The notes beneath the pieces are model-generated. The model was given only the letters and a program-made list of their open reading frames with translations, searched no databases and was not told the origin of the DNA. Position numbers and translations under genes: made by a program. 64,000 bases of DNA, taken from Humidesulfovibrio mexicanus. GTDB taxonomy: Bacteria > Desulfobacterota > Desulfovibrionia > Desulfovibrionales > Desulfovibrionaceae. The stretch covers positions 124,001 to 188,000 of the forward strand of contig NZ_FZOC01000002.1 of the NCBI RefSeq assembly GCF_900188225.1, read 5' to 3'. Position 1 is the first letter of the stretch. Each line of letters starts with the position of its first letter. Below, piece after piece: positions 1-64,000 of this stretch.

Positions 1-104
1 TCTCCGGCATTGCGCAGGGGCAGACCCAGGCATAATTTCGGGCAAGGACCCGCTCCGGCGATTCTCGCCTTGCGTGCAGCGGCGCGGGCGTGCTACCGTT
101 TGGC

Positions 105-1925
105 ATGAGCCCCTCACGCGTGGTTGCCATGCTTGCGTTGCTGTTTTGCGCCTTCGTCCTGCCCGCCGCGGCGGATGAACAGGTGCTGCGCCGCAGTGTG
201 CTGGTGCTCCATTCCTACGGGCCGGACTTCTCCTGGACCCAGGACGAGCACCGGGGCATTCTCTCCGTGCTGGACTCCCCGCAGGTGCAGGCGCGCTACC
301 GCGTGGAGTATATGGACACCAAGTTCCAAAGCTCTCCGGGCTACCTGACCCAGTTGCTCGAACTGTACCGCGCCAAGTTTTCCGGCCAGCGCTTCGACGG
401 CGTGGTCGTGACGGATAACAACGCCCTGGACTTCGCCACGCGGCACCGCACGGAACTCTTTCCCGGCGCCTTCATCGCCGCCTGCGGCATCAACGATCCG
501 GCCTCCATTCCGCCCGGCGCCGAGGGCATGAACATCGTCATCGAGCGGGTGCCGCATCTGCGCACCTTGCGTGCGGCCCTGCGCCAGAACCCCGGCACGC
601 ACACCATCCACGTCATGGTGGACAATACCCTCACCGGGCGTTTCATCCGGCGCGACTTCCAGCGGCAGGCGCTGGAGCTTCCGTCCGGGGTCGCGGTCAA
701 CATCCTGCCTGTCGTGCCCCTGCCCGAACTCATCCAGTTCGCGCTCAAACGCCAAAAAGGCGAAATCATCTACCTGCTGGTCTATTTTCAGGATGAATCC
801 GGCCGGGCCTACGCGCCGAACGAGGCGCCCAGGGCCATCGCCGCCAGTTCCCCCGTGCCCGTGTACGTGGCCTGGGACTTTCAGATGGGCACTGGCGTCG
901 TGGGCGGTTGCATCCTGAACGGCGAGGCCCACGGCCGCCGGGCCGCCGAGGTGCTTTTGGACCGGATGGCGGGCAGACGGCCCCCAGCGGTCATCGACGA
1001 GCCCCTTGGCATGGCCGGGGCGGTCTTTGACTACACCGCGCTCAAGCGCTTCGGCATCGATCTTGCGCTTACGCCAGAGGGGGCGGTGCTGCTCAACAAG
1101 CCGACAACCTTTTTTGAGCGGCACCGGCCGGTGATCCTCGCCGCCCTGGGCGTCATCGCCGTGCTTTCGGCCATCATCGCCCTGCTGGGCTTGAACGTGC
1201 GCAAACAGCGCCGCATCAACAGGAACAACGCCGAGATCATGGCCCTGAACCGGGAGATGATCGAGATGCAGGTGGAGCTGCTCTCCACCCTGGGGCAGGT
1301 CATCGAGACGCGCTCTCGCGAGACGGCCAACCATGTGCGCCGTGTGGCCGCGTATTCCGGCCTTTTGGGCCGCAAGTACGGCCTGCCGCCGGAGGAGGTC
1401 ATGCTCCTTGAGACCGTGTCGCCCATGCACGACGTGGGCAAGATCGGCATTCCGGAGCGCATTCTGAACAAGCCCAGCACCCTGAGCCCGGAGGAGCACG
1501 ATGTGGTGAAGCACCACACGGTCATCGGGCACAAGATCTTGCACGCCAGCGACCACAAGCTGCTCTGCGGCGCGCGCGACATCGCCCTGCAGCACCACGA
1601 GCGTTGGGACGGCCAGGGCTACCCGTGCGGGCTCAAAGGCGAGGAGATCAGCCTGCTGGCGCGCATTACCGCCCTGGCCGACGTGTACGACGCCCTGTCC
1701 TCTGACCGGGTGTACAAGAAGGCCTGGCCCAGGGACGAGGTGCTCCGGCACCTGCGCGAGCAGAGCGGCGCCATGTTCGACCCGCGCCTGGTGGACCTCT
1801 TTTTCGAAAATTTGCCGGAGATCGAGGCCATCAAGGAACGCCTCGCCGACGAAGGCTGCGCCGGGGACATTTCCTGCCCTTCCGGCCCGGTTCCGTGCCC
1901 GCTGCGCTGCGGGGAGCGGAAATAA
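105..1925 (+). CDS. Periplasmic-binding domain / HD-GYP phosphodiesterase fusion
   Basis: Probable membrane-anchored cyclic-di-GMP phosphodiesterase with its own periplasmic sensor. A signal peptide or first membrane segment (residues 1-24) is followed by a periplasmic domain resembling ABC-type solute-binding proteins (about 30-330, with the early motif LVLHSYGPDFSW), a membrane segment near 347-368, a short coiled linker, and an HD-GYP domain. The metal-binding HD pair is at H442-D443 within HDVGKIGIP, and the GYP triad is at 505-507, so the domain looks catalytically intact. The tail carries four Cys within about 20 residues (CAGDISC, then PCPLRC), which is unusual and could bind metal. 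ATG 105 was chosen because it gives a clean signal peptide; GTG 90 and ATG 129 remain possible because no start has a strong Shine-Dalgarno. The ligand is unknown. Confidence 0.85.
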   Translation: MSPSRVVAMLALLFCAFVLPAAADEQVLRRSVLVLHSYGPDFSWTQDEHRGILSVLDSPQVQARYRVEYMDTKFQSSPGYLTQLLELYRAKFSGQRFDGVVVTDNNALDFATRHRTELFPGAFIAACGINDPASIPPGAEGMNIVIERVPHLRTLRAALRQNPGTHTIHVMVDNTLTGRFIRRDFQRQALELPSGVAVNILPVVPLPELIQFALKRQKGEIIYLLVYFQDESGRAYAPNEAPRAIAASSPVPVYVAWDFQMGTGVVGGCILNGEAHGRRAAEVLLDRMAGRRPPAVIDEPLGMAGAVFDYTALKRFGIDLALTPEGAVLLNKPTTFFERHRPVILAALGVIAVLSAIIALLGLNVRKQRRINRNNAEIMALNREMIEMQVELLSTLGQVIETRSRETANHVRRVAAYSGLLGRKYGLPPEEVMLLETVSPMHDVGKIGIPERILNKPSTLSPEEHDVVKHHTVIGHKILHASDHKLLCGARDIALQHHERWDGQGYPCGLKGEEISLLARITALADVYDALSSDRVYKKAWPRDEVLRHLREQSGAMFDPRLVDLFFENLPEIEAIKERLADEGCAGDISCPSGPVPCPLRCGERK

Positions 1926-2145
1926 CGCCGCAGGTCTCGGACGACCTCCGCCCCGTTCCGGTGCAACAGCGCGGGCAGCAAAAATCCCCTTGCGGACTGC
2001 TCACGTGTAACCGCGCATCGAGTCTCTGCGAGCGGAGAGGGGGTAGGCATGGCGGACGTGTCCGCGTATGTTTTCGAGGGGTGAAAGCGACTGTTTCACG
2101 GCATCATAACGCCGTTCCGATATGTCCCACAAAAATGTCCCAACG

Positions 2146-2180
2146 AAAAAGGCACCTGGAATTTTGTATTCCAAGTGCCT
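2146..2180 (-). terminator. Rho-independent terminator of tRNA-Ala
   Basis: A 13-bp inverted repeat (2150-2162 with 2168-2180) with a five-base loop is followed, read on the minus strand, by a run of Ts at 2150-2146. It lies 8 bases beyond the tRNA 3' end. Confidence 0.85.
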
Positions 2181-2188
2181 GTTTTCTT

Positions 2189-2264
2189 TGGTGGAGATGA
2201 GGAGGATTGAACTCCTGGCCTATGCGTTGCGAACGCATCGCTCTCCCAGCTGAGCTACATCCCC
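2189..2264 (-). tRNA. tRNA-Ala (anticodon CGC)
   Basis: A 76-nt cloverleaf read on the minus strand. The 7-bp acceptor GGGGATG pairs with CATCTCC (one G-T), a 5-bp anticodon stem ATGCG/CGCAT encloses the loop TTCGCAA with anticodon CGC, the T-loop TTCAATC is present, and CCA is encoded. It decodes GCG (alanine). A short perfect hairpin at 2270-2287 separates it from the lipoprotein gene upstream on the same strand, so the tRNA may be transcribed alone or processed from a longer transcript. No integrase or att duplication is seen nearby. Confidence 0.95.
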
Positions 2265-2309
2265 ATGGGCGTCCGGCGTTCCGGACGGAAGGGATGTGTA
2301 GCCGTTTTC

Positions 2310-3050
2310 TCAGTGGTGGGCAAGCTTTTTTTGTTGTCCTGGGGCTGGAGTTGGCGCGGCGGACTGTTCGTGCGCCGGGGGGGCGGGCAGCCGCAGCTTC
2401 AGGTAGGGCGGCTCGACGCTGCCTGGGCCGATGCTCCAGCGGTAAGAGCCCAGCGGCGAGCCGGGAACACGCTGGGCGTTGTGCTCCAGCACCTCCACGC
2501 CTTCGGCCAGGGTCACGGCCAGGTTGCCCTCGGTGGCCAGGCCCAACGCCCGGGCGCCGCGGCCATGCACGGCGTCCTTCACCCGCACGCGCAGGGTTCC
2601 GTCCTCGCCCACGGCGTAGGCCAGCGGCGTGGTCAGCTCGCTGAAGACCAGCAGGTCTCTGTCCATTTTCCACGTGCCGCTGACGCTGAACCGCACACGG
2701 CCATCGCCGATGGACTGCAGGGCGTCAAAGCGCTTGTCCTTGCGCAGGGGTTCCAGATCTTTCAAAAGGGGGGCAAGGGCCTCCTCCTTGGCCTTTTTGA
2801 GGGCGTCGTCCTTGAGCGCGCCGCTTCTGGCCTCCGCCTGCACGCGGCGCATGGCGCGCCAAGTGTCCGGATGGACCGCCGTGCCCTCGGCGTAGGCCGT
2901 GTAGGAGCCGTCAGGCTCGATGCGGACCCGGGCCATGTAGCGCTCCGGCACCCAGCACCCGGCCAGCAACAGGACGCACAGGACGGCCAGCAGCGCCGCA
3001 AACGGCAGGGCGGGGCGGGGCGCTTGAAACGGGGATGGCAGGGCGGTCAT
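2310..3050 (-). CDS. Predicted lipoprotein of unknown function
   Basis: A 246-residue protein with a lipoprotein signal peptide ending in the lipobox LLLAGC near residue 32, so it is probably anchored in the outer or inner membrane facing the periplasm. The mature part starts with a charged beta-rich stretch, has a Lys/Glu-rich helical segment (KDDALKKAKEEALAPLL) and ends in a Pro/Ala/Gln-rich tail. No family is recognised with confidence. ATG 3050 is preceded by GAGGAGC and gives a proper signal sequence; the reading frame stays open further upstream but there it would overlap the divergent gene at 3175. It sits 46 bases upstream of the tRNA-Ala. Confidence 0.7.
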   Translation of the reverse strand: MTALPSPFQAPRPALPFAALLAVLCVLLLAGCWVPERYMARVRIEPDGSYTAYAEGTAVHPDTWRAMRRVQAEARSGALKDDALKKAKEEALAPLLKDLEPLRKDKRFDALQSIGDGRVRFSVSGTWKMDRDLLVFSELTTPLAYAVGEDGTLRVRVKDAVHGRGARALGLATEGNLAVTLAEGVEVLEHNAQRVPGSPLGSYRWSIGPGSVEPPYLKLRLPAPPAHEQSAAPTPAPGQQKKLAHH

Positions 3051-3174
3051 GGAGCGCTCCTCGGAATTGCGGGCAAGGCTGCCCTGGGCGCTGGCGGCTG
3101 GCAAGGGCGTCACTTGACAGGGGGACGGCGAGCCCCTACCTTCCGCCTCACACAACCACCAAGGAGTCATCAAC

Positions 3175-3489
3175 ATGGCGTACGACATCCGTCTGGTCAA
3201 GCTCATCAACGGCGAGACCGTCATCGGCAAATGGAGCGAGGACGGAAAGACCATCAACGATCCCGCCGTGCTGCAGACCGTTCCCATGCAGCAGGGCGTG
3301 CAGATGATGCTGTTGCCCTTCGGCTACCCCTTCGAGCAGGAGATTTGCGGGTCCATCTCCACCAGCCATGTGCTCTACGAGTACACCAAGGCCCCGGAGG
3401 AGCTGAAGACCAAGTACCTTGAGGCCGCCAGCAACCTGACCCTCTCCGCCCCCGGCGCGGGCAACATCTCCCAGCTCATCACCAAATAG
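3175..3489 (+). CDS. Small conserved protein, Lsm/Sm-like in its N-terminus
   Basis: A 104-residue soluble protein with no signal peptide or membrane segment. The opening LVKLINGETVIGKW, followed by a loop and then a strand ending in MMLLPFGYP, recalls the beta-rich Sm fold of Lsm proteins (the 'NG..V.G' turn of Sm1), which suggests an RNA-binding oligomer. This is pattern recognition, not an established assignment. It stands alone: a divergent lipoprotein gene lies upstream and a strong terminator follows at 3519-3555. The start ATG has the AAGGAG site at about -12. Confidence 0.75.
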   Translation: MAYDIRLVKLINGETVIGKWSEDGKTINDPAVLQTVPMQQGVQMMLLPFGYPFEQEICGSISTSHVLYEYTKAPEELKTKYLEAASNLTLSAPGAGNISQLITK

Positions 3490-3518
3490 ACCGACATCCG
3501 CCCGCGATGACGCATCGG

Positions 3519-3555
3519 GGGGCGGCGGGACGACCGGTCCCGCCGCCCCTTTTTT
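3519..3555 (+). terminator. Rho-independent terminator
   Basis: A perfect 13-bp GC-rich stem (3519-3531 with 3537-3549), a five-base loop and six Ts. It ends the single-gene transcript of the small Lsm-like protein and insulates the radical SAM gene 27 bases downstream. Confidence 0.9.
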
Positions 3556-3582
3556 GCGCCTGATACAGATAAGGAGCCCCGT

Positions 3583-6252
3583 GTGAAGGAACTCTTGCCC
3601 CTGCTGCCCCGTCCCAGCCGCTACCTCGGCAACGAGTGGGGCGCGGTCCGCAAGGACCCCGCCGCTCTTGCCGGGCGCATTGCGCTGGCCTTTCCGGACC
3701 TTTACGAGGTGGGCATGAGCTACCTGGGGCAGAAGATTTTGGCCCAGGCCATAAACCAGCGGCCGGAGCTTTTTGCCGAGCGCGTGTTTTGCCCCTGCGC
3801 CGAGGCCGGGGAGATTCTGCGCGCCCAAGGCGTGCCCCTGGCCACCCTTGAGACCGACACCCCCCTGCGCGAACTGGACGCCGTGGGCTTCAGCCTCACT
3901 CACGAGCTGTGCTACACCAATGTGTTGTTCATGCTGGACCTCGCCCAGATTCCCCTGCGCGCGGCCCAGCGCCTGGACCCCGGTCCGCATGGCCCGTGGC
4001 CGCTGGTCATGGCCGGGGGCGGCGCGGCCTTCAACGCCGAACCCATAGCCGAATTCCTGGATCTCATGGTCCTGGGCGATGGCGAGGAGGTGATGCCGGA
4101 GCTGCTTGCGCGCATCGCCGCCGCGCGCCGGGCCGGAACCCCGCGCCTGGAGCTTTTGCGCGAGCTTGCCGACCTTCCGGGCGTGTATGTGCCCGCGTTT
4201 TTCGCCTGGGACGCCCCTGGCCAGCCTGTGCGGCCGCTGTTGCCTGGGCATGAGCGCGTGGAGAAGGCCATCGTGGCCGATCTCTCCGGCGCGCCGTTCC
4301 CCCTCTCCCCGGCGGTGCCCTTTGGCCAGGCCGTGCACGACCGCTACACCATCGAGCTTGCGCGCGGCTGCACGCGCGGCTGCCGCTTCTGCCACGCGGG
4401 CATGACCTACCGCCCCGTGCGCGAGCGCACGCCCGAGGAACTGGGCGACATGATCTCCAAGGCCATCGCGGCCACGGGGTTCGAGGAAGTCTCGCTCCTG
4501 TCCCTTTCCACCGGCGACTATTCGGCCCTGGAGGGGCTGTTCGACACCGTGTTCGACCGCTGCGCCGCGGAGCAGGTGTCCATCTGTCTGCCGTCCCTGC
4601 GCGTGGGCTCCCTGTCCGAGCACATCATGGAGCGCATCGCCAGCATACGCCGCACCGGGGCCACCATCGCGCCGGAGGCGGGCAGCCAGCGCCTGCGCGA
4701 TGTCATCAACAAGGGCGTGAGCGAGGAAGGCCTGCTGCGGCACGTGCGCACGCTCTTCGACCACGGTTGGCAGCAGGTGAAGCTCTATTTCATGATCGGC
4801 CTGCCCACGGAGACAGACGAGGACCTGGACGCCATCGCGGATCTGTGCGTCAAGGTGCGCGACGTGGCCGGGCGGCACGTGAAGCGCTTGCAGGTCACGG
4901 CCGCGGTGTCCCCCTTCGTGCCCAAGACCCACACCCCGTTCCAGTGGGAGGGGCAGATCGGCATGGAGGAGATCCGCCGCCGCATCTATTATTTGAAGGA
5001 CGCCTTGAAGCCGCACAAGCGCATCACCCTCAAGTACCACCAGCCGGAGATGAGCTTTCTTGAGGGCGTGCTTTCGCGCGGGGACAGGCGCCTCGGCCCG
5101 GTCATCGAGACGGCCTATCGCAAGGGCGCGCTGTTCTCCAGCTGGAAGGACCACCTGAGGCTGGAGCACTACCTGGAAGCCCTTGCCGAGCACGGGTTGA
5201 CGCCCGAGGAGTTCCAGGGCCCGCGAGACGTTGGCGCGCCGCTGCCCTGGGACCATCTGAGCTGCGGCGTGTCCCGCGATTTTCTGCTGCTGGAGCGCCG
5301 CCGCGCCCTGGAGGGCAAGATCACCCCGGACTGCCGCTACGGCGCGTGCAGGAACTGCGGGGTGTGCACCCTGGACGGCCGCGTGAGCGAGCTTTCCGTG
5401 CAGGCGCGTGATGCGGACATCCGCCCGCGCGTGGTGTTCGCCCGTCGCGACCAGGAAACGCCTGAACTGGAGCCGCGCGACCGCCAGGAGCCCCAAAACC
5501 CTGGGCAGATTTCGCCCGAGGCGGCCCTTGTCCAGGCGGCCCAGGCCGCGCGCGGCCATCAGCCCGGGCAAGGAGGCGGCCACGCCAGGCCCCAGCCGCC
5601 GGATCTCGGCCTTTCGGAGCGCAAGGCCCAGTACCGCATCTGGTACGAGAAGCGCGCCGAGGCCGCCTACCTGAGCCAGCTGGAATTGCAGAGCATTCTG
5701 GAGCGGGCGCTGCGGCGCACGCGCTTCCCCTTGTCCTTCAGCGCGGGCTTTCACCCCATGCCGCGCATCTCCTTTGGCCGGGCCTTGCCCGTGGGCGTGG
5801 AGAGCGTGAGCGAGTGGTTCACCCTCTGCCTGCGCGAGGCCCTGCCTGCGGAGCGCGTGCTCTCCGCCCTGGCCGCGCAGATGCCCCATGGCCTGGCCCC
5901 GTTCCGCATCGAGAACCTGCCCCCGCACCAGAAGACGGTGCAGGCCGTGGGCGAGAGCTTCCTTGTGCGCTATTCCGGGTCCGAGGCCGAGGTGGCGGCG
6001 TGGCGGGCGCGTTGGGCGGAGTTCCTGGCCAGGGACGTGGTGATGTTCGACCGCAAGAGCAAGAACGGCCCCAAGGCCACCAATCTGCGCGCGCTGGTGG
6101 CCGCCGCCGAGCCCAGGCCCGACGGCTCCGTGGCCCTGGCCCTGGATTGGAGCACGGACTACATGAGCCCGCAGGCCCTGGTGCTGGCGGTGAACGCGCC
6201 CATTTCGCCGCTCGCCGTGCGGCTGCTCAAGGTGGGCCAGCAGTTCGGCTAG
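3583..6252 (+). CDS. Radical SAM protein (TIGR03960-like) fused to DUF2344
   Basis: An 889-residue, two-part protein. Residues about 15-170 form a B12-binding-like N-terminal domain, the radical SAM core follows with the 4Fe-4S cysteines C263, C267 and C270 (CTRGCRFC), and after a Pro/Gln-rich linker (about 640-680) a C-terminal DUF2344 domain begins at YRIWYEKRAEAAYLSQLE. This arrangement matches the TIGR03960/TIGR03936 family often found with ribosome or tRNA maturation genes; the reaction is not established. Extra cysteines at CRYGACRNCGVC (near residue 585) may hold a second cluster. The GTG start is preceded by AAGGAG at 3571. Convergent with the molybdenum hydroxylase operon, only 15 bases apart. 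Confidence 0.88.
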   Translation: MKELLPLLPRPSRYLGNEWGAVRKDPAALAGRIALAFPDLYEVGMSYLGQKILAQAINQRPELFAERVFCPCAEAGEILRAQGVPLATLETDTPLRELDAVGFSLTHELCYTNVLFMLDLAQIPLRAAQRLDPGPHGPWPLVMAGGGAAFNAEPIAEFLDLMVLGDGEEVMPELLARIAAARRAGTPRLELLRELADLPGVYVPAFFAWDAPGQPVRPLLPGHERVEKAIVADLSGAPFPLSPAVPFGQAVHDRYTIELARGCTRGCRFCHAGMTYRPVRERTPEELGDMISKAIAATGFEEVSLLSLSTGDYSALEGLFDTVFDRCAAEQVSICLPSLRVGSLSEHIMERIASIRRTGATIAPEAGSQRLRDVINKGVSEEGLLRHVRTLFDHGWQQVKLYFMIGLPTETDEDLDAIADLCVKVRDVAGRHVKRLQVTAAVSPFVPKTHTPFQWEGQIGMEEIRRRIYYLKDALKPHKRITLKYHQPEMSFLEGVLSRGDRRLGPVIETAYRKGALFSSWKDHLRLEHYLEALAEHGLTPEEFQGPRDVGAPLPWDHLSCGVSRDFLLLERRRALEGKITPDCRYGACRNCGVCTLDGRVSELSVQARDADIRPRVVFARRDQETPELEPRDRQEPQNPGQISPEAALVQAAQAARGHQPGQGGGHARPQPPDLGLSERKAQYRIWYEKRAEAAYLSQLELQSILERALRRTRFPLSFSAGFHPMPRISFGRALPVGVESVSEWFTLCLREALPAERVLSALAAQMPHGLAPFRIENLPPHQKTVQAVGESFLVRYSGSEAEVAAWRARWAEFLARDVVMFDRKSKNGPKATNLRALVAAAEPRPDGSVALALDWSTDYMSPQALVLAVNAPISPLAVRLLKVGQQFG

Positions 6253-6267
6253 GGCGCGTGCGCCGGG

Positions 6268-7110
6268 CTACAGCACAGCCAGGCGCAGCAGCAGGTTGCC
6301 CGCCACCTGACGGCGGTAGTCCGCGCTGGCGCGACTATCGTCGATGGGCTTCACTTCATGGCTGACGATCTTGGCCGCGCGCGTCAGGGCCGAGAGTCCC
6401 AGGCGCTCGCCGACCAGGGCCGTCTCGGCCTCCGGGCAGCGCCACACTGTCGGCCCCACGGAGCCCCAGGCCAGGCGCGCCTCGGCCACGCGGCCGCGCT
6501 CCAGCCGAACCAGTGCGGCCAGGCTCACCACGGCCACGGCCAGCGCGCCCCTGCGCCCCACCTTCTCGAACCGTCGTATCTGAAAGCCTTGCGTCGGCCG
6601 CGCGCGAACCGCGGTGAGCACCTCGCCCGGAGCAAGGCGCGTGCGCCCAGGCCCGGTGATGAACTCCGAAAGGGGCACGCGCCGTAGGCCCGAGGCCGAG
6701 GCCAGCTCGACCTCCGCGCCCAGGGCCAGCAACGGCGGCAGGGCGTCGCCCGCGGGCGAGGCCGTGCAGATGTTCCCGCCCAGGGTGCCCATGTTGCGGA
6801 TGGGCGGAGAGCCCAGTTCGCAGAGCGCGGCGCAGAGTTCCGGCAACTCCGAGCGCACCAGCGGGTGGGCCAGCAGTTCCGCATGGGTGCAGGCCGCACC
6901 CAGGCCCAGCGCCCCGCAGGGGCGGCGCTCCACACCGTGCAGGGCGGAGATTCCCCCAAGGCGCACCAGGGTTTCGGGCCGCGGCTCTCCGCGCTGGTCC
7001 GCCTGGCGCAGCCGCACCAGCAAATCGGTTCCTCCGGCCATGATCTTTGCGCCGGGCTGGGCCAGGGCCTCGAAAAGCTCCGGCAGGTCGCGAGGAGCAA
7101 GCACCCTCAT
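6268..7110 (-). CDS. Molybdenum hydroxylase FAD-binding subunit (CoxM/XdhB-like)
   Basis: FAD subunit (280 residues) of a three-subunit xanthine-dehydrogenase-family molybdenum hydroxylase, cytoplasmic. It passes electrons from the 2Fe-2S subunit to an external acceptor. FAD-binding motifs are visible: IMAGGTDLL near residues 23-31 and IRNMGTLGGNI near 100-110, followed by the CO-dehydrogenase flavoprotein C-terminal domain. It lacks room for the extra 4Fe-4S insertion of 4-hydroxybenzoyl-CoA reductase beta subunits, so it is an ordinary CoxM type. Last gene of the six-gene operon; its ATG overlaps the TGA of the 2Fe-2S gene by four bases. Substrate unknown. Confidence 0.9.
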   Translation of the reverse strand: MRVLAPRDLPELFEALAQPGAKIMAGGTDLLVRLRQADQRGEPRPETLVRLGGISALHGVERRPCGALGLGAACTHAELLAHPLVRSELPELCAALCELGSPPIRNMGTLGGNICTASPAGDALPPLLALGAEVELASASGLRRVPLSEFITGPGRTRLAPGEVLTAVRARPTQGFQIRRFEKVGRRGALAVAVVSLAALVRLERGRVAEARLAWGSVGPTVWRCPEAETALVGERLGLSALTRAAKIVSHEVKPIDDSRASADYRRQVAGNLLLRLAVL

Positions 7111-7589
7111 TGCGCGCCCCGCTTCTTGGCCTCGCGTTGTTCCTGCGCGGCGGCCTGCACCGCGTCCACGATCATGACGTAGCCGGTGCAGCGGCACAGA
7201 TTGCCGGAGATGGCCCGGCGCGTCTCTTCCCGCGTGGGCTGGGGATTTTCCGCCAACAGCGCGGCCGCGGCGATGGTCATGCCCGGCGTGCAGAAGCCGC
7301 ACTGCACGGCCCCGTGGTCGGCGAAGGCGCGCTGGAGGGGATGCGGGGCCTCGGGCGTGCCCAGGCCGCTTGCGGTCATGATGGCGCGGCCCTCCAACTG
7401 GACGGCCAGCATCAGGCAGGAGAGCTTGTGCACGCCATCCACCAGCACGGAGCAGGCCCCGCACTCGCCCGTGCCGCAGCCTTCCTTCACGTCCAGGGCG
7501 CCCAGCCCGCGCAGCAGGTCCACGGCGCGCGCGTCCGGGGCCGCGTCCACGGTCATGGGGCGTCCGTTGAGCAGAAACGATATGGTCAC
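7107..7589 (-). CDS. Molybdenum hydroxylase 2Fe-2S subunit (CoxS-like)
   Basis: A 160-residue electron-transfer subunit with two 2Fe-2S clusters. The plant-ferredoxin-type cluster is ligated by CGTGECGAC and a later Cys, and the second by CGFC and CRC in the helical C-terminal half (the usual CoxS pattern). Translation starts at GTG 7589, which overlaps the stop of the large subunit by four bases (GTGA). This start gives the canonical N-terminus (ISFLLNGRPM). The tight overlaps on both sides imply translational coupling and equal stoichiometry of the three subunits. Confidence 0.93.
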   Translation of the reverse strand: MTISFLLNGRPMTVDAAPDARAVDLLRGLGALDVKEGCGTGECGACSVLVDGVHKLSCLMLAVQLEGRAIMTASGLGTPEAPHPLQRAFADHGAVQCGFCTPGMTIAAAALLAENPQPTREETRRAISGNLCRCTGYVMIVDAVQAAAQEQREAKKRGAQ

Positions 7590-9919
7590 TCGGTCCTCCG
7601 GGGCTTGGTGGCGAGAAGCCGGAGCACGCGCTCCGGGGTGAACGGCGGCCTGCGCAAGAGCCGCAGCGCGGTGGTCGAGGGCTTTCCGCCCAGGGCATGG
7701 CGCAGGGCGGCGGCGACGGCCGGAACAGGGCCGCTCATGCCAACCTCGCCAACCCCCTTGAGGCCGCCTGGGCCGGATTCTTCGCAGCCTTCGACAGCGT
7801 GGGACTCCATGTCCGGCAGATCCAGGGCCGTGGGGATGAGGTAGGTGGACAGGTCGCCGGTCAGGATGCGCCCGTCGTCCAGGAGGAAGTCCTCGAACAA
7901 GGCCAGACCCAGGCCCTGTGCCGCGCCGCCGTGGGCCTGCTGGTCGAAGCCCTGGCGCGAGAGCACGCGGCCGCCGTCGGTGACGGTGACGTAGTCGCAC
8001 ACGCGCACCTGCCCGGTGAGTTCGTCGGCCTCGATGCGCACAAGGTGCGCGGCGTAGGCGAAGATGAGGTGCGGAAAGCCGATGAGAAATCCCCGTGCCG
8101 TGGCCGAGGCCTCGCGCGCCACGGGCATGAGGAATTCTCCCACGGCGATGCGGTCGTCGCGCGGGAGGAAGCGCGCCAGCGCGTCGAGGGCGATGGATGC
8201 GCCCGTGGGCTTGTGGACCACTTTCCCGGCTTCGAGCGCCAGCCCGTCCAGGGTGTCGCGCATGAGCGCCATGGTCGCGCGGGCCAGCAGCTTGGCCTTG
8301 AGGCCTGCGCACGCGCGCAAGAGCGCGTTGCCGAAGGTGTAGGTGGTGCGCCCGGCGGCGGAGGAACCGGACGGGTGGCAGCGTTCGGTGTCGGGCATGA
8401 CCAGGCCGATGGCCTGCGCCTCCTGGTTCAGCTCCTGGGCGGCCAGCCGGGCGAAGGCCGAGGTGTTGCCCTGGCCCATGTCGGCCACGGAGGCATAGAC
8501 CAGAAAGCCGCCTTCCTCGGTCAGCTCCACCTTGGCGATGGCCATGTCCGGCAGGCCCCGGCCGTAGCCCATGCCGTTGAACACCGCGGCCAGGCCAACA
8601 CCCCGCCGGGTGAAGGCCGGGGCCTCCTTGCGCCACTGTTCGCGCCCGGTCCACAGGGGGTGGGCGGCCAGGGCGTCCAGGCAGGCTGGCAGTTCGGCGG
8701 AGCCCATGCGCACCCCGCAGCCGTTTTCGTCGCCGCTGCGCAGGGCGTTCTTGCGCCGCAGTTCAAGGGGGTCCATGCCGAGCTTGGCGGCCAGCTCGTC
8801 CATGAGGCCCTCGAAGGCCGGGCTGGCCTGCACCACGCCGAAGCCCCGGAAGGCCCCGGCGATGGGGTTGTTGGTGTAGACGCAACGGCCCTCCACGCGC
8901 AGGCTGGGCACCCGGTACGGCCCGCAGGCGTGCTCCATGGACAGTTCCATGACCTCGCCGCCCAGGTGGGCGTAAGCCCCGGTGTCGTACAGCATCTCGC
9001 AGGTGAAGGCCGTGAGCGTGCCGTCCTCCTGCGCGCCCAGGGCGCAGGAAAGGCGGGCGGCGTGGCGCTTGAACCCGGCCAGCATGGACTCCTCGCGGTC
9101 CCAGGCCATGCGCACGGGTCTGCCCCCGGCGTAGAGCGCGGCCAGGGCCAACAGGCACTGCACCGTGGCTCCGTCCTTGCCGCCGAAGCCGCCGCCCATG
9201 TGCGGCGCGCGGATGCGGATGGACAGGGGGTCCAGCCCCAGGGCCGCGCCGATCTCGAAGCGGTCGCGGAAGGGCGACTGGGTGCTCAGGACCATCTCCA
9301 GGCCGCCATCGGGCAATTGTCTCGCCACGCCGCACTGCGTCTCCAGAAAGGCGTGTTCCTGCACGGGCGAGAAGAACTCTCCGCGCACGCTGACCGGCGC
9401 GGCCTTGAGCTCCTTCCTGGCGTCGCCCTTTTTGATCACCGCGTGCATGAGCAGGTTGCCGTCCTTGCGGTCGGGGTGCACCAGCGGCGCGCCGCGCTTG
9501 AGGGCGGCCTCCGGGTCGAAGACGCCGGGCAGGGGCGCAAGCTCGGCGCGCATGGCCGCCAGGGCGGCGCGCAGAGCGGCCGGGCTTTCGGCCAGCACCA
9601 GGGCCACGGGATCGCCCGCATGACGGATGCGCTCCCGGCAGAGCACGGGCTGGTCCTTGTGCACGATGCCGTGGCGACCCTGGCCGGGCACATCGGCCGC
9701 GGTGAGCACGCGCAGCACGCCTGGCACGGCCAGGGCGGCTTGGCGGTCCACGGCCACGATCCGCGCGTGGGCCATGCCCATGGACGCGCCCGGTCGGTAG
9801 GCTCCGGCGTGCAGACAGCCTTCCGGCATGTCGTCAAAGGCGTACCGTTCCGCGCCTGCGGCCTTGGAAAGGGCATCGGCCCTGGGAACGCGGGCGGGGG
9901 GGGAGAGAATGTCGGCCAT
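7586..9919 (-). CDS. Molybdenum hydroxylase large (molybdopterin) subunit
   Basis: Catalytic subunit (777 residues) binding the molybdenum-pterin cofactor. The aldehyde oxidase/xanthine dehydrogenase a/b hammerhead domain (about 15-120) precedes the cofactor-binding domain with PHMGGGFGGK near 235-245 and AFRGFG near 348-353. The catalytic base is visible as the Glu of GVGEVGMSG at about residue 725. The family hydroxylates aromatic heterocycles or aldehydes with water, or reductively dehydroxylates aryl-CoA. The context of an AMP ligase and ACP upstream suggests a carrier-bound acyl substrate here, which would be unusual; this is inference from the operon only. It starts six bases after the upstream gene stops. 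Confidence 0.9.
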   Translation of the reverse strand: MADILSPPARVPRADALSKAAGAERYAFDDMPEGCLHAGAYRPGASMGMAHARIVAVDRQAALAVPGVLRVLTAADVPGQGRHGIVHKDQPVLCRERIRHAGDPVALVLAESPAALRAALAAMRAELAPLPGVFDPEAALKRGAPLVHPDRKDGNLLMHAVIKKGDARKELKAAPVSVRGEFFSPVQEHAFLETQCGVARQLPDGGLEMVLSTQSPFRDRFEIGAALGLDPLSIRIRAPHMGGGFGGKDGATVQCLLALAALYAGGRPVRMAWDREESMLAGFKRHAARLSCALGAQEDGTLTAFTCEMLYDTGAYAHLGGEVMELSMEHACGPYRVPSLRVEGRCVYTNNPIAGAFRGFGVVQASPAFEGLMDELAAKLGMDPLELRRKNALRSGDENGCGVRMGSAELPACLDALAAHPLWTGREQWRKEAPAFTRRGVGLAAVFNGMGYGRGLPDMAIAKVELTEEGGFLVYASVADMGQGNTSAFARLAAQELNQEAQAIGLVMPDTERCHPSGSSAAGRTTYTFGNALLRACAGLKAKLLARATMALMRDTLDGLALEAGKVVHKPTGASIALDALARFLPRDDRIAVGEFLMPVAREASATARGFLIGFPHLIFAYAAHLVRIEADELTGQVRVCDYVTVTDGGRVLSRQGFDQQAHGGAAQGLGLALFEDFLLDDGRILTGDLSTYLIPTALDLPDMESHAVEGCEESGPGGLKGVGEVGMSGPVPAVAAALRHALGGKPSTTALRLLRRPPFTPERVLRLLATKPRRTE

Positions 9920-9925
9920 GGGCGG

Positions 9926-11032
9926 CTACTCCGGCACGGGCAGAATGGTCACTTCAGGCGCGCCGTGTTCGCGGCTGGCCCGGTGCATGTCCGCCACCAC
10001 CTGGACGGCCAGGGCATTCATCTCCGGAGTGGCCAGGCGCAGCCCGGCCAGGGTGGCCGGTTCAAGGAAGCGTTGGGCCATGATGCCGTCCGGCCCTGGG
10101 CCTGTCTCCCCGAACCACAGCGGCATGAAGGCGCAGTAAAAAAATCCGGCCCGGCGCAGCAGCTCGGCTGCGTGGCCGGTCCAGGCCTCGCCCAGGCACA
10201 AGAACAGTTGCACCACCACGGCCCGGTCCGCTTTTCCGGCCTCCAGCTCCTCGGCCAGGCGCGCGGCAAAGTCCGCGCCGATGCGGGTCACCGTGACGCG
10301 GCGCACCCCGGCGAAGGCGAAATGCCGCGACTCAAGCACCGTGCGGGCCTGGGCCGGAACCGGGGCGTCGCCTGGCGCGACCTCGCGGTGCAGCGGCCAG
10401 CAGCCCAGAAGCGCCTGCACGTTCTGCCCCCAGAGGCCGGGCAGGAACAGGGGGCCGGGCGTGATCGTGTCCACGCGCTGGGCGTACAGGCAGCTGGCGC
10501 GGCCGGTGACGCCCTCGCCCGCGTAGGCGCTCTCCGGCATCAGGCCCGGCTCCAGCCCGCAGGCGACGAACCCCGAGCCGTGGATCATCTTCTGCGTCGC
10601 CATGTGGTGGCACACTGCCTCGCCGTATATGCCATCCACGCCGTCCAACTGGCCGAAGAGGTTCTCCACTGCGAAGCGGTGGATGCGGAAGGCCGCGAAG
10701 CTTTGGCGATAGGCCTTGTCCACCATGCCCTGCCCGTATTCGTAAAAGCGCGGGTTGGGCGGCGAGCTCCGGTAGATGGCCATGTGTCCGGCGATGGCGC
10801 CGTCCGCGGCGCACGCCACGATGGTGTGCGTGCTTCCGGACCGGTTGGCTTCGATGAGCAGTTCGGGCACGTAGGGCTCGTCCACGGGGTAGGTGTCCCC
10901 GTAGGTCTGGTAGAACAGGCGGCCCACGCCGGGCGCGTCCTCGGGCCGGAACAGCCGGTATTCGAGCTTTTGTCCGGGGACAAGGTCCGCATACGAGGCC
11001 TTGATGGTTGCGAGAGCCTCGGCGCGGGTCAT
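9926..11032 (-). CDS. GNAT-like acyltransferase-family protein
   Basis: A 368-residue cytoplasmic protein. The N-terminal half (about 20-170) resembles a GNAT fold: a first strand/helix around EYRLFRPEDAPGVGRLF, a central strand AGHMAIYRS and an acyl-CoA-loop-like region YGQGMVDKAYRQ. The C-terminal half is not recognised. Encoded between the ACP (four-base ATGA overlap) and the molybdenum hydroxylase large subunit (six-base gap), so it is part of the same operon. A plausible job is transfer of the carrier-bound acyl group to or from another molecule, but neither donor nor acceptor can be read from the sequence. Confidence 0.65.
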   Translation of the reverse strand: MTRAEALATIKASYADLVPGQKLEYRLFRPEDAPGVGRLFYQTYGDTYPVDEPYVPELLIEANRSGSTHTIVACAADGAIAGHMAIYRSSPPNPRFYEYGQGMVDKAYRQSFAAFRIHRFAVENLFGQLDGVDGIYGEAVCHHMATQKMIHGSGFVACGLEPGLMPESAYAGEGVTGRASCLYAQRVDTITPGPLFLPGLWGQNVQALLGCWPLHREVAPGDAPVPAQARTVLESRHFAFAGVRRVTVTRIGADFAARLAEELEAGKADRAVVVQLFLCLGEAWTGHAAELLRRAGFFYCAFMPLWFGETGPGPDGIMAQRFLEPATLAGLRLATPEMNALAVQVVADMHRASREHGAPEVTILPVPE

Positions 11033-11265
11033 TGAGCTCCCTCGATGTGGCGGGCGAAGTCCTCAAGGGTCTTGAGGGTGAACGCGTGCTCGTCGTCCAT
11101 GGCCAGGCCGTAGCGCTCCTCCACAAGGGCGCAAAAGGCCGGGAAGTCAACGGAATCGACGCCCTGGCGCAGCAGGGGAGAGGAGGCGTCCAGGTTCTTG
11201 GCCAGTTCGGGCTTCACCCCGGCTTCGGCCAAGAGCGAACGCAATTCGTCCAAGGATATCCGCAT
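11029..11265 (-). CDS. Acyl carrier protein
   Basis: A 78-residue phosphopantetheine carrier. The attachment serine is S38 in the DSV motif (QGVDSVDF), at the start of helix 2 as expected; the protein is acidic and helical. It departs from housekeeping AcpP (DSLD.VEL) and is not next to fatty-acid synthesis genes, so it is a dedicated carrier for this operon. It sits 19 bases downstream of the AMP ligase and overlaps the GNAT-like gene by four bases. The most economical reading is that the ligase loads an acid onto this ACP. Confidence 0.88.
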   Translation of the reverse strand: MRISLDELRSLLAEAGVKPELAKNLDASSPLLRQGVDSVDFPAFCALVEERYGLAMDDEHAFTLKTLEDFARHIEGAQ

Positions 11266-11284
11266 GTCGGTCGCTCCTTGCGGG

Positions 11285-12790
11285 TTACGGCTGGCGCAGG
11301 CGGAAACGCTGCACCTTGCCCGTGGGGGTCTTGGGAAGCTCGTCCAGGAAGCGCACGCGGACCGGGCACTGCTGCGGGGGCAGCAGGCCACGGGCGTGGC
11401 GCAGGATGTCCTGGGCGAGCTGGGGATCCGCGGCGAAGCCGGGGCGCGGCACAACATGCGCGCAGGGGCGCACCAGCCCGTCCACGGCCAGGGCCGCAAC
11501 GGCGCAGTCCAGCACGGCCGGGTGCGTGCGCAGGGCTTCCTCCACCTGTACGGGGGAGACGAAGTGCGCCCCGACCTTCAGCATGTCGTCCTTGCGGCCT
11601 CTGTGAGAATACACGCCATCCTCGCGCACGTAAACATCCCCGGTTCTGAGCCAGCCGTCGGGCAGCATGGTCTCGGCGGTTTTGTCCGGCCGTTTCCAGT
11701 AGGCCCGGCAGATTCCCGGCCCCTGGATGAGCAGCTCGCCCGGCACGCCATCGGGCGCATCGGCCCCGGCGTCGTCCACGATGCGGACCGTGAAGCCGGG
11801 CACGGGCGTTCCGCTTGCGCCGCAGCGCACCGCGCCGGGGCGGTTGGAAAGGAACAGGTTGAACGCCTCGGTGGAGCCTATGCCGTCCAGAAGCTCCAGC
11901 CCCGTCGCGCGGGTCCATTCTCGGCACAGGCCTTCGGGCAGGGCCTCGCCGGCGGAGTAGCACAGCCGCAGGGAGGAGAGGTCGTCGCCCTGGCCGGGAT
12001 CGTAGGCGCGCAGCAGCATGGCGTACAGGGTGGGCACGCAGAAGAACAGCGTGGGCCGGTGCCGGACGATGGCGGTGAACAGCTCCACCGGGCCGGGCTT
12101 TTCGGACAGCAGCACGGCCGTTGCCCCTGCGGCCAGCGGCAGGCTTACGCTGCAGATAAGCCCATAGGCGAAGGACAGCTTGCTGGCGGAGAAGAGCACA
12201 TCGCGCGGGCCGACCCCCAGGATCTCGGTGGCCCAGCCCCGAGTGGGCTCAAGCAGGTCTTCCTGGGCGTGGGGCACGCCTTTGGGGCGGCCCGTGGAGC
12301 CGGAGCTGTACAGCATGAAGCCTGGCGCTTCCGGCTGCGGGGCCTCGGCGTCGCATTCGGAGGAAAAGCCGGAAAGTCCCCAAGGGCCGTCCATGCTGCA
12401 CGGAAGGGCCAGCCTCAGGCCGGGGACCGTCCGTGCGACCTCCATGGCCGGGCTGTCCTCCGGGGCGATGAGCGCCGCTGCCTCGCAGTCCTGCAGAACG
12501 AACTTCAGGTCGTCCGGCGAAAGCTGCGCATGTACCGGCGTGGGGCAGGCGGAAAGCAGCATGGCCCCCAGGAAGGCCTTGACCGCGCCGAAGCTGTCCG
12601 GAAGGCAGAGCACCACCCTGTCTCCGGGGCGCACCCCGCGGGCGCGCAGCAGGTTGGCGAAACGGGCGGCGTCGGCCGCCAGGGCCTGATGGGTCAGGAC
12701 ATCGTCGCCGCAGAGATAGGCGGCCTTGTCCGGGTGCTGGGTCCGGTTGCGGTCCAGCAATTGCGCCGCGATGTTGGGGCGTGTGGCCAT
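11285..12790 (-). CDS. AMP-binding acid ligase, benzoate-CoA-ligase-like
   Basis: A 501-residue ANL-superfamily adenylating enzyme. The P-loop-like A3 motif YSSGSTGRPKGV, the later TGD and Y..GRKDD..K motifs and the C-terminal catalytic lysine region PKTPTGKVQRF are all present, so it should be active. Size and spacing are closest to benzoate/hydroxybenzoate-CoA ligases. The reaction is acid + ATP to acyl-AMP, then a thioester with CoA or, given the adjacent gene, with ACP phosphopantetheine. The start ATG 12790 follows GGCAGGAG; the upstream in-frame extension has no such site. First gene of the six-gene operon, divergent from the NMT1-like gene. Confidence 0.87.
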   Translation of the reverse strand: MATRPNIAAQLLDRNRTQHPDKAAYLCGDDVLTHQALAADAARFANLLRARGVRPGDRVVLCLPDSFGAVKAFLGAMLLSACPTPVHAQLSPDDLKFVLQDCEAAALIAPEDSPAMEVARTVPGLRLALPCSMDGPWGLSGFSSECDAEAPQPEAPGFMLYSSGSTGRPKGVPHAQEDLLEPTRGWATEILGVGPRDVLFSASKLSFAYGLICSVSLPLAAGATAVLLSEKPGPVELFTAIVRHRPTLFFCVPTLYAMLLRAYDPGQGDDLSSLRLCYSAGEALPEGLCREWTRATGLELLDGIGSTEAFNLFLSNRPGAVRCGASGTPVPGFTVRIVDDAGADAPDGVPGELLIQGPGICRAYWKRPDKTAETMLPDGWLRTGDVYVREDGVYSHRGRKDDMLKVGAHFVSPVQVEEALRTHPAVLDCAVAALAVDGLVRPCAHVVPRPGFAADPQLAQDILRHARGLLPPQQCPVRVRFLDELPKTPTGKVQRFRLRQP

Positions 12791-12928
12791 GGCGTTCTCC
12801 TGCCGGTGGTGGGTTTGGGCGCCAAGCGCCCGATGATGTGGATAGCAGAGGGCGAACGCCGTGGTCAACACGTTGGATATTGCGGCGCAAGCCCTGGCCG
12901 TGCTTTACAGGCAAGGGGCTTCGGGCTA

Positions 12929-13966
12929 TTGAAAACAATGCGCAAAAGCGTCTTGCCTTCGGTTTGGTGCGCACGGCTGGCCTTGGCGCTGGCGGCGGTG
13001 CTGCTGTCTGTCTCGCAGGCCACGGCGGCCGGGCCGAAACGGGCCTCGCTGGTGCTGCAATGGCAGCCACAGGCGCAGTTCGCCGGGTTCTACGTGGCCC
13101 ACGAAAAAGGCTTCTACCGCGAGGCCGGGGTGGACCTGACACTGATCCCCGGCGGGCAGGATGTGGTGGCCTCGCGTCTGTTGGCCCAGGGGCAGGCCCA
13201 GTTCGCCACCATGTTTTTGGCCACCGGCCTGGAGCGCCACGCCAGCACGGCGGGCACGCCCCAGGCCGTGGTGCATCTGTCCCAGCTGGTGCAGCGATCG
13301 GCGCTCATGCTCGTCACCCGCGCCGATTCCGGCATCCGTGAGCCGCGCGACCTGCACGGCCGCCGCGTGAGCCTGTGGGACAACGAGTTCAAGCTCCAGC
13401 CCTTGGCCCTGTTCCGTCGGCTGGGCATCACCCCCGTGCTGCTGCCGCAATCCAGCACCATGGGATTGTTCCTGCGCGGCGGCGTGGATGCGGTTTCGGC
13501 CATGTGGTACAACGAGTATCACACCCTGCTGGCTGCGGGCTTCGAGCCGGAGGACCTGCGTTTGTTCTTTTTCCGCGACCTGGACCTGAACTATCCGGAG
13601 GACGGCATCTACACCCTGGAGAAGACCCTCAAGGCGGACCCCGCACTGTGCCGCGCCGTGGTGGACGCCAGCCTGCGCGGCTGGCGCTACGCCTTCGACC
13701 ACCCGGAGGAGGCGCTGGACATCGTGCTGGCGCGGATGCGCGAGGCCCATGTCCCGGTGAGCCGCGTGCACCAGCGCTTTATGCTGGCGCGGATGCGGGA
13801 CGTTATGCTGCCCTCGGCTCAGTGCGATGCTCCTTTTGGCGAGCTCAAACCGGAGGATTTCGACCGGGTGGCCCGTGACCTTGCCGCCTTCGGCACGCTC
13901 AAGGGCGCTCCTTCCTTTGCGGCCTTTTCCCGCGGCGGGGCCCTTGTGGCCGGGACTGCGCAATGA
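12929..13966 (+). CDS. NMT1/THI5-like periplasmic solute-binding protein
   Basis: A 345-residue exported binding protein: signal peptide of about 32 residues (cleavage near ATAAG), then the NMT1/THI5 type-2 periplasmic fold with LQWQPQAQFAGFYVAHEKGFYREAG, the family signature that binds pyrimidine-like or related small ligands in ThiY. TTG 12929 was chosen because AAGGGG lies ten bases upstream; ATG 12938, three codons in, is the alternative but its Shine-Dalgarno spacing is poor. There is no permease or ATPase gene nearby. Its stop overlaps the start of a membrane PP2C phosphatase (ATGA), so it probably acts as the periplasmic sensor partner of that phosphatase. Confidence 0.85.
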   Translation: MKTMRKSVLPSVWCARLALALAAVLLSVSQATAAGPKRASLVLQWQPQAQFAGFYVAHEKGFYREAGVDLTLIPGGQDVVASRLLAQGQAQFATMFLATGLERHASTAGTPQAVVHLSQLVQRSALMLVTRADSGIREPRDLHGRRVSLWDNEFKLQPLALFRRLGITPVLLPQSSTMGLFLRGGVDAVSAMWYNEYHTLLAAGFEPEDLRLFFFRDLDLNYPEDGIYTLEKTLKADPALCRAVVDASLRGWRYAFDHPEEALDIVLARMREAHVPVSRVHQRFMLARMRDVMLPSAQCDAPFGELKPEDFDRVARDLAAFGTLKGAPSFAAFSRGGALVAGTAQ

Positions 13967-15978
13967 CGGCGCTGTTCCCCTCCGGGCTTGCCCGGCGGCT
14001 TTCGCTGCTGGTGCTCACCGCCGCCGGCGCGGTGTTCGCGGCCATTGTGCTGGCCACGTATTTCATGGCCAGGGAGGCCCTTATGCGCCACGTGGAGACC
14101 GGGGCGCGCAACAAGGCCGCGTCCATCGTCTTCCGCATAGAGTCCGTGCTCGCGCCCATTCCCCGCGTGGTGGAGGGCATCATCTACGACATGGAGGACG
14201 GGCGCATGGGCGAGGCGGACATGTTCCAGCGCCAGCGCCGCGTGCTTCAGGACAACGACGCCCTCTACGGCACGGCCGTGGCTTTCGAGCCGGGCGGCTG
14301 GACGCCGGGCCGCGTGCATTTCGCGCCCTACACCTTCCGCTCGCCCCTTGGCCCCAAGGCGACCTTTCTGGGCGGTGAGAACTACCGTTACCACGCCATG
14401 GACTGGTACCAGATTCCCCGCGAACTGGACCGCATGGAGTGGAGCGAACCATATTTCGACGAAGGCGGCGGCAATTCCCTCATGGCCACGTGCTCGGCCC
14501 CGTTCCACAGGCTGGAGGGCGGCCGCGAGGTGGTCGCCGGGGTGGTCACGGCCGATGTCACCCTGGAGTGGCTCAAGCGTTTGGTGGCCGGAACCTCCGT
14601 GCTGGACACGGGGTATGCCTTCCTCATCACCAAAAACGGCACCTACGTGACCCACCCCTCGCCGGGCGTGGCCTTCAACGAGACCGTCTTCAGCCGGGCC
14701 GAGGAATACGGCGATGCCGCGCTGCGGACCATCGGCAAGGACATGGTCCGGGGCGGATCGCGTTTTGTGGAGGTGAAGAGCCACCACACGGGCAGGCAAG
14801 GCTTTCTGGTCTACGCGCCCCTGCCCACCACGGGCTGGTCGCTGGGCGTGTTCTACCCGCGCGACGAGCTCCTGGCGGATGTGAACCGCCTGGCTTTGAT
14901 CTCGGCCGGACTGGGCGGCGGCGGCTTCCTGGCCTTGGCCGCGCTCATCGCCTTCATCGCCCGGGGCATCACCCGGCCGCTGTCGCGCCTGAGCGCAGCC
15001 GCCCGCGAGGTGGCCGGCGGCAATCTCGACGCGCCACTTCCCGCGCCAGCGGCAAAAGACGAGGTGCGCGAACTGGCCGAGAGCTTCGGCCACATGCAGC
15101 GCTCCCTCAAGGACTACATCCGCGACCTGACCCAGGCCACGGCCAGCCGCGAGCGCATGGAGAGCGAACTGCGCATCGCCCATGACATCCAGATGGGCAT
15201 TCTGCCCAAGATATTCCCGCCCTTCCCGGACAGGAGCGACATCGACCTCTACGCCAGCCTGACCCCTGCACGCGAGGTGGGCGGCGACTTCTACGACTTC
15301 TTCCCCTGCGGGGACGACCAGTTCTGCTTCCTGGTGGGCGATGTATCCGGCAAGGGGGTGCCCGCAGCCTTTTACATGGCCGTGGCCAAGACCTTGATCA
15401 AGGCCGTCGCTGAAAGCCCGGCCTATGCGGGGCACCGCGTCTCCGACTATCTGCCCGGCGGGTTGACTCGGCCCGCGCGGCGCTGCGCCGATCCGGGCGG
15501 CATCCTCTCCCGCGCCAGCAACGACCTAGCCCAGGACAACGATTCGTGCATGTTCGTGACCATCTTTTGCGCCGTGCTGGACATGAAGACCGGCGAACTG
15601 CGCTATGCATCGGCCGGGCACAACCCGCCGCTGCTCCTGCGGGCCGACGGCCGCGCCGAGTATCTGGCCACCCGCCAGGAGCCGGTGGCCGGGGCCATGG
15701 AGGGCGTGGCCTATACGACCGACACCCTGACCCTTGCGCCCGGAGACGGGCTTGTCCTGTTCACCGACGGCGTCACCGAGGCCATGAACGCGGCCCAGGA
15801 ATTGTATGGCGAGGCCCGGTTGATGGCCCAGGCGCGGAGCCTGTACGGCCTGGACGCGCGCGCCCGCTGCGAGCATCTTTCGGCGGAGGTGCGCGCCTTT
15901 GCCGCAGGGGCGGAACAGTCCGACGACATCACCCTGCTGGCCCTGACCTATCAGGGGCCGGAGGACAGCCTGGGCTAG
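13963..15978 (+). CDS. Membrane PP2C (SpoIIE/RsbU-type) phosphatase with Cache and HAMP
   Basis: A 671-residue signalling phosphatase. Membrane segment 1 (about 14-34), periplasmic dCache-like domain (about 36-300), membrane segment 2 (about 310-335), HAMP (about 336-390), then a PPM/SpoIIE phosphatase domain (about 420-660) with the metal-binding motifs GGDFYDFF near 440 and DVSGKGVPAA near 460. It should dephosphorylate the STAS protein encoded 26 bases downstream. An insertion of about 25 residues (around GGLTRPARRC) before the conserved NDLAQDNDSCMFVT segment is longer than I recall in RsbU relatives. Translationally coupled to the binding-protein gene upstream. Confidence 0.9.
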   Translation: MTALFPSGLARRLSLLVLTAAGAVFAAIVLATYFMAREALMRHVETGARNKAASIVFRIESVLAPIPRVVEGIIYDMEDGRMGEADMFQRQRRVLQDNDALYGTAVAFEPGGWTPGRVHFAPYTFRSPLGPKATFLGGENYRYHAMDWYQIPRELDRMEWSEPYFDEGGGNSLMATCSAPFHRLEGGREVVAGVVTADVTLEWLKRLVAGTSVLDTGYAFLITKNGTYVTHPSPGVAFNETVFSRAEEYGDAALRTIGKDMVRGGSRFVEVKSHHTGRQGFLVYAPLPTTGWSLGVFYPRDELLADVNRLALISAGLGGGGFLALAALIAFIARGITRPLSRLSAAAREVAGGNLDAPLPAPAAKDEVRELAESFGHMQRSLKDYIRDLTQATASRERMESELRIAHDIQMGILPKIFPPFPDRSDIDLYASLTPAREVGGDFYDFFPCGDDQFCFLVGDVSGKGVPAAFYMAVAKTLIKAVAESPAYAGHRVSDYLPGGLTRPARRCADPGGILSRASNDLAQDNDSCMFVTIFCAVLDMKTGELRYASAGHNPPLLLRADGRAEYLATRQEPVAGAMEGVAYTTDTLTLAPGDGLVLFTDGVTEAMNAAQELYGEARLMAQARSLYGLDARARCEHLSAEVRAFAAGAEQSDDITLLALTYQGPEDSLG

Positions 15979-16004
15979 CATGGCCCGCAACGCAGGAGGA
16001 ATGC

Positions 16005-16337
16005 ATGGAGTTCACCGAAGTCAAGGAAGGGGCTTTTCTGGTTCTGGCCGTGTCCGGCCGCATGGACACCCTCACCGCTCCGCAGTTCGAGGCCCGCTGC
16101 CAAACCTGCCTTGAGGCGGGAAGCACGCGCTTGGTGGTGGATTTGGGCGGGCTGGAATACATCAGCAGCGCGGGTCTGCGCAGCATCCTGGCCGCGGCCA
16201 AGAAGCTCAAGGCCGCCGGGGGCGATCTGGCCTTTTGCTCCCTTTCCGGCATCGTGGCCGAGGTGTTCGCCGTGTCCGGATTCAACAAGCTTCTGCCGGT
16301 CTTCGCCGACAGGGCCCAGGCCCTGGCCAGAGCATAG
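16005..16337 (+). CDS. STAS-domain anti-sigma-factor antagonist
   Basis: A 110-residue single STAS domain of the SpoIIAA/RsbV type. The phosphorylatable serine lies in the conserved segment DLGGLEYISSAGLRSI (S57 or S58). When dephosphorylated by the upstream phosphatase it would bind the RsbW-like kinase encoded next. ATG 16005 follows CAGGAGGA; an ATG at 16001 is in another frame. Confidence 0.92.
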   Translation: MEFTEVKEGAFLVLAVSGRMDTLTAPQFEARCQTCLEAGSTRLVVDLGGLEYISSAGLRSILAAAKKLKAAGGDLAFCSLSGIVAEVFAVSGFNKLLPVFADRAQALARA

Positions 16338-16347
16338 GAGCAGGAAC

Positions 16348-16851
16348 GTGCGGCGTTTGCGCCTGCCCGCCCAGGAGGAGAGCCTCCCCATCTTTCGCCA
16401 GCTGGCGCTGGACGAAGCCACGCGCGCGGGGCTTGACCCGGCCGCCATGCAGCGGGTGGAGCTGGTGCTGGAGGAGGCGCTGGTGAACGTCATCCGCCAT
16501 GCCTACACGCCGGATGCGCCGGAGCCCCTGGCCGAACTGGCCTGTGGCGTGGACGAAGGCGGCGTGTTCCGGTTGCGGCTCACGGATTGGGGCGCGCCCT
16601 TCGATCCCGTGGCGTCGGCGGGCGCAGGTCCTGGCGCTTCTTTTCCCGGCGCGGAAGCCGGGCAGCCTGGGGAGCACGATCTGCACGCGCAGCTGGAGTC
16701 CAACCTGGGGGCCGACCTGGAACACCGCCTGCCCGGCGGCATGGGCCTGTTCCTCATCCTCACCATGAGTCATCCCGCCTATGCGCGCCAGGGCGATGCC
16801 AACGTGCTCACCCTGAGCTTCCCCCCGGAATCGGGCGGTTCCAAGGCCTGA
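16348..16851 (+). CDS. RsbW-like serine kinase / anti-sigma factor
   Basis: A 167-residue GHKL ATPase. The N box is VLEEALVNVIRHAY (near residues 34-47), the G1 box is LTDWGAPFDP and the G2 region is HRLPGGMGLFLI near 130, as in SpoIIAB/RsbW kinases. The expected role is phosphorylation of the upstream STAS protein and sequestration of an unidentified target. It starts at GTG 16348 after AGGAGCAGGA. Between the G1 and G2 boxes it carries a Gly/Pro/Ala-rich insertion. Its last 27 codons are duplicated downstream in the 212-bp tandem repeat, leaving the intact stop in the first copy. Confidence 0.9.
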   Translation: MRRLRLPAQEESLPIFRQLALDEATRAGLDPAAMQRVELVLEEALVNVIRHAYTPDAPEPLAELACGVDEGGVFRLRLTDWGAPFDPVASAGAGPGASFPGAEAGQPGEHDLHAQLESNLGADLEHRLPGGMGLFLILTMSHPAYARQGDANVLTLSFPPESGGSKA

Positions 16852-17192
16852 TTCCGGCCCCCCTGCCTGGCTGCATGGCCGTCCGGCGCCCTGCACGGCC
16901 CAGGGCGTCCCGCTGTCATGCCCTTTGGGGCCTCCCTGTGCGGGAGGCCCAAGAATGGCGCCAGTGTTCCACAACCGTGAGTCATCCCGCCTATGCGCGC
17001 CAGGGCGATGCCAACGTGCTCACCCTGAGCTTCACCTCGGAATCGGGCGGTTCCAAGGCCTGATTCCGGCCCCCCTGCCTGGCTGCATGGCCGTCCGGCG
17101 CCCTGCACGGCCCAGGGCGTCCCGCTGTCATGCCCTTTGGGGCCTCCCTGTGCGGGAGGCCCAAGAATGGCGCCAGTGTTCCACAACCGTGA
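16769..17192. repeat. Perfect-phase tandem duplication, 2 x 212 bp
   Basis: Copy one is 16769-16980 and copy two 16981-17192, directly adjacent. By eye they differ at only two nearby positions (CTTCCCCCC against CTTCACCTC, near 16823 and 17035). Each copy contains the last 27 codons and stop of the RsbW-like gene plus about 130 bases of 3' sequence including a GC-rich hairpin (GGGCCTCCC...GGGAGGCCC). The second copy has no start codon of its own, so it is probably non-coding debris, but the terminal hairpin is now present twice. Confidence 0.95.
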
Positions 17193-17217
17193 CGCGCGCG
17201 TTTCTTCGCAACGCCGC

Positions 17218-17247
17218 TTGCCCGGAAAAAGAAATGTGTGCTATGAC
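17218..17247 (+). promoter_or_regulatory. Possible promoter of the chemoreceptor gene
   Basis: TTGCCC (17218-17223) and TATGAC (17242-17247) with an 18-base spacer lie about 110 bases upstream of the chemoreceptor start. Together with the duplicated 3' sequence this fills the 506-base gap between 16851 and 17358; nothing else is recognisable there. Weak call from consensus only. Confidence 0.3.
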
Positions 17248-17357
17248 CTACGTACTTGGGTCCAAGGCCTAATGCGCAGTAAGTATTACGCCGATGAAAC
17301 TGGATATTTTCCCGGTCTACGCAATAGTGCGGCCCCGGCAATCCGTCAGGAGGATTC

Positions 17358-19469
17358 ATGATGCCACGCTCCATCAAGACCCGGCTCGTCCTGGGACTCG
17401 TCTCTGTTATCGCGATCATTCTCGCGGGGATTATGGTCATCGTGGCGTTCAGCTTCAGCAGCCAGTCACGGGAAGCCTTCCTGCGGGCGGCCAAGGGCGA
17501 GATGTCCCAGCTGGACTACGCCATCACGCTGTTTTTGGACGAAAGCATGAAGAACGCCGACATGCTGGCCAAAGCGCCTGCCATGCAGCAATTGGGCGAG
17601 GTGACCACCAACCACCTGTCCACCACGGAGAAGAGCAGCGCCAAGGTGGCCGAGGGAGACGCGGCCGGACGCAGGATCGTGGACTTCTTCGCCGCCGTGC
17701 AGGCGTCGCACCCGGCCTACGTGGAGGTGTTTCTGGGCAACGAGCGCGGCAGCTTCGTCAGTTCGCTGGAATCGTCCGCAATGCCTGCCGGGTACGACCC
17801 ACGCAAGCGGCCCTGGTACTCCGAGGCGAAGCCCGTTGTGGACAAGGCCACCCTTTCCAAGGCCTACATGTCCACCACAGGCGAGGCCGTGACCAGCGCA
17901 GCGCGCACCGTGCTCCGCAACGGGACCGTTGTCGGCGTGGTGGGCATCGACATTTCCCTCAAGAATCTTACCGAACTGGTCAAATCAGTGAAACTGGGCG
18001 AGTCCGGCTATGTGGCGCTGGTGCAGGACGACGGCGTGGTCCTGGCCGATCCGCGGCACGATGCCTTCAACTTCAAGAAGGTTGGGGAGATCGAGTCCAA
18101 GCACCTGGACGCGCTGTTCAAGATGGAGGCCGGGAGCCAGGAGTTCGAGATCGACGGGAAGAAGTATCTGGGCATCGTGTACACTTCGCCCAAGACCAAG
18201 TGGAAGCTCATGGGCTTCATGGAGCTTTCCGAAATCAACGCCCCGGTCAAGAGCACCCTTTATCTTCTCGGCTTTGTGGGCATCGTCAGCCTTGCCGTCA
18301 TGGCCCTGGCCATTTGGCTGGTGAGCAACAACTTCATCCTCAAGCCGCTTTCCGCCGTGTCCAGCTTTGTGGCGGGCATCGCCAAGGGCGTGTACGACCA
18401 CCGCATCGGCCACCAGCGCCAGGACGAGATCGGCGCCATTTACGATGCCCTCAACACCACCGCGGGCGTGCTTGAACAGAACATCAAGGACATTCAGGCC
18501 AAGACCCTGGAGGCGGAGGAAAAGGCCCGCGCCGCCGAACTGGCCAAGGCCGACGCCGATGAAGCCAGGCGCAACGCCGAGCACGCCAAGAGCGAGGGAA
18601 TGCTTGCCGCGGCGGGCAAGCTGGAGGCCATCGTGGGCATCGTGTCCTCGGCGTCCTCGCAGCTTTCCGCACAGATCGGCGAATCCAGCCGCGGGGCGGA
18701 GCGCCAGGCCATGCGCATCACCGAAACCGCCACCGCCATGGAGGAGATGAACGCCACCGTCCTTGAGGTGGCCAAGAACGCCGGGCAGGCGGCCGAGACC
18801 TCCGACGGCGCGCGCAAGAAGGCGCAAAGTGGCGCGGAGGTCGTGCACAAGGTCATGAGCGGCATGAGCGACGTGCAGCAGCAAACCGCCAAGCTCAAGG
18901 TCGACATGGGCACCCTTGGCAAACAGGCCGAGGACATTGGGCGCATCATGACCGTCATCACCGACATTGCCGACCAGACCAACCTGCTGGCGCTCAATGC
19001 CGCCATTGAGGCCGCGCGCGCGGGCGACGCCGGGCGCGGCTTCGCCGTGGTGGCCGACGAGGTGCGCAAGCTGGCGGAGAAGACCATGACCGCCACCAAG
19101 GAAGTGGGCGAGGCCATCAGCGCCATTCAGCACGGCACGCGTTCCAACGTGGAGGGCGTGGACAAGAGCGTGCACCTCATTACCGAAGCCACCACCCTGG
19201 CCGACCAGTCCGGAAAGGCCCTGCAGGAGATCGTCCACCTGGTCGACGCCGCCTCGGACCAGGTGCGCTCCATCGCCACCGCCAGCGAGGAACAGTCCGC
19301 CGCCAGCGAGGAGATCAGCCACTCCATCGAGCAGGTGAGCTCCATCGCCAACGAGACCTCACAGGCCATGGGCGAGGCGGCCAAGGCCGTGGAGGAGCTG
19401 GCGCGCCAGGCCCAGATCCTCAATTCGCTCATTGTCCAGCTGCGCGAGGAGGCCGGACAGGTCGCCTAA
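17358..19469 (+). CDS. Methyl-accepting chemotaxis protein with dCache sensor
   Basis: A 703-residue transmembrane chemoreceptor. Membrane segment 1 (about 8-30), double-Cache periplasmic domain (about 35-295, including the motif DPRKRPWYSEA typical of amino-acid or organic-acid sensing dCache_1 domains), membrane segment 2 (about 300-322), HAMP (about 323-375), coiled coil, and the signalling hairpin tip [18 protein letters not shown] near residues 538-555. It talks to CheA/CheW encoded elsewhere. Two in-frame ATGs (17358, 17361) follow CAGGAGGAT; the first is used. A terminator follows at 19489. Confidence 0.95.
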   Translation: MMPRSIKTRLVLGLVSVIAIILAGIMVIVAFSFSSQSREAFLRAAKGEMSQLDYAITLFLDESMKNADMLAKAPAMQQLGEVTTNHLSTTEKSSAKVAEGDAAGRRIVDFFAAVQASHPAYVEVFLGNERGSFVSSLESSAMPAGYDPRKRPWYSEAKPVVDKATLSKAYMSTTGEAVTSAARTVLRNGTVVGVVGIDISLKNLTELVKSVKLGESGYVALVQDDGVVLADPRHDAFNFKKVGEIESKHLDALFKMEAGSQEFEIDGKKYLGIVYTSPKTKWKLMGFMELSEINAPVKSTLYLLGFVGIVSLAVMALAIWLVSNNFILKPLSAVSSFVAGIAKGVYDHRIGHQRQDEIGAIYDALNTTAGVLEQNIKDIQAKTLEAEEKARAAELAKADADEARRNAEHAKSEGMLAAAGKLEAIVGIVSSASSQLSAQIGESSRGAERQAMRITETATAMEEMNATVLEVAKNAGQAAETSDGARKKAQSGAEVVHKVMSGMSDVQQQTAKLKVDMGTLGKQAEDIGRIMTVITDIADQTNLLALNAAIEAARAGDAGRGFAVVADEVRKLAEKTMTATKEVGEAISAIQHGTRSNVEGVDKSVHLITEATTLADQSGKALQEIVHLVDAASDQVRSIATASEEQSAASEEISHSIEQVSSIANETSQAMGEAAKAVEELARQAQILNSLIVQLREEAGQVA

Positions 19470-19488
19470 CCGCGACTGCGCATGTCCA

Positions 19489-19522
19489 GGGCGGCCTCTC
19501 CTCCGGGGGGGCCGCCCTTTTT
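19489..19522 (+). terminator. Rho-independent terminator
   Basis: GGGCGGCC (19489-19496) pairs with GGCCGCCC (19510-19517), followed by five Ts; it closes the chemoreceptor transcript. Confidence 0.85.
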
Positions 19523-19615
19523 GCGCCCGGCGGACGGCTTGCGCGCCGCGGACCTTTGGGCTAAAATCATACCGTTCATGTTCCTTCCACCGCCCACCGC
19601 CGGAGCTCTTCATCC

Positions 19616-20269
19616 ATGAAAGACATCGCCAAGTTCCTCTCGGGGTTCAAGAAGTTTCAGCGCACCTATTTCTGCGGCGACAGCGAGCTGTTCAAGGACT
19701 TGAGCCATGCCCAGAATCCCAAGGTGCTGGTCATCGCCTGCTCGGACTCCAGGGTCGATCCGGCTTTGCTGACCGGCTGCGAGCCCGGCGACATGTTCGT
19801 CGTGCGCAACGTGGCCAACCTGGTGCCCCCGTACGAGACGTCGCCCGGCCGACACGGCGTGAGCGCCGCCCTGGAGTACGCGGTGAAGGTGCTGGAGGTG
19901 GAGCACGTCATCGTGCTTGGACATTCGTGCTGCGGCGGCATCCACGCCCTCATGTCCCCCCGGAAGGAGGAGCTCGGCGAATTCATCGCGCCGTGGGTCA
20001 AGATCGCCGAACCGGCTCTGCTTGAGGTGGGCGAGAAGCTTTCGGAGAAGGACGAGCCTTTGCGCCAACGCGCCTGCGAACAGGCGGCGGTGCTGGTGTC
20101 TTTGGAGAACCTGCTCACCTTCCCCTGGCTGTGGGAGCGGGTGATGCAGGAGCGCGTGTACCTGCACGGCTGGTATTTCGACATGCAGAAGGGCGAGCTG
20201 TTGAGCTACCTGCCGGAGACCGGCTCCTTCGAGCCGCTGGTCGCCCGGTGCGTGGCCGCTCCCAAATAG
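19616..20269 (+). CDS. can: Beta-class carbonic anhydrase
   Basis: A 217-residue cytoplasmic zinc enzyme interconverting CO2 and bicarbonate. The zinc ligands are C42, H103 and C106, with the catalytic Asp-Arg pair D44/R46 in ACSDSR; the HSCCGG motif at 103-108 is canonical. Full length for the family, no signal peptide. It stands alone between two terminators. In a sulfate reducer it would serve bicarbonate supply and CO2/formate metabolism. The gene symbol follows the E. coli paralogue; orthology is not tested. Confidence 0.95.
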   Translation: MKDIAKFLSGFKKFQRTYFCGDSELFKDLSHAQNPKVLVIACSDSRVDPALLTGCEPGDMFVVRNVANLVPPYETSPGRHGVSAALEYAVKVLEVEHVIVLGHSCCGGIHALMSPRKEELGEFIAPWVKIAEPALLEVGEKLSEKDEPLRQRACEQAAVLVSLENLLTFPWLWERVMQERVYLHGWYFDMQKGELLSYLPETGSFEPLVARCVAAPK

Positions 20270-20293
20270 CCGACGGGCTGGCGAGCCAACGGA

Positions 20294-20328
20294 AAACGGC
20301 CGGGTGCGACGTGCCCCCGGCCGTTTTT
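20294..20328. terminator. Terminator between convergent genes
   Basis: AACGGCCGGG (from 20295) pairs with CCCGGCCGTT (to 20324), with a T run on the plus strand. It closes the carbonic anhydrase gene and may also serve the convergent YkgJ gene. Confidence 0.85.
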
Positions 20329-20344
20329 GGTTCTTTGCTTTGGC

Positions 20345-20950
20345 TCAGCGCTTGATTTTTGGCGGCCCCATGAGCAGCATTTCGGCGATGGTCAGGTTGA
20401 CGCGCGGGTGCCGCGACATGCCCCCCTGCCCGAGCAGGTCCATTTCCAGCCGGGCCAGTTCCGAGAGCAGCGGCGTGCGGTCCAGCAGGGCTGGCGGGCA
20501 GGTCTTGGCACGCTGCTGGGCGCGGTCGCAACCGGGGAAGGCTGCGGTCTCGCCGCCGGGCTTGTGCAGCACGTTGGGCACGCCGTGCAGGCGGCAGACC
20601 ATGGGCCTATGGGCATAGATGCCGCAAACGAGCCCGCCGTCCCGCTGCTCGCTGGCCGGGCAGGGCACGCGGGGCCGTGTGCCGGGCAGGGCGTTCTGGT
20701 GGATGCGCACGTAGGTTTCCGCCTGGGCCAGCATGTCCTGGCGCCGGTCCTCCGGCAGGGCGGCGAAGCCCTCCCAAAGGACCATCCATTCCGCATAGGT
20801 GTGGTGGCGGAAGAGCGTTTCGCAGCAGCTGTCCGTGCAGCCGTCGCAGGAAAGACCAATGGCCTTGGCCGATGCGTCGTAGGCCTGGTCCATGCGCGCG
20901 TACAGGTCGCGCAGGCGCTTCAACACCGGATGCTTGGCGTTTTTCTTCAT
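20345..20950 (-). CDS. YkgJ-family cysteine cluster protein
   Basis: A 201-residue soluble protein of the YkgJ/CxxCxxCC (UPF0153) family, thought to bind zinc or Fe-S; the molecular role is not established. Metal-ligand candidates are CDGCTDSCC near the N-terminus and later cysteines in VPCP, LVCGIY, MVCRLHG and GCD, all conserved-looking. ATG 20950 overlaps the TGA of the upstream kinase gene (ATGA), so it is the last gene of the TetR-PyrR-kinase-YkgJ operon. The longer in-frame start would run into the kinase gene and lacks a Shine-Dalgarno. Confidence 0.85.
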   Translation of the reverse strand: MKKNAKHPVLKRLRDLYARMDQAYDASAKAIGLSCDGCTDSCCETLFRHHTYAEWMVLWEGFAALPEDRRQDMLAQAETYVRIHQNALPGTRPRVPCPASEQRDGGLVCGIYAHRPMVCRLHGVPNVLHKPGGETAAFPGCDRAQQRAKTCPPALLDRTPLLSELARLEMDLLGQGGMSRHPRVNLTIAEMLLMGPPKIKR

Positions 20951-21510
20951 CCCTTGGGTTCCGTTTTGTCGGCGGCGAGCCACTCGTACAGCCGCTCCAG
21001 GCTGTGGTGCTGGTCGCCCGCATCGGTGCTGACGGTGAAGTCTGCCGCTGCGACATAGAGTGGCTGGCGTTCGTGGTAGAGGTCTTCGCGGGTGCGGCCG
21101 GGGGCGATGGCCAGGCCCCGGTTGCCGCCATCGCCCACGCGCTTCAAGAAGCTTTCCAGGCTGATGTCCAGGTGCACGACCGGACCGAGCAGGCTGAGGC
21201 GTTCCATGGCCTGGCGCCCGTAGACCACGCTGCCCCCGGTGGAGATGACGGCCCTGCGCACGTTGAGCATGGAAACCAGCGTGTTCTCGGCCTTGAGAAA
21301 GGCCTCCAGGCCCAGGCCGTCCAGCAGGTCTTGCAGGGGCAGGCCGTAGAAGGATTCGATGAGCCGGTCAGTGTCCACGTGCGCCCAGCCCAGGCGGTCG
21401 GCCAGCAGGCGGCCAAGGGTGCTTTTGCCCGCCCCGGCCATGCCGATGAGGCTGATGGCTCCCTGGGGCCACAGGCGGGGCAAGGGCGCGGACGAGGCTT
21501 CTGCGTTCAT
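20947..21510 (-). CDS. Shikimate-kinase-family protein (possibly homoserine kinase)
   Basis: A 187-residue P-loop kinase: Walker A is GMAGAGKST (residues 23-31), the shikimate-type DTD motif is at HVDTDRLIE, and the TGGSVV segment follows near residue 91. This is the shikimate kinase fold. The glycine-rich TGGG of classical AroK reads TGGS here, and no aro genes are near. From memory, some Desulfovibrio shikimate-kinase-like proteins have been assigned as homoserine kinases, so the substrate is left open. Start 21510 was chosen as the ATG directly before the family N-terminus; the longer ORF would overlap pyrR. Confidence 0.75.
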   Translation of the reverse strand: MNAEASSAPLPRLWPQGAISLIGMAGAGKSTLGRLLADRLGWAHVDTDRLIESFYGLPLQDLLDGLGLEAFLKAENTLVSMLNVRRAVISTGGSVVYGRQAMERLSLLGPVVHLDISLESFLKRVGDGGNRGLAIAPGRTREDLYHERQPLYVAAADFTVSTDAGDQHHSLERLYEWLAADKTEPKG

Positions 21511-21532
21511 GCGGGGGGCGGCTCCGGCGGGC

Positions 21533-22078
21533 TCAGGCGGCGGCCTTGGGCCGCAGGAGCACCTTGTCCTGCTCGTCGCGTTCGGCCACCAGCACATCCA
21601 CGCGCTCGGCGGCCGAGGTGTTCACGCGTTTGCCCACGTAGTCGGCCTGGATGGGCAGTTCGCGGTGCCCGCGGTCGATGAGCACCAGCAGCTCCACCCG
21701 GCGGGGGCGGCCGAAATCGAGGATGGCCTCCAGCGCGGCGCGGGTGGTGCGGCCGGAATAGAGCACGTCGTCCACCAGGATGACGCTTGCGCCCTCGATG
21801 GCGGCCGGTATCTCCGTGTGGCTGATGGCCGGGGCTATGCCCAGGCTGCTCCAGTCGTCGCGGTAGAGGTTGATGTCGAGCTGGCCCAGCACCACGGGAG
21901 CGGGCAGGCGGGCGTCGAGCAGCTGCTTGAGCCTGCGGGCCAGATCCACCCCGCGGCGTTGGATGCCCACCAGCACGAGCGGACCTCCCTCCCCGCGGCG
22001 TTCGATGACCTCGGACGCCAAGCGTTCCAGGGTGCGGGCCATTTCCTTGGCGGTCAGGATGGTGCGGGCTTCGCTCAT
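21533..22078 (-). CDS. pyrR: PyrR bifunctional regulator / uracil phosphoribosyltransferase
   Basis: A 181-residue PyrR-type phosphoribosyltransferase. The PRPP loop VDDVLYSGRTTRAA is at about 100-113, and the Arg/Lys-rich N-terminal GIQRRGVDLARRL helix is typical of PyrR. In Gram-positives PyrR binds pyr mRNA and controls attenuation; outside them it may act mainly as a weak uracil phosphoribosyltransferase. A dedicated Upp is encoded at 61407, so catalysis is probably not its main job. Its start overlaps the end of a TetR gene by four bases. Confidence 0.9.
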   Translation of the reverse strand: MSEARTILTAKEMARTLERLASEVIERRGEGGPLVLVGIQRRGVDLARRLKQLLDARLPAPVVLGQLDINLYRDDWSSLGIAPAISHTEIPAAIEGASVILVDDVLYSGRTTRAALEAILDFGRPRRVELLVLIDRGHRELPIQADYVGKRVNTSAAERVDVLVAERDEQDKVLLRPKAAA

Positions 22079-22650
22079 GGCTTGGTCTCCGGGGCGATGA
22101 CCAGGCTTCTGCGGCAGAATTCCACGGCCTCGCTGGAAAAGTCAGCTATATCAGGCCAGTATAGCTTGATGCGCATGAGCCCGAAGAACATGTTGGCGAT
22201 GATCATGCCCGTGTGGTCCAAGGGAACGTCGCGAATGGTTCCGTTCTTGATGCCGCGGGCCAGAAAGTCCTCGAAGAGGCTGCGCATCCGCTCGATGAAG
22301 CGGCCCATGGAGCGCTTGGTGAGCTCCAGGATGCTGTAGGTGCCGAGCACGATCTTGATGTCCGCCGCGTTGGCCTCCAGAAAAGCGAAGTGGCTGCCCA
22401 GCAAGTCATCCAGGGTCAGCGTGTCCTTTTCCATGCGGCCACGGCATTGCTCGGCCAGGGTCTGGTACTTCTGGTCAAAGGTGTCCAGAATGTGCTGGAG
22501 GATGTCCTCCTTGCTCTCGAAATGGCGGTATATGGTGCCTTCGGAGATGTCGGCGCGGCGCGCAAGATTGGCCGTGGTCATCTTGTGGAAGCCGACCTCG
22601 GAGATCATGTCTTTGGCGGTGGCGAGGATCAGGTCCTTGGTGCTCATCAT
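22075..22650 (-). CDS. TetR-family transcriptional regulator
   Basis: A 191-residue repressor-type protein: N-terminal HTH (about 5-50; GFHKMTTANLARRADISEGTIYRHF in outline) and a helical ligand-binding domain. First gene of an operon with pyrR, the shikimate-kinase-like gene and ykgJ, and divergent from the HesB-like selenoprotein gene 181 bases away, which makes that gene a natural candidate target. ATG 22650 (MMST...) follows GAGGCAG; ATG 22647 is equally possible. Ligand unknown. Confidence 0.88.
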   Translation of the reverse strand: MMSTKDLILATAKDMISEVGFHKMTTANLARRADISEGTIYRHFESKEDILQHILDTFDQKYQTLAEQCRGRMEKDTLTLDDLLGSHFAFLEANAADIKIVLGTYSILELTKRSMGRFIERMRSLFEDFLARGIKNGTIRDVPLDHTGMIIANMFFGLMRIKLYWPDIADFSSEAVEFCRRSLVIAPETKP

Positions 22651-22768
22651 CTGCCTCGGTAAGGCTCGGGAACGTGGGAGGAACAGGGCGGACAACGCAT
22701 CCGGCCGCATCCCGCCATTTAGCCCAGACTCCCCCCTGGGTCAACGCCGGAAGCGGGCCCTCGCTCAA

Positions 22769-22797
22769 TTGACAAATGCGGGGGCCGTCATTATCTA
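22769..22797 (+). promoter_or_regulatory. Possible promoter of the selenoprotein gene
   Basis: A perfect -35 hexamer TTGACA (22769-22774) and a weak -10 TATCTA (22792-22797) with a 17-base spacer, about 35 bases before the start codon and in the divergent TetR/selenoprotein intergenic region. Confidence 0.45.
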
Positions 22798-22831
22798 TCC
22801 ACTTCCCCACCAACGCTCCAAGGAGGCAGAG

Positions 22832-23173
22832 ATGGTTGAACTGACCGATTCCGCGAAGGCCCAGCTGGATGGGTACTTTGCGGACAAGGAGAAATCCCCG
22901 ATCAGGGTGTTCCTGGCAAGCGGGGGTTGAAGCGGCCCGAGGCTGTCGCTGGCTCTGGATGAGCCGCGTGAGAACGACGACACCTATGACGTGCAGGGGT
23001 ACAGCTTCATTGTGGAGCGTGCCCTGGGCGAACAGACCGGAGCCATCCGCATCGACATGACCCAGTACGGGTTCACTGTCGACTCCGAGAACCCCATGGG
23101 GGGAGGAGGATGCGGATCAAGCTGCGGTTCCGGCGGTTGCGGTTCCGGGGATTCCGGAAGCTGTTCCTGCTAG
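22832..23173 (+). CDS. HesB/IscA-like selenoprotein (Sec33, TGA at 22928-22930)
   Basis: A 113-residue protein read through an in-frame TGA at codon 33. Before the TGA: MVELTDSAKAQLDGYFADKE...; after it the same frame continues SGPRLSLALDE to a TAG at 23171. The whole length aligns with the gene at 23327, where the TGA position is Cys (GGSCCGPK). This substitution, plus continued homology on both sides, is the classic sign of selenocysteine; HesB-like selenoproteins are a known bacterial family. The role is probably in Fe-S or redox chemistry. The C-terminus is a Gly/Ser/Cys-rich tail with six Cys. AAGGAGGCAGAG precedes the start. It requires SelA/B/C/D elsewhere. Confidence 0.9.
22951..22965 (+). 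promoter_or_regulatory. Candidate SECIS hairpin downstream of the TGA
   Basis: GGCTC (22951-22955), loop TGGAT, GAGCC (22961-22965): a 5-bp stem whose loop begins about 25 nt after the TGA, within the usual distance for bacterial SECIS apical loops. Bacterial SECIS elements are hard to verify by eye; folding and SelB binding were not tested. Confidence 0.4.
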
Positions 23174-23197
23174 CCCGCAAAGTCACGTATCAGCATA

Positions 23198-23233
23198 GGG
23201 CGGCGTTCCGCGAGGGACGCCGCCCGTTTTTTT
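23198..23233 (+). terminator. Rho-independent terminator after the selenoprotein gene
   Basis: A 12-bp stem (23198-23209 with 23214-23225) with loop GCGA and seven Ts after one G. It separates the two HesB-like paralogues into distinct transcription units. Confidence 0.92.
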
Positions 23234-23326
23234 GGGGCGGCGGATCGCAACAGGCACGGGTGGTTCAGGCATTGAAGCCAAGACTCACCACCGCGTCCCC
23301 CACCAGGACGCAAAAGGAGATCCCCC

Positions 23327-23659
23327 ATGATTACGTTGAGCGACGCCGCCAAAGCGCAGTTGGACAACTACTTCGCGGACAAGGAGAAGTCCGCCGTCCG
23401 CATCTTTGTGGGCGGCAGCTGCTGTGGTCCGAAGCTTTCCCTGGCCTTGGACGAGGCCCGCGAAGGCGATGAGGTGGTGGAGACGGGAGGCTTCACCCTG
23501 CTTGCGGAAAAGTCCCTGCTGGCCGTCTCCGGCGCCATCTCCATCGACATGACCGAGTACGGGTTCAGCGTCGAGTCCGAGATTCCCCTCGAAGGGGGAA
23601 GCTGTGGTTCAGGGAGCTGCGGCTCCAGCGGGTGTGGCTCCGGCGGCTGCGGCTGCTAG
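23327..23659 (+). CDS. HesB/IscA-like protein, Cys paralogue
   Basis: A 110-residue paralogue of the selenoprotein 154 bases upstream, with C33 where the other has Sec and an extra neighbouring C32 (GGSCCGPK). It shares the N-terminus (AKAQLD.YFADKEKS), the middle segment AISIDMTEYGFSVESE and a Cys/Gly/Ser-rich tail (GSCGSGSCGSSGCGSGG) whose regular C-G-S pattern suggests metal storage or delivery. Canonical IscA has three conserved Cys in a different arrangement, so this is a divergent HesB-like protein. AAAAGGAGA precedes the ATG. Closed by a large terminator. Confidence 0.85.
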   Translation: MITLSDAAKAQLDNYFADKEKSAVRIFVGGSCCGPKLSLALDEAREGDEVVETGGFTLLAEKSLLAVSGAISIDMTEYGFSVESEIPLEGGSCGSGSCGSSGCGSGGCGC

Positions 23660-23677
23660 CCCCTGGTCCAGGCAAAG

Positions 23678-23720
23678 AACAAGGCGGCTTCTCCCTGTTT
23701 GGGGAGAGGCCGCCTTGTTT
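23678..23720. terminator. Bidirectional terminator
   Basis: A long inverted repeat (AACAAGGCGGC... at 23678 with ...GCCGCCTTGTT to 23719), with a T run on the plus strand and A-rich flanks on the other side. It sits between the convergent HesB-like and RidA genes. Confidence 0.85.
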
Positions 23721-23740
23721 CGTGTCGCGCCGTGCGCGGG

Positions 23741-24127
23741 CTAGGCCAGGGCCGCGATGCAGCGAACCTCCACCTGCGCCTCCCGGGGCAGGGCGGCCAC
23801 GCCTATGGCGGCGCGGGCAGGCTTGTGCCGCGGGAAGAACTCTGCGTAGATCTGGTTGAATTCCGCAAACTTGGCCATATCGGTGAGGAACACGTCCACG
23901 CTGACGACGGCGTCCATGCGAGCGCCTGCGGCTTCGACGATGGTCTGCAGATTGGTCAACGCCTGGCGCGCCTGCTCGGAAAAATCGTCGGGGATGACGC
24001 CCGTGGCGGGGGCGATGCCGAGCTGGCCGCTCAAGTAGGCGAGGCCGCCGCAGGTGATGGCTTGGCTGTACGGGCCGATGGCGGCAGGGGCGTTTTCGGT
24101 ATGCACGGCGTTCAGGTCAAGGGGCAT
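23741..24127 (-). CDS. ridA: RidA-family enamine/imine deaminase
   Basis: A 128-residue YjgF/YER057c/UK114 protein that hydrolyses reactive 2-aminoacrylate-type enamines made by PLP enzymes. Signature features: GPYSQAI near residues 18-24, the substrate-binding Arg in EVRCIAAL near 121-127, and PREAQVE before it. ATG 24127 follows CCAGGAGC; the upstream in-frame extension has no such site. Monocistronic. Confidence 0.95.
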   Translation of the reverse strand: MPLDLNAVHTENAPAAIGPYSQAITCGGLAYLSGQLGIAPATGVIPDDFSEQARQALTNLQTIVEAAGARMDAVVSVDVFLTDMAKFAEFNQIYAEFFPRHKPARAAIGVAALPREAQVEVRCIAALA

Positions 24128-24236
24128 GTGGGCTCCTGGGTTCGGGTGGACCCGTCGCAAGGCGATGCTGGCTGCCGGTTCCGGACGACGGGGGCGCTGG
24201 ATGCGCGTGTTCGCCATAGGTATACGCTTTGGATTC

Positions 24237-24274
24237 AAAAGGAAAGGCCGGACCCGATTCCTCAGGCCCGGCCT
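24237..24274 (-). terminator. Terminator of the feo operon
   Basis: On the minus strand AGGCCGGGCC (24274-24265) pairs with GGTCCGGCCT (24254-24245), one G-T pair, followed by TTCCTTTTG. Confidence 0.75.
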
Positions 24275-24312
24275 CGCCAGCGGGGGGCGTGTGCGCCGGG
24301 GGATCGGCAGGC

Positions 24313-26496
24313 CTAGGCCAGCAGGCTCCAGGCCTGGAAAATGAGCACTGCCGCGGCGTAGGCCAGCAGGGTGTTGAATACCAGAGCGAACAGGGCCCAG
24401 CGGGCTCCGGCCTCCTTGGCCATGGCCACGATGGTCACCGAGCAGGGCGCGTAGAGGATGACGAAGGCGATGAGCGCCACGCCCGCCGCTCGCGGAAAGC
24501 TTTTGTCCCGCGCGAGCATTTCCGAGAGCGGGGCGGATTCCTCGGCGTCCACTTCGCCCAGGGCGTAGGCCGTGCCCAGGGTGGACACGATGACTTCCTT
24601 GGCGGCGAACCCGCCCAGAAGCGCGATGTTCACCCGCCAGTTGAAGCCTGCCGCGGAGGTGACGTTCTCCAGGGCCACGCCCGCCCGTCCGGCAAAAGAC
24701 GCCCGGAGCGTCGCCTCGGAGCGTTCCGCCTCCAGCTGGCGCAGGGCCTCTTCGAAGGCCGGGGGCGGATCTTCGCCGGTCTCCTCCTGGGCGGACAGCT
24801 GCGTGTCGATGGCCTGGGCCCGTTCGTCAAAGCTTCGGGCCTGCTCTTCGGGCAGGGAGGGGAAGGTCATGGCCGCCCATATGAGCACGGAAATGGCCAG
24901 GATGATGGTCCCCGCCTTGCGCATGTATTCCCAGCTGCGTTCCCAGGTGTGGATGCACAGGCCGCGCAGGGTGGGCGTTCTGTAGGGTGGCAGCTCCATG
25001 ACGAAGGGGGTGCTTTCCCCCTTGATGACCGTGGAGCGGAGCAGCTTGGCCACCAGCAGGGCGGATGCCCAGGCGGCCAGGGTCACGGCGCTCATGACGA
25101 GCGCCTCGCTGCCGGGGAAAAAGGCCGCCGCCAGCATGAGAAAAACCGGGACCTTTGCGCCGCAGGTCATGAAGGGCGCGGTGAGCAGGGTGGCCAGCTT
25201 TTCCTTGGGGCTGCGCAGCGCGCGGGTGGCCATGACGCCGGGCACGGCGCAGCCGCCCGCTATGCCTCCGGAGACGATGAAGGGCAGCACGCTTGCGCCG
25301 TGCAGCCCGAACACGCGGAACACGCGGTCCAGCATGTAGGCCATGCGCGCCACGTAGCCCGTGTCCTCCAGCGCGGAGAGCAGGAAGAACATGATCATGA
25401 TCAGCGGGACGAAGCCCAGCACCCCGCCGACGCCCGCAATGGCGCCGTCCACGATGAGCGAGCGCAGCAGTCCTTCGCCCATGGAGTCCTTGACCATATC
25501 TCCCAGCCAGGCGAAGGCGTCCTGCACCCAGGTCATGGGCAGCTCGCCCACGGCGAAGGTGAGGGTGTAGAGCAGGTAGATGACAAGAGCCATGACCAGC
25601 GGTCCGGCCAGGCGATGGGTGAGCACCTGGTCCATGCGGTCGGAGACGCGGATGCGCTCCTGGTCCAGCGACGGGTAGCGCACCACCCTGCGGGTTATGC
25701 CTGTGATGTAGCCGTACCGGTAGTCGGCGATGATGGCGTCCGGCGTGGTGACCAGTGTTTTTTTCAGGTGCGCCGCAACCTTGGAGGTGAGGGCTTCCAG
25801 CTTGTCGGCCGCTTGCGGGTCGGCTTCGCGGCCGCGGCGGCGCACGCCGGGGTCGCCTTCCAGGTACTTGATGCCCACCCAGCGTGGCGGGGCCTTGCCC
25901 GCCATGATGCCCGCCGCCTCCACTAGCCGCTCCATTTCTTCCAGGACCGGATCCAGGTCCGGGCCGTAGGAAATGCGCAGCGGCTCCAGCCGTCCGGCCC
26001 GGGTTTCGGCAAGGCGGTAGGCCGCTTCCAACAGCTCCTGCCGTCCCTTGCCCTGCCGGGCCACGGTCTCCACCGCCGGGCAGCCGGTAAGCTTTGTGAG
26101 CAGCGCGGTGTCGATGTCCTTGCCGCTTTGGCGCACCTCGTCCATCATGTTCAGGGCCAGCACCAGCGGCACGCCCAGCTCCATGATCTGCACGGCGAGG
26201 TACAGGTTGCGCTCAAGGGCGTCCGCGTTCAGCACATCAATGACGGCGGCGGGGCGGTCCTCGATGAGGAAGCTGCGCGCGGCGCGCTCCTCCTCGGAAA
26301 ACGCCGTGATGGAATAGGTTCCCGGCAGGTCGACGATGTCGAGCTTCGCGTCGCCAAGCAGGGCGTGCCCCATCTTCTTTTCGACCGTTACGCCGGGCCA
26401 GTTGCCCACGTGCTGGTGCGAACCCGTGAGGGCGTTGAAGAGCGTGGTCTTGCCGCAGTTGGGGTTGCCCGCCAGGCCGATGGTGATGCGCGGCAC
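24313..26496 (-). CDS. feoB: Ferrous iron transporter FeoB
   Basis: A 727-residue inner-membrane Fe(II) transporter. N-terminal G protein with G1 GNPNCGKTT (residues 10-18) and G3 DLPG; then a helical GDI-like spacer and a polytopic membrane domain with two Gate regions, including the conserved PFMTCGAKVPVF segment with its Cys. Normal family length. Encoded three bases after feoA. In an anaerobic sulfate reducer, Fe(II) supply must compete with sulfide precipitation. Transcribed from the Fur-box region at 27053 together with feoA and a Cys-rich gene. Confidence 0.97.
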   Translation of the reverse strand: MPRITIGLAGNPNCGKTTLFNALTGSHQHVGNWPGVTVEKKMGHALLGDAKLDIVDLPGTYSITAFSEEERAARSFLIEDRPAAVIDVLNADALERNLYLAVQIMELGVPLVLALNMMDEVRQSGKDIDTALLTKLTGCPAVETVARQGKGRQELLEAAYRLAETRAGRLEPLRISYGPDLDPVLEEMERLVEAAGIMAGKAPPRWVGIKYLEGDPGVRRRGREADPQAADKLEALTSKVAAHLKKTLVTTPDAIIADYRYGYITGITRRVVRYPSLDQERIRVSDRMDQVLTHRLAGPLVMALVIYLLYTLTFAVGELPMTWVQDAFAWLGDMVKDSMGEGLLRSLIVDGAIAGVGGVLGFVPLIMIMFFLLSALEDTGYVARMAYMLDRVFRVFGLHGASVLPFIVSGGIAGGCAVPGVMATRALRSPKEKLATLLTAPFMTCGAKVPVFLMLAAAFFPGSEALVMSAVTLAAWASALLVAKLLRSTVIKGESTPFVMELPPYRTPTLRGLCIHTWERSWEYMRKAGTIILAISVLIWAAMTFPSLPEEQARSFDERAQAIDTQLSAQEETGEDPPPAFEEALRQLEAERSEATLRASFAGRAGVALENVTSAAGFNWRVNIALLGGFAAKEVIVSTLGTAYALGEVDAEESAPLSEMLARDKSFPRAAGVALIAFVILYAPCSVTIVAMAKEAGARWALFALVFNTLLAYAAAVLIFQAWSLLA

Positions 26497-26499
26497 AGG

Positions 26500-26739
26500 C
26501 TACTCCGCCGCTTCCACCAGGATGTGGTCGGCCTCGCTGTTGCGCAGGGTCAGGGTGAAGTCGCGAAGGCGCAGGGCCACGGGGTCCTTCAGCGGAGCCT
26601 TGCCCACCACGGTCACTTCCGCGCCGGGGATGATGCCCATGTCGCGAATCCTGCGGCCAAGTTCCCCCTCAGCTCCCACGGAGCAGATGCGGAGTCTCTG
26701 ATTCACCCGCGCGCGGCGCAGGGTTGTGCACGAATCCAT
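26500..26739 (-). CDS. feoA: FeoA-domain protein
   Basis: A 79-residue SH3-like FeoA protein, cytoplasmic, thought to modulate FeoB. The typical pattern GELGRRIRDMGIIPGAEV is present in the middle, followed by the DPVALRLRDFTLTLR strand pair. It lies between the Cys-rich gene and feoB. Confidence 0.95.
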   Translation of the reverse strand: MDSCTTLRRARVNQRLRICSVGAEGELGRRIRDMGIIPGAEVTVVGKAPLKDPVALRLRDFTLTLRNSEADHILVEAAE

Positions 26740-26768
26740 GTGAGCGTCTCCTTGAGCGGTTTGGGCCT

Positions 26769-26787
26769 GGCGCCTTCACAAGGCGCC
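26769..26787 (-). other. Intra-operon hairpin in the feo transcript
   Basis: A perfect 8-bp stem GGCGCCTT/AAGGCGCC with loop CAC between the Cys-rich gene and feoA. No T run follows, so it more likely stabilises or processes the mRNA than terminates it. Confidence 0.5.
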
Positions 26788-26792
26788 GAGAC

Positions 26793-27002
26793 TCACCCGC
26801 AGCAGCCCCCACCGGGGCGATTGGACATTTTCAGCCCGTTCTTGTCCTTTTGGCCCTGCGCTCCCGCGCTTGGGCAGCTCGCACAGCCGGAGCAGCCGCC
26901 ATCGCATCCCTGGGACTTGCCGGTGAACTTTCTGGAAAAGCGCCAGAGGACCATTGCTGCTGCCACGCCGACGATGACGTAGACCAGTATGTCTTGCCAC
27001 AT
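26793..27002 (-). CDS. FeoB-associated Cys-rich membrane protein
   Basis: A 69-residue protein with one N-terminal membrane helix (about 6-22) and a Cys-rich cytoplasmic tail (CDGGCSGCASC and a final GGGCCG). This matches the FeoB-associated Cys-rich membrane family (Pfam FeoB_associated), whose role in iron delivery or FeoB assembly is proposed but not proven. Here it is the first gene of the feo operon, upstream of feoA, and directly behind the Fur-box-like site. ATG 27002 follows AAAAGGGAGC. Confidence 0.88.
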   Translation of the reverse strand: MWQDILVYVIVGVAAAMVLWRFSRKFTGKSQGCDGGCSGCASCPSAGAQGQKDKNGLKMSNRPGGGCCG

Positions 27003-27052
27003 GTTGCGGCTCCCTTTTGGTTGGCCACCCTCCGGCCGCCCGATGCCTGGAA

Positions 27053-27071
27053 GATAATGATATTGAATGTC
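27053..27071. promoter_or_regulatory. Fur-box-like operator
   Basis: The 19-base site starting GATAATGATA and ending TGTC matches the classical Fur box at 15 of 19 positions by my count. It lies in the divergent region between the feo operon (start 27002) and the small membrane protein gene (27180), about 50 bases before the first feo gene, so iron-dependent repression of feo is likely; the divergent gene could be included. Confidence 0.7.
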
Positions 27072-27179
27072 GAGGTCAAGGTCGTCGATGCGTGCCGCAG
27101 CGTCTGGGCAAGGCCGCGCGGGGCTTGAGCGCACGCGAGATTTGTGTTTGTATCCACCAGCAAAAGGCAGGGAGGAACA

Positions 27180-27449
27180 ATGGGCAAACAGGCCAAACGC
27201 GTTCGGCGCGAGGAGGCGGTCCAGAAACCGCATGACGAGGACGCCCACCTGACCCCGGAGGACAGGCGCTTCGCCAGCACGCTCAACTATCTCGCCCGGG
27301 GCATCGTCATCGGCGGCTCGCTGGCGGTCATGATCGGCTGGCTGCTGCCGGAGGCCAACATGGGCAGGATGCTCGGCCTGGGGCTTTTGTGCGGCTGCCT
27401 GGCCGGCATCACCATGAAGAACATCAATGACAGGAAGAGGGGCAGGTAG
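27180..27449 (+). CDS. Small two-helix membrane protein
   Basis: An 89-residue protein: a charged N-terminus rich in Lys/Arg/Glu, then two membrane helices (about 38-56 and 62-80) separated by a short turn (PEANMGR), and a basic end (NDRKRGR). No family is recognised with confidence; the two-helix hairpin topology resembles AtpZ/AtpI-like small proteins, but no ATP synthase genes are near. GGAGG lies directly upstream of ATG 27180. It shares its upstream region and the Fur-box-like site with the feo operon. Confidence 0.75.
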   Translation: MGKQAKRVRREEAVQKPHDEDAHLTPEDRRFASTLNYLARGIVIGGSLAVMIGWLLPEANMGRMLGLGLLCGCLAGITMKNINDRKRGR

Positions 27450-27573
27450 CGCGGAAGCCCCCGGCGCGTCCAGGCAGGGAAACGGGAGCCGGGCTTCGTC
27501 CTGCGCCCGCATGGCGCGGCCGTCCAGAACACGGCTGGCGCAGCTTCGCCGCTGCGAAGCTCCATGAGGTTCC

Positions 27574-28800
27574 GTGAGTTCGCTATCGTTTTCGCTCAAT
27601 CTTGGGACGCTTTTCCCGGTGTTGTTGGCCATTACCCTGGTGCGGGTGCTGGCCATGCTGCACTACGCCTCGCTGCGGCGGGTGTACCCCGGCTTCCGGA
27701 CCCTGATGTACTCGGCCTTGATGGTGTTTTCCGGCGTTGGGCTGCTTTTGCTGCGGGCCTGGGCCGGCGAGCTTCCCATGCTGGTGTTTTTGAGCAATAT
27801 GGCGATGCTGGTGCAGGGTGCGCTGGTGTACCACGGCCTTGGGCAGTATGGCCGAGTACCGCGCTTGCGGGAGCGTACCAGGCAAAACTGCATCTTCATC
27901 GTGCTTGTGTCATCGTTGCAGCTTGCAGACGTGCTCATTGACCCGAACATGGAGCGCAGGGTGCTTGTGCTGTGCGCCGCGGCGATGTTTATGAGCATTC
28001 GCATAGCAGTGGAGCTCCCAATGCGCGGCGTCAGGATTTTGCCGGGCTGGCGCATCATGTGCTTCAGCTATCTCGTCACTGCGGCATTGCAGGTGCTGCG
28101 CGCCTACAACGTGCTGACCATCCCGGAGTTCAGTGCGTTGACCATGCAGACAGGCGGCGTCATCGGGGTGTATGCCATTCTGTATCGCATCATGCAGGGC
28201 TCGCTGGAGCTGTATGTCGTTTTCGCCATGAATTCTGCCATGCTGGAAGACGATTTGCACGCGGCCACCGCGCGCATCGAACATATGGCCCAGACCGATG
28301 CCTTGACCGGCGTCTTGAACCGGCGCGGGCTGGAACTGCTTGGCGCAGAGGCCCTGCGCACATCCTTTCTCGCGGGAGATTCCGCCGCGGTCGTCATGTT
28401 CGACCTGGACCGGTTCAAGCGCGTGAACGACACCTTGGGCCACGCGGCGGGCGACGAACTGCTGCGCGGCGTGGCCGCCATGTGCCAAGGCTCGCTGCGC
28501 GAGGGCGACGTGTTCGCCCGCTACGGCGGCGAGGAGTTTGTGCTGGTGGCCCCACGCACCGGGGAGCGCGAGGCCGTGCTTTTGGCGGAACGGCTGCGCG
28601 TGGCCGTGGAATCGGCGCTTTTTCCGGTTATGGCCGGGGAGCGCGTCACCGCCAGCTTCGGCGTGGCGAGCGCGGACCAGGGCGGTCTGGAGGCGCTTTT
28701 GCAGCGCGCGGATGCGGCGCTTTATGCCGCAAAGGAGTCCGGCCGCAACAGGGTGGAGCTGTCCACTGGGCCAGGGCTGCGCCGCGAGGCCGCCGCCTAG
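27574..28800 (+). CDS. Membrane-bound GGDEF diguanylate cyclase
   Basis: A 408-residue protein with about six or seven N-terminal membrane helices (roughly 8-215) acting as an integral membrane sensor, then a GGDEF domain (about 235-400). The active-site loop is GGEEF at 318-322 and the inhibitory RxxD site is intact at 309-312 (REGD, five residues before). It should make cyclic-di-GMP with product feedback. The conserved DALTGVLNRRG start and FDLDRFKRVND metal site are present. Starts at GTG 27574. Convergent with the following lipoprotein gene, 14 bases apart. Confidence 0.93.
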   Translation: MSSLSFSLNLGTLFPVLLAITLVRVLAMLHYASLRRVYPGFRTLMYSALMVFSGVGLLLLRAWAGELPMLVFLSNMAMLVQGALVYHGLGQYGRVPRLRERTRQNCIFIVLVSSLQLADVLIDPNMERRVLVLCAAAMFMSIRIAVELPMRGVRILPGWRIMCFSYLVTAALQVLRAYNVLTIPEFSALTMQTGGVIGVYAILYRIMQGSLELYVVFAMNSAMLEDDLHAATARIEHMAQTDALTGVLNRRGLELLGAEALRTSFLAGDSAAVVMFDLDRFKRVNDTLGHAAGDELLRGVAAMCQGSLREGDVFARYGGEEFVLVAPRTGEREAVLLAERLRVAVESALFPVMAGERVTASFGVASADQGGLEALLQRADAALYAAKESGRNRVELSTGPGLRREAAA

Positions 28801-28814
28801 GGGACCCCTCCGCG

Positions 28815-30254
28815 TTACCGCCCCGCCGCGAGCGCCGCCTTGAGCCTGGGGCTGAGCAGCGGGGACAGGCGCGGGTGGAACAGCGGCACGCGCAGGTTTT
28901 GCGGCCCCTGGGCGTAGCTGGCCACCTGGTAGGGCGGGAAGGTGAACACGATGTCCGCGCCGTCCAGCACGAAGACGGTGAAGTTTTCGGCCTTGGGCGC
29001 AAAGCCCTCCGCGAAGAGCAGGCCGTCCAGGGCCAGGGTGAGCCGCCGCTGCGCAAGGTCGGAAAGCACGGACAGGGCCGCGGCCTCGTCGGTGAACAGA
29101 TCGGCCAGGCGCAGACGCGACTGGTCGCGCAGGTCGAAGACGAAGCTGGCGAAGATGGTGTTGGGGTGCGCTCCGCCCGTGTCGCGCATCTCCTCGAACC
29201 GGAAGGACAAGAGGACTGGCGAGGCCGTGTGCGCGGTGAAGGCGATGCGGTCGGCGTTGGCCCGCACGCGGCCCCGGCCTACTCCGGTGCTTTTGAGCAG
29301 GCTGAGCACTTCGGCCTTGCGTTCGTCCAGAAAGCCCTTGAGCTCCGCATCCACCTTCGGCAGCCCGGTGACGGGCAGGGCGTACCGGTAGTATTGGTCG
29401 CGGCTGAAGTTTTTGGCCATGCGCGTCACAGAGCGGATCAGGCCGGTGGGCGCGGGGTGCGGCCCTTGCGCCAGCAGCATGGGGCCGATGACGGCGTTCA
29501 CGTCCCGGGCGAGAATGTCCAGCCGGGCAAGGTCCGCCGTCACGCCGCGTTCCAGCTCCGCCCCTTCGGACTCCAGTCTGCGCAGCTCGGCCAGGGCGGG
29601 CGCGCGGCGCTGCTCAAGCTCCCTGGCCTCCTGTCGCGAAATTTCCACAAAGGTGCGCGGCTGCTCCTCCAACTCGTCCACCAGGTCTCCCTTGGCCGCA
29701 TCGGGTTTCGCGTGCTCGCGTTCCAGCACATAGAGCTGTTTGATGCGCGCATTTTTTTTGAATTTTCTTCCAGACTGCAGCAGGGCGGTATCGCCGCCGG
29801 GCAGGCGCACCAGGAACAGGGCTGGCCCCAGGCGGCGCAGCACGCGGCCCCCGTTCAGCGCAGCGGTGTCCACGGGCGGATTTGCGGCATACAGGGTTGC
29901 GGCGTTCTGCTGGGCCTGCTGGTGCCGCTCCCAGCGCTCCTGCAGGCGCGGCGGGTCGAAGGCCAGCACGGCGGCCAGGCAGCGGCGCAGATCGTCCGGC
30001 AAGTTCGCGGCGTTGGCCGCAGGGGCCAGCGCCGTGCGCCGGGGGTCGTACTCGGGGTCGCCGGGAACGGTGTCGTTCACCAGGATGTTCAGCTCATTCG
30101 CCACGGCCTCGGTGCTGAAGGCCGGAACCGGGCGCTCCACTGGGGGAGCGGCGGGAAGGACCGCCGGAGCGGGGGCCGGGCGCTCCAGGCCGCAGGCGGC
30201 CAGCAGGGCGGCGAGGCAGAATACGGGCGCGGCGAGACGGACGAGGGTGCGCAT
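28815..30254 (-). CDS. Lipoprotein with DUF3298/RsiV-like C-terminus
   Basis: A 479-residue predicted lipoprotein: signal peptide ending ALLAAC near residue 21, a Pro/Ala-rich linker, a helical middle including a strongly charged coiled-coil-like stretch (about 200-260), and a C-terminal domain (about 300-450) with the PdaC/RsiV (DUF4163/DUF3298) pattern: HTASPVLLSFRFEE, FDLRDQSRLRLADLF, and VFTFPPYQVASYAQG. This domain binds peptidoglycan-like or lysozyme ligands in known cases; the ligand here is unknown. ATG 30254 lies ten bases from GGAGG. Probably monocistronic. Confidence 0.75.
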   Translation of the reverse strand: MRTLVRLAAPVFCLAALLAACGLERPAPAPAVLPAAPPVERPVPAFSTEAVANELNILVNDTVPGDPEYDPRRTALAPAANAANLPDDLRRCLAAVLAFDPPRLQERWERHQQAQQNAATLYAANPPVDTAALNGGRVLRRLGPALFLVRLPGGDTALLQSGRKFKKNARIKQLYVLEREHAKPDAAKGDLVDELEEQPRTFVEISRQEARELEQRRAPALAELRRLESEGAELERGVTADLARLDILARDVNAVIGPMLLAQGPHPAPTGLIRSVTRMAKNFSRDQYYRYALPVTGLPKVDAELKGFLDERKAEVLSLLKSTGVGRGRVRANADRIAFTAHTASPVLLSFRFEEMRDTGGAHPNTIFASFVFDLRDQSRLRLADLFTDEAAALSVLSDLAQRRLTLALDGLLFAEGFAPKAENFTVFVLDGADIVFTFPPYQVASYAQGPQNLRVPLFHPRLSPLLSPRLKAALAAGR

Positions 30255-30324
30255 GATGGCCTCCGGGTGGTTTCGGGTGGTGTACGCTGTGGCGGGCCTT
30301 GAACGCAAGTGTTGGCGGCGCCGC

Positions 30325-30361
30325 GAAAAAGAAGGGGCCGCCCCGGCAAGGAGACGGCCCC
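30325..30361 (-). terminator. Terminator of the amino acid transporter operon
   Basis: Read on the minus strand, GGGGCCG (30361-30355) pairs with CGGCCCC (30340-30334), followed by TTCTTTTT. Confidence 0.7.
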
Positions 30362-30386
30362 GGAATGGGTGGAGTTGCGCTTGCGG

Positions 30387-31130
30387 CTAGAGGATCTGGC
30401 TCAGGAAGAGCTTGGTGCGCTCGTTCTCCGGGCTGGTGAAGAAGTGCTCCGGGGTGCCCTGCTCGATGACCGCGCCGTGGTCCATGAAGACCACGCGGTC
30501 GGCCACTTCGCGGGCAAAGCCCATTTCGTGGGTCACCACTGCCATGGTCATGCCCTCTCTCGCCAGGGTCACCATGACGTCGAGCACTTCGCCGATCATC
30601 TCCGGGTCGAGCGCGCTGGTGGGTTCGTCGAAGAGCATGATCTTGGGGCTCATGGCCAGCGCCCGGGCAATGGCCACGCGCTGCTGCTGCCCGCCCGACA
30701 GGCGCGAAGGATACACGTGGGCCTTGTCCTTGATGCCGACCTTGTCCAGCAGCTTGAGGCCGATGGCCTCGGCCTCGGCCTTGGAGAGGCCCTTGAGCTT
30801 GACCGGCGCGATGGTGAGGTTTTCGAGCACGGTCTTGTGCGGAAAGAGGTTGAAGCTCTGGAACACCATGCCAAGCTCCATGCGCAGCTTGTTGATGTCG
30901 GTCTTGGGGTCGTTGATGTCCTGCCCGTCCACGATGATGGACCCGGAATCGACGGTCTCCAGTTTGTTGATGGAGCGCAGCAGGGTGCTCTTGCCCGAAC
31001 CCGAAGGGCCGATGATGACGACCTTCTCGCCCAGGTTCATGGACAGGGAGACGTTGTTCAGCGCCTTGAGCGCGCCGAAGCTCTTGTTGACGTGGCGGAT
31101 GTCGACGATGGACTGGCTAGCGGCGCACAT
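30387..31130 (-). CDS. glnQ: Polar amino acid ABC transporter ATPase (GlnQ-like)
   Basis: A 247-residue ABC ATPase: Walker [10 protein letters not shown] near 40-48, Q loop in [10 protein letters not shown], signature LSGGQQQR near 143-150, Walker [10 protein letters not shown] near 164-172 and H loop THEMGFA. This is the glutamine/polar amino acid subfamily. Its start overlaps the permease gene by 14 bases. Substrate class from family only. Confidence 0.93.
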
Positions 31131-31899
31131 AATGGCTGAGCCTCGCTTCCATGATGCTGACCCCCTTGGAGAGGAGCAGCGTGATGACGAGATAGACCAG
31201 GGCCACAAGGGTGTAGGTCTCGAAGTAGAGGAAGGTCTCGCTCGAGAACTCGCGGCCCCGGCGCAGGAGGTCGGACACGGCCAGGATGGACACCAGGGAG
31301 GTGTCCTTCAAGAGGGCGATGAATTCGTTGCCCACCGGCGGCAGGATGGTGCGCCAAGCCTGGGGCAGAATGATCAGGAACATGGTCTGCTTGCCGTTGA
31401 AGCCCAGCGAGCGCGCGGCCTCGGTCTGCCCCTTGTCGATGGCGGTGATGCCCGCGCGGAAGACTTCGCCCATGTAGGCGCCGTAGCACACGCTCATGGC
31501 GATGATGGCGGCGCTGAGGTCGTGGACGTTCAGGAAGCGCCCCAAGGCGTAGTATATGTAGAAAAGTTGGACCAGGAGCGGGATGCCCCGGATGATTTCA
31601 ACGTAGGTGGAGGCCACGAGGTTGATGGCCTTGTTCTTGGAAACGCGACCCAGGCCGGTGATGAGGCCGATGACGCAAGCGCAGAGAATGGACGTGATGG
31701 TGACCTGGAAGGTGATGACGATGCCGTCGCTCAGGTAGACGAGCAGGCGCCTGTACGGGTCCGGGTGGGCGATGAGCAGGTAGAGGATGGCGGAAATGGC
31801 GCCGACGATGCTGATGACCCAGGCGTTGAACAGTCCCCAGTCGTTTCTGCTGGGGATGGCTGCTCCCTCGCCCACGTCGATTTTGGGTGTTTCGGTCAT
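31117..31899 (-). CDS. glnP: Polar amino acid ABC transporter permease (GlnP-like)
   Basis: A 260-residue inner-membrane permease with about five or six helices. The family start [16 protein letters not shown] and the EAA loop [23 protein letters not shown] are both clear. Only one permease gene is present, so the transporter is presumably a homodimer. It has an N-terminal cytoplasmic extension of about 25 residues. Located 88 bases downstream of the binding-protein gene, beyond a strong hairpin. Confidence 0.93.
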
Positions 31900-31928
31900 G
31901 TGTGCTTGGCCCTTCGGTGTTGGAATGC

Positions 31929-31956
31929 CGGGGGGCCGCCTTTGGCGGCCCCCCGG
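31929..31956 (-). other. Intercistronic stem-loop between binding protein and permease
   Basis: A very stable GC inverted repeat (GGGGGGCCGCC / GGCGGCCCCCC, three-base loop) without a following T run. Such hairpins after binding-protein genes typically protect the upstream mRNA and give more binding protein than membrane components; that is inferred here from position. Confidence 0.7.
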
Positions 31957-31987
31957 GGGAATGCAGGTGTCGGTCCATGCGGGCCGT

Positions 31988-32794
31988 TTACTTCATCTGG
32001 TGCTGTTCCTTGATCTTGTCGAAGGTGCCGTCGGCCTTGATGGCGGCCAGGCCCTTGTTCACCAGGTCGATGACTTCCTGGTTGCCCTTCTTGACGGCGA
32101 TGCCGATGTTCTCGACCTTGTCGCTCTTGAGGGTGGCGGCGATCTTGATCTTGTCCGCGTACTTCTTGGTGGTGTAGTCGACGGCCACCGGGCTGTCGGC
32201 CACAACCGCCTGGATGCTGCCCTTCACGAGGTCTTCCATGGCCAGGCCGACCTCGTCGTAGGTCTTGATGGCCTTGAAGCCCTTCTCGTCCTTGATGACC
32301 AGGTAGCTGGTGGTGCCGATCTGGGCGCCGATGCTCTTGCCCTTGAGGGCGGCCAGGTCGGTGGCGGCGTTGTCCTTGGCGACGACGAGCATCTGCTCAA
32401 TGGGGATGATGGGGTCGGAGAAATCCATGGTGGCCTTGCGCTCGTCGGTGATGGACACGCTGGAGGAGATGGCGTCGTACTTGCCTGCGGCCAAGCCCGC
32501 GAAGATGCCGTCCCAGGCCACGTTCTTGAACTCGGCCTTGAAGCCGGCCTTTTCGGCCACGGCCTTGATCACGTCGACCTCGAAGCCCACGATCTCCTTC
32601 TGGTCGTTCGTGTACTGCATGGGGGGATAGGTGGCGTCGGAGGCGAAGACGATGGTCTTGGGAGCGGGAGCCGCGGCGGTGGCGTTGGCCGCGTTGGGGG
32701 CGGCTTCTTCCTTTTTCTCTCCGCAACCAACCACGCCAAGGGCCATGACGCTGACTGCGGCGGCGACCAGCAGGGACTTGAACAGGCGCTTCAT
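31988..32794 (-). CDS. glnH: Periplasmic amino acid-binding lipoprotein (GlnH/HisJ-like)
   Basis: A 268-residue exported binding protein of the bacterial SBP family 3. Signal peptide with a lipobox (VVGC at 21-24), a Glu/Ala-rich linker, then ASDATYPPMQY and IVGFEVDVIKAVAEK, the amino-acid ligand-binding signature, and DFSDPIIP later. First gene of the operon with permease and ATPase. ATG 32794 follows GGAGGAATT. The exact amino acid is unknown. Confidence 0.93.
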   Translation of the reverse strand: MKRLFKSLLVAAAVSVMALGVVGCGEKKEEAAPNAANATAAAPAPKTIVFASDATYPPMQYTNDQKEIVGFEVDVIKAVAEKAGFKAEFKNVAWDGIFAGLAAGKYDAISSSVSITDERKATMDFSDPIIPIEQMLVVAKDNAATDLAALKGKSIGAQIGTTSYLVIKDEKGFKAIKTYDEVGLAMEDLVKGSIQAVVADSPVAVDYTTKKYADKIKIAATLKSDKVENIGIAVKKGNQEVIDLVNKGLAAIKADGTFDKIKEQHQMK

Positions 32795-33158
32795 GCGAAT
32801 TCCTCCAGTTGAAATGTTTCTAAGAAAAGGCACGAAAGACCACACATCCCGGACCGTGCGCAGGTGCGCCGCCCCGCCGGGGAAATAGGCGCGCGGCAGG
32901 CAGGCGCAGGGCCGCGCCGCGCGGCACAGGTTTTCCCTTTAGACACATCGCAGGCAAATTACAAGAACTGCAAAAGGCTCATGTGGAGATTGGCGTTTTT
33001 CGTGGCGCCCGGGCGTGCCTTGCGCGTTGCGCCGACCTTGACCCTTGGCGCGGCGGAGCTTACAAGGCCCAGGGGGACGCCTTCGTGACCTCCGCGGCCC
33101 TTGGCGGAGCATGTCCCCTCTCCGTTCATCCCAACCTTTGCGCAACGGGGCACGCCGT
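32795..33158. other. 364-base divergent intergenic region
   Basis: Separates the leftward amino acid transporter operon from the rightward hybrid kinase operon and must hold both promoters. An AT-richer patch near 32935-32985 is the likeliest promoter area, but no hexamer pair is convincing. No ORF, tRNA or repeat is seen. Confidence 0.6.
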
Positions 33159-34714
<1,556 letters not shown>

Positions 34715-34718
<4 letters not shown>

Positions 34719-35860
34719 CCATGAACAGCACTCCGGATACCCCGGACACCCCGCCCATCGGGCACCATTCCAACAAGATTTTCGCCTATTTCTTGCTCTT
34801 CTTTCTGGTTGTCGCCTTCATGTTCGGCTTTGTTTTGGTGGAGCCGTTCATGCACACCATCATCCTTTCCGCCGTGCTTTCCATCATCTTCTCCCCGGTG
34901 AATTCCCGGCTGTACCTGCGCCTTGGCGGTCGGGCGAACCTTGCGGCCGGGCTCACCTCCATCCTGGTGGTGGTGCTCATCTTGTTGCCCACTGCGTTTC
35001 TGGTGTGGGGGCTTGTCACCGAGGGGATGCATTCCATGAACGCCATCCGCTCCTGGGCCGGCCGCAACGACTTCAACGAACTGATGCAGAGCGGCCGCAT
35101 CGCCGAGTTGTTCGCCTGGGCCAGGGAGACTCTGCCCTTTGTGCATATCGACCAGGCGACCATACAGGCGCGCCTTTTGAGCTTTACGCAGAATTTCACC
35201 CAGTACGTCCTGGATGCGAGTGCGACCCTCGTGGGGAATATGGCAAAGCTTATTCTCCGATTTTTCTTGATGATTTTCATGATCTTCTACTTCCTGCGCG
35301 AGGGGCGGGGCATTGTGCACAAGCTGAAGTACCTGGCCCCGCTGCGCACCCATCAGGAGGATTTCATGATCGACAGCCTGCAGCGCGTGTCCCGCGCGGT
35401 GCTGCTGGGCAGTCTGCTCATCGCCGTGCTGCAGGGGCTGACCGGGGCGCTGGGCCTGTGGATCGTGGGCATTCCGCCGCTGTTCTGGGGCGTCATGATG
35501 GGCTTGGCCGCGCTCATTCCCGTCGTCGGCACCGGGCTTATCTGGGCCCCGGTGGCGGCCTACCTGTATTTCTTTGGCGAGTGGCACATGGCGGCGTTCT
35601 TCCTGTTCTACAACGTGCTCATCGTCACCAACATCGACACGATTCTGCGGCCGCTGCTCATGCGCCGTGCGGCCCAGGTGTCGCCCTTCCTCATCTTTCT
35701 GGCCATATTGGGCGGCATCCACGCCTTTGGAGCCCTGGGCATCATCTACGGGCCGCTCATTCTCACCTTCCTCATGGCCATGCTCACCATCTACGGGGAG
35801 GAGTACAAGGAGGTGCTCACCTCCAGAACCGGCTACGCGCAGCACAGGAACGAACCATGA
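34715..35860 (+). CDS. AI-2E family (PerM-like) membrane transporter
   Basis: A 381-residue polytopic membrane protein of the AI-2E/PerM family, with about eight helices; the conserved stretch near the C-terminus (GIHAFGALGIIYGPLILTF in outline) is diagnostic. Some members export AI-2 or antiport sodium; the substrate here is unknown. Overlaps both neighbours by four bases (hybrid kinase upstream, mltA downstream), so the three genes are translationally coupled. Confidence 0.9.
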
Positions 35861-37215
35861 CAGGTGTTTCCCCTGGGAGTTCCGCCGGGCGGCTTTCCAC
35901 CCTGGCGGGACGTTTTGTGCGTTTGGCGCTGCTGGCCGCCGTGCTGGTGAGCATAGGCTGCGCCAAGCCCGCGCCTCCTCCTCCTCCTGCTCCGCCGCCG
36001 CCGCCCAAGGTTGTGGAACCCGTGTACGGCCCCCTCACCGTCCGGCAGGCTTTGGAGCAGGCCCGGCAAATGGACCCATCAAGCCAGGGCCTGCGCACTT
36101 GGCGTGACCTGACGCCCGGCCTGCGGGCCAGCCTGTCCTATGTCTCCAAAAAGCCCGGCGCGGAGGTGGCCGTGGAGCGGCCTGGCCTTGCCGTCACCTG
36201 GGAGGCCCTGCGCCTGACCCTGGAGGATCTGCTGGCGGCTTTGCCCTACCTGGACGACGACCCGGCTTTGCTGGCCCAGGTGTTCGCCTGGTACCCGCTG
36301 GAGCCGGACACGCTGGTCACCGGGTATTACGAGCCCTACCTGGAGGCCAGCCTGGAGCCCGACCCCGCCTATCCGTACCCGATATATGGTCATCCTCGGG
36401 ACCTGCTCACTGCGGACCTGGGCGACTTCCACCCCCGCTGGCGCGGGCAGAAGCTGCATTACCGGCTGGGCAAGAACGGCATCAAGCCCTACCATGACCG
36501 GGGCGACATCGACTTTGGCGGCGCCCTCGCGGGCAAAGGCGCGGAGATCGCCTGGGTCAAGAACCGCGTGGACCTGTATTTTCTGCAAATACAGGGCTCC
36601 GGACGGCTCATTTTGCCCGACGGCAGCGTGAAGCATGTGCTGTATGCCGAGAAGAACGGCCGGGAACTGGCCATGCTCGGGCGCACCATCATCAACCGTG
36701 GCCACCTGACCCGCAACGAGGCCAGCGCACCGCGCATCCGGGAGTTCATGGAGAAGCATCCGCAACTGGAGCAGGAACTGCTCAGCGCGGACAAGAGCTA
36801 CGTGTTCTTCCGCCTGGCGGAGAGCGGGCCTTACGGCAGCATGGGCAAGCTGCTCACACCCATGGGCTCCATCGCCGTGGACCGCAAGCTGGTGCCCCTG
36901 GGCGCGGCCCTGGCCATGAGCGTGTCCCTGCCCGCGCCCAAGAGCGGCGGCCCGCAGCGTCTGTCCGGCCTGGCCCTGGCCCAGGACACCGGCGGGGCCA
37001 TCAAGGGCAATCATGTGGATTTGTTTTGCGGCTCCGGACCCTATGCGGAGTTCGTCTCCGGCCGGATGAAGAACCCCGGACAGCTGCACCTCCTGTTGAG
37101 CCGCAGGGCGCTGGAGGTCTTGTCCGGCGGCGCTGTCCGGGACGAGCCGTCGCCGCCGGCGTTGCGTGGGCAGGAGTCCTGCCAGGGCGGCGCGTTGGGG
37201 CCTGGCGGGCAATAG
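35857..37215 (+). CDS. mltA: MltA-type lytic transglycosylase lipoprotein
   Basis: A 452-residue outer-membrane lipoprotein cutting peptidoglycan with 1,6-anhydro ring formation. Lipobox VSIGC near residue 35, a Pro-rich linker (PPPPPAPPPPP), the MltA domain with GYYEPYLEAS near 150, QIQGSGRLILPDG near 245, and the catalytic 3D domain with AQDTGGAIKG and VDLFCG near 380-395, where the Asp residues act. Full length. Last gene of the three-gene operon, followed by a strong terminator. Confidence 0.93.
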   Translation: MTGVSPGSSAGRLSTLAGRFVRLALLAAVLVSIGCAKPAPPPPPAPPPPPKVVEPVYGPLTVRQALEQARQMDPSSQGLRTWRDLTPGLRASLSYVSKKPGAEVAVERPGLAVTWEALRLTLEDLLAALPYLDDDPALLAQVFAWYPLEPDTLVTGYYEPYLEASLEPDPAYPYPIYGHPRDLLTADLGDFHPRWRGQKLHYRLGKNGIKPYHDRGDIDFGGALAGKGAEIAWVKNRVDLYFLQIQGSGRLILPDGSVKHVLYAEKNGRELAMLGRTIINRGHLTRNEASAPRIREFMEKHPQLEQELLSADKSYVFFRLAESGPYGSMGKLLTPMGSIAVDRKLVPLGAALAMSVSLPAPKSGGPQRLSGLALAQDTGGAIKGNHVDLFCGSGPYAEFVSGRMKNPGQLHLLLSRRALEVLSGGAVRDEPSPPALRGQESCQGGALGPGGQ

Positions 37216-37234
37216 CCCGCAGAGATGCCTGAAG

Positions 37235-37274
37235 CGGGCCGCCGGAGGATGTGCTCCGGCGGCCCGTTTGTTTT
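37235..37274. terminator. Bidirectional terminator between mltA and ribB
   Basis: A 13-bp stem (37235-37247 with 37254-37266), loop GATGTG, then TTTGTTTT on the plus strand. It overlaps the stop codon of ribB. Confidence 0.88.
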
Positions 37275-37917
37275 AGACGCCGACAGCCTGGCGGTAGCGC
37301 ACCAGGTCGGCCACGGCCAGCACGGGCAGGCCGTGCTCCTCGGCGAAGAGGGTGATCTCGGGCAGCCGCGCCATGCCTCCATCGCGGTTGGTGAGTTCGC
37401 AAAGCACGCCCGCGGGGTCCAGTCCGGCAAGACGCATGAGGTCCACCGTGGCCTCGGTGTGGCCTTGGCGCTCCAGCACGCCGCCGGGTTTGGCGCGCAG
37501 GGGGAACACATGGCCGGGCCGGTGCAGGTCGTGGGGCCGCGCTTCGGGGGCCACGGCCGCGCGCACTGTGGTCACGCGGTCCGCGGCCGAGACGCCTGTG
37601 GTCACCCCCTGGGCCGCCTCTATGGTGACGGTGAAGGCGGTTTTGTTGCGGCTGGTGTTGTGCGCCACCATGGGCGGCAGCTCAAGGGCGTCCGCCTTTT
37701 CGTCGGTGAGGCACAGGCAGACGATGCCGCTGCATTCGCGGATGAGCAGGGCCATCTGCTCGCGGGTCACGGTCTGCGCGGGGAAGATGAGATCGCCTTC
37801 GTTCTCGCGGTCTTCGTCATCCACCACCAGCATGCCGCCCCCGGCGCGCAGGTGCTCCAGCGCGCGGTCGATGCGGGTTTCCGGGGTTCCAAAACGGTCA
37901 AGCAGGGACTGATTCAT
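37273..37917 (-). CDS. ribB: 3,4-dihydroxy-2-butanone 4-phosphate synthase (RibB)
   Basis: A 214-residue enzyme converting ribulose 5-phosphate to the four-carbon riboflavin precursor. The metal/substrate loop [12 protein letters not shown] (about 33-44) and the HTEATVDL segment near 152 are diagnostic. Standalone RibB, without a fused RibA domain. Expression is evidently controlled by the FMN riboswitch 145 bases upstream. ATG 37917 follows AAGGAGGCAC. Confidence 0.96.
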
Positions 37918-38062
37918 GGTGTGCCTCCTTGGGAAGGGCAGGGGGACCAGAATCAGGGCGTAGGGACAGACACCCCCCGCGCAGTCACGGCGCCGGCCAG
38001 GGCCGGGGCGCGCCACGCGAAAGGCTCGCCGGGGAGCACGCGCTCCCGGCGGGCAGACTGCC

Positions 38063-38209
38063 TCATTCTCTTCCATCCGGACTGTCACCGTCGGCTCCGG
38101 CCTCTCACCGGAATCTGCTGACCCCGCTCCCCGATGGAGCGGGCGCTCGCGGGCTGCCTGAATCGCTTCAGGATACCGCCGGTGGGGAATTGCACCCCGC
38201 CCTGAGAAC
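38063..38209 (-). promoter_or_regulatory. FMN riboswitch (RFN element) of ribB
   Basis: On the minus strand the conserved RFN core is present in order: TTCTCAGGGCGGGGTGCAAT, then CCCACCGGCGGTA, a variable GC-rich stem with GCCCGC, GGTCAGCAGATTCCGGTG, GAGGCCGGAGCCGACGG and TGACAGTCCGGATGGAAGAG. Between it and the ribB start a strong hairpin (38027-38051) without a T run could be part of the expression platform. FMN should turn ribB off. Confidence 0.95.
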
Positions 38210-38222
38210 AAGCGCCTGGAAT

Positions 38223-38876
38223 CTACTCCGGGCGGGCGGACGCGTCAACGCCGGTCTGTGGGCTGCCCTCGCGGATTGCGTGCAGTGCGGTCATGATGAT
38301 TGCAAGGTCCGGCCGGGTGTTGATGTCGAAGCTCCTGGCGAAGCGCACACGGCCCGTCTTGTCGATGATGACGATGGCCCGCTCGGCGGTTCCATCGCCG
38401 CGCAGCGCCCCGTAAAGCTTGGCCACCCTGCCGTGGGGCCAGAAATCCGAAAGCACCGGGAACCACAGGCCGCGCATTTCCGTTGCCCAGGCGAAGAGCG
38501 AGGGCAGGTTGTCGGTGCTGATGCCCAGCACCTGGCATTCATATTCTTCGAAAAGGCTTTGGGCCAGGTTGTAGCCGGGCCACTGGTCCGAGCATACCGG
38601 GGTGAAGGCCGCTGGCACGAAGGAGAGCATGACGTTTTTGCTGCCCCGGTAGTCTGAAAGGCGCACCAGGCGCCTGTTCCCTTGCCCGCTCAGCACGCCC
38701 GGCAGGGCGAAGTCCGGGGCCATGTCGCCGGGACGCACGGCCAGAACGCTGTCCACCGGCTTGAGCGGGCCGGGATCGAAAATCGTGTGCTTCTGCTCCG
38801 GCCCCTGGGCCAGGGCCGCAACGGAGGCGAACACTGCGAGAAACAGGGCGGAGAGGACGACGGCTGGCGATCGCAT
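38223..38876 (-). CDS. Exported AhpC/TSA-type peroxiredoxin
   Basis: A 217-residue thiol peroxidase with an N-terminal signal peptide (about 1-23, ending ALAQ), so it is periplasmic, which is less usual for the family. The peroxidatic site is C95 in FTPVCSDQW, with a possible resolving C114. Fold segments [11 protein letters not shown] and [14 protein letters not shown] are typical. The thioredoxin-like gene lies 28 bases upstream on the same strand, so it is probably the electron partner. ATG 38876 follows CAGGAGC. Confidence 0.85.
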
Positions 38877-38904
38877 GGCTGGGGCTCCTGGGCGCTTGGG
38901 CTGG

Positions 38905-39483
38905 CTACTTCTGGGCGGCCGCGCGCAGCACCTGTTCAACAAACGCGTCTTCATCCTTCAGCGGGCCTTCATGGTACAGCAGCACTTTGAGGCCCTTGCC
39001 GCCTGGGAGGGGGCGCAGCACAAAGAACGCGGGGGTTCCCACGGACATGAAGGCCTTGTGCAGCACGTAGTCCGGGTCGGGCACCAGAGGGAAGGGCGTG
39101 CGGTACTTCTTGCGGAACACCTCGATCTCGAAGGGCGAGTTGCCCGCGCCCAGCGCCACGAAGCCGATTTCCCGGCCCAGGGGCGAGGCGGCCAGACGCT
39201 CGTGAACGCGGTTCACGGCCGGGGCAACGGTTTGGCAGATGGGGCAGTACATGCTGTACACCTCCACCAGCAGGGTGCGGGCCTTGATCTGCGAGAGGCG
39301 CAGCGGCTTGTCCGGGGAAAGACCCAGGGCGGCGGCGTCGGGCGGGGCAAGCCTGGCCGTGCTCTCCTCATCGGGCAGGATGTCGCCGGTGCGCGGCTTT
39401 GCCGCCAGGGCGGGCAGGGCCGACAGGGCCAGCAGCAAAGCCAGCAGCAGGGCGGAGATGCGAGAGGCGGTCGGTGTGTCCAT
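38905..39483 (-). CDS. Exported thioredoxin-like protein
   Basis: A 192-residue periplasmic redoxin: signal peptide of about 29 residues (cleavage near ALAAK) then a thioredoxin fold with the CxxC pair C80/C83 in MYCPICQ and a cis-Pro segment VGTPAFFVL. The start 39483 is favoured over ATG 39489 because AAGGAG then has a seven-base spacing instead of one. Encoded just upstream of the exported peroxiredoxin, suggesting a periplasmic peroxide defence pair; the source of electrons is not visible here. Confidence 0.82.
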   Translation of the reverse strand: MDTPTASRISALLLALLLALSALPALAAKPRTGDILPDEESTARLAPPDAAALGLSPDKPLRLSQIKARTLLVEVYSMYCPICQTVAPAVNRVHERLAASPLGREIGFVALGAGNSPFEIEVFRKKYRTPFPLVPDPDYVLHKAFMSVGTPAFFVLRPLPGGKGLKVLLYHEGPLKDEDAFVEQVLRAAAQK

Positions 39484-39698
39484 GGTCATGCTCCTTGGGG
39501 CTCTGCGTGTCGTGGCCTTTGGGCGATCTGTCGCTTCCGTCGGGGGACGCTGGCCCACCGATTCAAGGGGACGCGCCAGGCGTGATGGGGCGGCGTTCCC
39601 GTCCGATGGGGGAGGACTGCCCAAGCCTCGGTGCTAGGTGGTGTGTGTTTCGTTTTTTTGTCTCGCGTCCTGCTGGCCGCAGGCGGTCTTGGTATCCA

Positions 39699-39741
39699 GG
39701 GGGGGCGGCCCGGCCGGACCGCCCGTCCGTGCCGCCCCCTA
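39699..39741 (-). terminator. Hairpin after fdhB, probable terminator
   Basis: A long GC inverted repeat (GGGGGCGGC... with ...GCCGCCCCC) about 30 bases past the fdhB stop on the minus strand. No proper T run follows, so termination efficiency is uncertain. Confidence 0.4.
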
Positions 39742-39768
39742 TCTAGAGGTGCGTAAACGCCTGTCGGA

Positions 39769-40497
39769 TTACCCCAGAACGCGTTTCACCGGCTTCAGCA
39801 GTCCGGCGAAAAGCTCCTGGCGGGTGTAGCCGCGCGGGGCGGCCGCGCCCGCATCGGCCATGAGGGTGGGGGAGTACAGGGTCGGGTCGTCCGCCGTGAG
39901 GAAGATGACGCGAACGCTGTCGGCGTCCACCAACTGGGCCTTGGGATGCTTTTTCTTGGCCTCGGCGAGACGTTTTTCGGCCAACTTGAGCATGTCGTCG
40001 CGGTCGCCGAAGTTCATGGTGCCAGTGGGGCAGGCCGTGACGCAGGCCGGGAGCTTGCCCGCTTTCACCCGGTCGTTGCACATGTCGCACTTGGCGATGA
40101 CCTTGGACTTCTTGTCTTGCCTGGGCACGTTGTACGGGCAAATGCCCCGCACGGTCTCGAAGTCTTCCTTGGCTGTCTTGGCCGTGTAGATCACCGCGCC
40201 CGTGGCCTCGTCCACGACGATGGCCTCGGGGTCGTTGACTGCGGTCTGGCAGGGCGCGTCGAGGCAGTGGCGGCACTGGTCCGGCGTGAAGAACCACTTC
40301 ATCTGGCCGTCCACTTCCTTTTCGCTGAAGCGCACCACGCGCAGGGTGTTGAAGGCGAAGTCCGGCGGGTTCTGGTGGCTGCCGCTGTTCCTGGTCTTTT
40401 CGCCAGGCAGTTTTTTCCACTGCTTGCAGGCGATCTGGCAGCCGCGGCAGGCCGTGCACTTGGTCAGGTCCACCAGGAAGCTTTTTCCATTGCTCAT
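39769..40497 (-). CDS. fdhB: Formate dehydrogenase beta (4Fe-4S) subunit
   Basis: A 242-residue ferredoxin-like subunit with four 4Fe-4S cluster motifs: CTACRGCQIAC at the N-terminus, CRHC...C, CPYN with CDMC, and CVTACP. It takes electrons from the selenocysteine alpha subunit. There is no signal peptide, so it is probably carried across the membrane with the Tat-dependent alpha subunit. No gamma (cytochrome b) subunit gene follows, which is the soluble FdhAB type that reduces periplasmic cytochrome c3 in Desulfovibrio. It starts 12 bases after fdhA. Confidence 0.95.
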   Translation of the reverse strand: MSNGKSFLVDLTKCTACRGCQIACKQWKKLPGEKTRNSGSHQNPPDFAFNTLRVVRFSEKEVDGQMKWFFTPDQCRHCLDAPCQTAVNDPEAIVVDEATGAVIYTAKTAKEDFETVRGICPYNVPRQDKKSKVIAKCDMCNDRVKAGKLPACVTACPTGTMNFGDRDDMLKLAEKRLAEAKKKHPKAQLVDADSVRVIFLTADDPTLYSPTLMADAGAAAPRGYTRQELFAGLLKPVKRVLG

Positions 40498-40509
40498 GTC
40501 ATGCCTCCT

Positions 40510-43500
40510 TTACGCCTTCCGGACGTTGACCATGAAGGCCTTCGACTCGGGGATGCCGGTGTTGGGGTCGCCCACGGAGGGGACCAGCAGGTTGGCCGCG
40601 TCGCCGCCGCTGCCGTCCTTTGGCCAGCGCCAGCCGTAGTGCCAGGGAATGCCCACCTCATGGACGGTCTGGCCCTGCACGGTGAAGGGCTTGAAGCGCT
40701 TGGTGACGATGGCGATGGCCCAGAGCTTGCCGCGGCCGTTTTCCAGGATGACCTTTTCGCCGTTCTTGATGCCGCGGAGTTCCGCGAGCTCTTCGCTCAT
40801 CTCGCAGAACATCTGGGGTTCGGCCTCAAGCAGCCAGGCCTGCGGGCGGGTCTGCAAGCCCGTCTGCCAGTGCTCGGTGACGCGGTAGGTGGTGCACACG
40901 AAGGGGTAGCGGGGATCGCAGACGTTGTGCTTTTCCCCTGCGAACTTCAATGCCGTGGGGTTGTGCAGCTCCTTGGAGAAGGGGTGCGCGGACACCGGGC
41001 ATTCGAGCGGTTCGTAGTATTCGGGGAAGGGGCCGTCGTTCAGGCCCGGACCGTAGAGCGCGGCCATGCCGTGCTGCTGCATGATGAACGGATGCACGGC
41101 GCCTGGGTTGCCTCCGCCGTCCACCACGTCGATGTCCCATTTCTTGGCCTCGGCGTTCCAGGCCAGCACGGCCTTGTGCGGGGCGTAGGGCTTGCCGCTC
41201 TTGTCCACGCTGGCCCGGTTGTAGATGACGCGGCGGTTCACCGGCCAGGCCCACGACCAGTTGGGATAGAGGCCCACATTGGCCTGGGCCGGGGTCTGTT
41301 CCTTGGAACGCCTGGCCGCGCGGTTGCCCTTGGCCGGGTCGGCGTCCACGTACGATCCGCAGTAGATCCAGTTGCCGGAGCAGGTGCTGCCGTCGTCCTT
41401 GAGGGCGAGGAAGCTCTGCACCTGGCTGCCCTTCTTGTACACCTTCACGGAGCCGTCGGGCAGCTTCTCCTCAACGTCCTTGAGGTAGTAGCCGTTGATG
41501 AGCCGGGCCGTCTTGTGGGCGTTGAACTCATGTCCGTCGCCCATGTCCTCCCAGTTCAGGCCCAGAATCGGCTCGGGGAAGGCGCCGCCATCCTTCTTGT
41601 ACAGCTCACGCAGCTTGTGGGCCAACTCGTAGATGATCTCGCCGTCCGGGCGGGAGTCGCCCAGGGGTTTGGGGCCCTGGTAGCGCCACTGCATCCAGCG
41701 GCCGGAGTTGGAGATGGAGCCTTCCTTTTCCACGGAGACCGAGCAGGGCAGCATGAACACCTCGGTCTTGATCTTCTTGGGGTCCATGCCCGGCCCCATC
41801 CAGAAGCTCCCGGTCTCGTTGTCGTAGATGTTGACGTTGACCATCCAGTCGAGCTTGGTCATGGCCTCGCGCGTCTTGTTGGAGTTGGCTCCGGACACGG
41901 CGGGGTTCATGCCCCAGGCGAGGAAGCCCTTGAATTTGCCCTGGAGCATCTCGTCGAACATGACCAGCCAGGAGGCGTTCTGTCCGACCTCGAGCTTGGG
42001 CAGCCAGCCATAGGCCTGGGCAGGCTCAATGTCCTTGTAGAAGCTCTTGAGCAGGCTGACGGCGTACTTGCCGTAGTTCTTCTTCCAGTTCACGCTCATG
42101 GGGTCGTTGGAGACCGGCTTGATGAGCTTGAGGTAGTCGTCCAGGCTGGGCTGGGCGGTGCTGGGCGTGGGCATGTAGCCGGGAATGATGTGGAAGAGCA
42201 GGGCCTGGTCGGTGGAGCCCTGCACGTTGGACTCGCCGCGCAGCGCGTTCACGCCGCCGCCGGCCACGCCCATGTTGCCGAGCAGCATCTGCACGATGCT
42301 CATGGCGCGGATGTTCTGCACGCCCACGGTGTGCTGGGTCCAGCCCATGGCGTACATGACCGTGCCGGACTTGTCCGGCCTGCCGGTGGAGGCGAAGGCG
42401 TCGAAGACCTCAAGCACCTTGTCCTTCGGCGTGCCGCACATCTCCACCACGCGGTCCACCGTGTAGCGGGCGTAGTGCTTCTTCAAGAGCTGGTACACGC
42501 AGCGCGGATTCTGAAGGGTGTTGTCGCGCTTGGGCGCTCCCTTCTCATCCATCTCGAACTTCCACTGGCCCTTGTCGTACTTGCGGGTCTCGGCGTTGTA
42601 GCCGCTGAACAGGCCGTCCTTGAAGTCGAAGCCGGTGCCTACGATAAAAGAGGCGTTGGTGTAGTTGACGACGTATTCCTTGAAGGCGAGGTCTTTCCCG
42701 AGGATGTAATTGATGAGGCCGCCCAGGAACGCGATGTCCGAGCCGGAGCGCAGGGGGGCGTAGATGTCGGCCTTGGTGCTGGTGCGCGTGAAGCGCGGGT
42801 CCACGTGGATGAGCTTTGCGCCCTTTTCCTGGGCGCGGATGACCCACTTGAAGGAAATGGGATGGTTTTCGGCAGCGTTGCTGCCCATTATGAGAATGCA
42901 GTCACTGTTCTTGAGGTCGATCCAGTGATTGGTCATCGCGCCGCGTCCGAACGACTCTGCCAGAGCCGCAACAGTGGCGCTGTGTCAGATACGGGCCTGA
43001 TGTTCTATGTATGTCAGTCCCAGCGAGCGCAGGAAGGCTTGGTAGGCCCAGCACTCCTCGTTGTCCATTGCGGCGCTGCCCACGCTGGCGATGTTTTCGC
43101 AGCGGTTCACCACTTGGCCCTTGGCGTTTTTCTGGACAAAACCCGCGTCGCGGGTTGCCTTGATCTTTCGGGCGATGCGCTCAAGGGCCCAGTCCCAGGA
43201 TTTCTCTTCCCACTTGGTGCCGTAGGGCTTGCGGTACATGACCTTGGTCAGGCGCGGATTCTTTTCGCCGGGGTTGCCCTCGGTGAGCTGGTAGATGCTT
43301 GCGCCCTTGGCGCACAGCGCGCCTTCGTTGATGGGATGGTCGGGGTCGCCCTCGATGTTGATGGCGCGTTTTGAGCCCGACAGGGCCGTGTTGACGATGA
43401 GGCCGCAGCCAACGGCGCAATAGCAGCACACCGTGGTGGTCTGCTTGCTCCATTCGGGCTTGAGCTGTGCGATGCGGTCGATTGCGGCCTTTTGGGCTCC

Positions 43501-43599
43501 GGCGGCCTTGGGCTTGGCCGCGTGGCCTATGCCTGCAAAGGCGCCGGTGAGGGCGGCCGCGGCGGAGAGGTGCAGGAATCCTCTGCGGGTAAGCGACAT
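40510..43599 (-). CDS. fdhA: Formate dehydrogenase alpha subunit, selenocysteine (TGA at 42985-42987)
   Basis: A 1029-residue molybdenum/tungsten bis-MGD enzyme oxidising formate in the periplasm. Tat signal TRRGFLHLS at residues 4-12, a 4Fe-4S cluster near CCYCAVGC, and the active-site selenocysteine at codon 205: the frame reads IEHQARI, TGA, HSATVAALAESFGRG and continues without interruption to 40510, matching the family's U-H-S/G-x-T-V motif. An ORF scan sees two genes split at this TGA; it is one gene. Start 43599 follows AAGGAGGCAC. Translation of the TGA needs SelB and a SECIS hairpin just downstream, which I could not fold reliably. Followed by fdhB. Confidence 0.96.
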
Positions 43600-43625
43600 G
43601 GTGCCTCCTTGGGTTGGGGGTGGCG

Positions 43626-43850
43626 TCAGCTGCCGAGCGTTTCGCGGCACAGCCTCAACAGCAGGCCGTAGCCGGAAAGCGCGGGGGGCGCGTCGAAGTG
43701 CGGCTCCTGCACCTGCCCTTCCCCGTGGGGAATGGGCGAAAGTACAAGATCCGACACCTTGCGCCGGACCTCTGCCGCGTCCAGGCCGAGCCCGCAGAAT
43801 GGCAGCGGACCGGCCGGACGGATGGTGGTTGTTGGAGGATGTGTGAACAT
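43626..43850 (-). CDS. Small protein upstream of fdhA
   Basis: A 74-residue ORF directly ahead of fdhA on the same strand (26-base gap). It has a well-placed GGAGG upstream of ATG 43850 and a promoter-like pair just before it. The sequence is Pro- and Leu-rich (FTHPPTTTIRPAGPLPFC, PPALSGYGLLLRLC) with two Cys, and matches no family I know. A competing frame (43655-43876) exists but lacks comparable start signals. It may be a leader or an accessory protein for the dehydrogenase. Confidence 0.5.
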   Translation of the reverse strand: MFTHPPTTTIRPAGPLPFCGLGLDAAEVRRKVSDLVLSPIPHGEGQVQEPHFDAPPALSGYGLLLRLCRETLGS

Positions 43851-43876
43851 GTGGACCTCCAGGTTATGGAGTCCAC

Positions 43877-43905
43877 GCTATCCGCAAAAGGCGCGTTGGA
43901 GTCAA
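43877..43905 (-). promoter_or_regulatory. Possible promoter of the fdh operon
   Basis: On the minus strand, TTGACT (43905-43900) and GATAGC (43882-43877) with a 17-base spacer lie in the 67-base gap after the transposase-like gene and about 27 bases before the small ORF. Confidence 0.4.
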
Positions 43906-43917
43906 AACAGCGCAGGG

Positions 43918-44787
43918 TTACGCAAGTTTTGGCACAAGGCCGCAGAGCGCGGCGTGGAGCACGGGCGCGAGGTCCTGATCCCGCATGTTGTGCCGCAGGG
44001 CCAGTTCCTTGAGGTAGAGCGGGAAGCGTCGCCAGGAGAGCCCCTTGAACTGCCGGAGCCGGGGCTTTGCGTAGTCCCAGAAGGGGCAGCCGCCGGTTTC
44101 GGCGAAGATCTGCCCCGGATGACGCAGCAGGTAGTGGTAGGGCAGGTGCTCGTCGCCGCAGAGAATCAGCGCATCGTAGGTCTTGTAGCGGTCGGTGATG
44201 AGGATGCTGCCGTGGCGGGCCACGCGCAGATGAAAGTTGTGGTTGAAGTGCAGCACGCTTTCGGCGGAAAGCTCCGGCAGCAGGTCCACGAACACGTGCT
44301 GCGAACGGCTGAGCAGGCCGTACACCGGCAGCGAAGAGCAGGGCGGGGCGTTCTGCTCCTGGGCGGAGGCGGCCAAAAGCGGGGCCAGCACCCCGCCGGG
44401 CCGCAGAAATTGCTGCGCATCGGCCCCCTGGGCCAGCACGGCCAAACGCAACACCGTAAGCGCCTTGAAGGCCGTGTTGTAGGAGATGCCGACCTCCGTC
44501 GCGGCCTCGCGCGGGGAAAGCTCATTGGCGAAAGCCTGGGCCACGCGCATCCACTTCAGGGGAGACAGCCCGGTTTCGTTCAGCCAGCGGCCGGTGAAGT
44601 CGTGGAAGGTGTAGCGGCAGGAGCCGCACCGGAGCCGCCCGCCGGAAAGCTGGTAGGGCGCGTGCGCGTGGCAGCGCGGACAGATTTTTTCGCCGTCGGG
44701 CCAGCACAGGGCCACAAAGGCTGCGCGGGCATGCTCTTCCGTTTCGATAGGCGCGACCGGTGCGCTTTGGGATGAAGTCTGCTGCAT
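43918..44787 (-). CDS. IS1595-type transposase-derived protein
   Basis: A 289-residue protein with the IS1595 layout: N-terminal zinc ribbon (CPRCH..., CGSC), a helical/HTH region (SPREAATEVGISYNTAFKAL), then an RNase-H-like region with TDRYKTYDAL and the C-terminal FWDYAKPRLRQFKGLS...YLKELALRHN segment. The first catalytic acid motif (VDETYxGG in active members) is not visible where it belongs; an Ala/Gln-rich stretch (LAASAQEQNAPP) occupies that place. No terminal inverted repeats or target duplication were seen. It may be a domesticated DNA-binding protein. It lies codirectionally upstream of the fdh genes. ATG 44787 is used; ATG 44820 lacks a ribosome site. Confidence 0.75.
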   Translation of the reverse strand: MQQTSSQSAPVAPIETEEHARAAFVALCWPDGEKICPRCHAHAPYQLSGGRLRCGSCRYTFHDFTGRWLNETGLSPLKWMRVAQAFANELSPREAATEVGISYNTAFKALTVLRLAVLAQGADAQQFLRPGGVLAPLLAASAQEQNAPPCSSLPVYGLLSRSQHVFVDLLPELSAESVLHFNHNFHLRVARHGSILITDRYKTYDALILCGDEHLPYHYLLRHPGQIFAETGGCPFWDYAKPRLRQFKGLSWRRFPLYLKELALRHNMRDQDLAPVLHAALCGLVPKLA

Positions 44788-45009
44788 GATTGGGGGGAAC
44801 CTCTGTCCTGTCTGTACCATGGTCCGCTTCTGGTGCCAAGTCTTGAGGCGGTAAAAGGACACAACGCGGAGGCGCGCCCCTGCCAAAGTGAATAAACAGC
44901 ATTGTCTTTGGGCATTTGTTGTTGATGCCCCCCTGCAAGTGGCGTAAATGGGCGGAGAGGGTCCGCGCGCCGGAGTGGCGCAGCGGAACGACGCGAGGAG
45001 AGTGCCGGG

Positions 45010-46314
45010 GTGGAGAAGCGCATACGGAATGCTTCGATGTGGCGGTTGCCGCACGCAAGGGGCCTGCTGCTGGCTGCCCTGTGTCTGCTGGCCGTGCTGG
45101 CGATTGTCGGCTGCGGCAGCCCCAGGGAGCAGGCCGAGGTGGAGGAATCCACCTTCGGCGTCACCAGCGACTCCGTCACCCTGGGCTCGTCGCTCGCGCT
45201 CTCCGGCCATGCCAGCTATTTGGGCACCCAAACCCTGCGCGGGGCCTTGTGCTACCTGAACCATGTGAACGAGGGCGGCGGCGTGCATGGCCGCAGAATC
45301 ACGCTTCTCTCCTACGACGACTCCTATGACCCCCCGCGCTGCCTGGCCAATACCCAGCGGCTCATCGTGGAGGACAAGGTATTCGCCCTGTTCTGCTACG
45401 TGGGCACGCCCACAACGGTCAAAATTTTGCCGCTCTTGGAGGACGCGCGCATTCCGCTCCTGGGCATGTTCACCGGGGCCAACGCCCTGCGCGAGCCCTT
45501 CAACCGCTATCTCATCAACATTCGGGCCAGCTATTACCAGGAGACCGCCGCCGCCGTGCGCCACCTGGTCAAGGATCTCGGCCTCAAGCGCATCGCCGTG
45601 TTCTACCAGTACGACGCCTACGGCTTCGACGGGCTCACGGGAACCGAGCTGGCCCTGAAGGAGTACGGGCTGGAGCCCGTCGCCCGCGGCTCCTATGTGC
45701 GCGGCACCCTGGACGTGGAGGAGGGCCTCACCAAGATCCAGGACTCGCAGGCCGAGGCCGTGGTTATGATCGGCACCTACGACCCCTGCGCCCGTTTCAT
45801 CCAGTTCGCCCACGAAGGCGGGTTCACCCCTATTTTCTATACCGTGTCCTTCGTGGGCGCGGAGGAACTGGCCCGGCGTCTGGACGAGAGCTTCGGGCCG
45901 GAGGCGCCCCGACCGCTGGTGGTCATGTCCCAGGTGGTTCCCCCCACGGAGGGCGCGGGGGCGCGCAAGTTCTCCGGCGGCGCGCAGGAGTATGTGGAGC
46001 TGTTGGCCCGCTACTATCCCGACGACAAGCCCAACTCCGTGGGGCTGGAAGGGTACTACAACGCCCGCATTCTGGTGGAGGGCCTGCGCCGCGCCGGGCG
46101 CGATCTCACTCGCGAGGGCTTCATCAAGTCCATCGAGTCCATTCACGACTACGATCTCGGTCCGGGCCAGGCCGTGAGCTTCAGCCCGGAGAACCACCAG
46201 GGCATGGAGCGCGTGTACTTCACGCAGCTCAAGGACGGCGGCTTCACGCTTGTGGAGTCCTGGCGCGATGTGCTGAACGAGTTCCGCCGCCCCAGGCGGG
46301 AGGGCGCGCCATGA
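45010..46314 (+). CDS. Leucine-binding-type solute-binding lipoprotein
   Basis: A 434-residue lipoprotein: lipobox AIVGC near residue 36, then a type-1 periplasmic fold of the Leu/Ile/Val-binding (Peripla_BP_6) family with LGSSLALSGHASYLG, GRRITLLSYDDSYDP and YDAYGFDGLTGTE. No permease or ATPase is encoded nearby. Its stop overlaps the start of the histidine kinase gene by four bases, so it most likely presents a ligand to that kinase. GTG 45010 follows GAGGAG. The ligand may be an amino acid or small organic acid; not determinable here. Confidence 0.87.
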   Translation: MEKRIRNASMWRLPHARGLLLAALCLLAVLAIVGCGSPREQAEVEESTFGVTSDSVTLGSSLALSGHASYLGTQTLRGALCYLNHVNEGGGVHGRRITLLSYDDSYDPPRCLANTQRLIVEDKVFALFCYVGTPTTVKILPLLEDARIPLLGMFTGANALREPFNRYLINIRASYYQETAAAVRHLVKDLGLKRIAVFYQYDAYGFDGLTGTELALKEYGLEPVARGSYVRGTLDVEEGLTKIQDSQAEAVVMIGTYDPCARFIQFAHEGGFTPIFYTVSFVGAEELARRLDESFGPEAPRPLVVMSQVVPPTEGAGARKFSGGAQEYVELLARYYPDDKPNSVGLEGYYNARILVEGLRRAGRDLTREGFIKSIESIHDYDLGPGQAVSFSPENHQGMERVYFTQLKDGGFTLVESWRDVLNEFRRPRREGAP

Positions 46315-48320
46315 GGCTGTGGCAGACCGCCATGTTTCGTTACGGGCGCTTGAGCCTCAAGAACAAGATCTTCGTCTCCATTCTGGGCGTGGTGCTCCTC
46401 ATCAGCGTGGCCATCGCCTTCTTGGCGCGCTACATCCTGGTGTCGTCGCTCACCACCGAGCTTGAGATGCGCGGCAGCGCCATCGCCCATTCCATAGCCG
46501 AGCGCGGCAGCGGCTACGTGCTGGACAAGAACACCCCGCTCCTGCTCTCCCTGATCTTCGACGAGGCCCGGCTGCACGAGCGCAAGAAGCTCATCTCCTA
46601 CATCTTCGTCACCGACCAGAACGACGAGGTGCTGGCCCATACCATGACCCGGGCCTTTCCCCAGGAACTGCGCCAGGCCAACGCCCTGCCGCCTACCGAA
46701 AGCCGCAGCGTGCGCCTTGTTTCCGTGGACCAGGAGGACATTCACGACATCGCCGTGCCCATCAGGGAAGGCCTGTACCGCATCGGCACCGTGCACGTGG
46801 GCCTGTCCAAAAGCCACATCGACAGCCTCATCGCCACTCTGCGCCTGACCTTCCTGGGCTTCATCTCGGCCATCATCCTCATCATTTTCTTCCTCTCGAA
46901 CCGCATCACCCAGTACATCACCCACCCGCTGTCCAAGCTCACCCGCATCGCCGACGAGCTTTCCCGCGGTAATTTCGACATCACCATGGACCTGCAGGAG
47001 GAGGACGAGCACTGGAAGCCCATGGACTGCCCGGCCTATGAGAACACCGAGATGCCCTGCTGGCATTTCGACCAGTCCGCCCGGTCGGCCGCGGCGCACC
47101 GCACCTGTAAGAACTGCGTGTTCTACCGCAAGCGCGATGGCGACGAGGTGGCGCAGATGGGCGACAGCTTCCGCAACATGGTGTGGAGCATCAAGCTGTA
47201 CCGCCGCCGCCTGCGCGAGAGCGAGGAGAAGTACCGTTCGCTCTTCGACTCCGGCCCGGACCCGGTGTTCGTGGTGGATTGCGAGGACTTCCGCATCGCC
47301 GACGCCAACCCGCGCGCGCTGGAGCTCTATGGTTACGACAAGGAGGAGCTCATCGGCATGAGCTACCTGGCCCTTGGGCCGGAGAACCGCAAGGATTGCC
47401 TGCTTTCCTACGAGGGCGGCGAGACGGACGACCCCGCCGGCGGAAGCGGCTGCCTGTACCACCCCAAGGTGCTGCACTACAAGAAGGGGATGCGCCCCTT
47501 CTACGTCAATGTGCACGCGTGTCCCATCTCCTATCGCGGCCGCCACGCCATCATCATCTCCGTCGCGGACATCACGGAGATGATCGAGAAGGACGCCCAG
47601 CTCATCCAGGCGGGAAAAATGAAGTCCCTGGGCGAAATGAGCGCGGGCATCGCCCACGAGCTGAACCAGCCGCTCAACGCCATCAAGATGGGCAGCGAAT
47701 TCTTGGCCATTCTGGACGAAAGCGGCCAGACCGCCCCGCCCGAGGCCTTTCGCCAGGTGGTGCGCGAAATCAGCGGCCAGGTGGACCGCGCCGCGGAGAT
47801 CATCAACACCCTGCGTTCCTTCGGCCGCAAGGCCGAGATGTTGAAAGAGCCCGTGGACGTGAACGCGCCGATCAAAAGCGTGCTCACCATTGTGCGCCGC
47901 CAGTTCGAGCTGGACAACATCCGCTTTCATCTGGAGCTGGCCGAGGGACTGCCCAAGGTGCTGGCCCACGACAACCGCTTGCAGCAGGTGTTTTTCAATC
48001 TGCTCACCAATGCCCGCGACGCCATCAACGAGGCCAGCAGCCCCTCGGACGAGGGGGCGCGGCGCTCCATCACCATCGCCACCCGGACCGAGGGCCAGAG
48101 TGTGGTGGTGGAAGTGCGCGACACCGGCATCGGCATGGCGGAGGACATGCGCGACAAGATTTTCGAGCCCTTCTTCACCACCAAGGAGACCGGGCAGGGC
48201 ATGGGCCTGGGGTTGGCCATCACCTACGGCATCGTGCGCGACTACGGCGGGCAGATCAGAATCGACAGCGCGCCGGGCAAGGGCGCGGCCATAAACCTGC
48301 ATTTTCCGCAGGCCGAATAG
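46311..48320 (+). CDS. Sensor histidine kinase with four-Cys insert and PAS domain
   Basis: A 669-residue membrane kinase: membrane helix 1 (about 18-40), periplasmic domain (about 42-175), membrane helix 2 (about 178-200), HAMP, then an insert carrying C..PCW..CKNC near residues 240-270, a PAS domain (about 305-425), HisKA with H449 in [13 protein letters not shown], and HATPase with [16 protein letters not shown] and [10 protein letters not shown]. The four Cys just inside the membrane could bind a metal, Fe-S cluster or haem. The partner response regulator follows after 15 bases. Confidence 0.92.
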
Positions 48321-48335
48321 CATCGGGAGTACGGC

Positions 48336-49037
48336 ATGGAGAAAAAGATCCTGGTCATCGACGACGAGCAGCCCACGCTCAACATGTTTCGGCTGCTTCT
48401 GGCCGCCTACGGGTACGAGACCCTTACCGCCGCCAACGGGGCCGAGGGCGTGGAGACCTTCGGACGGGAAAAACCGGGCATCGTGCTCACGGACATCAAA
48501 ATGCCCGTCATGGACGGCATCGAGGTGTTGCGGCGCATCAAGGACATCGACCCCTTCGCCGAGGTCATCGTCATCACCGGGCACGGCGATATGGACCTGG
48601 CCATTCGCGCGCTCAATCTCGACGCCACGGATTTCATCAACAAGCCGGTGCAGCGGCAGGCCTTGAGCGAGGCCCTCTCCCGGGCCGAGGAGCGCATCGC
48701 CCTGGCCAAAAGCCAGGCTGTGGAGCTGGCGGTGGAGGAGGAGGACGACGCGGCGGTGCTGCGCATCCAGGGCAGCGTCACCGCGCGCAGCGAGCCCCTG
48801 CTCGACCGCGCCATGGCCCGCGCGAGAGAGTGCGGCAAACCGCGCATCGTGCTGCGCTTTTCGGAGAACGCCTCCACCAACGGCGCGGGGCTGTCGCTGT
48901 TGACGCGCATCCTCATGGAGTGCCGAGAGCGCGGCGAGAGCGTGTGCATCGAGGGGCTTTCCGAGAACTTCCGCAAGGTCTTCGAGATGGTGGGCATCTC
49001 ACGGCTTGTGGAGCATTGCGTGGGCAAGCAGCAGTAG
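48336..49037 (+). CDS. Response regulator with C-terminal STAS-like domain
   Basis: A 233-residue protein: receiver domain (1-120; phospho-acceptor D53 in LTDIKMPVMDG, K in INKPV), a short linker, then a domain (about 135-233) with the STAS pattern (VLRIQGSVTAR, IVLRFSENASTNGAGLSLL, CIEGLSENFRKVFEMVGI). It has no DNA-binding domain, so output is probably by protein partner switching. The expected phospho-serine position reads STNGAG in place of the usual SSAG. Last gene of the binding protein-kinase-regulator operon. Confidence 0.82.
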   Translation: MEKKILVIDDEQPTLNMFRLLLAAYGYETLTAANGAEGVETFGREKPGIVLTDIKMPVMDGIEVLRRIKDIDPFAEVIVITGHGDMDLAIRALNLDATDFINKPVQRQALSEALSRAEERIALAKSQAVELAVEEEDDAAVLRIQGSVTARSEPLLDRAMARARECGKPRIVLRFSENASTNGAGLSLLTRILMECRERGESVCIEGLSENFRKVFEMVGISRLVEHCVGKQQ

Positions 49038-49061
49038 GCCGTTCAGACCCCGTATACGCCG

Positions 49062-49577
49062 CTATCCGTTGGCCGCGTGCTCTCCCTCATGGGGAGCCGC
49101 GGCCTTCTGCTTTTTCAGCAGGCGTGAAAGCAGGATGAGGGCGGCGATGTGCGGGGGCAGGAACACCGTGGCCGGGCCTGCGCTTGCCCACAAATAGGGC
49201 ATGGCCACGCCTTCGAAGCGCCAGTACAGCCAAGCCAGGGTCAGCATTCCCGGCCACAGCAGCGCTGCGCCGCGCCCCGCCGCCAGGGCCATGGAGTCGT
49301 TGTAGGCCTCCTGGGCCAAATGGTTCTGGGCCATGTAGGCCGCTTTGTCGCCAGCCTTGGCGGCCTGGGCGGAAAGCTCGGCCCGGCGCGCGGTCTCGCC
49401 ATCGACCCGTTCGCGCTTGGAGCGCTGGGAGCGGGCCACCAGCGCCTTGCAGCCAAGGCCCAGGGCGGCGCTGGCAAGGGCGAGGAAGATGGTGCCGAAA
49501 TAGAAGGCCGCCTTGGCATGGGGCAGCAGACGATAGGGGGCGATGAGCAGAGCATCGACGGCTTCGAACGGGGTCAT
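49062..49577 (-). CDS. Membrane protein of unknown function
   Basis: A 171-residue protein with a first membrane helix near 22-45, a charged Arg/Lys/Ala-rich loop predicted to be coiled (about 50-95), and two further helices (about 100-118 and 125-150). The helix-loop-helix-helix layout is reminiscent of DUF106/TMCO1-like insertase relatives, but this is weak. It follows the TauE/SafE gene on the same strand beyond a terminator. ATG 49577. Confidence 0.65.
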   Translation of the reverse strand: MTPFEAVDALLIAPYRLLPHAKAAFYFGTIFLALASAALGLGCKALVARSQRSKRERVDGETARRAELSAQAAKAGDKAAYMAQNHLAQEAYNDSMALAAGRGAALLWPGMLTLAWLYWRFEGVAMPYLWASAGPATVFLPPHIAALILLSRLLKKQKAAAPHEGEHAANG

Positions 49578-49601
49578 GAGGATTCCTAGCACAGGGGCCG
49601 G

Positions 49602-49640
49602 AAAAGGAAAAGGGCCGGACCCCTTGCGGAGTCCGGCCCG
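49602..49640 (-). terminator. Terminator after the TauE/SafE gene
   Basis: On the minus strand GGGCCGGACTCC pairs with GGGGTCCGGCCC around loop GCAA, followed by TTTTCCTTTTCC. Confidence 0.85.
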
Positions 49641-49657
49641 ATGGAGTCGGGTGCTGC

Positions 49658-50920
49658 CTAGACGCCCGGAATCTTGAATCCGGTGAAGCCGGCCAGGGTG
49701 TAGCCCGCGCCGATGTACACGGACAACACGATGAAGATGCGCTTCATCCACTTGTCGGACAGGTACTTGGAGGTCATGGGGCCGATGAAGGAGCCCACGG
49801 CGATGCCGATGAGCTCGGTGCCGATGAAGCCCCACTCGATGGGAGTGCCCTTGCTGATGAGGGTGATGATGCTGGTGATCATGCTGACCAGCACGGCCAG
49901 GGCGCTGGTGCCGGCGGCCAGGTACATGGGCAGCTGGGTGACGCTGGTGAGGAAGGGCACCAGCAGGAAGCCGCCGCCAACGCCCAGGAAGGCCGCAATG
50001 GCGGAGATGACCGCGCCGCCGATGAAGGGGATCAGCGGGTTGAACTGCAGGGGCACGCCGTAGAAGGTGAACTCGCAGGTGCTGGCGGTGAACTTCTTGA
50101 TCTTCAGGCCGATGTCGCAGCCTTCCAGGCTCTCGCCGCACTTCTGCTTCTTGACCGCGTCCTCGAAGGCCTTGGCCGCGAGCTTGGCGGTCTTCTGCTT
50201 GCTCTTGGCGCCCTCGGTGGTCTGGTAGAACAGCCAGCAGCCCAGGAAGAGCACGAACAGACCAAAGTAGCCCTGGTAGGACTTGAAGTCGAGCTTGCCG
50301 GCGGACAGGGCGGCGGCGAGGTACGCGCCGATGAGGGAGCCCAGGCCCAGGCTGATGGCGAGCGGCAGCACCAGGCGGCCCATGCGCATGTAGTTGAAGG
50401 AGCTGATGGCCGCCGAGGTGCCCACCAGGAACTGGTTGGAGGCCTTGATGGAGTCGGTGATGATCTTGCCGAGGTCCGGGGCGGTCTTCTTGAAGGCGCC
50501 GGCATACGCGCCGAAGCCGAACACGCTCATGTGGCCCACGCCGGCCATGACGCCGCCAAAGGCGCCCACGGTGGAGAAGATCCAGCCGACCCACACGGCC
50601 CAGGCGAAGGCCAGGATGGGATTGACGCTGGGCGCGCCAGGAATGCCCAGGAAGCCCGCGGGCTTGCTCTCGTCGACCACGCCACTTTTCTTGGCTATGT
50701 CCAAGGCTTCCTCAAGGGTGACCTTCTTCTTGACGGCGCCAGCGGCGGGCTTGGCGGCCTCAGCGGCGGCCGGGGCTGCCGCGTCAGCGGGCTTGACGGC
50801 CTCGGCCGCAGCCGGGGCGGGTGCTGCCGCGGGAGCGGCCTGCTGTGCAACTGCGACGCCAAGCCACAGGCTCAGGGCCAGGGTGGCGAGTGCCAGGGCG
50901 ATTACGGGGCGCTTTTTCAT
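49658..50920 (-). CDS. TauE/SafE-family sulfur-anion exporter
   Basis: A 420-residue membrane protein. Signal-like N-terminal segment (about 7-25), a long Ala/Pro linker (AAPAAAPAPAAAE, about 26-65), then about eight membrane helices of the TauE/SafE family; the paired GVGGG(F)LLVPFL motif and the early GVMAGVGHMSVFGFG repeat are visible. The loop between halves contains C-x7-C (CGESLEGC). The family moves sulfite or related organosulfur anions. It sits downstream of a 4Fe-4S protein and divergent from a molybdopterin enzyme, which points to sulfur oxyanion metabolism. ATG 50920 follows GAGGAGC. Confidence 0.85.
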   Translation of the reverse strand: MKKRPVIALALATLALSLWLGVAVAQQAAPAAAPAPAAAEAVKPADAAAPAAAEAAKPAAGAVKKKVTLEEALDIAKKSGVVDESKPAGFLGIPGAPSVNPILAFAWAVWVGWIFSTVGAFGGVMAGVGHMSVFGFGAYAGAFKKTAPDLGKIITDSIKASNQFLVGTSAAISSFNYMRMGRLVLPLAISLGLGSLIGAYLAAALSAGKLDFKSYQGYFGLFVLFLGCWLFYQTTEGAKSKQKTAKLAAKAFEDAVKKQKCGESLEGCDIGLKIKKFTASTCEFTFYGVPLQFNPLIPFIGGAVISAIAAFLGVGGGFLLVPFLTSVTQLPMYLAAGTSALAVLVSMITSIITLISKGTPIEWGFIGTELIGIAVGSFIGPMTSKYLSDKWMKRIFIVLSVYIGAGYTLAGFTGFKIPGV

Positions 50921-50994
50921 GTGAACTCTGCTCCTCTTTAGGTATGTTACTCGTATTCCAAGACCGTTGCGCCGCACACGCACGGCCAGAATCC

Positions 50995-51450
50995 CTATCG
51001 CTGCGGACGGATGAAGGTAAGGGCCTTGGCCGTGCATCCGGTGACGCAGGCCGGATCAAGTCCCTGATCCACGCGGTCCTTGCAGTAGTCGCACTTTTTG
51101 ACCTTATCAAGGCCTTCAACATACACGGGCACGCTCCAGGGGCAGGCGTCGATGCAGCGCTTGCAGCCGATGCACGCGTCCTCGTCCAGCCAGACAAGGC
51201 CGTCCTCGGGGCGCTTGGTCAACGCTCCGGCGGGGCAGGCCTTGACGCAGAACGGGTCGTCGCACTGCATGCAGTTCTGGTAGACAAATTCGATCCTGGG
51301 ACGTCCCTCAGACCCGATGAAGGGACCGAGGGTCTTGATGGTGTTCAGCGAAACCCCAGGGGGCAGCTGGTTTTTTATGTTGCAGTGCACAAGGCAGGAC
51401 TTGCAGCCGATGCACCGGTTCGGATTCAGCGCGATTCTGTACAGGCTCAT
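50995..51450 (-). CDS. Four-cluster 4Fe-4S electron-transfer protein (PhsB/HycB-like)
   Basis: A 151-residue ferredoxin-like protein with sixteen Cys in four groups: CIGCKSCLVHC (13-23), CMQCDDPFCVKACP, CIGCKRCIDACPW and CDYCKDRV...CVTGC. This is the electron-transfer subunit type of DMSO-reductase-family enzymes. There is no signal peptide, so it is cytoplasmic. It is divergent from the molybdopterin oxidoreductase gene 321 bases away, which also lacks an export signal; the two probably pair. The TauE/SafE exporter follows on the same strand. Confidence 0.9.
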   Translation of the reverse strand: MSLYRIALNPNRCIGCKSCLVHCNIKNQLPPGVSLNTIKTLGPFIGSEGRPRIEFVYQNCMQCDDPFCVKACPAGALTKRPEDGLVWLDEDACIGCKRCIDACPWSVPVYVEGLDKVKKCDYCKDRVDQGLDPACVTGCTAKALTFIRPQR

Positions 51451-51771
51451 ATTGTTGCCCTTTTTTTTGAAAGGTGTCTGTGAAAAGAATTCCGGAGCGC
51501 CTGGCTGTTACGGCCCCCATCCCCTACGTACACCCCGGTGAGGTATCACAACCCGGTATTTCAACCACGGTGACAGCCGCGTTGTCAAGACGGGGAATGC
51601 TCGTTCTTTTTTTCTCATGCAAAAAATCGAAATCATATCTGTTCGCAGGGTATATGCTTGTCTGAAAAACCTTGCCATGCCTCGAATACCGCGATAATGG
51701 CTCTGGCGCATCTCCCCGTTTTGAGGTAGAGGGGGGTATGCGTCACGTTTTGATTTGCTCGGGAGGGCGTC
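51451..51771. other. 321-base divergent regulatory region
   Basis: Lies between the 4Fe-4S/exporter genes (-) and the molybdopterin oxidoreductase (+). It is AT-richer than its surroundings, especially 51600-51665, which includes seven consecutive Ts and an A run. A TTGCCA/GATAAT pair (51672-51698 area) has a short 15-base spacer, so no promoter is assigned. No conserved RNA or ORF is recognised. Confidence 0.6.
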
Positions 51772-53862
51772 ATGGCTCGTGAAATTGTGTACAGCGTTTG
51801 TGGAATGTGCAGCGTCCGTTGTCCCATCGCCGTTAATGTCGAAGACGGCAAGGTGCTCTCGGTTTTCGGCAATCCCCACGCGGCCGGGCTCAAGGGCGCG
51901 TTGTGCGCCCGCGGCGCTGCTGGGCCTGCGCTGCTGAACGACGACGAGCGCCCGCAGACCCCGCTCATCCGCGTTGGCGAGCGTGGCGAGGGCAAGTGGC
52001 GCACGGCGACCTGGGACGAGGCGTTCGATTACGTAGCGGAAAAACTTTCCGCCATTCGCGCCGAGCACGGACCCGAAGCACTGCTCTTCTCCGACCGCGG
52101 CGGTCCGTTCCCGGACCTGCACAAGGCGTTCATGCGCGGATTCGGCTCGCCGAACTACTGCAACCACGATTCCGCCTGCGCCCGCAACGTGCAGCACGCC
52201 GCGCTGTCCGTCTTCGGGTTCGGCCGCAAGGATCTCGTCTACGACCTCAAAAACGCGCGCCACGTGGTGCTGCAGAGCAGAAACCTGCTCGAAGCCATCA
52301 ACGTGAAGGAGGTCAACGACCTCATGGACGCGCGCGACGCGGGCTGCAAGCTCACGGTCATCGACGTGCGCGCCAACATCCCCGCGTCCAAGGCCGACCA
52401 CTTCTTCATGGTCCGGCCCGGCACGGACTACTGCTTCAACCTTGGCGTGCTGCACCTCATCATCAACCAGAAGCTCTACAATCGGAAGTTCGTGAAGGAG
52501 TGGGTGGACGGCTTCGACATCCTGAAGGAGTTCGTGCAGCCCTTCACGCCCGAATATGTCGAGCGCGAGACCGGCGTCAGCGCCATCGCCCTTGAGAACT
52601 TCGTGCATGATTTCGCCAAGGCCGCGCCCCACGTCATCTGGCATCCGGGCTGGATGACCGCCCGCTACAACGATTCCTTCTACATGAGCCGCACGGCCTA
52701 TCTCATCAACGCCCTCATGGGGGCCATCGGCTCCAAGGGCGGTCTGCCCCTGTCATGCAAGGTCGGCGACGTGGGCCGCAAGGGCCTCAAGCCGCTGACC
52801 GAGCTCTTCCCCAAGCCGGAGAAGCCGCGCGCCGATGGCGTGGGCTGGGCCGAGGGCCGCACCCACTTCGACGCCGGTCCGGGGCTTGTGCATCTGGCCT
52901 ATGAAGCCATCGAGTCCGGCAAGCCGTATCCCATCCGCGCGTACATCGCGCATCGGCACGACCCGCTCATGGCCTTCCCCGACCAAAAGGCCGTGAAGAA
53001 GCTGTGGGAGAAGCTCGATCTGCTGGTGTCCGTCACCTTCTCCTGGTCCGACACGGCCTGGAACGCAGACGTTGTGCTGCCCATGAGCACCTTCCTGGAG
53101 CGGGAGAGCATCATCGCCAGCAAGGGCGGCCTGAAGCCGCAGTTCTTCATGCGCAAGCGCGCTGTGGCGCCCCGTTTCGACACCAAGGCCGACTGGGAGA
53201 TCTATGCCGGGCTCGCCAAGCGCCTGGGCATGGAGCCCCTGGCCGTGGACCGCATTGAGCAGCTTTGGGAGCGCCAGCTTGAAGGCACGGGCGTGAGCAT
53301 CGCCGACTTCGACGCCAAGGGCTTTGTGGAGCTGGCCGACAAGCCAACCATCAAGCCTGTGGCCTTCAAGACCCCTTCGGGCAAGGTCGAGGTGGTGAAC
53401 GCCAAGCTGGAGAAGGACGGCCTCAAGTCCCTGCCGCCCTACGTCTCCCCGGCGAAGCCCCCCAAGGACGCCTTCCGCATCTCCTTTGGCCGTTGCGGCC
53501 TGCACACCCAGGGGCACACGGTGAACAATCCGCTCCTCTTCGAGCTGATGCCGGAGAACGTGCTGTGGATCAACAAGACCAAGGCCAAGGCCATGGGCAT
53601 AGAACACATGGACATGGTGGAGGTGGCCTCCGTGGCTCCGGGCGGCACGCCGGGAACCCTGCGCGCCTACGTCACGGAGTTCGTGCATCCGGAATGCGTG
53701 TTCACCATCCACGGTTTTGGCCACACCCTGCCGGTGGAAAGCCGGGCCAAGGGCCGCGGCGTTTCTGACAACGAGCTGATGCCCGGCGGGTTTGCGCGTT
53801 GGGACCGGGCCGGCGGAGCGGTTTCCATGCAGGAGAACTACGTCACCGTGCGCAAGGTCTAG
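51772..53862 (+). CDS. Cytoplasmic molybdopterin oxidoreductase (PhsA/PsrA-like)
   Basis: A 696-residue DMSO-reductase-family enzyme with a 4Fe-4S cluster (C10, C13, C17, C45) and bis-MGD fold. The expected metal-ligand position is occupied by Cys (C136 in HDSACARN), as in thiosulfate/polysulfide reductases and Cys-type formate dehydrogenases. There is no Tat motif: the protein starts directly at the cluster. PsrA and PhsA are normally exported, so this one probably works in the cytoplasm with the divergent 4Fe-4S protein. Candidate substrates are thiosulfate, tetrathionate, polysulfide or formate; context favours sulfur. Confidence 0.85.
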   Translation: MAREIVYSVCGMCSVRCPIAVNVEDGKVLSVFGNPHAAGLKGALCARGAAGPALLNDDERPQTPLIRVGERGEGKWRTATWDEAFDYVAEKLSAIRAEHGPEALLFSDRGGPFPDLHKAFMRGFGSPNYCNHDSACARNVQHAALSVFGFGRKDLVYDLKNARHVVLQSRNLLEAINVKEVNDLMDARDAGCKLTVIDVRANIPASKADHFFMVRPGTDYCFNLGVLHLIINQKLYNRKFVKEWVDGFDILKEFVQPFTPEYVERETGVSAIALENFVHDFAKAAPHVIWHPGWMTARYNDSFYMSRTAYLINALMGAIGSKGGLPLSCKVGDVGRKGLKPLTELFPKPEKPRADGVGWAEGRTHFDAGPGLVHLAYEAIESGKPYPIRAYIAHRHDPLMAFPDQKAVKKLWEKLDLLVSVTFSWSDTAWNADVVLPMSTFLERESIIASKGGLKPQFFMRKRAVAPRFDTKADWEIYAGLAKRLGMEPLAVDRIEQLWERQLEGTGVSIADFDAKGFVELADKPTIKPVAFKTPSGKVEVVNAKLEKDGLKSLPPYVSPAKPPKDAFRISFGRCGLHTQGHTVNNPLLFELMPENVLWINKTKAKAMGIEHMDMVEVASVAPGGTPGTLRAYVTEFVHPECVFTIHGFGHTLPVESRAKGRGVSDNELMPGGFARWDRAGGAVSMQENYVTVRKV

Positions 53863-53888
53863 GCGCGCAGCTGGCGAAAGCGGAAAAC

Positions 53889-53928
53889 AAACCGCCGCTC
53901 CGGAACCATCCGGGGCGGCGGTTTTTTT
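53889..53928. terminator. Terminator between convergent genes
   Basis: AACCGCCGCTCCGGA (from 53889) pairs with TCCGGGGCGGCGGTT, followed by a T run to 53928; it also ends the chemoreceptor gene from the other side. Confidence 0.9.
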
Positions 53929-53945
53929 GTGGGAACAGGCGGGCG

Positions 53946-55958
53946 CTAGGCCTTGCCCATGTCGGCCATGATCTCGCGCAGCTGGTCGGCCAGGCGCTTG
54001 AGCTCCTCCACGTCGCGGGCGGCCTCGTCCATGCCGGCGGAGGTGGACAGGGCGATGTCGTTGATCTCGGCCACGGCGTTGTCCACCTGCGCGCTGGCGT
54101 TGGCCTGCAGCTCCACGGCCGTGGCGATGCCGCGCACGCGAAGGGTGGTGTCGTTGACCATGCCCACGATCTCGCGCAGGGCGTCTCCGGAGAGCGCCGC
54201 CAATTCCGTCGTCAGCTCGATGGACCGCGCCGAGTCCTCCACCTGGGCCACGTTGGCGCGTGTGCCCTGCTGGATGCTGCCGATGGCGTCGCCCACCTCC
54301 TTGGTGGCGTCCATGGTCTTTTCCGCCAGTTTGCGCACCTCGTCGGCCACCACGGCGAAGCCGCGTCCCGCGTCGCCCGCGCGCGCGGCCTCGATGGCGG
54401 CGTTCAGCGCCAGCAGGTTCGTCTGGTCGGCGATGTCGCGGATGACGTTCATCACTTGACCGATGGCCTCGGCCTGCCTGCCCAAGGCCCCCATGTTTTC
54501 CTTGAGGGTCAGGGACTGTGTGCGGACCTCCTCAACCGAGGCCACGACCTTGCGCACCACGTCCGCACCCTCCGTGGCCTTGCCGCCCGCGCCCTCCGCG
54601 CCCTGGGCGGCTATGCCCGCGCTCTCGGCCGCGCCGTGAATGGACTCGTTCATGTCGGCCATGGCCTGGGTTGTGGCCCCGGCGCGGTCGCGTTGCTGGG
54701 CCGCGCCGTCCTCGGCCTGGCGGATCTGGTCGCTCAGGCGGCGCGCGCAGTCCACCAGCGAGCGCACCACGTCTTCCGCCTTCCGGGCGGCGGTGGTGAC
54801 GATCTCGTTCTGGGCCATGATGCGGGCTTCCTGGGCGCGCAGTTCGGTGAGGTCGGTGTACAGGCACATGGCGCCCATGGGCGCGCCGGTGATGTCGTTG
54901 AAGAGCGGCGAGGCGGCGATGAGGATGCGCCGTGTGCCTCCCTTGCGGCCGGTAAGGTCCACCTCGCGGGTGATGGTGCTGTTTTCGGCCATGGCCTGGC
55001 CCAGCACGGTCTGCCTGCTGGCGTCTCCGTAGAAGAAGTGCGCCACGTTCTGGCCCACGAAATCCTCCGGCGCGCCATCGTGCTCCAGAATGGTCAACAG
55101 GGTTTGATTGGTCTGGACCATTTCGCTCTTCTCGTTCACCACGACATAGGGCGTGGCGATGCCCTTGAGCACCCCGCGCGTGAAGCCGAGGGACTGCTGG
55201 GCCGTTGCGGCCATGGCTTTCAAGGCTTCGGCCACTTCCCGGAGTTCGCCGCCGAATTCGCCCGCGAGGCGTTCGTCGAAGCGTCCTTGGGATTGGCGCG
55301 TGGCGAAATCCCGGATGTTCCCCAGGGGCGTGAGGACCATCCGGCCGCCCAGGTAGAGCAGACAGGCCATGGACGCCATAAGGACCAGGCCCAGCAGCAG
55401 CACATTGCGGAATATGCCCGCATCCATGGTTTTGTAGTCTTCGTAGGCGGTCTTGGACTTTTTGGCCTGGTCGGCTATGGCGGTCTGGACCACTTCCTTC
55501 ACTGCGCGCCACAGCTTGGTTTCGCGCGTGTTCAGCAGTTCCGTGGCCTCTTGGGCCTTGCCCGCCTTGGCCAGGGCCATCACCTCGGTCTTGAGGGCGT
55601 GGGACTGGTCCCACAGGGCGGGCAGGGCGGAAAGCTTGGTCGCCATGTCGCCGGTGGAACGCTTTTGCGCGGCCTCCAGGGCCTTGCGGAACTTGACGTC
55701 GGCCGCATTGTGGTTCTCTTCGGCTTTCGTGTCGCCGGGGTTCAGCACCACGTTGCGGGTGGCCTGCTCGGTCTGCAGCCCCTGGGCGTACATCTCCTGC
55801 AGGTTGAGCAGCAGGGCCTCTTCGACGTTGATGATATGCTCGAAAGTGGCGGCGGTGCGCTTGGACTGGAGCGAGAAGAGCAGCAGGCTGGAGGCGAAAC
55901 CGGCGAGGGTCACCGCTCCAAGGAGCAGCAGCAGGGTCTTGATGGTCAGTCGCTTCAT
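53946..55958 (-). CDS. Chemoreceptor with 4HB sensor and PAS domain
   Basis: A 670-residue methyl-accepting protein. Membrane helix 1 (about 7-28), a helical periplasmic four-helix-bundle-like domain (about 30-185), membrane helix 2 (about 188-208), HAMP, a cytoplasmic PAS domain (about 265-375, with [19 protein letters not shown]), coiled coil, and the signalling tip [18 protein letters not shown]. It combines a periplasmic and a cytoplasmic sensory input, the latter often redox. ATG 55958 follows GGGAGAA. Monocistronic. Confidence 0.95.
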
Positions 55959-56071
55959 GTGGATTCTCCCGAAAAGACGTGGAGCAGGGCGCAGAGCGCC
56001 CCACGATAAGGGATAACCCGCATGTAGCGTTCAAAACACGGAAAGGCAACCGCGAGGCGCGACCGCCGCGA

Positions 56072-56626
56072 TCAAAACACCACGGCCTCGAACCAGAAGA
56101 GCTGCGTGGAGGCGTTGCGCCAGGCCGTGGCGGGCAGCCCGGCCTTGCGGCAGGTCTGGGCCAGGAACTGCTCGCGATCCCAGCCCCATTCCACGGGCAC
56201 CTGCGGCAAGAGCAGGCCCTGGCGCTGGCCTTGACGCACAATGAGCCCGTGGCGGCCCACCTCGACTTGCTCCGGGTTTGGGCAGGGCAGCACCGGGCCG
56301 AGGACAGAGACCTCGATCTCCAGGTCGGCCAGTTCGTCCGCGCCCAAGGGGGCGAAGCGAGGATCCTCGAAGGCGGCGGCGCGGGCCATGGTCCATACCG
56401 TGCGGTACAGCGGGCCCTGGCCCACGATGTTGCCGATGCAGCCGCGCAGCTGGCTTTGGCGTTTCAGCGTCACAAAGGCGCCCAGCTCGCGCCGGAGCAG
56501 TTCGGATTCCGGCGGAGCGGGGGGCTCGCCTTCCCGGCCGGAAAGCCGGGATGAGACGGACAGCAGGACGAGATCCTTCAGGAACTTCTTTTCCGCATCC
56601 GTTGGTGAGAGCGAGAAGCGTTCCAT
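56072..56626 (-). CDS. AMMECR1-domain protein
   Basis: A 184-residue protein of the AMMECR1 family (AmmeMemoRadiSam system protein A). The hallmark LRGCIG motif lies near residues 59-64 (SQLRGCIGNIVG), with EDPRFAPL and LEIEVSVLGP following. The biochemical role is unsettled; in many bacteria it occurs with Memo and a radical SAM protein, which are not next to it here. It is 22 bases downstream of purN on the same strand. Confidence 0.93.
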   Translation of the reverse strand: MERFSLSPTDAEKKFLKDLVLLSVSSRLSGREGEPPAPPESELLRRELGAFVTLKRQSQLRGCIGNIVGQGPLYRTVWTMARAAAFEDPRFAPLGADELADLEIEVSVLGPVLPCPNPEQVEVGRHGLIVRQGQRQGLLLPQVPVEWGWDREQFLAQTCRKAGLPATAWRNASTQLFWFEAVVF

Positions 56627-56648
56627 GTGGTTCCTCCTTGGCGTGGCG

Positions 56649-57350
56649 TCAATGAACGGGCAGGAACCCCGGCTCCAGGGCCGGGCTGGCGAGGTAGGGC
56701 AGGGTGGCGTCGCCGCAGGCGGCTGGGGCCGCGTCCGCAACCAGCACGCGCCGTCCGTCGATGTGGAGGCGACCGGCCGCGAGCCAGGCCAGCGCCTGGG
56801 GGTAGATGCAGTGCTCAAGCGTGAGGATGCGTGCGGCAAGGGCATCCGCGCCTTCGCCGGGCAGAACGGGCACGGCCGCCTGAATGATGACCGGGCCGTG
56901 GTCCATGATCTCGTCCACGAAGTGCACGCTGCACCCGGCCAGGCGCACCCCGTAGTGTTCGGCGTCGGCCGCGCCGTGGGTGCCGGGGAAGCTGGGCAAA
57001 AGCGCCGGGTGGATGTTGACCACCGCTCCCGGAAAGGCGTGCAGGAACCCCGGCGTCAGCATCCGCATGAATCCTGCCAGGACCACGGCGCCCGCGCCAG
57101 CACGCACGCCGTGCTCGCCGATGACCCGGACCATCTCGGCGTCAAAGGCCTCCCGGCTGCCGAAATCCGTGTGGGGGCGGCTCCAGGTGGCGATGCCGCG
57201 CGCGCGCGCGCGCTCCAGTCCATAGGCGTCCGGCTTGTTGGAAACCACGAGGCGCACCTCGGCGTCTAGTGAACCGGCGTCGATTTTGTCCAGAATGGAT
57301 TGCAGGTTCGAACCGCCGCCGGAAACCAGCACGGCAAGGGGCATGGGCAT
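56649..57350 (-). CDS. purN: Phosphoribosylglycinamide formyltransferase (PurN)
   Basis: A 233-residue enzyme for step three of purine synthesis, transferring formyl from 10-formyl-THF to GAR. Motifs: LVSGGGSNLQS at the N-terminus, NIHPALLPSFPG with the catalytic Asn/His, and the catalytic Asp in EIMDHGPVI. The C-terminal tail is longer than the common 190-215 residues. ATG 57350 was chosen because GGAG lies eight bases upstream; GTG 57359 would overlap that site. PurU, acting on the same folate pool, is encoded 1.6 kb away. Confidence 0.94.
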   Translation of the reverse strand: MPMPLAVLVSGGGSNLQSILDKIDAGSLDAEVRLVVSNKPDAYGLERARARGIATWSRPHTDFGSREAFDAEMVRVIGEHGVRAGAGAVVLAGFMRMLTPGFLHAFPGAVVNIHPALLPSFPGTHGAADAEHYGVRLAGCSVHFVDEIMDHGPVIIQAAVPVLPGEGADALAARILTLEHCIYPQALAWLAAGRLHIDGRRVLVADAAPAACGDATLPYLASPALEPGFLPVH

Positions 57351-57539
57351 GGGAAGCACTCCGTTGTTCCGAATTGGCCGATGTCCTGGGAGCAGGTTCG
57401 GCTGGGGCCTTCCTACCCTGTTTCCAGCCGGATGGGAACCGGGCCGCGCATCTTGTCAATGGAAGCGTTCGCGCATATCATGTCTAATTCCGGTACGGGG
57501 GCGCAGTGCCTCCCTGCCCAACCAGCATGAGGTTTGTTG

Positions 57540-58709
57540 ATGTCTTGTCGTTCCTTTTTTCGTGGCTGCGGCCTGCCTGTTGTTTCCCTGCTTTTTGCCC
57601 TGCTGCTGCCCTCCCTGGCGCTTGCCGCCCTGCCGCAACCTGTGGAGCAGAACATGGGCGCGTTGCTGGACCTGTCCCAGAAAAAGGGCGGCGCGATCAA
57701 TCCCAACGATTACAACGCGCTGCTTGATTACGTGATGCAGCTTACCGGCGACGCCAGGGACATTGTTCCAGGCCGCCGCTGCGACGGCAACGGTACCGTG
57801 CTGCGCGTGACCATGAAGACCGGGCTTTCCCGGCTTATGCACTACTGCTACAATCCGGCCATTCCCAACTACCTGCTGTTCCCCAGCGTGTTGCGCCTGG
57901 GCGGCTGGTACGCGGGCAGCGACATTCTGACCAAGGAGCCCAGGCCCTGGACCCATGTGGGCAAGAACGAGGCTCCCCTGGCCTTGTGGGGGCAAGAGTA
58001 CGAGGTCAACGCCCCGGATTCTTTCGGCGGCGGCTATTATCGTTACGATCTGAACCGCCTGCTCATTTTGACCAAGCATAACGGCAAGAACGTGCTCATC
58101 TCCATCAGCAAGCAGAAGAACAAGTCCAGCGTGGGCAAGAAGGCCGTCATCCTGGACGAGGGCGAGTGGAGCTATTTCTACTCGGGCATCAACGGGCTCA
58201 ACAAGGGCCTCATCGGCTGGGCCGACACCTACATGTACGATTCGGCCTCGGTGCAGGTCTTTGTGGAGGATTCTCCCGGCCAGACCACCTTCACCCTGTT
58301 CAAGTGGCTGCGCGCGGGCTGGTCCGGCCTCAACGTGGTCCAGAAGAGCCACATCAACGATGGCGCCACCCGCTACGCCAACGCCTTCAAGCGCATTGTG
58401 GAGAGCGACCGCCTGCCCGCGCCCGAGGAACTGGCCGCAAATGTCCGCGCCTTGTCCACCATGAGCGACGCCGAGCTCGACCACAAGATCAGCGCCTACG
58501 CCGTGGCCATCGAGAACATCTCCAGGACCACGCCGGCCATGAAAAAGAGCGAGTTCCAGAAGGTGGTGGAGAACGGCCGCTACGCCAGCATTCTGAACCG
58601 CGAGGAGCGCGTGGGCGCCATCCTGGTGGAGTATCTGAAGAGCCGCCTGGGCAAGCGCCCGCTGGTGGATTTCCCGGCCGCGCCCGTGGCCGCGAGCCGC
58701 AAGGGATAG
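57540..58709 (+). CDS. Exported protein of unknown function
   Basis: A 389-residue protein with a clear signal peptide (about 1-30, ending LALAALPQ), so periplasmic or outer membrane. No family is recognised. It has a compact aromatic-rich middle (YYRYDLNRLL, WSYFYSGINGL, WADTYMYDSASVQVF) suggesting a beta-rich domain, and a helical C-terminal third with AELDHKISAYAVAIEN. Only two or three Cys remain after cleavage (near 83 and 104). ATG 57540 has GAGG at -11 to -8. First gene of a run with a small Cys-rich gene and purU (26- and 9-base gaps). Confidence 0.8.
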   Translation: MSCRSFFRGCGLPVVSLLFALLLPSLALAALPQPVEQNMGALLDLSQKKGGAINPNDYNALLDYVMQLTGDARDIVPGRRCDGNGTVLRVTMKTGLSRLMHYCYNPAIPNYLLFPSVLRLGGWYAGSDILTKEPRPWTHVGKNEAPLALWGQEYEVNAPDSFGGGYYRYDLNRLLILTKHNGKNVLISISKQKNKSSVGKKAVILDEGEWSYFYSGINGLNKGLIGWADTYMYDSASVQVFVEDSPGQTTFTLFKWLRAGWSGLNVVQKSHINDGATRYANAFKRIVESDRLPAPEELAANVRALSTMSDAELDHKISAYAVAIENISRTTPAMKKSEFQKVVENGRYASILNREERVGAILVEYLKSRLGKRPLVDFPAAPVAASRKG

Positions 58710-58735
58710 CCCGGTCAAGACCAAGGAGCCAGCCC

Positions 58736-58963
58736 ATGCAATTGTGCGAATCCGACGCCAAGTTCAAGTACTGCCCGTTGCTCAAAACGCGCGAGGACAA
58801 GCTCAAGTTCTGCCAGGGCTCCATGTGCATGTTCTGGCGCTGGGCCAATCCCGCCGTTACCGGCGCGGACGCGGAAGGTTTCTGCGGCGCGGCCGGTCCC
58901 GCCGTGCTTGCGGCCGCCTTCACCGCGGCGGACGACTCCCCCAAGCCCCCAATCGAGGATTAG
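58736..58963 (+). CDS. Small Cys-rich protein
   Basis: A 75-residue protein with five Cys: C4, C13, C26 and C31 (CQGSMC) plus C49. Trp/Met-rich CMFWRW follows the fourth. The spacing does not match a ferredoxin; a zinc or unusual Fe-S site is possible. No family recognised. AAGGAG lies eight bases upstream of the ATG. Located between the exported protein and purU, nine bases from purU. Confidence 0.75.
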   Translation: MQLCESDAKFKYCPLLKTREDKLKFCQGSMCMFWRWANPAVTGADAEGFCGAAGPAVLAAAFTAADDSPKPPIED

Positions 58964-58972
58964 CGCCAAGCC

Positions 58973-59905
58973 ATGACCGTCGCCAAGCCTTCCTGCAAGC
59001 CCGGCCCCGTGGGCCAGGCCGGAACCGCGCGCCTGCTCGTCACCTGCGCGGACCGGCCGGGCGTTGTCGCCGCCGTGAGCGGTTTTCTGCACGCCCGCGG
59101 GGTGAACATCATCCACTCCGACCAGCATTCCACCGATCCCGAAGGCGGACGCTTCTTCATGCGTCAGGAGTTCTACCACGCGGGCTTGGAGCACTGCCTG
59201 GATGGACTCATGCGCGACTTCGGCCGCGAGGTGGCCTCGGAATTCAAGATGGATTGGCGCGTGGTGCCCTGCGTTCGCAAGAAGCGCATGGCCATCCTCG
59301 TTTCCAGGCTGGACCACGCGCTCATGGACTTGCTGTGGCGCGTGGACCGGGGCGAACTGCCCGCGGAGATTCCGCTGGTCATCAGCAACCACCCGGATCT
59401 GCGCCGCGCGGTGGAGTCCTTCGGCGTGGCCTTCCACCATGTGCACGTGCCGGAGGCCAAGGACATCTCGCGCGGGCGCGGCCTGGCCCTGCACGAGGAG
59501 CGCATGGTCCAACTGCTGGACGAAGCCCCCGGAGGCCCCGTGGATCTGCTGGTGCTGGCGCGCTACATGCGCATCCTGTCGCCCGCGCTGGTCAAGCGCT
59601 TTCCCCGGCGCATCATCAACATCCACCATTCCTTTCTGCCCGCCTTCGAGGGGGCGGACCCGTACCGCCGCGCGGCCGAGCGGGGGGTCAAGCTCATCGG
59701 CGCCACGGCGCACTATGTCACCGGCAGGCTGGACAAGGGCCCCATCATCGAGCAGGACGTGATCCGCGTGTCGCACCGGCACCGTGTCGACGAACTGAAG
59801 ATCCTGGGCCGTGACATCGAGCGGCAGGTGCTGTCCCGCGCGGTGCGCTGGCATCTGGAGGATCGCGTGCTGGTGGACGGCAACAAGACCATCGTCTTCG
59901 CCTGA
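58973..59905 (+). CDS. purU: Formyltetrahydrofolate deformylase (PurU)
   Basis: A 310-residue enzyme hydrolysing 10-formyl-THF to THF and formate. N-terminal ACT domain (about 19-95; [17 protein letters not shown]), then a formyltransferase-like domain with [11 protein letters not shown] and the Asp of [12 protein letters not shown]. In a formate-oxidising sulfate reducer the released formate could feed FdhAB. Followed by a terminator. Confidence 0.95.
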
Positions 59906-59928
59906 TTTCTTCTTTATTTGAAATGAAT

Positions 59929-59970
59929 ACGGCCGGGGCCGGGCGATGTGCCTGGCTCCGGCCGTTTTGT
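59929..59970. terminator. Terminator between purU and uraA
   Basis: ACGGCCGG (59929-59936) pairs with CCGGCCGT (59958-59965), with a further inner stem and a T-rich end on the plus strand. It can serve both convergent genes. Confidence 0.85.
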
Positions 59971-59996
59971 TTCTGCCGGGTTGTCTGGGCGGGCGG

Positions 59997-61286
59997 CTAC
60001 AGATCCGTCTTCTCGCTGGTCAGCCCGCTTTTTTCCAGCAGGCGGAAGACGATGGACAGGCCCATGCCCACCACTGTTGCCAGGGCCATGCCCTTGAGCT
60101 GCACGTTGCCGATCTGGATGGCCGCGCCGCTGATGCCCACGATGAAGGTGATGGCCGTGAGGGTGAGGTTCACGGGCTTGGAGTAGTCCACCTTGGCCTC
60201 CACCAACATGCGGATGCCCGAGGCGGCGATGACGCCGAAGAGCAGGATGCACACCCCGCCCATGACCGGGGCGGGAATGGACTGGATGAAGGCCGAGAGC
60301 GTACCCACGAAGGCCAGCGCGATGGACAGCACGGCCGCGCCGCCGATGACCCATACCGAGTAGACGCGGGTGATGGCCATGACCCCGATGTTCTCGCCGT
60401 AGGTTGTGGTGGGCACGCTGCCCATGAAGCCGGAAAGCACCGTGGACACGCCGTCGCCCATGAGCGAGCGGTGCAGGCCGGGGTCGCGGGTCAGGTCGCG
60501 CTCCACGATGTTGCCGGTGACCACCAGGTGTCCGATGTGCTCGCTGATGACCACCAGGGCGGCGGGCAGGATGACGAGCACGGCGTTCAGGTCGAAGACC
60601 GGGGCGTAGAACGTGGGAGTGGCCAGCAGCGGGGCGGCCGCAACTGCGGCGAAGGACACCATGCCCAGGCCCATTGCCGTAAGATAGCCCGCCAGAATGC
60701 CGATGAGCACCGGGATGACGGCCATGAAGCCCCGGAAGAGCACCGAGCCGAAGGCCACGGTCAAAAGCGTCACCATGGACACGATGACCGCGTTCGCGTC
60801 CACCGCGCCGGTCTTGGGGTCGGGCATTATGCCGGCCATGCCCGTGGCCACGCTCGCCAGTTCAAGGCCGATGAGCGCCACGATGGGACCCATGGTGGCC
60901 GGGGGCAGCACGATGGAGATCCAGCCCGGCCCGAAGCGCCAGATGATGAGCGCCACGCAGATGAACACCAGTCCCGCCGCGATGAAGCCGCCCAGGGCGA
61001 GCGGGTAGTTGGCTCCCCAGAAGGCCTTGTCCGCGCCGAGCACCACGAACACAGGCGAGAGGAAGGCGAAGCTGGAGCCCAGGAAGGCCGGGGCCTTGCC
61101 CTTGCACAGAAAGAGATAGATGAGCGTGCCCACGCCGTTCATCAAGAGCACGATGGCGGGGTCGATCTTGAACAGGGTGGGCACCAGCACGCTGGCCCCG
61201 AACATGGCGAATAGATGCTGGAAGCTCAAGGGAACGCCCTGCAGGAAGGGCACTTTTTCCTCGACCTGGATGATTCTTCTGCTCAT
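59997..61286 (-). CDS. uraA: Uracil:proton symporter (UraA-like)
   Basis: A 429-residue NCS2-family permease with about 14 helices. QHLFAMFGASVLVPTL at the N-terminus and the substrate-site segments ISEHIGHLVVTGN and TTTYGENIGVMAITRV are diagnostic of uracil/xanthine permeases, with the uracil type favoured by the adjacent upp. It lies 120 bases downstream of upp on the same strand, beyond a terminator, so its level may be set by read-through. Confidence 0.93.
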   Translation of the reverse strand: MSRRIIQVEEKVPFLQGVPLSFQHLFAMFGASVLVPTLFKIDPAIVLLMNGVGTLIYLFLCKGKAPAFLGSSFAFLSPVFVVLGADKAFWGANYPLALGGFIAAGLVFICVALIIWRFGPGWISIVLPPATMGPIVALIGLELASVATGMAGIMPDPKTGAVDANAVIVSMVTLLTVAFGSVLFRGFMAVIPVLIGILAGYLTAMGLGMVSFAAVAAAPLLATPTFYAPVFDLNAVLVILPAALVVISEHIGHLVVTGNIVERDLTRDPGLHRSLMGDGVSTVLSGFMGSVPTTTYGENIGVMAITRVYSVWVIGGAAVLSIALAFVGTLSAFIQSIPAPVMGGVCILLFGVIAASGIRMLVEAKVDYSKPVNLTLTAITFIVGISGAAIQIGNVQLKGMALATVVGMGLSIVFRLLEKSGLTSEKTDL

Positions 61287-61372
61287 CTCTCGTTGCTCCT
61301 TTGGTTCCCGAACCTCGTGTCAGGTTCCGTTGACCGTTGGCGGCCGCAGCTGGGCACGCCGGGCGCTGGCCG

Positions 61373-61398
61373 AAAAAAGGGGGCGTCCCGCGCCCCCC
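61373..61398 (-). terminator. Terminator or attenuator between upp and uraA
   Basis: On the minus strand GGGGGGCGCGGGACGCCCCC forms a 6-bp GC stem followed by six Ts, immediately after the upp stop codon. Confidence 0.8.
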
Positions 61399-61406
61399 GT
61401 GCTGTG

Positions 61407-62033
61407 CTATTTCGTGCCGAATATCTTGTCGCCCGCGTCACCGAGTCCGGGCAGGATGTACCCCTTGTCGTTCAGGCGTTCGTCCACGCTGGCGCAGTAG
61501 ATGTCAACGTCCGGGTGCTTGTCCTGGATGCGCTTGATGCCTTCGGGCGCGGCCACCAGGAAGATGCCGCGTATCTGCGTGCACCCCGCCTGCTTCAGCA
61601 GATCGATGGTGGCCTCAAGCGTGCCGCCGGTGGCCAGCATGGGATCCAGGATGAGGGCCATGCGCGCCTTGATGTCGCTGGCGAGCTTTACGTAATATTT
61701 CACCGGCTTGAGGGTTTCCTCATTGCGGTAGAAGCCCACCACGCTCACCTTTGCGCCGGGCACCATGTCCAAAACCCCGTCCATCATGCCGAGCCCCGCG
61801 CGCAGAATGGGCACCACGGTGATCTTTTTGCCCTTGATGCGCTCGATTTCCACCTCTCCGGCCCAGCCCTTGATGGTCTTTTTCTCCACCTGCAGATCCT
61901 TGGTGGCCTCGTAGGTGAGCAGGCGCGCCAGTTCCTTGGTCACATCGCGGAACAGGCTGGTGGTGATGTCGTGCTTGCGGAGCAGGCCGAGCTTGTGCTT
62001 GACGAGCGGATGCTGGGCCACGTGAACGGCCAT
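61407..62033 (-). CDS. upp: Uracil phosphoribosyltransferase
   Basis: A 208-residue salvage enzyme making UMP from uracil and [16 protein letters not shown] at the N-terminus, [13 protein letters not shown], the PRPP loop DPMLATGGT near 130-138, and the C-terminal [13 protein letters not shown] are all canonical. Works with UraA downstream. Confidence 0.97.
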
Positions 62034-62257
62034 GGATGTCTCCTTGTGGTTGGGCGGTGAGCGGACAAAATCCCGTTCTTCTAAAAAGGCGCGGCGGCGA
62101 GGTCAAGGGAATATCACTGCATTGCGGCCGGGAAGCCGGGCGCATTCTTCACGCTCCCGTCACCGTGCGGACATCGCCGCGTAGCGGCGTGCGGCTAGTG
62201 TCCTCCAAGGCGGACGGCCGCTTCGGCTTCCGCCAACCGCCAGCAAGGGAGCCCATA

Positions 62258-64000
62258 ATGATCCAGTCGAGGCCCCGCGAACACAATCCCTTCCAGTTCA
62301 TCCCCGCCACCGACTCCGCCCTTAAGAACGTTCTGCTCTCCGCTCTGCGCGCGCCGCTGTCCAAGGTGCTGGGGCTGGAGACGCTGGGTTCCATGTACGC
62401 CCGCGCCCACGCCCCGGCGGCCGCTTCGGTCAATGCCGATCCCCTGGTCCGGGCCGGGGAGTTTGTGTCGCGAGCGCTGGCCGAACTGCGCGTGGGCTCG
62501 GAGGTCGCTGCGGCGGACCTGGCGCGCGTGCCGCGCACAGGCGCCCTCATGGTCATGGCCAACCATCCCTTCGGCGTGGTGGAGGGGCTTGTCCTGGCCC
62601 GCCATCTGCTCGCCATCCGTCCGGATGTGAAGATCTTGGCCAATCACCTGCTTTCCGCCATTCCGGAAATGCGCCCCCTGCTCATCGAGTTGGACGCCTT
62701 CGGCGGCCGCGGGGCCAGAGGCCGCAACATGGCGGGCCTGCGCGCCGCCCTGGCCTGGCTCAAAAAGGGCGGGGCCGTGGTGGCCTTCCCCGCCGGGGAG
62801 GTGGCCAGTCTCAAGCTTGGACGCCGCATGGTGGCCGATCCTCCCTGGCGTCCAGGCATGGCGCGGCTGGCGCGCAAGGCCGCGGCCCCGGTGCTGCCTG
62901 TGTTCTTCCACGGTCGCAACGGCGCGTTGTTCCAGGCCGCCGGGCTGGTGCATCCGCGTCTGCGCACCCTGCTCATCCCGCGTGAGAACCTGGGCCGCTC
63001 GGGCCACTGCCTGCGCCTTTTGATGGGCGCGGCCATCGGGCCGGACAAGCTGGCGGCCTTCGCCACGGACGAGGAGGCCAGTTCCTACCTGCGTTTCCGC
63101 TGCCACCTGCTGCGCGGCAGGGGAGGCCCGCAAGCCGAGCCTGGCGCAGCCCCGAAAATGGAACAGAGCGCCCTTGCCGCGCAGCGTCCCAGGGAGCGGC
63201 GTTTGGCCGAACTGGCCGCCCTGCCGCCGGAACGCATTCTGGTCCGTGGCGCGCCGTTTCTGGTCTTCGAGGCCATGGCCCATGAGATTCCGGCCATGAT
63301 GCACGAGGTGGCGCGCCTGCGCGAGGGCACCTTCCGCAGCGTGGGCGAGGGCACGGGGCGGCCGCTGGACGCCGATGGATACGACGCCCACTACCGCCAC
63401 CTCATCCTTTGGAACGAGGCCGACGGAGAGGTTGCCGGTGCCTACCGCTTCGCCGGGACCGACGAGATTCTTGCGGAGCACGGCCCATCGGGCCTGTACA
63501 CCGCCAGCCAATTCCGCATCCGCCCGGACTTCTGGCGGCGCGTGGACCCGGCGCTGGAGCTTGGCCGCTCCTTCGTCCGCGTGCGCTACCAGAAGTCCTA
63601 CCAGCCGCTTCTGCTCCTGTGGAAGGGCCTGGCCGAATACGTGTCGCGCAATCCCCGCTACCGCAGGCTCTTCGGCTGCGTCAGCATTTCCGGCGAGTAC
63701 AGCCAGCTGGCCCGCGAACTGATGATGCGCTTTCTGCGCCGCCACAGTTTCGACGCCGGTCTTGCGCGGCTGGTGAAGCCCACCCGCTCCCCCCGCGAGG
63801 GGCGGCTGGCGCGGCTCGACGTGTGCCTGCCGGACAGCGCCTTCCGCGATCCCGGCGACCTGCACGACCTGGTGGCCGAGCTTGAGGGCGGGCGCGGCGT
63901 GCCCGTGCTGCTGCGGCAGTATCTCAAACTCGGCGGGCGCATCGCAGCCTTCAACGTGGACCACAGCTTCGGCGGCTGCCTGGACGCCCTCATCTGCGTG
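62258..64000 (+). CDS. OlsF-like two-domain acyltransferase (3' end outside window)
   Basis: The reading frame is open from ATG 62258 to the window end, at least 581 residues. An N-terminal lysophospholipid-acyltransferase domain (about 70-280) carries NHPFGVVEG, FPAGEVAS and LPVFFHGRNGALF; a C-terminal GNAT/hemolysin-like domain (about 330 on) has YRFAGTDEIL, SQFRIRPDFW and ELGRSFVRVRYQ. This order matches bifunctional ornithine-lipid synthases of the OlsF type, in which the C-terminal part makes the N-acyl amino acid and the N-terminal part adds the second acyl chain. The acid after His in the N-terminal motif is Glu instead of the more usual Asp. AAGGGAG precedes the ATG. Confidence 0.82.
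   Translation, partial: MIQSRPREHNPFQFIPATDSALKNVLLSALRAPLSKVLGLETLGSMYARAHAPAAASVNADPLVRAGEFVSRALAELRVGSEVAAADLARVPRTGALMVMANHPFGVVEGLVLARHLLAIRPDVKILANHLLSAIPEMRPLLIELDAFGGRGARGRNMAGLRAALAWLKKGGAVVAFPAGEVASLKLGRRMVADPPWRPGMARLARKAAAPVLPVFFHGRNGALFQAAGLVHPRLRTLLIPRENLGRSGHCLRLLMGAAIGPDKLAAFATDEEASSYLRFRCHLLRGRGGPQAEPGAAPKMEQSALAAQRPRERRLAELAALPPERILVRGAPFLVFEAMAHEIPAMMHEVARLREGTFRSVGEGTGRPLDADGYDAHYRHLILWNEADGEVAGAYRFAGTDEILAEHGPSGLYTASQFRIRPDFWRRVDPALELGRSFVRVRYQKSYQPLLLLWKGLAEYVSRNPRYRRLFGCVSISGEYSQLARELMMRFLRRHSFDAGLARLVKPTRSPREGRLARLDVCLPDSAFRDPGDLHDLVAELEGGRGVPVLLRQYLKLGGRIAAFNVDHSFGGCLDALICV

Follow-up and report, generated by a model that had tools for sequence, protein, structure and literature searches.

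In the biosynthesis of altemicidin and SB-203208, ligases (SbzB and SbzL), acyl carrier proteins (ACPs; SbzG and SbzK) and GNAT enzymes (SbzC and SbzI) are employed, and SbzL was shown in vitro to load the carrier proteins SbzG/K, from which the GNAT SbzI transfers the acyl group (PMC6331615). The same paper presents FeeM-type N-acyl amino acid synthases as GNAT-type enzymes that use an ACP-bound acyl group (PMC6331615). In the AlmE-AlmF-AlmG system, a ligase loads a small carrier protein and a third protein transfers glycine onto lipid A (PMC12930378). A locus of Humidesulfovibrio mexicanus shares with AlmE-AlmF-AlmG the scheme of ligase, small carrier and separate transferase, and with the Sbz system the succession of an adenylate-forming ligase, a stand-alone ACP and a GNAT, the acceptor being an amine for SbzI and a hydroxyl for SbzC. 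The Sbz system differs from it in belonging to a Streptomyces cluster and in handling aminoacyl or sulfamoylacetyl groups (PMC6331615). "Molybd-" and "xanthine" are absent from the text on the Sbz system, and the likeness concerns the kinds of genes, not sequence kinship of the GNATs. No description of the gene set or of a conserved pathway was found in the part of the open-access PMC literature that was covered.

The window is a 64-kb stretch of contig NZ_FZOC01000002.1. It contains six genes on the minus strand (12790-6268), which encode a ligase, an ACP, a GNAT-like protein and CoxL-, CoxS- and CoxM-type subunits of a molybdenum (Mo) hydroxylase in this order (Table 1). The same-direction layout given in the earlier note, with intergenic gaps of 19 and 6 bases and 4-base overlaps at three junctions, was reproduced in full from the coordinates, and the six genes of this operon would be co-expressed. 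Identical genes in identical order were observed in nine loci of relatives (L003, L004, L035, L037, L038, L039, L040, L053, and L060), and this recurrence indicates that the arrangement is more than chance. The relatives were drawn from an order sample of 297 genomes and a phylum sample of 395 genomes.

Table 1 Genes of the operon and of the divergent sensor operon in the window.
Feature	Position	Strand	Match or basis
ANL (benzoate-CoA-ligase family) aryl-acid ligase, 501 aa	11285..12790	-	TIGR02262
Stand-alone acyl carrier protein, 78 aa, QGVDS motif	11029..11265	-	PF00550
GNAT-fold acyltransferase (predicted) with extra C-terminal half, 368 aa	9926..11032	-	AlphaFold2 model
CoxL-type molybdopterin large subunit of xanthine-dehydrogenase-family hydroxylase, 777 aa	7586..9919	-	PF02738, PF20256, PF01315
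CoxS-type 2x[2Fe-2S] small subunit, 160 aa, GTG start	7107..7589	-	PF00111, PF01799
CoxM-type FAD subunit, 280 aa, without the 4Fe-4S insertion of 4-hydroxybenzoyl-CoA reductase	6268..7110	-	PF00941, PF03450
NMT1/THI5-like periplasmic binding protein, first gene of divergent sensor operon	12938..13966	+	L125 homologue PF09084
dCache-HAMP-SpoIIE phosphatase	13963..15978	+	PF02743, PF00672, PF07228
STAS-type anti-sigma antagonist	16005..16337	+	Judged by eye; corresponding L125 gene PF01740
RsbW-type HATPase_c_2, start codon approximate	16342..16851	+	PF13581, 64.4 bits on open frame 16111-16851

The ligase matches TIGR02262 over its full length at 430.5 bits, above the curated subfamily cut-off of 375.25, and shares this family with the benzoate-CoA ligases 2v7b and 4eat, of which 2v7b is its nearest solved sequence. 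It differs from them in its genetic tie to an ACP and in its pocket motif, GSTEAFNLF, which has EAFNLF for the EMLHIF of GSTEMLHIF in 2v7b and lacks the His that we take to be a benzoate-pocket residue. Because of this unlike motif, the label "aryl" rests on family membership. The ACP matches PF00550 at 33.9 bits (cut-off 20.8) and has the DS motif of a carrier protein, as do the ACPs adjoining ligases in relatives. The host genome has one XdhC and two PF01648 phosphopantetheinyl-transferase matches.

The ACP is closely coupled to the ligase. Of 100 GNAT places, 31 have a ligase no more than 8 kb away, and an ACP was present in 30 of these and in 0 of the other 69 (Fisher p ~ 1e-24, kinship ignored). 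Chosen bit-score cut-offs define these counts (280 bits for the ligase), which leaves degenerate ACP domains out of the ACP tally and a 158-bit match in L136 out of the ligase tally. L064 has a ligase and a GNAT and no ACP. In other relatives the ACP is fused to the N-terminus of the GNAT, with the DS motif intact in seven loci (L043, L044, L047, L049, L054, L056, and L058), degenerate with loss of the Ser in eight (L042, L045, L048, L050, L051, L055, L059, and L062), and shortened or missing in two (L046 and L057). Within the GNAT clade formed by these 17 rows, ligase and intact ACP occur together in cis in 8 loci, neither occurs in 9, and a mixed state in none; in L055 a mere fragment of the ACP gene is left at the expected position. 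The fused ACP degenerates where the ligase is lost, while the Mo enzyme retains its marked residues. Ligase and ACP are, judged in this way, an accessory pair, and the fusions make the GNAT the likely partner of the ACP.

Neither Pfam nor NCBIfam has a family that matches the GNAT-like protein (P0003), and it has no sequence match in the PDB. Its AlphaFold2 model (mean pLDDT 96.1, pTM 0.91) matches 573 chains at Foldseek E<=0.001, and residues 22-194 superimpose on GNATs (best 2j8m; Z 12.9, rmsd 3.1, 162 aligned). The label "GNAT-like", given earlier from the letters of the sequence, can accordingly be refined to a predicted GNAT fold with an added C-terminal half, at high confidence. The CoA-binding P-loop of GNATs, Q/R-x-x-G-x-G/A, is not fold-defining; it was not recognized here, since just one of the 40 family members that were aligned has the Gly at R109+3. 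FeeM-type synthases use long-chain acyl groups and amino acids, and the window GNAT differs from them in having no match to a Pfam or NCBIfam model; FeeM is not among the 50 structure matches listed for the model, which says nothing for or against kinship. The transferase of the AlmE-AlmF-AlmG system is of another kind, not like the window GNAT. With ligase, ACP and GNAT genes adjacent in the window, Sbz-type acyl transfer from the holo-ACP is, by analogy, the best reading of this cassette.

A second type of fusion was found in L068, L071, and L079, where a single chain of ~1340 aa combining 4-coumarate ligase, GNAT and aromatic amino acid lyase adjoins the genes of the large, small and FAD subunits (L-S-M) and no ACP is present. 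In the GNAT tree, its GNAT part groups with 28 of the 30 ligase-linked GNATs within one starred part; this tree was built without a mixture model after 1 of 100 rows (<230 aa) had been dropped, gave a long-branch warning and, like the Mo tree, is a quick tree with SH-aLRT as its one measure of support. The fusion appears to replace the ligase-ACP pair in another branch and may provide another supply of aryl acid. TIGR02372 is, we presume, tied to the photoactive-yellow-protein pathway; that pathway was set aside for the fusion, and no matching open-access paper was found. Since the GNAT is retained in lineages that have neither ligase nor ACP, acyl-CoA may be a further donor for it, or it may have a different function.

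The Mo enzyme has MoCoBD_1/2 and Ald_Xan_dh_C domains in the large subunit, Fer2/Fer2_2 in the small subunit, and FAD_binding_5 and CO_deh_flav_C in the FAD subunit. All three subunit types and the Glu of GxGE, which we take to be the catalytic Glu of the xanthine-dehydrogenase family, place it in that family. The Gln of STQ, the Asp after GGK, the Arg of RGFG and the Glu of GxGE are retained in 57 of 57 module rows. The residue after GGK has a functional role in enzymes of this family. Nicotinate dehydrogenase and the XdhABC/pucD-type xanthine dehydrogenases are Mo-FeS-FAD hydroxylases with the same domains; unlike them, the window enzyme has Asp for Glu after GGK and its large subunit lies below the NCBIfam cut-offs. 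It is under the cut-off in all 13 models that it matches, the best being pucD (519.6 bits, cut-off 783.65), and it scores 405.2 against a cut-off of 780 for the XdhA equivalog, so that it does not qualify as a xanthine dehydrogenase. The FAD subunit aligns to 1rm6_B over residues 4-116 only, and its residues 115-275 correspond to positions 153-313 of TIGR03195, with ~35 residues missing in between; these alignments bear out the earlier observation that the 4Fe-4S insertion is missing.

Beyond the order, the Mo hydroxylase sits in a cluster that recurs across the phylum and also includes a HisC-like aminotransferase, an MFS transporter, an RsbW+GNAT protein (c5) and often a GNAT. The phylum sample contained 47 c5 places, of which the regions of 20 were analysed, one of them from the window's own genome. 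The 19 c5 loci outside the order contain the aminotransferase in 17, the large subunit in 15, the small subunit in 16, the FAD subunit in 14, the MFS gene in 9, the GNAT in 7, and ligase and ACP in 0 each at the cut-offs given above, L136 with its sub-threshold ligase match being one of these core loci. In L154 and L155 the Mo genes are present, but none of aminotransferase, c5 and GNAT is in view. The host genome has its aminotransferase, MFS and RsbW+GNAT genes on the same contig as the operon, at a distance of ~111 kb. Identification of the aminotransferase as the housekeeping HisC was rejected, a separate candidate being present at C1:618545, with 32% identity to the query. In the window, the NMT1-type gene heads the divergent operon and is retained beside the module in L003, L004, L035, L037, and L039.

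The operon therefore appears, as far as gene content tells, to be an optional acid-activating set (ligase, carrier and transferase) joined to an older, widely retained Mo-enzyme core. We assign a probability of roughly 0.53 to the reading that the core makes a small molecule and that the aryl-acid cassette acylates it via ACP and GNAT. From the gene make-up, the ligase-ACP coupling, the ACP-GNAT fusions and the occurrence of the Mo enzyme in loci lacking ligase and ACP, we infer the reactions, their order, export and control as follows. The core (aminotransferase, three-subunit Mo hydroxylase, MFS and RsbW+GNAT proteins) would make a small molecule, on which, and not on an ACP-bound substrate, the Mo enzyme would act. 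The ligase would adenylate an aromatic carboxylic acid and then load it onto the phosphopantetheine arm of the ACP, and the GNAT would move the acyl group from the ACP onto an amine (or hydroxyl) of the core product. The MFS protein probably exports the product, and the NMT1-SpoIIE-STAS-RsbW operon probably senses a ligand and regulates the cluster.

The same genes could form a catabolic cluster, in which an aromatic compound or N-heterocycle is sensed by the NMT1-SpoIIE proteins, imported by the MFS protein, hydroxylated by the Mo enzyme and processed by the aminotransferase and ligase. Xanthine-dehydrogenase-family hydroxylases and benzoate-CoA-type ligases are often catabolic, and an NMT1-type binding protein and a SpoIIE sensor adjoin the module. 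However, the dedicated carrier, the acyltransferase and the ACP-GNAT and lyase-ligase-GNAT fusions suit synthesis better, and no ring-cleaving or beta-oxidation gene occurs among the identified recurring neighbour families, which represent part of the neighbour clusters. We regard catabolism as unlikely.

Hydroxylation (or reduction) of the aryl acid by the Mo enzyme on the ACP, followed by transfer by the GNAT, was proposed in the earlier note, and it agrees with the colinear, tightly packed genes and with the presence of the Mo hydroxylase in 25 of the 26 ligase genomes of the order. The carrier side of this proposal is upheld by the ligase-ACP pairing and the ACP-GNAT fusions, but a need of the Mo enzyme for an ACP-bound substrate finds no support in its distribution. 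At E<=1e-100, no ligase was found in 27 of the 52 order genomes with the module's large subunit, although this cut-off misses divergent ligases and the truly ligase-free genomes are fewer than 27, a divergent ligase-ACP pair being present in at least four of them (beside the Mo genes in G094, G153, and G155, and elsewhere in G236). Ligase and ACP are jointly absent and L-S-M retained in seven genomes of the 17-row GNAT clade (G078, G093, G095, G125, G183, G184, and G202), judged at the same E-value so that a divergent ligase is possible. Outside the order, all 19 core loci are without ligase and ACP at the cut-offs, and the Mo enzyme is present in 15 of them. The four marked residues stay intact in lineages without ligase and ACP, and the ACP is fused to the GNAT; no open frame of the loci compared matches both an ACP and a Mo subunit. 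On this comparison, the carrier appears to serve the transferase and not to tether what the Mo enzyme acts on, and hydroxylation of a tethered substrate is disfavoured and, in our estimate, quite unlikely.

The tree of the Mo large subunit has 59 rows, all carrying the subunit by selection, of which 18 (L050 among them) are unlabelled. In each of the 41 labelled rows the ligase state agrees with the ACP state, and this joint state changes six or more times on starred branches and 9 times in the best tree; the labels refer to genes in cis, and ligase-ACP pairs lie elsewhere in G139 (row L086; pair L146) and on other contigs in G102, the genome of L050 (L144 and L145). The ACP trait was entered as equal to the ligase trait because of this agreement, and a sign test therefore adds nothing. 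The possibility, raised earlier as evidence against the tethered proposal, that ligase and ACP regularly occur apart from the hydroxylase was borne out in part: the hydroxylase is present in 25 of 26 ligase genomes, but at 8 of the 31 GNAT places with a ligase the large subunit is missing from the surrounding 8 kb. Four of these (L036, L041, L064, and L090) are near contig ends or a run of N; the other four (L069, L070, L073, and L092) are long views with the ligase-ACP-GNAT trio and the Mo enzyme elsewhere in the genome. Ligase-ACP pairs with no GNAT in view were found in L144, L145, L146, and L148, the first two at contig starts. The cassette may thus also serve other products.

Alternatively, the GNAT might not be a biosynthetic acyltransferase but have a role in regulation or sensing within a partner-switching system, as the RsbW+GNAT protein of the core would. 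The conserved c5 protein does join an RsbW-like domain (residues 6-137, Z 14.9 with 6m37) to a GNAT domain (154-303, Z 15.3 with 2cnm), and the window has the SpoIIE/STAS/RsbW operon running divergently from the module. We consider this very unlikely, since the fusion of ACP and of 4-coumarate-ligase/aromatic-lyase domains to GNATs of the same family ties that family to acyl chemistry. Among solved chains, 1rm6_A scores best with the large subunit (280.9 bits; second, 3hrd), which would suggest a dehydroxylase of aryl thioesters like 4-hydroxybenzoyl-CoA reductase; that identity is extremely improbable and was rejected, given the missing insertion, a TIGR03194 score of 364.1 against a cut-off of 994.55, and retained residues that are presumably typical of the hydroxylating type.

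The relatives amount to a natural experiment: in Mo-hydroxylase loci, ligase and carrier come and go jointly, with at least six changes on well-supported branches, and the proposed acyl-tailoring step appears separable from the core chemistry. With the locus comes a GNAT family whose carriers are stand-alone or fused and whose member in the window is missed by all Pfam and NCBIfam models, and the comparison suggests that anaerobic Desulfobacterota share a conserved metabolite pathway. It is rather a long shot that a hydroxylated N-heterocyclic amine arises through the aminotransferase and the Mo hydroxylase, that exchangeable ligase-ACP-GNAT or lyase-ligase-GNAT cassettes add an aryl cap, and that the MFS protein releases the product and the NMT1-SpoIIE-STAS-RsbW system reads it back. 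If true, sulfate reducers and their kin would possess a phylum-wide, self-made, exported and sensed aryl-capped signal derived from a Mo enzyme.

The window corresponds to C2:124001-188000 of the 3.52 Mb Humidesulfovibrio mexicanus genome (G000; its contigs are designated C plus a number). An earlier note had described six consecutive genes on one strand, and their coordinates confirmed this: two junctions have gaps of 19 and 6 bases, and at the other three the genes overlap by 4 bases. Pfam and NCBIfam scans agreed with its gene family assignments. The GNAT-like protein had no match in Pfam, NCBIfam or PDB sequence searches. Residues 22-194 of its predicted model (pLDDT 96.1, pTM 0.91) matched the GNAT fold (2j8m; Z 12.9, rmsd 3.1, 162 residues aligned) in a structure search that barely probed the second half of the protein. 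The glycine that typifies the CoA-binding loop motif of GNATs was found in just 1 of 40 aligned relatives. Judged by the GNAT, the closest named relatives are Humidesulfovibrio and Desulfovibrio assemblies. Another family member of this genome lies at C3:221621-222613 inside a 771-aa open frame. Locus L045 (fetched loci are designated L plus a number) encodes a 526-aa protein with HATPase_c_2 and Acetyltransf_1 domains (10880-12460), and many distant GNAT matches of the order-wide search, in open frames of 500-580 aa, may be of the same kind.

Positions of the operon genes (in the window), c5 (in the window's genome) and the fusion genes (in fetched loci)
Feature	Position	Strand	Remark
Ligase	12790-11285	minus	
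ACP	11265-11029	minus	
GNAT-like	11032-9926	minus	
Mo large subunit (L)	9919-7586	minus	
2Fe-2S subunit (S)	7589-7107	minus	
FAD subunit (M)	7110-6268	minus	
c5	C2:18125-19495		
~1340-residue fusion	L068:7533-11585		4-coumarate-ligase-like, GNAT and PF00221, by domain scans
~1340-residue fusion	L071:8081-12091		By similarity to L068
~1340-residue fusion	L079:6999-11033		By similarity to L068
~1340-residue fusion	L063:8198-12166		By similarity to L068; no L in view
~1340-residue fusion	L072:8959-12945		By similarity to L068; no L in view

Most likely, the ligase would load an aryl acid onto the ACP, the GNAT would draw the acyl group from the ACP to an amine or hydroxyl of the product of a conserved core, the MFS protein would export the result, and a divergent NMT1-SpoIIE-STAS-RsbW operon (12938-16851) would control the cluster. 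The sequences themselves show only which genes are present or missing, how they are coupled and where they are fused. The proposed chemistry is close to a precedent described in PMC6331615, in which SbzL charges SbzG or SbzK before the GNAT SbzI moves the acyl group from carrier to amine. The divergent operon also adjoins the module in L003, L004, L035, L037, L039 and several more distant loci. Near-identical peptide stretches are common to open frames 16282-16974, 16779-17186 and 16991-17494 of the window, which suggests a short DNA repeat (16779-17186) 3' of the RsbW gene.

Among 297 Desulfovibrionales genomes searched with cut-offs of E<=1e-5 (GNAT), 1e-200 (L) and 1e-100 (ligase), matches were found in 107, 52 and 26, respectively. 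The 52 genomes with a large subunit all have the GNAT as well, and L is present in 25 of the 26 with a ligase; G068 is the exception, with a weaker ligase of 359 bits. At these cut-offs, ligase genomes thus nest within those with the Mo enzyme, and these within the GNAT genomes. No ligase was found at E<=1e-100 in 27 of the 52, and four of these (G094, G153, G155, G236) hold a ligase-ACP pair of more divergent sequence (L065, L066, L076, L092). We scored 100 GNAT places in fetched loci for an ACP and for a ligase and L within 8 kb. A ligase was present at 31, accompanied by an ACP at 30 (exception L064), and no ACP was detected at the score used at the 69 places lacking a ligase. L was found at 23/31 ligase-bearing versus 34/69 ligase-free places.

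Three further neighbor families recur in the fetched loci: an MFS transporter, a HisC-like aminotransferase and c5, which together with L, S and M form the core. The c5 model (pLDDT 92.8) comprises an RsbW/SpoIIAB-like part (residues 6-137; Z 14.9 against RsbW of 6m37), a GNAT domain (residues 154-303; Z 15.3 against 2cnm) and a further part, and c5 of L066 (1881-3188) had no Pfam or NCBIfam match. The N-box Asn expected in the ATP-binding site of such domains is substituted in 31/31 rows (position set by eye), so the RsbW-like domain probably lacks kinase activity. Of 395 genomes sampled across the Desulfobacterota, 47 have c5. At 19 c5 loci fetched outside the order and scored with our own bit-score cut-offs, we found the aminotransferase at 17, L at 15, S at 16, M at 14, MFS at 9, GNAT at 7, SpoIIE at 6 and NMT1 at 3; neither ligase nor ACP passed the cut-offs at any of them (L136 has a 158-bit ligase match below cut-off). 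The window's genome has its own c5 and aminotransferase genes (74% and 85% identity, respectively, to their L035 counterparts) at C2:17011-19495 with an adjoining MFS gene, ~111 kb from the operon. This aminotransferase was rejected as the genome's true HisC, since a likelier HisC sits elsewhere. A GDSL-lipase-like gene (PF13472; L130:2501-3580) is flanked by MFS and GNAT genes and has a relative in L134. At C1:746021-755766 an XdhC gene and a stretch of DNA with 73% identity to part of the window's Mo operon stand ~9 kb apart, which probably marks another Mo hydroxylase locus.

One GNAT clade of 17 rows has the ACP as an N-terminal fusion; the DS motif is retained in 7 and lost in 8, and in 2 the domain is shortened or gone. 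In cis, eight of these loci have both ligase and intact ACP, nine have neither and none is mixed. L059 has, besides a ligase, both an intact stand-alone ACP and a degenerate ACP-GNAT, and L055 lacks the ligase and keeps a remnant of the separate ACP gene (8465-8833) beside a degenerate fusion. Among the nine, L048 is a second locus in a genome whose full set lies at L056; L050 comes from G102, where ligase-ACP pairs are found at L144 and L145. Those pairs (L144:269-2030, L145:270-2031) occupy near-identical positions where two other contigs start, perhaps because a repeat interrupted the assembly there. The genomes of the other seven have no ligase at E<=1e-100, and all seven loci retain L, S and M. 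On a quick large-subunit tree of rows selected for L, the cassette state requires nine changes, at least six on well-supported (SH-aLRT) branches. With L061 and L103 set aside as non-members, Gln of STQ, Asp after GGK, Arg of RGFG and Glu of GxGE, chosen for their roles in Mo hydroxylases, are present in 57/57 module large subunits, with or without ligase. The earlier note proposed that the substrate may be hydroxylated or reduced while ACP-bound and then moved by the GNAT-like protein. This reading is partly supported: its grouping of ligase, carrier and GNAT transfer is supported, and an obligatory ACP-bound substrate is disfavored because the Mo enzyme occurs without ligase and ACP. Less probably, the Mo enzyme may act on such a substrate in the lineages possessing the ACP.

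The L068 fusion joins a 4-coumarate-ligase-like domain (TIGR02372, 264 bits, below cut-off), a GNAT and an aromatic amino acid lyase (PF00221). In L068, L071 and L079 the fusion stands beside L, S and M without ligase-ACP. The five fused GNATs form one well-supported clade, within a well-supported part of the GNAT tree shared with the core GNATs from outside the order and 28 of 30 ligase-linked GNATs (L090 and L109 fall in the other part). Two distinct putative routes for supplying an activated aryl acid are therefore joined to one transferase lineage next to the same Mo enzyme.

Several observations count against the proposed loading and transfer. L is absent within 8 kb at 8/31 ligase-bearing places: contig ends or a run of N limit the view at L036, L041, L064 and L090, and L069, L070, L073 and L092 are in full view, with the Mo enzyme elsewhere in their genomes. 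Ligase-ACP pairs occur with no GNAT in view (L144, L145, L146, L148), L-S-M sets occur with no aminotransferase, c5 or GNAT in view (L154, L155), the GNAT is retained where the ACP is gone, the lyase-fusion loci lack an ACP, and the window ligase lacks the benzoate pocket motif.

No description of this cluster stood among the papers listed in searches of the open-access literature. Ligase-carrier-GNAT transfer is of a known kind; the variant proposed here lies in its link to Mo-hydroxylase genes that are conserved as a cluster among Desulfobacterota.
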